From Bacteroidaceae bacterium (lineage in GTDB: Bacteria > Bacteroidota > Bacteroidia > Bacteroidales > Bacteroidaceae), in the NCBI GenBank assembly GCA_017416805.1, contig JAFQBB010000002.1, positions 1 to 32,310 of the forward strand: DNA of 32,310 nucleotides. The letters run 5' to 3'. The notes beneath the pieces are model-generated. The model was not told the DNA's origin. It saw only the letters and a list, made by a program, of their open reading frames with translations, and did no database searches. This document shows positions 1 through 32,310 of this stretch, piece after piece. The position numbers were made by a program, and so were the translations under genes. The first letter of the stretch is position 1; each line of letters begins with the position of its first letter.

Positions 1-339
1 AATACGTTCGCGCATCCATGCCATGAAGTTGCGTCGGTTACTGCCGTCTGATGACAGATAGGTTTTGAATTGTTGGGTGGTCATGTCATCACCATTTACT
101 TCCATAGCAATGATGATACGTTCAAACTCCGTCACCTTCTTTTGAATCTGTTCGTTGAAAATGGCTGCTTTTGGATGGTTGACGACCATGCCATCCTTCC
201 ATTGGGTGGTATTCAGAAAGATACCGATTGAAAAGTAGAAACGTTCACGACCCAGACAGACAACGATTTCTACGGCTGCACAAGTGGTATCACTTGCTTG
301 TTTTCGTCTGTTGAAAACTGTTCGAACTCTATTGTTCAT
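1..339 (-). CDS. Tyrosine recombinase (integrase), N-terminal part, cut by window edge
   Basis: Reading leftward from an ATG at 337-339 gives 113 codons with no stop before the edge. The N-terminus (MNNRVRTVFNRRKQ, then VEIVVCLGRERFYFSIGI and TTQWKDGMV) matches the Arm DNA-binding domain of Bacteroides phage-type integrases. The stretch from about residue 60 (IFNEQIQKKVTEFERIIIAM, then TTQQFKTYL and NFMAWMRERI) looks like the start of the SAM-like core-binding domain. The catalytic domain with the R-H-R-Y residues would lie outside the window, so activity cannot be judged. The gene begins 215 bases beyond the 3' end of a tRNA-Lys gene and points away from it, as expected when an element has integrated at a tRNA 3' end. 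Family membership is read from the sequence; the element type (conjugative transposon, mobilisable island or prophage) is unknown. Confidence 0.85.
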   Translation of the reverse strand, partial: MNNRVRTVFNRRKQASDTTCAAVEIVVCLGRERFYFSIGIFLNTTQWKDGMVVNHPKAAIFNEQIQKKVTEFERIIIAMEVNGDDMTTQQFKTYLSSDGSNRRNFMAWMRERI

Positions 340-341
340 AG

Positions 342-384
342 TGTAACACATTTGTGAGAAGTGTAACACAACTGCTGTAACACA
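342..384. repeat. Three copies of TGTAACACA before the integrase gene
   Basis: Identical 9-base copies lie at 342-350, 362-370 and 376-384, immediately upstream of the integrase start codon. Directly repeated short sites beside an integrase gene are typical of arm-type integrase sites or of an autoregulatory operator. That role is inferred. The rest of 385-525 shows no gene. Confidence 0.6.
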
Positions 385-514
385 AAAACCGTCCGAAAGT
401 GGCTTTTTATGTCCAACGGTGTCACCTTAACCTCTTTTTTTTATTGGTGCCACACTCAATGTGAATACCTGATAGTGATTTCTAACCTTTTGATAATCAA
501 AGGCGATAAGAGTG

Positions 515-547
515 TTAGAAAAAGAAAGGGACTTTTTCAAGTCCCTT
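515..547 (-). terminator. Rho-independent terminator of tRNA-Lys
   Basis: AAGGGACTT at 526-534 pairs with AAGTCCCTT at 539-547 around a 4-base loop. Read leftward the stem is followed by a T-rich tract at 525-515. It starts 8 bases after the tRNA 3' end, in the tRNA orientation. Confidence 0.8.
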
Positions 548-554
548 CTTTCAG

Positions 555-627
555 TGATCCGCCTGGGGCTCGAACCCAGGACCCCAACATTAAAAGTGTT
601 GTGCTCTACCTGCTGAGCTAGCGAATC
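555..627 (-). tRNA. tRNA-Lys, anticodon UUU
   Basis: A full cloverleaf can be folded on the minus strand. The 7-bp acceptor stem is GATTCGC with GCGGATC (one G-U) and the discriminator base is A. The D stem is GCTC/GAGC, and the anticodon stem is CAACA/TGTTG around the loop CTTTTAA, giving anticodon TTT. The T stem is CTGGG/CCCAG around TTCGAGC. CCA is not encoded. A consensus promoter lies upstream and a terminator downstream, so it is a single-gene unit. Its 3' end faces the integrase gene and is the likely attachment site. Confidence 0.97.
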
Positions 628-654
628 AATCCTTATTTTGCCGTTAAGCGGGTG

Positions 655-686
655 CAAAGATACTGCCTTTGAATGAATTGGCCAAA
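655..686 (-). promoter_or_regulatory. Promoter of tRNA-Lys
   Basis: On the minus strand TTTG (686-683), 20 bases, then TATCTTTG (662-655). This is an exact fit to the Bacteroides consensus, with the -7 box 27 bases upstream of the tRNA 5' end. Confidence 0.85.
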
Positions 687-772
687 CTTTTCTTTAAAAA
701 AGTTACAATCACGCCTCAAAAAGAGATGTTTTTCACTTGTTTAAAGGGATCAGAATGGAACTGAAACTTGTT

Positions 773-1957
773 TTAAGGGTTCTTTTCGCTTGAAGATGAC
801 GGAACCTGGCTTACCTTCTTAGGGGAACGTCTCCGTCTGGAAGGACGTGTCTTCTTTTGCGTGACAGGAGGTTCCTGAATGGATTCTTCACCGTATCGGA
901 TGAATTGCTTATAGTAAGCTAAGATAAGAGTGGTGAGCGGCAAAGCTATAATCATACCAAGGACTCCAAGCAGGCTGCCCCATACTGAAAGGGATAGCAG
1001 AATGACTGCGGGGTTAAGTCCTGTTATCTTTCCCATTACTTTGGGAACAATGACAGCATCTTGAATGAGTTGTACCACACAGAAGACCACCATAGCCAAA
1101 GCCAATATCAGCCAAAAGTTCTCGCCTGTATCAGCGGCTTTCAGTAGGGCTAACAAGACAGTAGGTACCAAGGCTATAAGCTGCAAGTAGGGAACCATAT
1201 TGAGGAGGCCGATGAAAAGGCCAAAGCCTATGGCTAATGGAAAATCGATGATGAGAAATCCGATGCTGAACAAAACGCCTACAAGAAAGGCTACCAAAGC
1301 CTGACCGCGGAAATAGCGGTTCATGCTCACTTCTACATCTGTTGCCACGGCTTGCACAAAGTCGCGGTGCTTGGCCGGAATGAGTTTTATCCATCCGTTG
1401 GCTATAGATTCATAATCCAACAGGATAAAGAATATGTATAGCAGAATGATAAAGGAGGCAAAAAGGCCAACGACAAAACTGACTGAATGATTGACAAGAC
1501 TCCATACTCTGGGCGTAAGGCTACGCATGGTATTCACAAAGTTTTCTTCTGTAAAAAACTGTTGCAGATAATGCGGGTCTATATTTTCCTTAATGAAGTT
1601 TTCTACAGTACCTGGTATGGTGGCATTGTGACTACCCTGGGCGAAATATTGAGCCAACAAGTCCTTCAGTCTTACAAACTCCTCCACTACCGACGGGACA
1701 AAAAAGGTGACAATCAGTGCCAATGCCACAATAACTGTCAACATAGCGGCCAATATGGAAAGTACACGGTTTTTCAGTCGCAAACGGTATTGATAGAACT
1801 TCACCAACGGATAGATGAAATAGGCTATCAACCATGCAATGAAGAAGGGAAGCAATGCTCCGCTCAGGCGATTCAGCAAGATAAAAACTACGATAAGGAA
1901 TAGGACAGTCAGCGCTCCACGGATGAAACTGTCGAAAGTGATTTTCTTTTCCAGCAT
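773..1957 (-). CDS. AI-2E family (PerM-type) membrane transporter
   Basis: A 394-residue membrane protein. Hydrophobic segments occur near residues 12-50, 64-90, 160-185, 215-275 and 285-350. The C-terminal block PKVMGKITGLNPAVILLSL followed by LLGVLGMIIALPLT is the family signature. The tail is basic and serine-rich (RPSRRRRSPKK). The family contains exporters of autoinducer-2 and other small molecules as well as Na+/H+ antiporters, so the substrate is not known. The ATG at 1957 (MLEKKITF) is chosen because the possible longer start at 2071 would place a -7 promoter box (1990-1983) inside the gene. It is divergent from rsmI. Confidence 0.88.
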   Translation of the reverse strand: MLEKKITFDSFIRGALTVLFLIVVFILLNRLSGALLPFFIAWLIAYFIYPLVKFYQYRLRLKNRVLSILAAMLTVIVALALIVTFFVPSVVEEFVRLKDLLAQYFAQGSHNATIPGTVENFIKENIDPHYLQQFFTEENFVNTMRSLTPRVWSLVNHSVSFVVGLFASFIILLYIFFILLDYESIANGWIKLIPAKHRDFVQAVATDVEVSMNRYFRGQALVAFLVGVLFSIGFLIIDFPLAIGFGLFIGLLNMVPYLQLIALVPTVLLALLKAADTGENFWLILALAMVVFCVVQLIQDAVIVPKVMGKITGLNPAVILLSLSVWGSLLGVLGMIIALPLTTLILAYYKQFIRYGEESIQEPPVTQKKTRPSRRRRSPKKVSQVPSSSSEKNP

Positions 1958-1982
1958 ATTCTTTATTTTATCAGGATAGGGG

Positions 1983-1990
1983 CAAAGGTA
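1983..1990 (-). promoter_or_regulatory. Probable -7 box for the AI-2E family gene
   Basis: TACCTTTG on the minus strand fits TAnnTTTG and ends 25 bases before the chosen ATG. No good TTTG is found 19-21 bases upstream, so only the -7 element is supported. Confidence 0.5.
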
Positions 1991-2155
1991 ATACATTTTT
2001 TGTACTTCTTCATTCGATATATATAAATAATGAAGATATAAAGTAAAAGTTCTGTAAGAAGGGCTCTGCAATTCTGCGTTTTATCAAAAAAGGTTTTGCT
2101 GAATGGTTGCAATTACAGCAAGGTTGTACAATAACTGTTAAAAGATAGGGCATTT

Positions 2156-2188
2156 TCTGTGTTTCCCCTTGATTTCTTCCTACATTTG
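2156..2188 (+). promoter_or_regulatory. Probable promoter for rsmI and the lipoprotein
   Basis: TACATTTG at 2181-2188 fits the -7 consensus. TCTG at 2156-2159 is a 3-of-4 match to the -33 box at 21 bases. The rsmI ATG follows 46 bases later. The 2010-2155 stretch between the divergent genes shows no gene. Confidence 0.55.
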
Positions 2189-2234
2189 CACTCACAGTTC
2201 TTACGAACAACCAGTCATTCACAATTCTAACCAC

Positions 2235-2999
2235 ATGGGAAGACTATATGTAGTACCTACTCCGGTAGGAAACATGGAAGACATGACCTTCCGTGCCATC
2301 CGCATCCTGAAAGAGGCGGACCTGATTCTTGCCGAAGATACACGTACATCAGCCAAACTACTTAAACATTACGAAATCAAGGCCCCGATGCAATCGCACC
2401 ATAAGTTCAATGAACATCAAATGGTGGAGAGCGTTGTTAATCGTATAAGAGGGGGCGCGACTGTGGCTCTTATCAGTGATGCAGGGACTCCGGGAATCAG
2501 CGATCCGGGTTTTCTGGTTGTCAGGGAGTGTGTGCGTGCCGGAATCGAGGTGCAATGTCTGCCTGGTGCAACGGCCTTTGTCCCTGCACTGGTCAGCAGT
2601 TCATTGCCTTGTGAGCGTTTTTGCTTTGAGGGATTCCTGCCACAAAAGAAAGGACGCATGAGCCGACTGACAGCATTGCAACAGGAAGAGCGCACCATGA
2701 TTTTTTATGAATCACCTTACCGATTGGTGAAGACGCTGACCCAATTTGCAGAATATTACGGTGCAGGAAGACAGGTGGCAGTCTGTCGGGAGATATCAAA
2801 GATACATGAAGAGTGTGTGCGAGGAACATTGAGTGAAGCAACAGAGCACTTCAAGAAGCACGAGCCAAAAGGTGAAATCGTAATTTTGCTGGCAGGATGC
2901 CATAACAAAGAAAACATCATAGAGGAGGCCATACAAGAACAGGCTGAAGAAGGTGAAAAAAGAAAATCATCATACAAACGAAAAAAGAACAAAGATTGA
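2235..2999 (+). CDS. rsmI: 16S rRNA 2'-O-ribose C1402 methyltransferase RsmI
   Basis: The protein has 254 residues from the ATG at 2235. It belongs to the tetrapyrrole-methylase fold family and methylates the ribose of C1402 in 16S rRNA using S-adenosylmethionine. Family motifs in order are LYVVPTPVGNMEDMTFRAI at the N-terminus, AEDTRTSAKLLKHY, SDAGTPGISDPG, CLPGATAFVPALVSS, FEGFLPQKKGR and YESPYRLVKTL. The C-terminal tail (KRKSSYKRKKNKD) is lysine-rich and not part of the core fold. An earlier in-frame start at 2169 was rejected because the -7 box lies downstream of it and the family begins at MGRLYVVPTP. The lipoprotein gene starts 6 bases after the stop, so the two are probably co-transcribed. 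Confidence 0.95.
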   Translation: MGRLYVVPTPVGNMEDMTFRAIRILKEADLILAEDTRTSAKLLKHYEIKAPMQSHHKFNEHQMVESVVNRIRGGATVALISDAGTPGISDPGFLVVRECVRAGIEVQCLPGATAFVPALVSSSLPCERFCFEGFLPQKKGRMSRLTALQQEERTMIFYESPYRLVKTLTQFAEYYGAGRQVAVCREISKIHEECVRGTLSEATEHFKKHEPKGEIVILLAGCHNKENIIEEAIQEQAEEGEKRKSSYKRKKNKD

Positions 3000-3005
3000 C
3001 AAGGT

Positions 3006-3833
3006 ATGAAAAAATTAGTATTACTGGTCGCTTGCGCAATAGCTTTTGCCGCTTGTGACAACTTGGAAAGAAAGAACAAACAATTGCAGGAACAGAATGA
3101 TTCCTTACAAATTGCACTCACCCAAAGCAATGCCGAACTGGAGCAGTTTATGGGAACTTTCAGCGAGATTCAAGAGGGATTCCGTCTCATCACTGAGGCT
3201 GAAGGACGAATCAATGCCCAGCGTGAGGGTGTTATCTCATCTGTGGATCAGGTGAAAGCCGACATGGAATTCATTGCACAAAAGATGAAGAGCAACCGTG
3301 AACAGATAACCCAATTACAACAAAAACTGAAGAACAGTAACAATGCTTCGGCACAATTGAAGAAGACATTGGAGCAACTGACGGCACAACTGGTAGAGAA
3401 GTCCCAACAAATAGAGGCCTTACAAGCTGACCTGGCAGCCAGAAACATACGTATTGCCACATTGGATGAGACGGTTGCAGGACTCCGTGCTGACAGCTTG
3501 GCCAAGGAACGGACTCTTGATGCCCAAGACAAGGCACTGAACACTGCATGGTTTGTCTATGGGACAAAGAAGGAACTGAAAGAACAGAAAATCCTGCAAA
3601 AAGGTGACGTCCTACAGAATGACGACTTCAATAAGGACTATTTCACCCAAATAGACATCCGCAAGGATACGGAGTTCAAACTCTATTCCAAGAGTGCCAA
3701 ATTGCTTACTACACATCCCGAGGGTTCCTATATTCTGACTAAAGATTCCAAAGGGCAATACATCCTCCGTATCACTGACCCCACCCGTTTCTGGAGTGTG
3801 TCACGCTATCTTGTGATACAGGTAAGAGTATAA
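3006..3833 (+). CDS. Coiled-coil lipoprotein of unknown function
   Basis: A 275-residue protein with a lipoprotein signal (MKKLVLLVACAIAFAAC), the lipid-carrying cysteine being Cys17. Residues about 20-175 are rich in Q, E, K, L and A in heptad-like order (NKQLQEQNDSLQIALTQSNA; LKKTLEQLTAQLVEKSQQ), which predicts a long coiled coil. The last 90 residues form a compact domain (WFVYGTKKELKEQKILQKG; DPTRFWSVSRYLVIQV). I do not recognise a named function. The protein resembles Bacteroidetes periplasmic lipoproteins annotated only as hypothetical. It follows rsmI by 6 bases in a probable operon and converges with dacB, 33 bases away. There is no strong acidic surface-export signal after the cysteine (DNLE), so the inner face of the outer membrane is the likelier location. 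Confidence 0.8.
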   Translation: MKKLVLLVACAIAFAACDNLERKNKQLQEQNDSLQIALTQSNAELEQFMGTFSEIQEGFRLITEAEGRINAQREGVISSVDQVKADMEFIAQKMKSNREQITQLQQKLKNSNNASAQLKKTLEQLTAQLVEKSQQIEALQADLAARNIRIATLDETVAGLRADSLAKERTLDAQDKALNTAWFVYGTKKELKEQKILQKGDVLQNDDFNKDYFTQIDIRKDTEFKLYSKSAKLLTTHPEGSYILTKDSKGQYILRITDPTRFWSVSRYLVIQVRV

Positions 3834-3866
3834 GAATTGGAGGCTGGAAGTCAGGTTAGGAAAGAG

Positions 3867-5048
3867 TTATCGGCCTCCATATCCGGCCAATGCTTCACAG
3901 ACCCGGTCTTGCCAAGAGCGTGCAACCCGGGATTGCAGCATGTTTTGGTTGATGATGACAAAAGCCAAGGTGTGCCCATTGGCAGCATGGGCATATCCGG
4001 CCAATGAGGTGACACCTGTCAAGGTGCCGGTCTTGGCATGTATCTTGCGGTAGGCAACTGTACCTTTCATGCGGTGTTTCAGTGTCCCATCTATGCCTGC
4101 AATGGGAAGCGAGTTATAGAGCGGTTTGAACAGATGAGGCTGTTTCCAGGCATACACCAGCAAATCTGCCAACAGTTCTGGCGACAAGTAGTTGTACAGC
4201 GACACCCCACTGCCATCGGCCATGATGAACCTTTTGGGATCATGTCCGACACGCTGAATCATTTTCTTCATCATTTCCGCCCCTTCTTCAGCTGTAGCAT
4301 ACAGAGAACCTTCATAAGCCGAAGCCAAGTGATAGAATAAGGCTTCGGCATGGAGGTTGTCGCTTTTCTTCATCATGCGGTCAAGCAGTTCCTCCAAGTT
4401 TCGTTTGCAATATGCTATCTGTGTCATTATGCTATCCGGTGCATAAGCGGTGTAGGCAAACGTCGTATCGACAACGGAAACCCCTTGGGCAGACAGAGAA
4501 CGGTGTAAAGCAGGAAGAAAACTATCTGTACGCTCATAAAGCAAAGGGGTAAGAGGGGGCATATCATCGTCCCAACACCAACCACTTCCCCACCTCAACG
4601 TATCTTTCAAAGATACATTACCTATCAGTCTCCCTTTAATCTGGCGGACACCCATATCTTTGACTGCTGCAGCAAAAGCATCCATATCGGCTTTCCCTAC
4701 AAGAGGATCAAATCCCCCTACAATGTAAAGACTCCCTTCAAGCAAGCTGTCAGGGGTAACATGACCTGTGTGATAAAGACAGGTGGTAAAGGGATGCTCC
4801 ACACCCAAAAACTCAAGAGCCGTTACAGCTGTCACTATCTTCTGGATAGAGGCCGGACGATACAGTTTGTTCCCTTGATAGTCAAACAACAAGCTGTCGG
4901 CTGTCAGATCCACTACTCTCAGTCCCACTTCAGAATCGCGCAATAGTGTATCGGCCAATAAGGTATTGAGTCTGACCGCCAGCGGAGTTTGTGCACGATG
5001 TGACATACACACTGCCAACAGTACGAGGAAGGATATAATCTTTTTCAT
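3867..5048 (-). CDS. dacB: D-alanyl-D-alanine carboxypeptidase/endopeptidase, PBP4 type (S13)
   Basis: A 393-residue protein with an N-terminal signal peptide (MKKIISFLVLLAVCMSHRAQ). The three penicillin-binding motifs are present: SxxK as SIQK at 67-70, SxN as SDN at 229-231, and KTG at 339-341 (HAKTGTLTGV). The flanking blocks YRPASIQKIVTAVTAL, WCWDDDMPPLTPL and MADGSGVSLYNY are typical of family S13. It should trim D-Ala from pentapeptides or cut peptide cross-links in periplasmic peptidoglycan. It is shorter than the E. coli enzyme, mainly between SxxK and SxN. Its ATG overlaps the stop codon of the upstream PH-domain gene (ATGA), so translational coupling is likely. Confidence 0.92.
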   Translation of the reverse strand: MKKIISFLVLLAVCMSHRAQTPLAVRLNTLLADTLLRDSEVGLRVVDLTADSLLFDYQGNKLYRPASIQKIVTAVTALEFLGVEHPFTTCLYHTGHVTPDSLLEGSLYIVGGFDPLVGKADMDAFAAAVKDMGVRQIKGRLIGNVSLKDTLRWGSGWCWDDDMPPLTPLLYERTDSFLPALHRSLSAQGVSVVDTTFAYTAYAPDSIMTQIAYCKRNLEELLDRMMKKSDNLHAEALFYHLASAYEGSLYATAEEGAEMMKKMIQRVGHDPKRFIMADGSGVSLYNYLSPELLADLLVYAWKQPHLFKPLYNSLPIAGIDGTLKHRMKGTVAYRKIHAKTGTLTGVTSLAGYAHAANGHTLAFVIINQNMLQSRVARSWQDRVCEALAGYGGR

Positions 5049-5452
5049 TTTCTTCTAAGTTTCTGGATATAAGTCACCAACTCCTCTTCGTTGCTGGGGA
5101 TAAGTGATACAACCTTCTCTTCACCAGTAGAAGAGGCGTAATAGAGAAGCAGGTAACTGTTCAGGCAGTAACTGCCAAGACGCACCTTGCGCACCTGCTC
5201 AATACGATGAATATCCAATAAAGGAATAGATAAAGGCTTTGAGAAACGTCCCCGACTGATTAGCAACATACCGTCAGTGGTGACTGTATAGGTGGTATGT
5301 ATGCTACGTTCGACAAGAACAACCATGAGCAATAAGGATAAAACTGCCAATATGCCACTACGTTCCCAATAGAACCACAGAGTAACGATGACAAGCAAAA
5401 GAAGAAGAAAAAAGGTATGCCAAGGCACACGGGCATGAAATATTCTGTTCAT
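5045..5452 (-). CDS. Small membrane protein with PH-like domain
   Basis: A 135-residue protein from the ATG at 5452. Two closely spaced hydrophobic helices (about residues 13-27 and 33-48: FFLLLLLVIVTLWFY, GILAVLSLLLMVVLV) are followed by a soluble domain with YTVTTDGMLLISRGRFSKPL, IPLLDIHRIEQVRKV and SLIPSNEEELVTYIQKL. This pattern matches bacterial PH-domain proteins (YdbS-like and related families). The molecular role is unknown. A possible start at 5473 was rejected because it lies inside the -7 box. The stop overlaps the dacB start by 4 bases, which suggests a link to cell-envelope work. Confidence 0.78.
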   Translation of the reverse strand: MNRIFHARVPWHTFFLLLLLVIVTLWFYWERSGILAVLSLLLMVVLVERSIHTTYTVTTDGMLLISRGRFSKPLSIPLLDIHRIEQVRKVRLGSYCLNSYLLLYYASSTGEEKVVSLIPSNEEELVTYIQKLRRK

Positions 5453-5470
5453 AGATAAGAATTTTGACTG

Positions 5471-5478
5471 CAAAGATA
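5471..5478 (-). promoter_or_regulatory. -7 box for the PH-domain gene and dacB
   Basis: TATCTTTG on the minus strand, ending 18 bases before the ATG at 5452. No matching -33 TTTG is seen. Confidence 0.5.
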
Positions 5479-5499
5479 CGCCATTTCACCGATTATTCG

Positions 5500-5507
5500 T
5501 AGTTTTG
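5500..5507 (+). promoter_or_regulatory. Possible -7 box for nadB
   Basis: TAGTTTTG fits TAnnTTTG and lies 53 bases before the nadB ATG. No -33 box is seen, so this is tentative. Confidence 0.35.
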
Positions 5508-5560
5508 CGGCAGAATTAAGCATGAAGAGGCTCACTTAGGAGTCTCAAACATCTATCTTT

Positions 5561-7129
5561 ATGGTAAGGAAGTATGATTTCTTAGTAATCGGCTCAGGCC
5601 TGGCAGGCATGAGTTTCGCCTTGAAAGTGGCCCACAAGGGTACAGTCGCACTTATTTGCAAGGCAGGACTGGAAGAGGCCAACACCTATTTTGCACAAGG
5701 AGGCATTGCCTCAGTCACCAATCTTTCAGTTGACAATTTCGACAAACACATTGAGGATACCCTCATTGCCGGCGACCACATCAATGACCATGCTGCGGTG
5801 GAAAAGGTGGTGCGCGGTGCTCCTGCCCAAATTGAAGAACTTATCAAGTGGGGAGTAGATTTCGACAAGAAGGCTGATGGCACCTTTGACCTGCATAAAG
5901 AGGGAGGACACAGCGAGTTCCGCATTTTGCACCACAAGGACAATACTGGTGCCGAGATACAGACATCACTCATCGAAGCGGTGAAACAACATCCCAATAT
6001 CACTATATTTCCAAATTTCTTTGCTGTAGAAATCATCACCCAGCACCACATGGGAATCATTGTCACCCGTTACACACAGGGCATCCGATGTTATGGTGCC
6101 TACGTGCTCAACGAGGCTACGGGAGAGGTGGATACCTTCCTGTCCAAAGTAACCATTATGGCAACAGGCGGATGCGAGGCTGTTTATCGCCAAACAACCA
6201 ATCCGCTGGTTGCTACCGGCGACGGCATTGCCATGGTCTATCGTGCCAAAGGAGCGGTGAAGGACATGGAGTTCATCCAGTTCCACCCTACGGCTCTGTA
6301 TCATCCTGGTGACCGTCCCGCCTACCTTATTACTGAAGCTATGCGTGGCTACGGAGGTGTGCTCCGCACTAAGGATGGCAAAGAGTTCATGCAAAAGTAT
6401 GATTCCCGCTTGTCTTTGGCTCCACGTGACATCGTGGCCCGTGCCATCGACAATGAGATGAAACATCGGGGTGATGAACACGTCTATCTGGACGTAACGC
6501 ATAAAGACCCGGAAGAAACCAAGAAACACTTCCCCAACATCTACAAGAAATGCCTGAGCATAGGCATCGACATCACCAAGGACTACATACCTGTAGCCCC
6601 TGCAGCCCACTACCTGTGTGGTGGCATCGTGGTTGACCTTGACGGACAGAGCAGCATCCGCCGCCTGTATGCCATTGGAGAGTGTTCGTGCACCGGTCTG
6701 CATGGCGGCAATCGCTTGGCCAGCAACTCACTCATCGAGGCTGTGGTCTATGCCGATGCTGCCGCCAAACATGCACTGAGTGTCATTGACCGCTACGATT
6801 TCAACGAAGATATTCCCGAGTGGAACGATGAAGGCACCATCAGCAATGAGGAACGCGTACTCATTACCCAAAGCATGAAGGAGGTAAACCAGATTATGGA
6901 AGCCTACGTGGGTATTGTGCGCAGTAATACCCGACTGAAAAGAGCCTGGAACCGTCTTGACATCCTTTATGAAGAGACCGAACGCCTGTTCAAGAGCAGT
7001 AAGGCGACCCGTGAGTTGTGCGAACTGCGCAACATGATAAACGTAGGATACCTCATCACTCGTCAGGCAATGGAACGCAAGGAGAGCCGCGGCCTGCACT
7101 TCAGTATAGACTATCCCAAAAAGCAATAG
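5561..7129 (+). CDS. nadB: L-aspartate oxidase NadB
   Basis: A 522-residue FAD flavoprotein that oxidises L-aspartate to iminoaspartate, the first step of de novo NAD synthesis. In anaerobes fumarate can serve as electron acceptor. The N-terminal dinucleotide-binding motif is VIGSGLAG (G11-G16). Other family blocks are TYFAQGGIASV, the active-site region EFIQFHPTALYHPG, YLITEAMRGYGGVL, SLAPRDIVARAI and GECSCTGLHGGNRLASNSL. The length is normal for the family. It shares its fold with the FrdA encoded later in the window, but the short GECSCTGLHGGNR block and lack of an FrdA-type extension identify NadB. nadA and nadC are not adjacent. Confidence 0.95.
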   Translation: MVRKYDFLVIGSGLAGMSFALKVAHKGTVALICKAGLEEANTYFAQGGIASVTNLSVDNFDKHIEDTLIAGDHINDHAAVEKVVRGAPAQIEELIKWGVDFDKKADGTFDLHKEGGHSEFRILHHKDNTGAEIQTSLIEAVKQHPNITIFPNFFAVEIITQHHMGIIVTRYTQGIRCYGAYVLNEATGEVDTFLSKVTIMATGGCEAVYRQTTNPLVATGDGIAMVYRAKGAVKDMEFIQFHPTALYHPGDRPAYLITEAMRGYGGVLRTKDGKEFMQKYDSRLSLAPRDIVARAIDNEMKHRGDEHVYLDVTHKDPEETKKHFPNIYKKCLSIGIDITKDYIPVAPAAHYLCGGIVVDLDGQSSIRRLYAIGECSCTGLHGGNRLASNSLIEAVVYADAAAKHALSVIDRYDFNEDIPEWNDEGTISNEERVLITQSMKEVNQIMEAYVGIVRSNTRLKRAWNRLDILYEETERLFKSSKATRELCELRNMINVGYLITRQAMERKESRGLHFSIDYPKKQ

Positions 7130-7188
7130 GGCGACTATAAAGTCTCTCCATATTTACAAGTTTCCGATATCTTTATATAACCATTCAG

Positions 7189-7196
7189 TACATTTG
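7189..7196 (+). promoter_or_regulatory. Possible -7 box for the Nramp gene
   Basis: TACATTTG fits the -7 consensus. It lies 6 bases before the ATG at 7203 and 15 before the ATG at 7212. If used, the transcript would have almost no leader before 7203, favouring 7212. No -33 TTTG is seen. Confidence 0.35.
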
Positions 7197-7202
7197 TTTG
7201 TT

Positions 7203-8465
7203 ATGGGAAGCATGAAAGATTTTTTGAACGACCTGAAGCGGAAAGACCATCCCCGTTACTTAGGCGGCATTGACTTCTTGAAGTATGTAGGCCCCGGTCT
7301 GTTGGTAACGGTAGGATTCATTGACCCAGGCAACTGGGCCAGCAACTTTGCTGCCGGCTCCATGTTCGGCTACACTTTGCTTTGGGTGGTCACCCTCTCT
7401 ACGGTGATGCTGATACTGCTACAACACAATGTGGCACACTTGGGCATTGCGACCGGACTCTGCCTGTCCGAGGCCGCGCACAAATATCTGCCCAAATGGT
7501 TGTCCGTCCCTGTATTAGGCAGTGCTGTGTTGGCCAGTATCTCTACCTCATTGGCCGAGATATTGGGAGGCGCTATAGCCCTGCAGATGCTCTTCAATGT
7601 CCCCATTCCGGCAGGAGCCTTGCTGACCGCTGCATTTGTCACTGTAATGCTTCTCACCAACAGCTACCGCCGGGTGGAGAAGGGCATCATAGCCTTCGTG
7701 TCGCTCATAGGCTTCTCGTTCCTGTATGAGTTGTTCCTGATAGATATTGACTGGCCCGTGGCTATACGTTCGGCAGTGGTTCCTTCAATCCCCGAGGGCA
7801 GTATGCTGATAGTGATGAGTGTACTGGGTGCTGTAGTGATGCCCCATAACCTGTTCCTGCATTCCGAGGTGATACAGAGCCGCCAGGTAAATCTCCAAGA
7901 TGAGGCTCACATCCGCAAGGCATTGAAATATGAGTTCTTTGACACGCTGCTGGCCATGACCATCGGGTGGGCCATCAACAGCGCCATGATAGTGCTGGCC
8001 GCTGCCACCTTCTTCAAGAACGGTGTGCAGGTGGACGAACTGGCACAGGCACAGAGCCTGCTCGACCCCCTGTTGGGTGGTGCAGCCGGAGTGGTATTTG
8101 CAGTGGCTCTGCTACTGGCTGGTGTATCATCGACAGTCACCAGCGGCATGGCAGCCGGCTCCATCTTTGCTGGCTTCTTTGGCGAGGCCTACAACATCAA
8201 GGACACACATTCACGCTTGGGAGTATTACTTTCATTGGGCATTGCCCTATTGATTATATTCTTTATAGAAGATCCTTTCTACGGACTGATTATATCGCAG
8301 ATGGTACTGAGTGTGCAACTGCCCATTACTGTATTCCTGCAGGTGAGCCTCACTTCGTCCCGGCGGGTGATGGGACAGTATGTCAACAGCCGTTTTACGA
8401 CAATGATTCTCTATGGTGTAGCAGCATTGGTCACGGTACTGAACCTGATGTTACTGTTTGCTTAG
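7203..8465 (+). CDS. mntH: Nramp-family divalent metal (Mn/Fe) transporter
   Basis: A 420-residue inner-membrane protein with about 11 hydrophobic helices. The two metal-site motifs of the Nramp family are present: DPGN in helix 1 (FIDPGNWASN, D41-N44) and MPH in helix 6 (GAVVMPHNLFLHSEVIQSR). These supply the Asp, Asn and Met ligands that select Mn2+ or Fe2+ in proton-coupled import. Further support comes from LQHNVAHLGIATGLCLSEA and STVTSGMAAGSIFAGFF. The start could be ATG 7203 (MGSMKDF) or ATG 7212 (MKDFLND), giving 417 residues. An upstream TTG at 7194 lies within a -7 box and was rejected. It lies 73 bases after nadB. Confidence 0.92.
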   Translation: MGSMKDFLNDLKRKDHPRYLGGIDFLKYVGPGLLVTVGFIDPGNWASNFAAGSMFGYTLLWVVTLSTVMLILLQHNVAHLGIATGLCLSEAAHKYLPKWLSVPVLGSAVLASISTSLAEILGGAIALQMLFNVPIPAGALLTAAFVTVMLLTNSYRRVEKGIIAFVSLIGFSFLYELFLIDIDWPVAIRSAVVPSIPEGSMLIVMSVLGAVVMPHNLFLHSEVIQSRQVNLQDEAHIRKALKYEFFDTLLAMTIGWAINSAMIVLAAATFFKNGVQVDELAQAQSLLDPLLGGAAGVVFAVALLLAGVSSTVTSGMAAGSIFAGFFGEAYNIKDTHSRLGVLLSLGIALLIIFFIEDPFYGLIISQMVLSVQLPITVFLQVSLTSSRRVMGQYVNSRFTTMILYGVAALVTVLNLMLLFA

Positions 8466-8480
8466 ATAGGTAGTCAAACA

Positions 8481-8501
8481 GGCAGAGAGTACTCTCCTGC
8501 C
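8481..8501. other. Hairpin between the Nramp and aldo/keto reductase genes
   Basis: GGCAG and CTGCC close a stem containing GAGAG/CTCTC around a tiny loop. No T-tract follows on the plus strand, so it may be a weak terminator or an mRNA-stabilising hairpin. Confidence 0.4.
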
Positions 8502-8562
8502 ACCCAAAGAGTTTCTATATGAAAGAAGAAAATTGAGCCTTTACTTAAATACGAACAAACCA

Positions 8563-9555
8563 ATGAAATCCTACCTACCCTCCCCCACCCGCTACGAGCG
8601 GATGAAGTATGCCCGCTGTGGAAAGAGCGGCCTGTTACTGCCTCGCCTTTCATTGGGCCTGTGGCACAATTTTGGAGATGTCGATGACTTCGATGTGGCC
8701 ACCGACATGATACTCTGTGCCTTTGACAACGGAATCACCCACTTCGACCTGGCCAACAACTATGGGCCTTCGCCCGGTTCGGCCGAGGTGAACTTTGGTC
8801 GAATCTTCCGCGAACATTTGAGCGCCCATCGCGATGAAATCATTGTCTCTTCCAAAGCCGGACATCTGATGTGGCCCGGTCCCTATGGTGACGGCTCGTC
8901 GCGCAAGAACCTGATGGCCAGCCTGGACCAAAGTCTGAGGCGGACAGGGCTGGACTATTTCGATATCTTCTACAGCCACCGCTACGATGGTTTCACACCC
9001 GTGGAGGAGACGGCCCAAGCACTCATCGATATGGTACACCAGGGCAAAGCGCTCTATGTGGGAATATCGAAGTACCCACCCGCACAAGCCAAACAGATGT
9101 ACGAACTGCTTCGTGCAGCAGGTGTGCCCTGCCTCATCAGCCAGTACCGCTACAGCATGTTTGAACGCACACCCGAGCAAGAGAGCATTGCACTGGCCGC
9201 ACAGGAAGGATCGGGATTCATTGCCTTCTCACCCTTGGCACAAGGACTGCTCACCAACAAATACCTGAACGGCATACCTGAACATTCACGTGCCACACGA
9301 GGTGTATTCCTGAAAGCGGAACAGATAACACCTGAGAAACTGGCCATCATCCGCCAGCTCAACGATATGGCCACCAGGCGCGGACAGACACTGGCACAGA
9401 TGGCACTGGCATGGGTGTTGCGCGACGAGCGGGTTACCTCAGTAATCATAGGTTCCAGCTCTGTCAAGCAGCTGAACGACAACCTTCAGACAATAAGCCA
9501 TCTGGACTTTACGTTGGAAGAGTTGGAAACCATTGACGACATTCTAGGCCAATAG
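8563..9555 (+). CDS. gpr: Aldo/keto reductase, L-glyceraldehyde-3-phosphate reductase type
   Basis: A 330-residue NADPH-dependent reductase very like E. coli YghZ/Gpr, which reduces L-glyceraldehyde 3-phosphate and methylglyoxal and serves detoxification. Matching blocks are RYERMKYARCGKSGLLLP, LSLGLWHNFGDV, THFDLANNYGPSPGSAE, KAGHLMWPGPYGDG, LGLDYFDIFYSHR-like TGLDYFDIFYSHR and FIAFSPLAQGLLTNKYLNGI. The aldo/keto reductase tetrad is visible as Asp62, Tyr67, Lys98 and His139. The first ATG is at 8563; the earlier TTG at 8533 adds ten unconserved residues and was not used. It is 97 bases downstream of the Nramp gene. The exact physiological substrate in this organism is inferred only. Confidence 0.9.
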   Translation: MKSYLPSPTRYERMKYARCGKSGLLLPRLSLGLWHNFGDVDDFDVATDMILCAFDNGITHFDLANNYGPSPGSAEVNFGRIFREHLSAHRDEIIVSSKAGHLMWPGPYGDGSSRKNLMASLDQSLRRTGLDYFDIFYSHRYDGFTPVEETAQALIDMVHQGKALYVGISKYPPAQAKQMYELLRAAGVPCLISQYRYSMFERTPEQESIALAAQEGSGFIAFSPLAQGLLTNKYLNGIPEHSRATRGVFLKAEQITPEKLAIIRQLNDMATRRGQTLAQMALAWVLRDERVTSVIIGSSSVKQLNDNLQTISHLDFTLEELETIDDILGQ

Positions 9556-9578
9556 ACAAAGATGACTCACACACCAGT

Positions 9579-9640
9579 ACATAGAGACACGAAGATACAG
9601 AGGTCAGGGAAAAGAGACCTTGGTATCTTCGTGTCTATGT
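9579..9640. repeat. Long imperfect inverted repeat over the next gene's start codon
   Basis: GACACGAAGATAC (9586-9598) pairs perfectly with GTATCTTCGTGTC (9623-9635). Beyond a 2-base bulge, ACATA (9579-9583) pairs with TATGT (9636-9640). Inside, AGGTC (9601-9605) pairs with GACCT (9616-9620). A short T-run (9640-9644) follows on the plus strand, so it resembles a terminator for the reductase gene, but it covers the ATG at 9637. Confidence 0.75.
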
Positions 9641-10161
9641 TTTTCAGAAGAAGCACAACACTGCTCTTCGTCTTTTTCTCTCTCCTCCTGCTCTCATGTG
9701 AAGAGGCTGATGAGGATTTCCCACGCACAGAGGTGAACTTCAACTGCAATCTGCAACAGGCTCCCTACAGTTTCATCACTACTCCCGGACAATTTCTGAC
9801 TATCACGAAGAAGGGTTCGTCCTACACCGTTGAGTATCCGGGCCAACCGGCCTACACCGACGGAAAGATGGGGGTGTTTCTCGGATTCGGAGGTCTTATC
9901 TTAGGACAACCCGTATTGAGCATGGACGTGAGCAGCCAGTATGCAGCTTACGACCGTGGTTGCCCCGTGGAGGCTGCCGACTTGGTCATTTCCCGGCTCA
10001 ACATCAACACCAACCGCGAAGGGACATGTCCCAAATGCAAGACTGTATATGACCTTGATACTGGCTTCCCAAAGAGTGGTGTGGGCAAAGAGCGGTTGAA
10101 GACCTACACCGTACACACCACCTCAACAAATACGGGTACAGGGCTTACAGTCAGGAACTGA
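9637..10161 (+). CDS. Rieske-like lipoprotein, probably surface exposed
   Basis: A 174-residue protein starting at MFFRRSTTLL, with a lipoprotein signal ending LLLLSC (Cys21). The residues after the cysteine (EEADED) are strongly acidic, like the signal that sends Bacteroides lipoproteins to the cell surface. The C-terminal half has the spacing of a Rieske-type domain: a cysteine at 109 (DRGCPVEAADL) and CPKC at 131-134 followed by TVYDLDTGFPKSG. The histidine ligands of a true Rieske [2Fe-2S] site are not present at the usual positions, so cluster binding is doubtful. The frame is open from an ATG at 9562, but the 25 extra residues are hydrophilic and would bury the signal peptide. It converges with fkp 45 bases later; that gap holds only a short CCCC-TTT-GGGG dyad (10167-10177). 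Confidence 0.72.
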   Translation: MFFRRSTTLLFVFFSLLLLSCEEADEDFPRTEVNFNCNLQQAPYSFITTPGQFLTITKKGSSYTVEYPGQPAYTDGKMGVFLGFGGLILGQPVLSMDVSSQYAAYDRGCPVEAADLVISRLNINTNREGTCPKCKTVYDLDTGFPKSGVGKERLKTYTVHTTSTNTGTGLTVRN

Positions 10162-10206
10162 GATTACCCCTTTGGGGCCAATTTAGGAGCGGAGGAGTGC
10201 CCCATT

Positions 10207-13092
10207 TTAGCTACGGCTTATCTGCAGCCCTTTCTCGGAGAGGGTCATTTCTACAAAGCGTGCACAGTCATTCTGCGGATTCTCATGCAGTATGGTGCGT
10301 ATGCGGGCCGCGGCTTCGGGGTCTTTGGCCACCATGTAGAGATAGCCGCCGCCACCGGCTCCGGGCAATTTGTAGCCCAAGCAATAATCCTTGATACTTT
10401 CAATAATGGTCTCGACGGCAGGGGGATTGGTTCCCTTGTCCAATCGCTTGTTCTGTTCCCACGTCTGGCCCACCAGACGGCCCATCTCATTGAAGTTGCC
10501 CCGCTGTATGGCCTCGTAGAGGTCCAGGGCATGTGCCTTCATGTCGGCCAAGAGTCCCAACTGGTGAGTCTCGTTGAGGAACATGCGGCGCACAATCTCG
10601 GCCAGGATACCTTTAGCCGTCCGGGTGATGCCGGTGTAATAGAGCAAGTGGCACTTCTGATACTCGGGATTGGTGAAGAGGAAGTCGGGCAGCCACTTGA
10701 CTTGCGGACTCTGGTCAAAGCCGCTCTGTGTCTGCAAGAGTTTCACCCCATGCAATACGCCTCCGTACTGGTCCTGCCATCCGCCGCCCGTGGTGAGCAA
10801 CTGTTCAAGAGCCAGTGTGCGCAGGCAGATTTCATTCTTGTCCCAAGCCAATCCGCAGAAATCGGATATGGCTCCCAACACGGTGGATGCCAAGATGGAG
10901 CTGGTGCCTAATCCTGAACCTGCAGGGATGGCCGAAAGCAGCGTAACCTCGATGCCTGAACCGAAAGCCCGCAACTGCTCTTCCAACGTGTTGTACGGAC
11001 AGGCAGAGAAGCGTGGGCTGAAGCCGGCCAGCGCCAATGCAGCCTTAGGGATGGAGAAAGGACTGCCCACACGGGCAAAGTCTTCCAACTCGCTATAGGT
11101 AGTGACGGTCTCCATCGCACCGAGGTCAATGGAGCGGAGTATTACTTTTGGCTCCTTGCAGGGCTTGACGTATGCCTGCAAGGGGGGCTGTCCGTTCAGT
11201 TCGATGGCAATGTTGACCACGTTTCCCCCTTCGCTGAGGCAATAAGGCGGTGTGTCAGTCCATCCACCGGCCAGGTCTATGCGCACGGGGCTTCGTCCCC
11301 ACACTATCTGGTCGGCATAGACAGCCAGGCGGGGTTCTTGTCTGACGGCCAGTATGCGGTCAGTCAGTCCCTCGCGAAGCAGGGCAAAGGCCTTTTCCTC
11401 CTCAGCCTGATGCTCTTCGCCACGGAAGGCTTGCAGACGGGCACGGAAGGCATGGTCATGTATGCGTGTCATCAAAGGGGCCGTAGCTGCCAATGGGGCG
11501 GGAGTTTCCAACCGGAAGTGGGCATATTCAGCCGCAGCATCGTCCAAATTAGTCTGGTAGAAGACACTCTTCTCCCAATTGCGGGCCAATGCCGGCCAGT
11601 TGGCCGTGCGCAACTGTTGCCGCTGCAGGTAAAGGCGGCGCAGGTTGGCCTGTGCCGACAATTCATCGGCCGACAGGCGTTGTGCCTTAGCCCACAGGTC
11701 GTACCCCTCGACACAGGCAGGTTCAGCAGTCATCCAACGGAGCACTTCCCCTGCCTCTTCTACTGATTGGAGGATGGGGAATATGCGGGCAGCCTGAAGG
11801 TCGTGCTCTCCCTCAATGTCGTCCAGTGAAAGTGAGCGGGCTGCTGCCCACTCCTTGAAGGGATGGCCCATGAAGAGGGTCTGAGCATCAGCAAGCGGCC
11901 CTTTGAATGCATCATTGAAGCCGTAGGGTCGGATAGCCCACTGGCTTTCGCCTACGGGCACTATGTCAATACAGACTTCGGGAGGGAGTGTCAGGGTCCA
12001 CCTGTTTTGCGGCACACCGGTAATGATATGGCGGTGGGTCAAGGTCCATGTGGAGGGCACGTGGCTGTTCTCTATCCACACCTCATAGTTGTCGGCCGTC
12101 AGAGGACGTTCCACACAGGCATTCTGTACGAACATGGCAGGATGGGCCTTGACACGGCGCTGAATAATCTCGCGCTGGTCGCGCACAATGTTCTGTACGG
12201 CCACAGTCGATGAGAGCAGCTCGCGGCTGGTGCCATAATGGTAGAACTCGCCACCGGGCAAGGGCAAGACGGCCACAGAGAGTTCCTTCAATTCGGGGTC
12301 GTCAATGGTGGGGTGCTGACCCAACGAGCAGCCGAAGTCGCTGTACAGGTCATAGTAGCGGAGAGAGGAGGCTGTAAGCTCTTTGAAGTCTTCAGGAACC
12401 TTAAGACCATGAGGGGTAAGGCTGCGCCGCATCAGCAACTCTACCGCCCGGTCGCTGAGCAGCCAGATGCCTATATCCATAAGGAAAAGGTGGGTTTGCA
12501 GCAGGCCTGCCATACGCTCCACCGAGGGTTTCTGAAGCATGAAGTCAAGTTTGTCGGGCGACTGGCGCGAGGAGACAAAGATGCCATGATTCTGTGCCAA
12601 CGAGGGGTCAACCCACAAGCCATAACAGACTACGTCGGCCTCGGGAATGGGCTGCAGAGGTTGGGACGAACGTATATAGACATCGCCACTGGCTATGAGT
12701 GTGTGCAGACCGGCAGGGGCTTTCTGCATGATGCGCTCGTAGAGGGGCAACTGCAGGTCGAGCAGATTCTGCCCCAAACGCTGCCCCTTTGCCCAACGGA
12801 ATATGGGAATGGGGGTGAGCACTTTGCCCGAGGGTGCATAGCCGGGCAGACGACGACTCTGGCCACCAGCATGCAGCAGGATGCGTTTCTCGCCTGCCAG
12901 CCACTGGCTGAACGACTCGCCCTCCTTACACCAGGCCTGGTGACAGGACTGGAGCAACCAGGTAGTGCCACCACCGGAGCCAAGTTTGGCCCCTACGGGG
13001 TCACTCGTGCAGAACCACTCCGAGGGGTCAGTCCCCTCAATATCATGGAAACATTCCACCAGGTTTGGTGGCAACGACAGTAACTTCTTCAT
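10207..13092 (-). CDS. fkp: Bifunctional L-fucokinase/L-fucose-1-P guanylyltransferase Fkp
   Basis: A 961-residue enzyme that converts free L-fucose first to fucose-1-phosphate (ATP) and then to GDP-fucose (GTP), the salvage route feeding fucosylation of capsule and surface glycoproteins in Bacteroides. The N-terminal guanylyltransferase half has the nucleotide-binding loop LLHAGGQSRRLPGYAPSGK (about residues 72-90). The C-terminal half is a GHMP kinase: SPVRIDLAGGWTDTPPYC near 600-620, the ATP loop AIPAGSGLGTSSILAST near 720-737, and GYKLPGAGGGGYLYMVAK near the end. Length and order match known Fkp. It appears to be a single-gene unit between a convergent lipoprotein gene upstream in coordinates and a terminator-bounded gene on the other side. 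Confidence 0.96.
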   Translation of the reverse strand: MKKLLSLPPNLVECFHDIEGTDPSEWFCTSDPVGAKLGSGGGTTWLLQSCHQAWCKEGESFSQWLAGEKRILLHAGGQSRRLPGYAPSGKVLTPIPIFRWAKGQRLGQNLLDLQLPLYERIMQKAPAGLHTLIASGDVYIRSSQPLQPIPEADVVCYGLWVDPSLAQNHGIFVSSRQSPDKLDFMLQKPSVERMAGLLQTHLFLMDIGIWLLSDRAVELLMRRSLTPHGLKVPEDFKELTASSLRYYDLYSDFGCSLGQHPTIDDPELKELSVAVLPLPGGEFYHYGTSRELLSSTVAVQNIVRDQREIIQRRVKAHPAMFVQNACVERPLTADNYEVWIENSHVPSTWTLTHRHIITGVPQNRWTLTLPPEVCIDIVPVGESQWAIRPYGFNDAFKGPLADAQTLFMGHPFKEWAAARSLSLDDIEGEHDLQAARIFPILQSVEEAGEVLRWMTAEPACVEGYDLWAKAQRLSADELSAQANLRRLYLQRQQLRTANWPALARNWEKSVFYQTNLDDAAAEYAHFRLETPAPLAATAPLMTRIHDHAFRARLQAFRGEEHQAEEEKAFALLREGLTDRILAVRQEPRLAVYADQIVWGRSPVRIDLAGGWTDTPPYCLSEGGNVVNIAIELNGQPPLQAYVKPCKEPKVILRSIDLGAMETVTTYSELEDFARVGSPFSIPKAALALAGFSPRFSACPYNTLEEQLRAFGSGIEVTLLSAIPAGSGLGTSSILASTVLGAISDFCGLAWDKNEICLRTLALEQLLTTGGGWQDQYGGVLHGVKLLQTQSGFDQSPQVKWLPDFLFTNPEYQKCHLLYYTGITRTAKGILAEIVRRMFLNETHQLGLLADMKAHALDLYEAIQRGNFNEMGRLVGQTWEQNKRLDKGTNPPAVETIIESIKDYCLGYKLPGAGGGGYLYMVAKDPEAAARIRTILHENPQNDCARFVEMTLSEKGLQISRS

Positions 13093-13123
13093 GGATATAC
13101 CTATTTATTTATAAGCGTGAGTG

Positions 13124-13131
13124 CAAAGTAA
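13124..13131 (-). promoter_or_regulatory. Possible -7 box for fkp
   Basis: TTACTTTG on the minus strand matches TAnnTTTG except at position 2 and lies 31 bases before the ATG. No -33 box is seen. The rest of 13132-13276 shows no gene. Confidence 0.3.
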
Positions 13132-13276
13132 CGAATAAAATTCCACTTATATGTCTGTTTTGTAGAAAAGTTTCAAAGAAAATCTGATTCAGGCAGGTCT
13201 GAAAAAATCATTGCTTTGAGTGGGTTGCGAAGACACAGGTGTGTGTCAAAGAGAGAGACAAGTGGGTCTCCAGAAA

Positions 13277-13326
13277 AGACAAAAAGAGGGGGTGCAACAG
13301 AGGTCGGAATGACCATATTGCACCCC
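13277..13326 (-). terminator. Terminator after the 1083-residue secreted protein gene
   Basis: GGGGTGCAA (13289-13297) pairs with TTGCACCCC (13318-13326), with GGTC/GACC pairing inside. Read leftward a T-rich tract (CTCTTTTTGTCTTTTC) follows. It lies 34 bases after the stop codon. Confidence 0.85.
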
Positions 13327-13360
13327 ATATCAAAGTTTTATAGCGCTGTATGCCAACTAT

Positions 13361-16300
13361 TTACCGAACAATCTGCAGTTTGCGGCTCTGCACTCCCTGC
13401 GGAGTGGATGTGAGCAACACATAGGTACCTGCAGGCAAGGCTGTGATGTCCAGTTCCGAGCCTTTGGCGGAAGAGACAATTTGTCCGGAAATATTTACAA
13501 GACTGACTCCCTCAACCTCTTGTCCGGTGACACGGATGTAGCTGTCGGCCTGCTCCACACGGAACACGGCAACACTGTTCTCTCCGATGGCCGCAGGTCC
13601 CACCTGGAAAAAGACGGCCTTACCCTGCACCGTACCTTTCACTTCGTAGAGGATGTCCACATTCAGACGGTGAGTGGCATCGCCCTCGGGGAAGTTGTAG
13701 CTGAAGTGCGGTTCGGTGAGCAGTGTCTCATTGGCCTGCTTATTGTCAATGCGCACGTTGTATCCCTGAATGGGAAGCGGTTTGGCATTGGCCGATACGG
13801 CCACAAGTCCCATCATCCAGTTGCCGAAAGCTGATGCCTGGCTGACTGAGGTGAAAGTGGCACCATCGTTGACAGAATAGAGGTCGGCCACCTCGGTAAA
13901 AGGCATACGGGCATCCAGTCCGAGGGGAGCAGTCTGAGGCGTCACATCGTAACAGTCAAGCAGCAGGCGGTAGGTGGTTCCGGCCTTGATGGTGACAGGT
14001 TGGGGAAGTTCTACAGTATTCCACAACCCCGGAGTGTATGACTCGACATAGACTTCGGCCACGGTTACTCCATCTTCCTCAAGGAAGAAGGTATATGCCG
14101 CATTGGTCAGCGGCATGAAGCGGAATGCCGTCACCCGGTATCCCTCATAACCCCGGAGTTTCGCAGGGTCATAGTCGGCAGCTGCCATATAGTTATAGTT
14201 GTTTTCCGATGGTCCGAGCACTCCACCCCGCAGGGCATCCGTACAGTGGGTTATGAAGGTCTCATCATCGTCCGTCGGGACACTCCATGCAAACTCTACC
14301 GTAGAGGCATCCTTATAGCTGATTCCAACCTCGCTGACAGCCTTATAGACCTCCTCGTTGCGACTGATAGTGAGGCCGACAGTGGTGAGCGGTGAAGTAC
14401 GTCCGTCCTTATAGATGGCCTTCACACCCAACACATGCTCTCCTTCGGTCAGCGAATTGAAAGCAAAGAGACGTCCGGCGGCCACTCCTACCTCTTCACC
14501 GCCATCGTACACACTGTAGTAGTCAATGAGGTCTGCCCCCTCCACCTTGTCGGCCGGAGCCGACAGGTTGGCAGCAATGGCCCAAGTGGTCAGTTGGGTG
14601 GCACCATACTTCTTGCCTTCGTCGTACAAGGAGTAGAAGTCAGGCTCGGTAGTCATTCGCAACAAGTCGGTCTGCCCAGGAATGGGGTCGCCATTCACCT
14701 CGCCCAGCACATTGTATCCTTCATAATCCGAAGGGACGGTAGCCTCGATGGCCACATAGAGGTCGGCACCATCAGCAGCTATAACCACAGGCACAGAAAG
14801 AGACACCACATTCTCCTTGCCATAAGAAAGAGTCTGGCTGACGGGTTCGGAATGGAGCAATTCGCGCACACCTCCAGGGGTCTTCTTGTAGATGTTCACC
14901 TTCCATCCATCCTGCGGAGTCATGGGGTAAAAACTGACACTACGCACAGCACAACCGGCATAGAGGGCAGCCTCCTCGGCCGGAATACGGATAGCAGCCT
15001 CAAAACTGTTATTTCCGCCTCCAAAGCCTGTCACCTTGGCCCCTTCGGGATAATAACTCTTGACCGTCAGGTTCGTGCGCGGAACATCCCACTGAAGTAT
15101 AGCCCCGTCATATCCCACCTGGCGGGCAAAGAAGTTGCGCGGAGCCTGGACAGCACCCTCGCTGACAGCCACAACCTCGGCCAATGAGGGCTTTGACTCT
15201 GCCGTAGCATAAAGGGCTGTCACGTGGTAGTTGTATTGGCCACAGGCCGAAGCATCGTCAATGTAAGAAGTGGCAGTGATGGGCTGTGCATTCACCTTCT
15301 GCCCATCGCGGTAAAGGTTATACCCCGTTACCCCCCCGGCACCGGCCAAAGGAGCCTGCCAAGCAAGGCGCACAGCCGTTGTGCCAGCCAGAGCAGTAGT
15401 TTCCAGTTGTACAGGCTCGCGTGTGGCGAGGTCTTCATCCAGCTTGATAATCATGGTGCGTAGTGCACCTGTGGGGTCGTAATAAAGCACGGCAAAGGTC
15501 TTCTCATCGTTCGATATGCCCACACCACGGTAGAAATATGTGGAGCCGTTGGCACGCAGAATCGTTGTATCGGCATCCAGATCCACACCCTGCTCCTGCA
15601 AGTAATCATAGAGCCAGTGGGTACGTCCGTCCTTGAAGATGACGGCCTGATCCACCTGAGTAGCCTCGGGCGACTCATAACCGACAATGGTTCCATTGTC
15701 AGTAATGTCGAACACATCAAAGTTGAAAGGATCGCGCGTCATGGTGGGCATGTCGGTCTTTTCGCCCGTCTCCACATTATAGAGAGCACGCAGTGCCATA
15801 TTGGAGGCTGTGGGGTCAGTAATCTGGTCAGCAGGAGTATCGTAATAACCTTCCCAGAAAAGTAACCATTTACCATTCGGAGAGAACTTGCGGGCCGAAC
15901 ACCAAGCGTTGCTCAGGCGTTCGTCCATAATGAGCGTATCCCCCTTGCCCACTTCCCAGATAGTGGCCACACGGGCCTGCTCGGAGCCTGGGGTGATGCT
16001 CCATCCGGCAGCACGCTGTCCGTCGGCACTGACAGTATATATCATACCCTCACACTTCTCACCAGGCGTAAAGATATGCTCAACCTTACCATTCTTCCAA
16101 ATGACAGGAATAAGTTTGCTGTCCGCATCATTATAAGCACCACCAATATAGGTACCATCTGCAGTGACGGCATTGGCATAACCAGTCTGGTCACTGTTAT
16201 GCACAGGAGCGTCACCAATATTGGGCAAGTGATGCCACTGTCCGTCTTTCCAATAACCGGCAGTATAGGCGGGCGCACCATTGTCAGTGGCCTCGGTATT

Positions 16301-16612
16301 GTCAAACATACCTACCACCACACCCTCATTACTGACAGACGTCCCTTCAGAGAGGCAGAGGTCGCCACTGAGCAGTTCCACCTTGCCGGTGAGCAAGTTC
16401 CACCGGAAACCATAGCCCATGTTGTTATAGTTCACATACACACCGGTGGCCCACTCGCCGTTGGGCGAAATGGCATAAACCTGATAGTCCTGCGGAGAAC
16501 GGAGCACAAGAGCACCACGCTCTTGGGCATCCACCTGCACATGCATACACACAAATAAAAATAGGGAAAGAAGTCCCCCTCTTACTCTTCCGAAAGCAGA
16601 AAACTTAGTCAT
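13361..16612 (-). CDS. Large secreted protein: beta-propeller, Fn3 domains, sorting-tail-like C-terminus
   Basis: A 1083-residue protein from the ATG at 16612 (MTKFSAF; an ATG at 16627 adds five residues). A signal peptide (LLSLFLFVCMHVQVDAQ) leads it. Residues about 35-400 carry repeated blocks such as ISPNGEWATGV, VSADGQRAAGW and FSPNGKWLLFW, which suggest a beta-propeller. Fibronectin type III-like domains follow (VRLAWQAPLAGAGGVTGYN; VEFAWSVPTDDDETF), with sandwich domains between (VSFYPMTPQDGWKVNIYKK; AFRFMPLTNAAYTFFLEED). The end (LVNISGQIVSSAKGSELDI, then LPAGTYVLLTS and SRKLQIVR) resembles type IX secretion sorting tails. No catalytic motif is recognised. It may bind a glycan or surface partner, but that is a guess. 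It lies just downstream of the second secreted-protein gene. Confidence 0.82.
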   Translation of the reverse strand: MTKFSAFGRVRGGLLSLFLFVCMHVQVDAQERGALVLRSPQDYQVYAISPNGEWATGVYVNYNNMGYGFRWNLLTGKVELLSGDLCLSEGTSVSNEGVVVGMFDNTEATDNGAPAYTAGYWKDGQWHHLPNIGDAPVHNSDQTGYANAVTADGTYIGGAYNDADSKLIPVIWKNGKVEHIFTPGEKCEGMIYTVSADGQRAAGWSITPGSEQARVATIWEVGKGDTLIMDERLSNAWCSARKFSPNGKWLLFWEGYYDTPADQITDPTASNMALRALYNVETGEKTDMPTMTRDPFNFDVFDITDNGTIVGYESPEATQVDQAVIFKDGRTHWLYDYLQEQGVDLDADTTILRANGSTYFYRGVGISNDEKTFAVLYYDPTGALRTMIIKLDEDLATREPVQLETTALAGTTAVRLAWQAPLAGAGGVTGYNLYRDGQKVNAQPITATSYIDDASACGQYNYHVTALYATAESKPSLAEVVAVSEGAVQAPRNFFARQVGYDGAILQWDVPRTNLTVKSYYPEGAKVTGFGGGNNSFEAAIRIPAEEAALYAGCAVRSVSFYPMTPQDGWKVNIYKKTPGGVRELLHSEPVSQTLSYGKENVVSLSVPVVIAADGADLYVAIEATVPSDYEGYNVLGEVNGDPIPGQTDLLRMTTEPDFYSLYDEGKKYGATQLTTWAIAANLSAPADKVEGADLIDYYSVYDGGEEVGVAAGRLFAFNSLTEGEHVLGVKAIYKDGRTSPLTTVGLTISRNEEVYKAVSEVGISYKDASTVEFAWSVPTDDDETFITHCTDALRGGVLGPSENNYNYMAAADYDPAKLRGYEGYRVTAFRFMPLTNAAYTFFLEEDGVTVAEVYVESYTPGLWNTVELPQPVTIKAGTTYRLLLDCYDVTPQTAPLGLDARMPFTEVADLYSVNDGATFTSVSQASAFGNWMMGLVAVSANAKPLPIQGYNVRIDNKQANETLLTEPHFSYNFPEGDATHRLNVDILYEVKGTVQGKAVFFQVGPAAIGENSVAVFRVEQADSYIRVTGQEVEGVSLVNISGQIVSSAKGSELDITALPAGTYVLLTSTPQGVQSRKLQIVR

Positions 16613-16643
16613 ATAATTGCATTTCATAAGAAATCCTCTATAG

Positions 16644-16713
16644 AAAAAAAAGAAGAATGCTAATCTTCACCGTATAAGAATCGTATTCTTAGCCGTACAA
16701 GATTGGCATTCTT
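16644..16713 (-). terminator. Terminator-like hairpin between the two secreted-protein genes
   Basis: AAGAATGCTAATCTT (16653-16667) pairs with AAGATTGGCATTCTT (16699-16713), 14 of 15 positions matching. A second dyad, AAGAAT/ATTCTT, lies in the loop. Read leftward eight T residues (16651-16644) follow. The T-run ends only 31 bases before the next ATG and no promoter is visible in between, so it may be a partial terminator or attenuator. Confidence 0.75.
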
Positions 16714-16727
16714 CCAATAAAACCTAT

Positions 16728-19370
16728 TTATCTTCTCATTTTCACCGTCTGTAATCCCTCAGCAGTCTCTACCTTCACCAAGTAGATGCCTGCAGGCAGT
16801 GCGTTCAAGTCAAGCACATCCGTAGCCTCGGCCACCACAGCACCTTGTGTGTTGAAAGCTGTCAAACGGGCAGGAACGGCAGCCAATACGATGCCACCCT
16901 TCACAGTCACCTGTGCATTGGCCATAGTACCCTCAATGCCCTGTGCCTTAATCACGGCTTTACAGTCAACACTGATCATCTCACTGTTGGCCTTGCCATA
17001 TTTATATACAGACTGGATATAAAGGTTCTTCAAGCCAGTGTAACCACAGTTCACCTCCCAAGTGAGGGCCTGACCGTCAGTCTCCAGATTGTCAGCCGCC
17101 TTCATCTTCTCCAGCATGACGTTGTAGCGCTGGAAGGCAAGACCTGCCGTATCGGCCGGAGCAGTCCACTCGATGGTGGCATAATAGATTCCATCCTCCA
17201 TGCGGGCACCGGTACATTTCAGTCCAGTTGCTGCAGGCAACTCCACATAGTGTCTGTATGTCACCACGTTAGAGATGTTCAGAGCTTCCTCGGTCTCCAT
17301 CAGTTCGTTGATGAGGACAGTCTGCACGTAGTAGTCGTAAATACCGTTCTTCACTCCTTCATCAACATAAGTCAGTTTGCCATCCACAGCATCAGTGGCA
17401 TTCAGTCGTGCCAGAAGGATACCATGGCGATAGATGTCAAAGGCAATGGTACCGGTAACAGCAGCCTCGGGCAAAGTTATAATGAGCGCAACACTATTCG
17501 GTTCCAAAGCCTCGTTGGCTGCTGCAACAAGCAACTCGGCCACCGCCTCGGGATTCATCTCGCTCAATTCTGTGATGGTATAGGTAGATTCGTTCACCCA
17601 AGCACCATTAGCGGCCAATGTCTGCACTTGCTCCTTAGTGCGGTTGGTATTGCCATTGTCATAGGTATATACGGTACGCTTCTCGCCCTGGTCGAAACCA
17701 TAGAACCATTCGTGTGTCCAATGAACCATCACTGTATCGTTGGCTGTTGCCTCATCATCGTAGTAGGTCCAGGTTTCCATCTTCACGACGGCAGTGTCCT
17801 TCAGTGTCCATGTGCTCAATGCAGTCTTGCGTCCCTTTTCATCGTAAGTATAGACTCCAAAGTACTTGTCACCTTCATTCTCGCCGGTACTATGGATAGA
17901 ATCGGGCTGGCCGAAGGCATTGAAGGCACTGTATGTGATCTCGTACATGTTGTAGAAGTCACCTTCATGGGTGTTCCAATAATCGGGCAACTGCTTGATT
18001 TCCTTTACAAGCTGACCAGCCTCGTTGTACTCGTACACCATGCTGTAACCACCAATCTGCAGGTTTTCCTTCACCATACGGCCGGCTTCATCGTATTCGT
18101 ATGTCACAGTATCCTGATTTTCTATGAAGGCCAAATCCGTACCATCGTGGATTCCATATTTCTCGCTGGCAGTCATAGTGAGCTGTCCGTTCTCGTTGTA
18201 AGTGTAGCCCTTGAAGTACTCAATTTCCCACTTTGAAGCAGCACCGGTAGCGGCATCTGCATAACTATAGCCATAAGTAGCCTCACGCTGTAGGCGGTTC
18301 TCGCCGTCGTAGAGCGACACCTTTTTGTGGGTCATCACTCCGATGCGCTGCCCCATGTGGTCACCGTATGTCTCCACCACCTTCACCAGGCGGGTATCGG
18401 GGAAAGGTTCAGGATTGATAGGTTCATCCTCTTTCACTACCGCATCAGCAGTTGACTTGGCAAAACAGATACCTACCGCTTCACCAAGGAAAAGCTTGGC
18501 ATCGTCAGCACCCGCCTCGCCCGATCCGGCAGCTGTCACCAATGTGGCGGTCTTGGTGGCAATGTCAAGGGTAATCAGGTGAGACTGCCCGGTGATATAG
18601 AGAACTCCTTCGTGCAGGCCCAACGAACTGGTGCTGAAAGTGGTTGTCAGTTTTACTTTAGCTGTGGATTCTTCAGTGAACACATCGCTCATAGTATTGG
18701 TACTAAGGTTGTAGCTATACAGGTTGACCTGCTTGTACCAGAACTTAAACATCATACTCTCTCCAGTTTTCGGAGTATATTGTCCCATACCCACCATGTA
18801 GAGATTGCCGTTGCCATCGGGGGTAATACCGGCAATGTTATAGTTTGTAGCCTCCTCGGGAAGGGTTGCAATCACCGTTATCCGTCCGTTGTTAGGGTTT
18901 ACGGTACAGAGTTGGAGCATGTACTGTCCGTCTCCACTCTCTTCATCAGTCACTACAAACTCTTTCTTCAGAAGATAGAGTTTTTTGCTCTGCTCATCGT
19001 AGCACATATCAATAGCATAAGTCAGCTCGTAACTACGTCCCAATATCACCTTGTTTCCTGTTTTCATGTTCAGCGAGCAGAACATGTTCGTAGTGCTTCC
19101 CGATGCAGTTTCTGTCTCCATGTAGGCATAATAGACAGAATCTGCCAGTGTGCCCAACGCTCCGAAGCATCCCTCGGTTGTGTCGGCATAGCAGATTTCG
19201 TTAACAATCCAAGGGGTTGTTACATCAAATGCATAGATGGCACCTTTTCCATCATTGACTTTCTTGTTGGCACTACCTGTGAGGATGTAGGCTGTTGTTT
19301 GTGCACAAGCAAACGTGGCAACCGTCAGGCAGAGGGTTGCCATCAGTAATCTTTTGTAAAACTTTCTCAT
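16728..19370 (-). CDS. Large secreted protein: propeller-like, YD-type repeats, sorting-tail-like C-terminus
   Basis: An 880-residue protein from the ATG at 19370 (MRKFYKRLLMATLCL; an ATG at 19379 adds three residues). The signal peptide ends near CAQ. The N-terminal third has propeller-like strands (YILTGSANKKV, KLYLLKKEFVV, GNLYMVGMGQY). The middle contains several YD-type repeats (YTYNENGQLTM, YEYDEAGRMVKENLQ, YEYNEAGQLVKEIKQ, YTYDEKGRKTAL), a pattern found in Rhs/YD proteins and in some Bacteroidetes secreted proteins. Fn3-like segments follow, then a C-terminal tail (LTAFNTQGAVVAEAT, LDLNALPAGIYLVKVETAEG, VKMRR) like type IX sorting domains. Function unknown; no toxin module is seen at the C-terminus. 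It shares architecture with the downstream gene. Confidence 0.82.
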   Translation of the reverse strand: MRKFYKRLLMATLCLTVATFACAQTTAYILTGSANKKVNDGKGAIYAFDVTTPWIVNEICYADTTEGCFGALGTLADSVYYAYMETETASGSTTNMFCSLNMKTGNKVILGRSYELTYAIDMCYDEQSKKLYLLKKEFVVTDEESGDGQYMLQLCTVNPNNGRITVIATLPEEATNYNIAGITPDGNGNLYMVGMGQYTPKTGESMMFKFWYKQVNLYSYNLSTNTMSDVFTEESTAKVKLTTTFSTSSLGLHEGVLYITGQSHLITLDIATKTATLVTAAGSGEAGADDAKLFLGEAVGICFAKSTADAVVKEDEPINPEPFPDTRLVKVVETYGDHMGQRIGVMTHKKVSLYDGENRLQREATYGYSYADAATGAASKWEIEYFKGYTYNENGQLTMTASEKYGIHDGTDLAFIENQDTVTYEYDEAGRMVKENLQIGGYSMVYEYNEAGQLVKEIKQLPDYWNTHEGDFYNMYEITYSAFNAFGQPDSIHSTGENEGDKYFGVYTYDEKGRKTALSTWTLKDTAVVKMETWTYYDDEATANDTVMVHWTHEWFYGFDQGEKRTVYTYDNGNTNRTKEQVQTLAANGAWVNESTYTITELSEMNPEAVAELLVAAANEALEPNSVALIITLPEAAVTGTIAFDIYRHGILLARLNATDAVDGKLTYVDEGVKNGIYDYYVQTVLINELMETEEALNISNVVTYRHYVELPAATGLKCTGARMEDGIYYATIEWTAPADTAGLAFQRYNVMLEKMKAADNLETDGQALTWEVNCGYTGLKNLYIQSVYKYGKANSEMISVDCKAVIKAQGIEGTMANAQVTVKGGIVLAAVPARLTAFNTQGAVVAEATDVLDLNALPAGIYLVKVETAEGLQTVKMRR

Positions 19371-19433
19371 ACTAATCATTCTATTTAGTTGTTCTTCTAA
19401 AAATATAAAACTCCTTTATTTTAACCACCAAAG

Positions 19434-19488
19434 GGGGAACCCACAAATATACCTTATTATTATATAGGGTATATCATGGGGTTCTCCC
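19434..19488. other. Two-part dyad with an embedded -7 box, before the 880-residue gene
   Basis: GGGAACCC (19435-19442) pairs with the GGGTTCTCCC segment (19479-19488) with one interruption, and ATATACC (19448-19454) pairs with GGTATAT (19468-19474). The box TATATTTG (minus, 19451-19444) lies in one arm. It could be an operator, a frd-operon terminator or both. The rest of 19380-19558 shows no gene. Confidence 0.5.
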
Positions 19489-19558
19489 TCGATATTTCAA
19501 CTGACAAGTTGGCGAGCAGACAGTACATAGCCCACACCATCTTGTCAAATTGTTTCTA

Positions 19559-20314
19559 TCAATCAGCCAACTTTGCCTTGATAAACTCGCGGTTCAAACG
19601 GGCAATGTGAGTAATGCTCACACACTTGGGACACTCAGCCTCGCAAGCACGGGTGTTGGTACAGTTTCCGAATCCCAGTTCTTCCATCTTAGCCACCATC
19701 GCCTTGGCACGACGGGCAGCTTCGGGACGACCCTGAGGAAGGAGAGCCAACTGGCTCACTTTAGCTGAAACGAACAGCATGGCAGAACCATTCTTACAAG
19801 CAGCCACACAAGCACCACAACCGATGCATGAAGCAGCATCCATAGCCTCATCAGCATTCTGCTTGGGGATAAGGATGGCATTGGCATCCTGAGGCTGTCC
19901 GGTACGTACGCTGACGTAACCACCGGCCTGCATAATCTTGTCGTAAGCGGTACGATCCACCATCAAGTCTTTGATAACGGGGAAACCGGCAGAACGCCAA
20001 GGCTCTACAGTAATCACGTCGCCATCGTTGAAACGACGCATGTAGATTTGGCAGGTAGTGGCACCTGTAGCGGGACCATGAGGATGTCCATTGATGTAGA
20101 GCGAGCACATACCGCAGATACCCTCGCGGCAGTCGTGATCGAATACAATAGGTTCTTTACCTTGCTCAACGAGCTGTTCGTTCAGGATGTCCAGCATCTC
20201 CAAGAAAGAAGTATCGCCGGGAATATCCTTCATCTGGTATGTTTCAAATGCGCCTTTAGCCTTCGGGCCAGCCTGACGCCACACTTTGAGTGTGAATGAT
20301 ATATTTTTATCCAT
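19559..20314 (-). CDS. frdB: Fumarate reductase/succinate dehydrogenase iron-sulfur subunit
   Basis: A 251-residue electron-transfer subunit linking the FAD of FrdA to the haem subunit FrdC at the inner membrane. The ligands of all three iron-sulfur clusters are visible. The [2Fe-2S] set is C62, C67, C70 and C88 ([10 protein letters not shown]). The second group is C163, C166, C169 and C173 ([11 protein letters not shown]). The third is C218, C224, C228 and C231 ([14 protein letters not shown]). The length matches the B-type (Wolinella-like) enzymes with a dihaem cytochrome. It is the last gene of frdCAB. In fermenting Bacteroides the complex mainly reduces fumarate to succinate. Confidence 0.95.
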
Positions 20315-20403
20315 ATTATTTTTAGTTATTAGCTACGAACCGAAAGCTACGAATATTCCATCCGGATGGCACTTGTAGCTTGTAACTTGTAGCTTATCAC
20401 TCC
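20315..20403. repeat. frdA-frdB gap with GCTACAAG/GCTACGAA repeats
   Basis: The plus strand 20372-20393 holds three iterations of CTTGTAGC-like sequence (one base changed in the middle copy), followed toward frdB by a CCATCCGGATGG palindrome (20358-20369) and further AGCTACGAA copies. The 22-base block is the inverted counterpart of 22400-22421 on the other side of frdA. Confidence 0.8.
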
Positions 20404-22383
20404 TTAATTCTTATAATTACGTGTCTGTACCTTGATAGCCTCATACTCGAGCTGTTCCTTGTGGAGAACAGGCTCCTTATCATCGCTGCCTTGGTATTCC
20501 CAGCAAGAAACGTAGAAGCAGTTCTCATCATCACGCTTGGCTTCGCCCTCTTCGGTCTGATACTCTTCGCGGAAGTGTCCGCCACAGCTTTCATTACGGC
20601 TGAGTGCATCGTAAGCGATGAGCTGACCCATAGTGATGAAGTCGTCCAAACGGATAGCCTTATCCAACTCGATGTTCATGCCTTCCTTGTCACCAGGGAT
20701 GAAGAGGTTGGTATCGAACTCCTTACGGATTTCCTTCATCTTGGCAATACCTTCCTTCAAGCCTTCAGCTGTACGGGCCATACCTACGTAGTCCCACATG
20801 ATGCGGCCAAATTCCTTGTGGATAGAGTCAACCGAGCGCTTACCCTTGATGTTCATCAGCTTGTCAATCTTAGCTTGGACAGCCTTCTCTGCCTCGATGA
20901 ACTCGGGGAGGTCCTTAGAGAAGCGGGGAACAGTAATCTGGTCGGCCAGATAGTTCTGGATAGTATAAGGAAGCACGAAGTAACCGTCGGCCAATCCTTG
21001 CATGAGGGCAGAAGCACCAAGACGGTTAGCACCATGGTCAGAGAAGTTACACTCCCCGATAGCGAAGAGTCCCTTCACAGAGGTCTGCAATTCATAATCA
21101 ACCCATACACCACCCATTGTATAGTGGATAGCGGGATAAATCATCATCGGGTTGTAGTAGTCGCGACCATTGGCAGAGGTACGCTTTTCACCGGGGTTCA
21201 CGTCGGTAATCTCTTCGTACATGTCGAAGAGGTTGCCATAACGCTGACGGATAACGTCAATACCCAGACGCTGGATAGCCTCAGAGAAGTCGAGGAATAC
21301 AGCCAAACCGGTATTGTTCACACCGAAGCCTGCATCGCAACGCTCCTTGGCAGCACGGCTGGCTACGTCACGGGGAACCAAGTTACCGAAAGCCGGATAA
21401 CGGCGCTCCAGGTAGTAGTCGCGGTCTTCCTCAGGAATCTGCCATCCCTCCTTGGTGCCGGCCTGCAGAGCTTTGGCATCCTCCATCTTCTTGGGAACCC
21501 AGATACGACCATCGTTACGCAGAGACTCTGACATCAAAGTCAATTTTGACTGCTTGTCGCCATGGATAGGAATACAAGTGGGGTGAATCTGTACGTAAGC
21601 GGGGTTAGCCATATAAGCACCCTTACGATAGCAAGCCATAGCAGCTGTACAGTTACATCCCATAGCATTGGTAGAAAGGAAGTAAGCATTTCCGTAACCA
21701 CCGGTAGCGATAACTACCGCATGGGCAGCAAAGCGCTCCAACTTACCTGTCACCAAGTTCTTGGCAATGATACCACGAGCACGTCCGTCAACGATGACAA
21801 CGTCCTGCATCTCGTAGCGGGTATAGAGCTGTACTTTGCCGGCACCTACCTGACGGCTCAATGCTGAGTAAGCACCGAGGAGGAGCTGCTGACCAGTCTG
21901 ACCTTTGGCATAGAAAGTACGTGATACCTGTGCACCACCGAATGAACGGTTGTCGAGCATACCGCCGTATTCGCGTGCAAAGGGAACACCCTGAGCCACA
22001 CATTGGTCAATAATGCTGTTTGACACCTCAGCCAAACGATATACGTTAGCTTCACGAGCACGGTAGTCACCACCCTTCACGGTGTCGTAGAACAAACGAT
22101 AGACAGAGTCACCATCGTTCTGATAGTTCTTGGCGGCGTTGATACCACCCTGTGCAGCGATAGAGTGTGCACGACGGGGAGAGTCCTGAATACAGAAGTT
22201 CAGCACATTGAATCCCATTTCGCCCAATGAGGCAGCAGCCGAAGCACCGGCCAAGCCTGTACCTACAACGATGATGTCGAGGCGGCGTTTGTTTGCGGGG
22301 TTCACCAGTTTTTGGTGAGCCTTATAGTTCGTCCATTTCTCGGCCACAGGACCGGCAGGAATCTTAGAATCTATTTTTGACAT
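20404..22383 (-). CDS. frdA: Fumarate reductase/succinate dehydrogenase flavoprotein subunit
   Basis: A 659-residue catalytic subunit. The FAD-binding motif is [12 protein letters not shown] (G41-G46). His73 in [15 protein letters not shown] is the residue that carries the covalent FAD in this family. The substrate-site block [17 protein letters not shown] and the C-terminal FAD block [20 protein letters not shown] are both intact. Length and sequence fit the B-type enzymes (Wolinella FrdA, Bacteroidetes SdhA), which work with a five-helix dihaem cytochrome b. It lies between frdC and frdB, with gaps of 164 and 89 bases that are filled by short repeats, unusually long for a tight operon. Confidence 0.95.
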
Positions 22384-22547
22384 AGTTTTTAAGTTATTAG
22401 CTACAAGCTACAAGCTACAAGTTGGAATCAGTTCCCAAAGAATGCTCGCGCGGCGTAGCAATTATTTTTTTGTTTTAATAAGTCGGGACAGCTCGTCACT
22501 CGTAGTAGCTGACTACTCGTAGCTCGTAGCTCGTCACTCATCACTCT
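22384..22547. repeat. frdC-frdA gap with short tandem, direct and inverted repeats
   Basis: The plus strand shows three GCTACAAG-type iterations at 22400-22421. AGCTCGTCACT occurs at 22490-22500 and again at 22528-22538. CTCGTAG units lie between them and there is a small AGTAG/CTACT hairpin near 22504-22517. No reading frame is plausible. The 13-base leader GTAGCTAATAACT (minus strand) next to frdA recurs next to frdB. Confidence 0.8.
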
Positions 22548-23252
22548 TTAGCAGCAAGCGCCGCAACCCATCAGGCTCTGTACGTAGAAAGCAATCACAA
22601 CGGCAGCGAAGCCCAATACAACGATAGTAGTGTAGATCTTAGAGATGCAGATCCAACGGTTCAACCATACTTGGTTGTTCCATCCCAAAGTCTGCATAGC
22701 GCTCCAGAAACCATGGTTCAGGTGGAACCAAAGGGCACCCAACCATACAAGGTAAAGCACCACGTTGATAATGCAGCTGAATGTTACCTGAATGTGGTAC
22801 ACACCGTTGGTCACATTAGCCATTGTCTCGGCATCCACGTGAGCACCGCTCATGTGCATAATTTCAGGCAACTGCATCTTAGCCCAGAAGTGTGCCAAGT
22901 GCAAACCAAGACCCAGAATGACGATAATACCCAGAACGAGCATGTTCTGTGATGCCCATTCCACTTTTGTTTTACCTTTCACAGCATAGCGCTCGCTTCC
23001 ACGAGCCTTGCGGTTCTGCATCGTCAGCCAGAAGGCATAGATGATGTGAATCACAAACAAGGCTGCAAGGCCGGCAGTAGCTACCAGCGCATACCAGTTG
23101 GCACCCAAGAACTCACAAATCATGTTGTAGCCCTCGGCAGAAATCAGTGCCACCAGGTTCATAGCCATGTGAAACGTCAGAAACAGGATAAGGGCAACAC
23201 CGGTAACCGACATCACCACTTTCCTTCCTACAGTTGAATTACTTAACCACAT
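22548..23252 (-). CDS. frdC: Fumarate reductase/succinate dehydrogenase cytochrome b subunit
   Basis: A 234-residue membrane protein with five predicted helices (for example SVTGVALILFLTFHMAMNLV, WYALVATAGLAALFVIHIIY, MLVLGIIVILGLGLHLAHFW, SCIINVVLYLVWLGALWFHL and IYTTIVVLGFAAVVIAFYVQ). Histidines H28, H69, H118, H121, H153, H177 and H180 include the likely axial ligands of two haems b. It belongs to the B558 family that anchors the complex and oxidises menaquinol. It is the first gene of frdCAB, with an 80-90-base leader from a near-perfect promoter. Confidence 0.93.
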   Translation of the reverse strand: MWLSNSTVGRKVVMSVTGVALILFLTFHMAMNLVALISAEGYNMICEFLGANWYALVATAGLAALFVIHIIYAFWLTMQNRKARGSERYAVKGKTKVEWASQNMLVLGIIVILGLGLHLAHFWAKMQLPEIMHMSGAHVDAETMANVTNGVYHIQVTFSCIINVVLYLVWLGALWFHLNHGFWSAMQTLGWNNQVWLNRWICISKIYTTIVVLGFAAVVIAFYVQSLMGCGACC

Positions 23253-23347
23253 AGTTTTTTGTTTTTGATGTTTATTATTAAATAAATTGTTAGTATTTCA
23301 TTATAAATCCTATCCCTAAAAGAGTGACAAGACCATAGAATAGGGTG

Positions 23348-23379
23348 CAAATTTAGCACAAATTAAAAGAAGGAACAAA
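23348..23379 (-). promoter_or_regulatory. Promoter of frdCAB
   Basis: TTTG (23379-23376), 20 bases, then TAAATTTG (23355-23348) on the minus strand, fully matching the Bacteroides consensus. The A/T-rich leader to frdC (23253-23340) has no obvious hairpin. Confidence 0.85.
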
Positions 23380-23442
23380 CAAATAACGAAAAAAATGCAA
23401 TACTACGAATCCTCTACCAACAAGTCACGAGTAAGACAGGAG

Positions 23443-23478
23443 TAAAAACAAGAAAAAGAGTGCATCCAAGATACACTC
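23443..23478 (-). terminator. Terminator after nrdG
   Basis: GAGTGCATC (23458-23466) pairs with GATACACTC (23470-23478), with one G-U pair, around a 3-base loop. Read leftward a T-rich tract (TTTTTCTTGTTTTT) follows. It begins 8 bases beyond the nrdG stop. Confidence 0.85.
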
Positions 23479-23486
23479 TCATATTC

Positions 23487-23972
23487 TTATTCCCAAAGAA
23501 TCACTTCCCCAGCATCGAGCGAGCGTTGCACATCTATCAGCCGTTGGTTGCTGCTTCCACGGAAACGTAGTTGCTCATCGCGCAGGCTCTGGACGAATGG
23601 ACCATCTACCAGTACGTCGATGTGTTGCATCAGCTCCCGTTGGGCTGGCATGGTGAGCAAGGCTTCGTAGGTGTACCCCGTGTAACACCAGATGGTCTTG
23701 CGGCTCCGTTCCCGGATGGCGCGGGCCAGTTCGGTGAATCCCTCGGGTTGCATCATGGGGTCTCCTCCGGTAAAGGTCACATCGGCAAAGGGGTCGGCCA
23801 GGATGGGACGAAGAATATCCTCGGTCGTCATCTTCTCTCCTGCCCGTATGTCCCACGATTGCGGGTTGTGACAACCCGGACAGTGGTGGGTACATCCGGC
23901 AGCATAGATGGCCGTACGCATACCTGGTCCGTCCACCATCGTATCTTCCACTATTCGGAGAATGGCAAGCAT
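23487..23972 (-). CDS. nrdG: Anaerobic ribonucleotide reductase activating protein NrdG
   Basis: A 161-residue radical-SAM enzyme. The cluster motif CxxxCxxC is C27, C31 and C34 (GCTHHCPGCHNPQSWD). GPGMRT before it and VTFTGGDPMMQPEG after it are typical of NrdG and PFL-activase-type proteins. It reductively cleaves S-adenosylmethionine to install the glycyl radical on NrdD. Its start lies 22 bases inside the end of nrdD in another frame, so the pair is translated from one mRNA and probably coupled. Confidence 0.95.
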   Translation of the reverse strand: MLAILRIVEDTMVDGPGMRTAIYAAGCTHHCPGCHNPQSWDIRAGEKMTTEDILRPILADPFADVTFTGGDPMMQPEGFTELARAIRERSRKTIWCYTGYTYEALLTMPAQRELMQHIDVLVDGPFVQSLRDEQLRFRGSSNQRLIDVQRSLDAGEVILWE

Positions 23973-26194
23973 GTCTGCGTACCGTTAAGGTCGTGGATGA
24001 TGCGGTCGTTCAACTCGGCCAGTTTGGCTGCATTCCATCGGTCGGTGGTTCCTACCAGATAGCCGGTAATGCGCTGCAGGCGGTCGATGCGCTTGCTCTT
24101 ACAACGGGGGCATTCCTCCATGTTGGCATCAGCATTCTCGTAGCCGCAATCCATACAGCGGTTGCGGTTGTGGTTCACCGAGCCATAGCCTATGTTGTAG
24201 GCATCCATCATATCCACCACACGCATGATGGCTTCGGGGTTGTGGGTGGCATCGCCATCCATCTCCACATAGAAGATGTGTCCGCCTCGGGTCAGGTCGT
24301 GGTACGGTCCCTCCACCTCGGCTTTGTGACGGGCGCTGCACTTGTAATAGACGGGCACATGGTTCGAGTTGGTATAGTAGTCGCGGTCGGTAATGCCGGA
24401 CAACTGTCCGAACCGCTTGCGGTCGCCACGGGTGAACTTGCCCGACAGCCCTTCGGCAGGGGTGGCCAGTACACTATAGTTGTGCTGGTAACGGTCAGAG
24501 AACTCGTTGGCACGGTCGCGCATATAGGTGACTATGCGGAGTCCCAACTGCTGTGCTTCGTCGCTCTCGCCATGGTGCTTGCCTATCAAGGCCACCAGAC
24601 ACTCGGCCAGTCCGATGAAACCGATACCCAATGTACCTTGGTTGATGACAGAGGCGATGGTGTCGTCCGGTTTCAGGTTCTCGCTTCCCAACCACAGGGA
24701 TGACATCAGCAGGGGGAACTGTTTGGCAAAGGCTGTCTTCTGGAACTCCATGCGTTCATGCAGCTGGCGGGCTGTCACCTCCAGCAGGTTGTCCAGTTTG
24801 GCAAAGAATTGAGAGATGCGCAACTCCTTGTCCTCCACCTCCATGCACTCGATGGCCAAACGGACAATGTTGATAGTCGAGAAGGAGAGGTTTCCACGTC
24901 CGATGGAGGTTTTGGGGCCAAAACGGTTCTCGAACACACGGGTGCGGCATCCCATGGTGGCCACTTCGTGCTCGTAGCGCTTGGGGTCGTCCGCCTGCCA
25001 GGCCGGATTTTGGTTGAAGGTGGCATCCAGATTCAGGAAGTTGGGGAAGAATCGTCGGGCACTCACCTTGCAGGCCAGACGGTAGAGGTCGTAGTTGCGG
25101 TCCTCAATGAGGTAGCTTACCCCACGTTTCTTTTTCCATATCTGTATGGGGAAGATGGCTGTCTCGCCATTGCCCACACCACGCTCGGTGCTCTTCAGCA
25201 GCTCACGGATGATGCAGCGTCCCTCGGCACTGGTGTCCGTGCCGTAGTTGATGGAACTGAACACCACTTGGTTTCCTCCGCGTGAGTGGATGGTGTTCAT
25301 GTTGTGGATGAAAGCTTCCATTGCCTGGTGTACACGCGTCACCGTCTTGTTGATGGCTGCTTGCAGGATGCGCTCTTCGCCCTCCAGTCCGTCCAACGGT
25401 TGGTGCAGGTAGTCCTCCAACTCCTTATTATACAGGTGTGAGTAATCTTGTCCCGTCAGTTCCTCCAGGCTCTTGACCTCTTCGATGAAGCTGCTGCGCA
25501 CGTAAGGCGCCAGATAGAAGTCAAAGGCAGGGATGGCCTGTCCGCCATGCATCTCGTTCTGTACTGTCTCCATAGAGATACAGGCCATGATGCTGGCCGT
25601 CTCGATACGTTTGGCCGGGCGCGACTCACCGTGTCCGGCACTGAATCCGTGGGAAAGGATACGTTCCAACGGGTGCTGGATGCAGGTCAGACTCTTCGTG
25701 GGGTAGTAGTCCTTGTCGTGGATGTGCAGGTAATTGTTGCGCACAGCCTCCTTGGCCTCGTCGCTCAGCAGGTAGTCGTCCACGAAAGGTTTGGTCGTCT
25801 CGCTGGCAAACTTCATCATCATGCCTGCCGGCGTGTCGGCATTCATGTTGGCATTCTCGCGCGTCACATCGTTGCTCTTGATGTTGATGATTTCCAGGAA
25901 CACGTCGCGTGTCTTCGCCTTGCGGGCTATGCGTCGTTGGTTACGGTAGGCAATGTATTTCTGTGCCACATCCTTGCGGCTACTCTTCATCAGTTCCATC
26001 TCCACCATGTCCTGAATGGCCTCCACGGTCATCTGTGACTCTCCACGGAAAGCCACGTGGTCGGTTATCTGGCTGATGAGGTGCATATCTTCCCCCTTGT
26101 CCGTATGCAGCATGGCTTTACGGATGGCGGTGGCAATTTTCTCTTCATTGAAGCCGACAATGCGTCCGTCGCGCTTCACTACGGTTTGAATCAT
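23951..26194 (-). CDS. nrdD: Anaerobic (class III) ribonucleoside-triphosphate reductase NrdD
   Basis: A 747-residue glycyl-radical enzyme that makes deoxynucleotides without oxygen. The N-terminal ATP-cone regulatory domain (KRDGRIVGFNEEKIATAI) covers about the first 95 residues. The C-terminal zinc site is C680, C683, C695 and C698 (CMDCGY; CPRC). The glycyl-radical motif RITGY places the radical on Gly711. Blocks such as SRGGNQVVFSSINYGTD and GIGFIGLAECLVALIG are characteristic. It is preceded by a cobalamin riboswitch and followed, with overlap, by its activase gene. Confidence 0.96.
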   Translation of the reverse strand: MIQTVVKRDGRIVGFNEEKIATAIRKAMLHTDKGEDMHLISQITDHVAFRGESQMTVEAIQDMVEMELMKSSRKDVAQKYIAYRNQRRIARKAKTRDVFLEIINIKSNDVTRENANMNADTPAGMMMKFASETTKPFVDDYLLSDEAKEAVRNNYLHIHDKDYYPTKSLTCIQHPLERILSHGFSAGHGESRPAKRIETASIMACISMETVQNEMHGGQAIPAFDFYLAPYVRSSFIEEVKSLEELTGQDYSHLYNKELEDYLHQPLDGLEGEERILQAAINKTVTRVHQAMEAFIHNMNTIHSRGGNQVVFSSINYGTDTSAEGRCIIRELLKSTERGVGNGETAIFPIQIWKKKRGVSYLIEDRNYDLYRLACKVSARRFFPNFLNLDATFNQNPAWQADDPKRYEHEVATMGCRTRVFENRFGPKTSIGRGNLSFSTINIVRLAIECMEVEDKELRISQFFAKLDNLLEVTARQLHERMEFQKTAFAKQFPLLMSSLWLGSENLKPDDTIASVINQGTLGIGFIGLAECLVALIGKHHGESDEAQQLGLRIVTYMRDRANEFSDRYQHNYSVLATPAEGLSGKFTRGDRKRFGQLSGITDRDYYTNSNHVPVYYKCSARHKAEVEGPYHDLTRGGHIFYVEMDGDATHNPEAIMRVVDMMDAYNIGYGSVNHNRNRCMDCGYENADANMEECPRCKSKRIDRLQRITGYLVGTTDRWNAAKLAELNDRIIHDLNGTQTCLPFSE

Positions 26195-26274
26195 ACGTCT
26201 CTTGTTCTTTCGATGATATTAAAAAATGCTTTTCGTACTGTTCCCCTTGTTCCGCGAGCGGAAACAGCCTTTGT

Positions 26275-26463
26275 TGAGTGGCAGGTCTTCTGACTTCCCC
26301 TTCGCCTTGATGCCTTCCCGACATTTGGTGCGTGTCAGCATGGTCAGTGGCTAAAAGTCTATCTATCAAGACGACTCAGGGGCTCACAGCAGCGCGTCTG
26401 TCCGGGATTTTCACCCGATTCCCTATTAATCCCTCAGACTATTCTGTCCTTTGGAAACCAATC
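26275..26463 (-). ncRNA. Cobalamin (B12) riboswitch upstream of nrdDG
   Basis: The minus strand carries the conserved parts in order: GGGTGAAAATCCC (26416-26404) in the P3-P4 region, GCTGCTGTGAGCCCC (26393-26379), AGCCACTG (26352-26345) and the 3' block AAGTCAGAAGACCTGCC (26296-26280). A promoter lies immediately upstream. Downstream, at about 26230-26275, TGTTTCCGC can pair with GCGGAACA, and CTGTTTCC could instead pair with GGGGAACAG. These are candidate alternative structures of the expression platform; a classic terminator T-run directly after either is not obvious. Adenosylcobalamin binding is expected to lower nrdDG expression. The aptamer call is strong; the mode of control is inferred. 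Confidence 0.92.
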
Positions 26464-26469
26464 ATGGGA

Positions 26470-26500
26470 CAAAGATAGTGCAAAGGTAGATACGAACAAA
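26470..26500 (-). promoter_or_regulatory. Promoter of the riboswitch-nrdDG transcript
   Basis: TTTG (26500-26497), 19 bases, then TATCTTTG (26477-26470) on the minus strand. A second -7-like box, TACCTTTG (26488-26481), lacks a properly spaced -33 box. Confidence 0.85.
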
Positions 26501-26514
26501 GCAAAAATGGAAAA

Positions 26515-26796
26515 TTATTTTTTCAACCGTTTCTCCAACTCGTGCACCTCAGCGAGCAGGTTCCAGATTCCGTCTTCTGAAAGCACACCGCGTTTCAAGT
26601 CGGCAGGGAGCAGGCCTGCTTCATCGTCGGCAAAGTCCTGTTTCCATTCGTCGCTTCCGTAGTAGCCGCTAAGGGTGGCTATAGCTTCTTGGGCGGCCTG
26701 GTAGTTGTCGAGTGCTGTCGAAAGTTCCGCAACTGCTTCCGATGCACGGTCGAACAATTGCTCCATTCGGGAGATTCTTTGAGGGTTTGTCATCAT
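26515..26796 (-). CDS. DUF4298 family protein
   Basis: A 93-residue cytosolic protein. The C-terminal block YYGSDEWKQDFADDEAGLLP then DLKRGVLSEDGIWNLL is the conserved part of the DUF4298 family; the N-terminal half (RISRMEQLFDRASEAV) is helical. The function of the family is not known. Two adjacent ATG codons (26796, 26793) could start it. It ends 15 bases before the -33 box of the nrdDG promoter and may read through into that leader. Confidence 0.85.
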   Translation of the reverse strand: MMTNPQRISRMEQLFDRASEAVAELSTALDNYQAAQEAIATLSGYYGSDEWKQDFADDEAGLLPADLKRGVLSEDGIWNLLAEVHELEKRLKK

Positions 26797-26815
26797 TCAA
26801 ACTTTTGAACACAAT

Positions 26816-26874
26816 GACGCGGATGATACAGTTTTTTCATTAATAGACGGTAATTCATCTGCGTCATCCGCGTC
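26816..26874. repeat. REP-like intergenic inverted repeat
   Basis: GACGCGGATGA (26816-26826) and TCATCCGCGTC (26864-26874) are perfect inverted arms of 11 bases. A weaker extension, CAG/CTG, continues inward. Similar GACGCGGATGA-type palindromes are, from memory, common between Bacteroides genes. No T-run marks it as a terminator. The rest of 26875-26957 is featureless. Confidence 0.7.
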
Positions 26875-26957
26875 TGAGAAATTAAAAGGTTATTTTGATG
26901 TTTCTTCTTGGGGGCGAGTCCTTTAGTTTATCGTGCTTTCAGAGAAGTAATAGTCTC

Positions 26958-27779
26958 TCAACGGTTTTCCACAAATCTGTCTGCAATATGACTGATGATG
27001 GGTATTTCATCATCTTCGCGTTGCCAGATTTCGTAGTCGGTACGATAGTCGATGGTAAAAGGAAGAGCAATACAGTCGGGGGTGAGCCAGGTGGTCTTGC
27101 GGACTTCCTTGTTGAACGAGACAGACTCCTTTCCGTTGTATGCAGCATGAAAGACCCACCCCCGACCGTTATTGTGGTTGACCATAACGATGTATGAGGG
27201 TGTGAAAACAATCATTGATGCCGCCTCCTGTGCGGGGAATTTATACATGTCTTTCAATTCCTGCAGTTCGTCCATCATGCCCACGAGACGCCATTTGCCA
27301 ATGAACGGATTCTTTTTATCCTTTTTGACCGGTTGCATGATAGCGTTGAAAAAGGGGCGGGCATAGTCAGAGTAAATCCCCGACTGATAATTTTCAATGC
27401 ACCAGCCGTTGTTGGGGAATATCTGATGGTTGGGATAGGTGCTCCACCATTTCAAGGAGAACTGCAAGGAGTTGCTGTTGTAGATGAGCATCTTCTTCTC
27501 CATCGGGCTTAAGGGGTTCTCTCCTGTGTAGTTGAACACCTGCTTGTCGTTTTGAGTGATGGCAAACTTGTAATCTTCTACACTGCAATGTAATGTTACG
27601 CTGTCCGTACAGATTTTGTACTGCTCATAAGGGGCTATGACCTCTCCAGATTTTCCGATGATGGTGGTCAAACGATATACCCCTCGTGGGTTCTCGGTAA
27701 ATGATTCGTTTGGTAAAAGTTGTGCTTGTGCGAATACGGCTACACATGCAAATATCAGGATAAAACCCGGCTTTCTCAT
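26958..27779 (-). CDS. Secreted protein of unknown function
   Basis: A 273-residue protein with a signal peptide ending near AQAQ (MRKPGFILIFACVAVFAQAQ). The body suggests two lipocalin-like beta modules: GVYRLTTIIGKSGEVIAPYE with ICTDSVTLHCSVEDYKF, and FIGKWRLVGMMDELQEL with SMIVFTPSYIVMVNHNNG. This WRL...G plus 'value of status' pattern is seen in Bacteroides DUF4488-like proteins, but the assignment is only by feel. The ATG at 27779 is used rather than 27848, because the upstream 23 residues overlap the -7 box and would displace the signal peptide. It has its own consensus promoter. Confidence 0.75.
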   Translation of the reverse strand: MRKPGFILIFACVAVFAQAQLLPNESFTENPRGVYRLTTIIGKSGEVIAPYEQYKICTDSVTLHCSVEDYKFAITQNDKQVFNYTGENPLSPMEKKMLIYNSNSLQFSLKWWSTYPNHQIFPNNGWCIENYQSGIYSDYARPFFNAIMQPVKKDKKNPFIGKWRLVGMMDELQELKDMYKFPAQEAASMIVFTPSYIVMVNHNNGRGWVFHAAYNGKESVSFNKEVRKTTWLTPDCIALPFTIDYRTDYEIWQREDDEIPIISHIADRFVENR

Positions 27780-27845
27780 GTCGTTTATGTTTTGGTTAAT
27801 TTTGTCACAAAATAGGAATGTCATGGCTATAGCACAGTTCCTCTG

Positions 27846-27877
27846 CAAAAGTATCTCATCTTCTGTACATTTCCAAA
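27846..27877 (-). promoter_or_regulatory. Promoter of the 273-residue secreted protein gene
   Basis: TTTG (27877-27874), 20 bases, then TACTTTTG (27853-27846) on the minus strand, fully consensus. The leader to the ATG at 27779 is about 60 bases. Confidence 0.85.
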
Positions 27878-27882
27878 CAAAC

Positions 27883-27922
27883 GACGGGAAAAGTGAAGGT
27901 TGCCGCTTTCACTTTTCCCGTC
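27883..27922 (-). terminator. Terminator after the DUF4419 gene
   Basis: GACGGGAAAAGTGAA (27883-27897) and TTCACTTTTCCCGTC (27908-27922) are a perfect 15-bp stem around a 10-base loop. The following minus-strand sequence is only moderately T-rich (GTTTGTTTGG). It starts 24 bases after the stop codon and ends just before the -33 box of the next gene. Confidence 0.7.
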
Positions 27923-27940
27923 ATGTTGTTGGTGTGCGTT

Positions 27941-28159
27941 ATTGATTTACCGCCTTGGGGAAAACCGCTTTTGGGTTTCTACCTTCTTTTCCTCGGTCAT
28001 CTTGCTGGAGATGGTAAGGTCTTCAATGGTCAGTTTGTCCGTCCATGTAGGATTGATTACCGCCTTGGGGAATCGCTTCTGTATTTCTGCTTTCTCTTCC
28101 TCGGTCATCGTGCCGGAGATGGTAAAGTTCTCGATGGTCAGTTTGTCCATCCATGTGGG
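27941..28159. repeat. Tandem duplication (about 108 bp) in the DUF4419 gene
   Basis: Two copies encode PTWMDKLTIENFTISGTMTE... and PTWTDKLTIEDLTISSKMTE.... The copy nearest the stop has extra bases (TTTTCCCC in place of TTCCCC on the minus strand), which shifts the frame from KRFPKAVIN to KRFSPRR and a stop. Confidence 0.85.
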
Positions 28160-29449
28160 AAGGACCACTTTGCCGGTGAAATCGAGTTTCAGGCGGTTGA
28201 TGTGCTTCAGCTGGGCAAGCACTGTGGGAACCTCTTTGATGCGGATGTATATTGTTCCTTTTTCGTTTTTCTTTTGGAGGTCGCTGAGGGTGCTCTCCTC
28301 ATCGTCAATGCGTACGAGCCAGCCTATTTTCGGTATCAGAGCGTTGGCTATGGTGTCTTCTTCGGCACCGATGAATCCGGCCCACAGTTCCATGGGGGTC
28401 TCGCGGGCCACGCTTCCTTGTGCAGGGTCTATAATCTGGTATTTGAAATCCACCCGCACGTGGTCGGCCGGCATATTTTGGGTATGGGGAATCTTGTCCA
28501 GTGTCACCCCCTGTTCGTTGGGGAACAGTTTCAGCACCCATCCGTCCAGTTCGGTCGGTTTGCTGGGGTCGCAACCTCCGCCTTTCAGCTTGGGAAGCCG
28601 CACCTCCTTGACCATCCTTTGCCAAAAGAGCTGGTCGGGCTTTCCCTTGGCTGTACGGACAAACTCGGTCAGAATCGGTTCCAGTTCCTCTATCCATTCC
28701 GTCAGACCGTATGGCTTCAAGCGTTTGGCCTTGTCGAGCACCAGTTGCCAGTCTTCGGGTGTACCTTGGAGTGTCACACTGGGGATGCCGCACGCAAGGT
28801 ACATGACCACGTACTCGAAGTAGGACTTCACACTCTCCATCAGCGTGATTTCCGAAGCAATGCGTGTCACCGGAGTGGTGGTGGTGAAGTCGGCGGCGAT
28901 GGTCTTGGCAATCTCCCCTTTCGTGTATTTCTGGATAGAGTCGGAGAAGTCGCCCATGATTTTCTCCCAATCGGGATTGCCTGTCAGCAGTTCTTCGGGT
29001 GTTATTACCACCAAGTCCATCTTCCCATCGTGCCCAACCAACTGGGGACGCAGCTCCTCGGGGTGGGCATTCACGTAGCGGGCAAAGCCCTGACTGATGA
29101 GCAGCCATATCATGTCGGGTGAAAGTACAAGCGACTGGTGGTTGGCATAGGCTGTGACTACGGTACGAAAGAAAGCGTCCTTCTTTCCGAGGTATCGGAG
29201 TTCCTTTTCGTCTGCAAAGCTGGTGGCTACGATATTCGGCTCACCAGGAAGGTCGTCGGGAGAGAGAATGTACTTGGCCAATTTCTTCCCATCCATCAGT
29301 ATCTGTTTTCCTTTAATGGGTTTCAATCCTTCATCTACCACAAAGGTGATGCTTCCTTTTTTCTTTTCGATAATCTTATCCTTCTTGGCGGCTTGTCCTG
29401 TCAACAGCGTGGTGGTGAGCAACGCAATGATGACAAATACTCTTTTCAT
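27947..29449 (-). CDS. DUF4419 protein with C-terminal leucine-rich-like repeats
   Basis: A 500-residue protein from the ATG at 29449 (MKRVFVIIALLTTTLLTGQAA), with a signal peptide. The main domain (ANHQSLVLSPDMIWLLISQG, FTTTTPVTRIASEITLMES, YFEYVVMYLACGIPSVTL, MELWAGFIGAEED) matches DUF4419, a family of unknown function found widely in bacteria and fungi. The end has an ...LPTWMDKLTIENFTISG-MTEEEKAEIQKRFPKAVI unit followed by a near copy. MTEEE...RFPKA resembles the cap of leucine-rich repeats. The last copy is frameshifted and ends early. An ATG at 29461 would add four residues. Confidence 0.85.
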   Translation of the reverse strand: MKRVFVIIALLTTTLLTGQAAKKDKIIEKKKGSITFVVDEGLKPIKGKQILMDGKKLAKYILSPDDLPGEPNIVATSFADEKELRYLGKKDAFFRTVVTAYANHQSLVLSPDMIWLLISQGFARYVNAHPEELRPQLVGHDGKMDLVVITPEELLTGNPDWEKIMGDFSDSIQKYTKGEIAKTIAADFTTTTPVTRIASEITLMESVKSYFEYVVMYLACGIPSVTLQGTPEDWQLVLDKAKRLKPYGLTEWIEELEPILTEFVRTAKGKPDQLFWQRMVKEVRLPKLKGGGCDPSKPTELDGWVLKLFPNEQGVTLDKIPHTQNMPADHVRVDFKYQIIDPAQGSVARETPMELWAGFIGAEEDTIANALIPKIGWLVRIDDEESTLSDLQKKNEKGTIYIRIKEVPTVLAQLKHINRLKLDFTGKVVLPTWMDKLTIENFTISGTMTEEEKAEIQKRFPKAVINPTWTDKLTIEDLTISSKMTEEKKVETQKRFSPRR

Positions 29450-29480
29450 GATAATTCTCATTAGTTTGTTAATGTGGGTG

Positions 29481-29488
29481 CAAATATA
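29481..29488 (-). promoter_or_regulatory. -7 box for the DUF4419 gene
   Basis: TATATTTG on the minus strand, 31 bases before the ATG. A TTTG lies 14 bases upstream, too close for the usual spacing. Confidence 0.45.
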
Positions 29489-29521
29489 TATAATTATTAA
29501 AGCAAATGCGTTCTTTTGTTG

Positions 29522-30349
29522 TTATTTAACGAACAAAGAGTCTTGTACAGGTTTCGTCTTTATCCGTAATTCGACGATGCCATTTTTACCTTTGGCTATG
29601 TCGCCGTACTTCTGACGTCCTTTTTCGTCTTTGACGGCCCGATAATCAAAATCTTCGACAACTTCCCCACGAGACAGAAAATATTCACGGATTTTGTTAA
29701 GGGATAGAGTTGCAAGGTAGTTCATCGAGTCGGGGAGCAATTCTCCGTTTACTAAAACGACGTATGCAGGGATTGTCTCTTCCTCTCTGCGCTGATATCC
29801 TAATAGCAAAGTGCCTCTTGATTTTGATATGGCAGTGCTCTCTGCCAGTGGTGGGCAGTCTCCTCCCAATCGCATGACATGATTTGAATCCCCCAAATGT
29901 GCCGAATTGGAGACAATGTCAAGCCCCGCTATGCGCCCTATCAAAGCACTATCCACCGTGGTAATGCCCAACTCTTCCATATCGGGTGTCGGTTGTTCGG
30001 TGGTGGCCAAGTAATCGGGCGCTTCCGGTGTTTGCGGATGGTAGAGGAAGAAACCGATAAGCAGGGCTATGGCAGCAGCCGCTCCCAATGTCCAAGGCCA
30101 CACCCTTCTACTTCTGTGTGGAAGGGGTGCAGTCATCTCCTCCAGTTCCGCTTCGCTGAAGAGGGATTCACTCTCGGCAAAGGCAGTGAACAGTGCCGCA
30201 TATCTTTCCCATTCCTCTGGCAGGGTGTCGTGTGGTTGGCTGAAGAAGTCGGCCAATTCCCTCTCATGTTCGTCGGTGGTGCGTGCTTCGTCGTAGAGGC
30301 GGAGCAGTTCATCGATATGTTCTTTCAATCTTTTGTCCATAGCATTCAT
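29522..30349 (-). CDS. Anti-sigma-like membrane protein with TonB-receptor plug-like domain
   Basis: A 275-residue protein. Residues 1-80 are acidic and helical (HIDELLRLYDEARTTDEHER; FAESESLFSEAELEEM), as expected for a cytosolic sigma-binding segment. One membrane helix spans about 85-103 (WTLGAAAAIALLIGFFLYH). The periplasmic part has two blocks that echo SusC/TonB-receptor plug domains: ALIGRIAGLDIVSNSAHLGD...RLGG (136-163) and AYVVLVNGELLPDS...YGDIAKGKNGIVELRIKT (195-265). It follows the ECF sigma gene by 6 bases, so it is most likely its regulator. The role is inferred from position and layout; no zinc-anti-sigma motif is seen. An ATG at 30340 is an alternative start. Confidence 0.75.
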   Translation of the reverse strand: MNAMDKRLKEHIDELLRLYDEARTTDEHERELADFFSQPHDTLPEEWERYAALFTAFAESESLFSEAELEEMTAPLPHRSRRVWPWTLGAAAAIALLIGFFLYHPQTPEAPDYLATTEQPTPDMEELGITTVDSALIGRIAGLDIVSNSAHLGDSNHVMRLGGDCPPLAESTAISKSRGTLLLGYQRREEETIPAYVVLVNGELLPDSMNYLATLSLNKIREYFLSRGEVVEDFDYRAVKDEKGRQKYGDIAKGKNGIVELRIKTKPVQDSLFVK

Positions 30350-30355
30350 TTCCTT

Positions 30356-30865
30356 TCATTTTCTTTTGTGGTAGATTTCCCAAAGTTTTTGTCTCGCCTT
30401 TGCCACTTTAGCGCGGACAGTGGCCTCAGTGGTGCCCAAAATGGCCGCCATCTCTTGGTACGACAGTCCGTCGATGCCCTTCATCTGCAATACGGCACGT
30501 GCACCGGTGGGTAACCGTTTCAGGCACTCCATCATCCAGTCCTCCTGTTCCCGGTTTATCAGTCGGGCTTCCGGCGATGGACTTTCGTCTTCCTCCATTG
30601 TCCCAGCCGGCCAGGTGCGTTGGCGCAACAGGTCGGTGCACAAGTTCTTCAGTACCCGCATGGCAAAGGGCGGCAATTCGTCCATCTTTCCCAACCGTTG
30701 GCGCACTGTCCAGCAGCGCATCAGGGCCTCTTGCACGGCATCCTCCGCCTCGTCAGCATCGTGCAGATAGCCGATGGCCGTCTGTAGCAGCCAGTGACGG
30801 ATTCTCTGCACGATCTTTTCAAAGTCAGCGGTGTCGTGGGTGCATGTAGTTTCTTTGGTTTTCAT
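30356..30865 (-). CDS. ECF-family RNA polymerase sigma factor
   Basis: A 169-residue sigma-70-type factor from the ATG at 30865 (MKTKETTCTHD). Region 2 covers about residues 18-80 (LHDADEAEDAVQEALMRCW; LPPFAMRVLKNLCTDLLRQR). Region 4 with its helix-turn-helix is about 108-160 (LKRLPTGARAVLQMKGIDGL; SYQEMAAILGTTEATVRAKV). There is no region 3, as expected for ECF factors. The frame is open upstream to 30964, but those 33 residues are not sigma-like. It is the first gene of a two-gene unit with the anti-sigma-like gene. The start codon lies inside a 16-bp perfect palindrome. Confidence 0.93.
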   Translation of the reverse strand: MKTKETTCTHDTADFEKIVQRIRHWLLQTAIGYLHDADEAEDAVQEALMRCWTVRQRLGKMDELPPFAMRVLKNLCTDLLRQRTWPAGTMEEDESPSPEARLINREQEDWMMECLKRLPTGARAVLQMKGIDGLSYQEMAAILGTTEATVRAKVAKARQKLWEIYHKRK

Positions 30866-30876
30866 TCCGGAATGAA
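30861..30876. promoter_or_regulatory. Perfect 16-bp palindrome across the sigma start codon
   Basis: TTCATTCC followed by GGAATGAA. The start codon (minus, 30865-30863) lies within it. It could be an operator or a small mRNA hairpin limiting translation. Confidence 0.55.
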
Positions 30877-30970
30877 TCTTTTTGCAAAGAAAACGAAAAA
30901 GGTGGGGAAACGCACCATTAAGGAGTGTTAAATATTCCTTCTCCAAGGAATTCCTTAATAGCATTTCTAA

Positions 30971-30998
30971 TTTTGCCTAACAGAAAAATCTGTTTGCC
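30971..30998. repeat. Left arm of a 28-bp imperfect inverted repeat
   Basis: Blocks TTTTGCC, ACAGAAAA and GTTTGCC match the reverse complement of 31151-31178 at 24 of 28 positions with no gaps. TTTGCCT recurs at 30972, 30993 and 31014, exactly 21 bases apart. Confidence 0.85.
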
Positions 30999-31033
30999 TG
31001 ACCCTTTTTCCCGTTTGCCTTTAGTCAAAACTT

Positions 31034-31117
31034 TAATCATCGACGATAATCATATAATCATCGTCGATAATCATATAGTCATCGACGATGATTATGTAAA
31101 CATCGACGATGATTAAA
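31034..31117. repeat. Four tandem 21-bp near-palindromic units
   Basis: Units start at 31034, 31055, 31076 and 31097. Each centres on ATCATCGACGAT or its near variant (unit 2 has TCGTCGA; units 3 and 4 end GATGATT). AATCATCG/CGATGATT around a single base is the idealised palindrome. A 21-bp period is two helical turns, so sites would face the same side of the DNA. No gene covers 30866-31294. Confidence 0.95.
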
Positions 31118-31150
31118 CTTTTCTCTTCGCTCTGATTAAAAAATACAAGC

Positions 31151-31178
31151 GGCAAACGGACTTTTCTGTGGGGCAAAA
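31151..31178. repeat. Right arm of the 28-bp imperfect inverted repeat
   Basis: Reverse complement of 30971-30998 at 24 of 28 positions: GGCAAAC, TTTTCTGT and GGCAAAA blocks. The two arms are symmetric about 31074.5, while the array is symmetric about 31075.5. Confidence 0.85.
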
Positions 31179-31241
31179 CCGAGTTCCGACTTAAGATTTA
31201 TCTGTTTATATTTGAGGATTGTGAGAAAATGTAAGATTTTC

Positions 31242-31272
31242 TTTGTCAAATCCCATTGAATATGTACTTTTG
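31242..31272 (+). promoter_or_regulatory. Promoter of the GH43 gene
   Basis: TTTG (31242-31245), 19 bases, then TACTTTTG (31265-31272), a full consensus match. The ATG follows 22 bases later. A second -7-like TATATTTG at 31207-31214 lacks a -33 box. Confidence 0.85.
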
Positions 31273-31294
31273 TGCATTGACTAAAAATGATATC

Positions 31295-32310
31295 ATGAAA
31301 AGAATTTTTATCTTAGTGGCGGCTTGTCTGAGTATGATCTTGTCCGCCTGTGTACAAACGAACAAAACGAGTGGTACCGAACAGACTCAGAGTGAACAAC
31401 CCGAAAAGACGCGCCGCTTCCGTACGGACATCCCATTGGACAGCATCCGCCTGAGCGACCCCTGCATCCTGGCCGACAAGAAAACCAACATGTACTACAT
31501 GACCGGTACTGGCGGACTCCTGTGGAAGAGCAAGGACTTGGCCTTGTGGGAAGGACCTTATCGCGTGGCATTGACCGACACGGCTTCGTGGATGGGCCGT
31601 CGTCCGCAAATATGGGCGGCTGAGTTGCACGAGTATCAAGGAAAATATTACTACTTTGCCACCTTCACCAACGAAGCCATCAAGATTGACACCGTGCGCG
31701 GCAACGTCATCCCCCGCCGTGCCAGCCACGTGCTTGTGAGCGACAAGGCCGAAGGTCCTTACCGCCCGATGGCCGACCCGACTTACTTGCCCGACAACCA
31801 GCCGACGCTGGACGGAACCTTTTGGGTGGATACCGACGGCAAGCCTTACATGGTCTATTGTGGAGAATGGCTGCAAAACTGGGACGGCACGATGGAGAAG
31901 ATAGAGTTGAAGCCCGACCTGAGCGGCTCCATCGGCGAAGGCAAACTGATGTTCCGCGCCAGCTCGTGTCCCTGGAGTCGCGAAGTGGAAGACGGCAAGG
32001 TACGTCCCAACAAAGTGACCGACGGACCTTACCTGTTCAAGACCGGCACCGGCCGCTTGGGTATGATATGGACCAGTTGGGTGGACAATGTCTATACACA
32101 GGGAGTTGTCTATTCCGAGAGCGGCACCCTCGATGGTCCTTGGGTACACGAGGCTGAGCCTATCACCCCGCCGAACTTCGGCCACGGTATGCTCTTCCAT
32201 ACCCTCGAAGGCAAATGGCTGATGTCTGTACACAGCCACAAGGATGTGGGCCACTACATCCGCATCCCCAACCTGTTTGAGATTGACCTCTCAGGCGACC
32301 GCCTCGTTGT
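31295..32310 (+). CDS. GH43-type glycoside hydrolase lipoprotein, 3' end beyond window
   Basis: The frame is open for 338 codons to the edge. The lipoprotein signal ends LSAC with Cys19 (MKRIFILVAACLSMILSAC). The body has five-bladed beta-propeller features of GH43: RLSDPCILAD with Asp55 as likely catalytic base, MYYMTGTGG, IWAAELHEYQGKYYYFATFT, GTFWVDTDGKPYMVYCGEW, TDGPYLFKTGTGRLGMIWTSW and GVVYSESGTLDGPW. At the usual general-acid position (Glu-Gly-Pro in many GH43 enzymes) this protein has Asp243-Gly-Pro. GH43 enzymes typically release arabinose, xylose or galactose from plant or host glycans; the substrate is not predictable here. It is divergent from the ECF sigma gene across the symmetric repeat region. 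Confidence 0.9.
   Translation, partial: MKRIFILVAACLSMILSACVQTNKTSGTEQTQSEQPEKTRRFRTDIPLDSIRLSDPCILADKKTNMYYMTGTGGLLWKSKDLALWEGPYRVALTDTASWMGRRPQIWAAELHEYQGKYYYFATFTNEAIKIDTVRGNVIPRRASHVLVSDKAEGPYRPMADPTYLPDNQPTLDGTFWVDTDGKPYMVYCGEWLQNWDGTMEKIELKPDLSGSIGEGKLMFRASSCPWSREVEDGKVRPNKVTDGPYLFKTGTGRLGMIWTSWVDNVYTQGVVYSESGTLDGPWVHEAEPITPPNFGHGMLFHTLEGKWLMSVHSHKDVGHYIRIPNLFEIDLSGDRLV

Follow-up and report, generated by a model that had tools for sequence, protein, structure and literature searches.

Iterons and multi-site operator arrays consist of helically phased repeats of 21–22 bp that are recognized by one binding protein, and they normally occupy one or few loci per replicon. The NEMIS and ERIC elements, which are 100–200 bp long, are imperfect palindromes of intergenic regions that act as hairpin-forming units. 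REPs are described as stem-loops of 20–40 bp with a tag at one end, and CGTC repeats are reported from five phyla including the Bacteroidetes (PMC3733652). The MITE BrickBuilt of Porphyromonas gingivalis is described as intergenic, present in about twenty copies and built from 23-nt direct repeats numbering 1 to 22.8 units, with a non-repetitive leader and tail (PMC4596501).

The element described here, found at positions 30971–31178 of a contig from a Bacteroidaceae bacterium, resembles each of these systems in part. Like iterons and operator arrays it has helically phased repeated sites; unlike them, it reaches dozens of copies per chromosome and stands beside unrelated genes. It shares its size, imperfect palindromes and intergenic placement with NEMIS and ERIC, from which it differs in that covariation tests count against hairpin units. 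It is a short palindromic dispersed repeat in the manner of REPs and BIMEs, including the CGTC-tagged REPs, but its CG pair is central and is absent in several lineages, and its units come in fours; we found no GTAG or CGTC tetranucleotide tagging an end, and the centres (CGWCG, CASTG or AASTT) are internal to the palindrome. With BrickBuilt it has in common the order Bacteroidales, an intergenic position and a tandem repeat core between flanking units, yet it has four 21-bp quasi-palindromes, periodic arms and one geometry in nine genera, and it shows no 23-nt direct repeat in variable number.

Structure of the symmetric element

The window, that is, the whole stretch of 32,310 bp that was analysed, is the entire contig C50 of a 64-contig draft genome (G000). 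A first-pass annotation had described a 28-bp imperfect inverted repeat enclosing four 21-bp near-palindromes on a common centre, between an ECF sigma gene and a GH43 gene, and every part of that description was recovered (Table 1). The outer repeat matches at 24 of 28 positions (30971–30998 vs. 31151–31178), whereas the best 28-nt inverted match in 200 dinucleotide shuffles of the two flanks (127 and 128 bp) averaged 16.5 and never exceeded 19. Repeat finding gave spacings of 21, 21 and 21 for the near-palindromes, Tandem Repeats Finder reported a period of 21 at 31034–31110, and the core and the outer repeat have the same midpoint (31074.5). The 15-mer ATCATCGACGATNAT, with up to two mismatches, has eight matches in the window (four places, both strands) against 0.21 expected, a number attained by none of 100 shuffles, and at that tolerance the unit motif is absent from the rest of the window. 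Pfam domains Sigma70_r2 and Sigma70_r4_2 identify the sigma factor and PF04616 the GH43 protein. The end of contig C10 overlaps the last 2,030 bp of C50 at 99.4% identity (12 mismatches), which reflects either unmerged contig ends or a mixture of strains in the draft. Elsewhere in the window, a unit of ~108 bp is twice repeated at 27941–28160, overlapping a long ORF (27947–29461), and a short 23-bp tandem repeat (16653–16713) lies between an ORF ending at 16627 and one starting at 16728.

Table 1. Features of the element and its neighbours, in window coordinates
Feature	Position	Strand	Basis
Whole element	30971–31178		24/28 outer inverted repeat; same-genus homologous copies over ~150–245 bp
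Core array, 94 bp, part common to all lineages	31028–31121		4 x 21 bp, edged by AAAC and CTTT; two alignments, models R1 and R2
Unit 1, TAATCA-TCGACGA-TAATCA	31034–31052		Sequence reading, repeat finding
Unit 2, TAATCA-TCGTCGA-TAATCA	31055–31073		Sequence reading, repeat finding
Unit 3, TAGTCA-TCGACGA-TGATTA	31076–31094		Sequence reading, repeat finding
Unit 4, TAAACA-TCGACGA-TGATTA	31097–31115		Sequence reading, repeat finding
Left arm	30971–31027	+	Three TTTGCC modules (30972, 30993, 31014) in 21-bp steps, A-runs between; A-run phasing across copies
Right arm	31122–31178	-	Two inverted GGCAAA modules (31151, 31172), likewise 21 bp apart
ECF sigma factor gene	30356–30865	-	Pfam; start ~105 bp from element
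GH43 lipoprotein gene	31295–32310	+	Pfam on L038:1891–2934; truncated by contig end, complete on contig C10

Dispersal and four-unit geometry

The element belongs to a repeat that is scattered, mostly between genes, in a number of Bacteroidaceae genomes, and is not an operator private to the ECF sigma/GH43 pair. A copy-number search of related genomes, proposed at first pass, found further copies in its own genome, in its genus (g1) and in other genera. Blastn of 30950–31200 against G000 found seven places, which, given the near-identical ends of C50 and C10, amount to about six loci. Clear copies are present in 7 of the 15 g1 genomes (G000, G002, G004, G005, G006, G012 and G014); in the same-genus search G001, G003, G010 and G013 gave weak matches (best E 0.005 to 0.05), and G007, G008, G009 and G011 gave none at E 0.1. 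When the species-genome collection was scanned by pattern, 18 stretches were returned: 17 came from ruminant gut Bacteroidaceae MAGs, and the remaining one (L111, labelled Massilibacillus) was without an array when read and was discarded as a chance match. Of 301 Bacteroidaceae genomes, 57 gave a match of E 0.01 or better to a sequence-only model built from 29 copies (R1), many of these matches being weak, and a mixed model (R2), run on 25 genomes mostly selected for R1 matches, matched 23 of them at E 1e-4 or better. Match counts cover both strands, copies being about half. Carrier genomes differ in copy number, the lowest having about 2 and the highest at least 75 (G021, in which scoring hit its ceiling of 150 candidates), with 65 in G143, ~57 in G106, 41 in G088, 22 in G093, 7 in G000 and two in G012. 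Together with the fetching and reading of 40 matches from other genera, arrays were read in nine genera (g1, g8, g12, g13, g19, g21, g22, g53 and g54).

An order-wide scan with stricter filters and 10 scored candidates per genome matched 4 of 393 genomes at 1e-5. In G000 and G026 (L288, L290) the array was present on reading; the matches in G016 (L236), which is within the family, and in G451 (L289), the sole order-wide match outside Bacteroidaceae, were rejected as longer tandem repeats rather than arrays. These longer repeats, of related period and also caught by the model, are either unrelated or derived. A phage origin was also sought, and no viral contig carries any of four exact array patterns. 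In the open-licence literature we found no earlier description of the element.

Four units spaced 21 bp apart are present in 112 of the 113 copies scored across eight lineages, in a set that omits short or cut copies (L043, L045, L194, L205 (three units) and L070 (no core)), and with models R1 and R2 that favour four-unit arrays. Lineage-specific unit profiles give four units for 111 copies; L257 is out of register and has four by eye, and L251, with three clear units, is the exception. Several of the short or cut copies are located at the end of a contig. On either side of the array, the phases preceding unit 1 and following unit 4 are at background in g1, G021, G143, G106, G104, G165 and G093, and hence show no fifth unit there, and in G088 nine copies are partly out of register in the dyad and phasing scores. 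In L070 (G014, 2991–3059), arm sequence is seen by eye on both sides and the four-unit core is missing.

The plan is nearly constant and the letters are not. A 32-copy alignment has the same 4 x 21 plan with different letters, and reading in other genera gave AATCA with GCASTGC centres in g53, AACGWCGTT in g22, TTCAGCGTCGCTGAA in g21, TTCACCGACGGTGAA in g8 and AATCATAAGTTCTGATT in g54. Most lineages have C-R-N-Y-G at the unit centre, the two main classes being CGWCG and CASTG; G021 and G165 have AASTT. In the arms, AAA runs are enriched at spacings of 21–23 and/or 42–44 bp in seven of eight lineages; the arms of G088 have A-run spacings of 30 and 43 and no 21-bp phasing. The arms of G021 consist of degenerate 22-bp modules which fade over ~100 bp on each side with no sharp end. 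The window has a 24/28 terminal match, but ends differ among copies.

Unit number and helical spacing scarcely change, however much the letters do; together with the phased A-runs and the lack of hairpin conservation documented below, this suggests a nucleoprotein array whose binder would be dimeric. Judged from sequence, there is about an even chance that the element is a phased multi-site docking array for a putative dimeric DNA-binding protein, homogenized by core exchange. The working part would be the four quasi-palindromic sites, two helical turns (21 bp) apart, with their A-run-phased arms (21–23 bp). Several protein dimers would dock along the same face of the helix, and the candidate binder may bend or wrap the DNA. 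Recognition would be lineage- or class-specific, according to the CGWCG, CASTG or AASTT centre, and class switches would arise via recombination between copies in which the core is replaced.

Orthologous loci and probable exchange of cores

Within g1, copies occupy orthologous loci in several species. In the window, all four units of the GH43-locus copy carry TCGWCGA, whereas G012, G005, G002 and G014 have the GCASTGC type; the 7-mers of the window are identical to those of these orthologues at 8–9 of 28 positions, and the arms at 48–52 of 60 in G012, G005 and G002. The class-switch set comprised 20 of the 29 g1 copies and 22 orthologous, non-independent pairs at seven loci, with switches at four (the GH43 copy of G004, L080, lies outside it). 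Outside the 7-mers, same-class orthologues have 63.2 of 66 letters in common (12 pairs), class-switched orthologues 55.6 of 66 (10 pairs, 4 loci) and non-orthologous pairs of different class 56.5 of 66 (65 pairs). The orthologous signal outside the 7-mers is thus lost at class-switched loci, which disfavours in-place co-evolution of the 7-mers alone in g1 and indicates, short of proof, that the whole core was replaced, although outer words linked to class may account for part of the loss. Among the G021 copies, 22 core pairs reach at least 98.5% identity and have arms that are only 58% identical, nearly all other pairs having arms 53–54% identical, and the 31 copies have 26 distinct cores, some of them identical at different loci. 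Recombination between copies would lead to both the exchange and the homogenization of cores.

Two loci show further changes. The GH43 copy of G014 (L068, 1203–1534) retains the right arm (45/60) and differs in the left (23/60), where the adjoining gene is different as well; a rearrangement may have run through the element core here. The divergent intergenic region at a glycosyltransferase locus carries the element in G000, G002 and G005 and is without it in G011 and G012. At this locus in G014 (L285), upstream of the orthologue of L043:1821–2891, three 22-bp direct repeats of another sequence take the place where relatives carry the array; by eye they contain TATCAGCTGAT or a variant, and they are possibly another array type.

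The main rival to the docking array is a MITE-like origin, in which a non-autonomous element with a minisatellite-like core would have been spread by an unseen transposase and would carry the array as a passenger or as a transposase-binding platform; we regard it as possible, if doubtful. The element is short (~150–300 bp), non-coding, dispersed, multi-copy and mostly intergenic, as MITEs are, and it has inverted symmetry and a high copy number in some genomes. The copies of G106 are ~75–95% identical over 140–300 bp, the partial sharing of cores in G021 and the presence or absence at the glycosyltransferase region would suit mobility, and BrickBuilt provides a precedent in the Bacteroidales (PMC4596501). 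Against it, no target duplication was found in the 6 of 9 G106 copies whose ends could be placed, and the longest common end word there is no longer within a copy than between copies (4.0 vs. 4.6; 6 copies). The arms of G021 taper outward, near-identical cores there have dissimilar arms, and the unit number is fixed at four, unlike the variable number given for BrickBuilt. Of the mobile element suggested at first pass, the dispersal, the multiple copies and the absence from one intergenic region in some species are borne out, but those six copies show no target duplication, and core and arms travel separately. It keeps its place as a rival because recombination between copies alone does not explain the first arrival of the element at a locus. 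In G006, three copies (L059, L061 and L064) by eye end at the same ~110-bp flank close to the ends of contigs, which would fit three separate insertions of one insertion sequence next to the array.

Gene context, hairpins and the docking reading

A local multi-site operator serving the divergent ECF sigma and GH43 genes would account for palindromic sites at helical spacing between two gene starts, and in g1 58 of 81 nearby ORFs (at least 90 aa, no more than 700 bp away and including spurious ones) have their starts facing the element, as a promoter-linked regulator would predict. The other neighbours are, however, FtsX-type permeases, a glycosyltransferase, BlaI, a thioredoxin-like lipoprotein, DPP-IV and others. 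The 31 copies of G021 include 14 in tandem, 11 in divergent and 5 in convergent settings, with one unassigned, and a copy is retained upstream of GH43 in G004, G002 and G014 while the neighbour on its other side differs (ORF starts by eye). An operator dedicated to this gene pair is accordingly very improbable: of the first-pass proposal, the idea of multiple protein-binding sites fits, and its tie to one gene pair does not, as copies are dispersed beside unrelated genes. With a simple ORF caller, 30 of the 31 G021 copies lie between called ORFs, and among 20 copies of G143 there are 15 intergenic, 3 inside a called ORF and 2 without an assignment. Positional conservation across genera, considered for neighbours of the recG, rhamnose, PorP and menB kind, showed no excess by blastp and was dropped, with 6 cross-genus clusters among 247 nearest-neighbour proteins vs. 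8 among 294 second and third neighbours.

HU-HIG-like genes, by blastp grouping, adjoin copies L041, L061, L066 and L077 in g1 and L270 in G021, PF18291 being confirmed among them for L077 only. As a candidate binder HU-HIG was rejected, since the family does not track the array across genomes. It is present in 35 of 35 searched genomes, with 7–22 copies in g1 carriers (mean 17.0, 7 genomes) and 8–16 in non-carriers (mean 11.1, 8 genomes), and with few in high-copy array genomes (3 in G106, 3 in G021, 4 in G143 and 6 in G088).

It is very improbable that the element is a structured RNA or a single-strand or cruciform hairpin of the ERIC/NEMIS/REP kind, even though the single-strand core folds strongly compared to shuffles (z -7.4 to -10.3, five of five strands). 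In core-oriented copies, covariation of left and right arms was not above shuffled pairing in any of five lineages, arm identity within a copy being 0.445 vs. 0.470 for shuffled pairing in g1, 0.527 vs. 0.533 in G021, 0.306 vs. 0.314 in G143, 0.385 vs. 0.399 in G104 and 0.635 vs. 0.630 in G106 (p 0.52). Oriented native cores were no more stable than chimeras of sister-copy segments in six of six groups, and less stable in two of them: the fraction of chimera means that lay at or below the native value was 0.97 and 0.99 in g1_GCA and 0.99 and 1.00 in G021. Perfect unit dyads in G021 number 0 of 112, compared with 7.5 by permutation. In oriented copies the avoidance of perfect dyads holds in G021 and g1_GCA and, for linker dyads alone, in g1_TCG; G104 shows it weakly, and in G143 and G106 it falls short of significance; the positive dyad matching at g1 positions 7 and 9 is explained by the mixing of two core classes. 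Arm, dyad and folding tests without copy orientation are biased, and the unoriented dyad and folding forms overstated the effect. Rfam matches are all weak and far below gathering scores. Since there is neither arm covariation nor a gain in native-core stability, quasi-dyad duplex DNA fits better than a conserved hairpin, and a hairpin seems not to be what selection on the array keeps.

The invertible segment or phase-variable promoter also raised at first pass is hardly credible: inverted repeats lie ~150 bp apart, one sigma-70-like match falls inside the element (31022–31050) and one TANNTTTG (30968–30975) straddles its left edge, but sigma-70-like matches are at chance level (2 found, 1.7 expected) and the GH43-locus orthologues have a single orientation, three of four copies agreeing with the window over both arms and G014 by its right arm.

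For the docking array, the role may be chromosome organization, insulation of neighbouring promoters or regulation; as the neighbours have no function in common, we would guess at chromosome organization first. A bolder version, which we think unlikely, would have centromere-like or architectural docking arrays chromosome-wide and specific to the Bacteroidaceae, with a fast-evolving binder and its four-site arrays altering their specificity in step, and with whole cores exchanged between loci as cassettes while the arms stay. Dispersed palindromic repeats are common in general, and the element is ordinary in kind, as a dispersed intergenic palindromic repeat, and unusual in its cross-genus four-site geometry. 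That unit number and helical spacing are fixed despite the turnover of sequence between genera hints at a protein complex that reads geometry. The exchange of cores between stable arms is a natural experiment on the concerted evolution of binding sites, and the array, which marks several lineages of one family of gut commensals, offers a handle for fishing out the DNA-binding protein.
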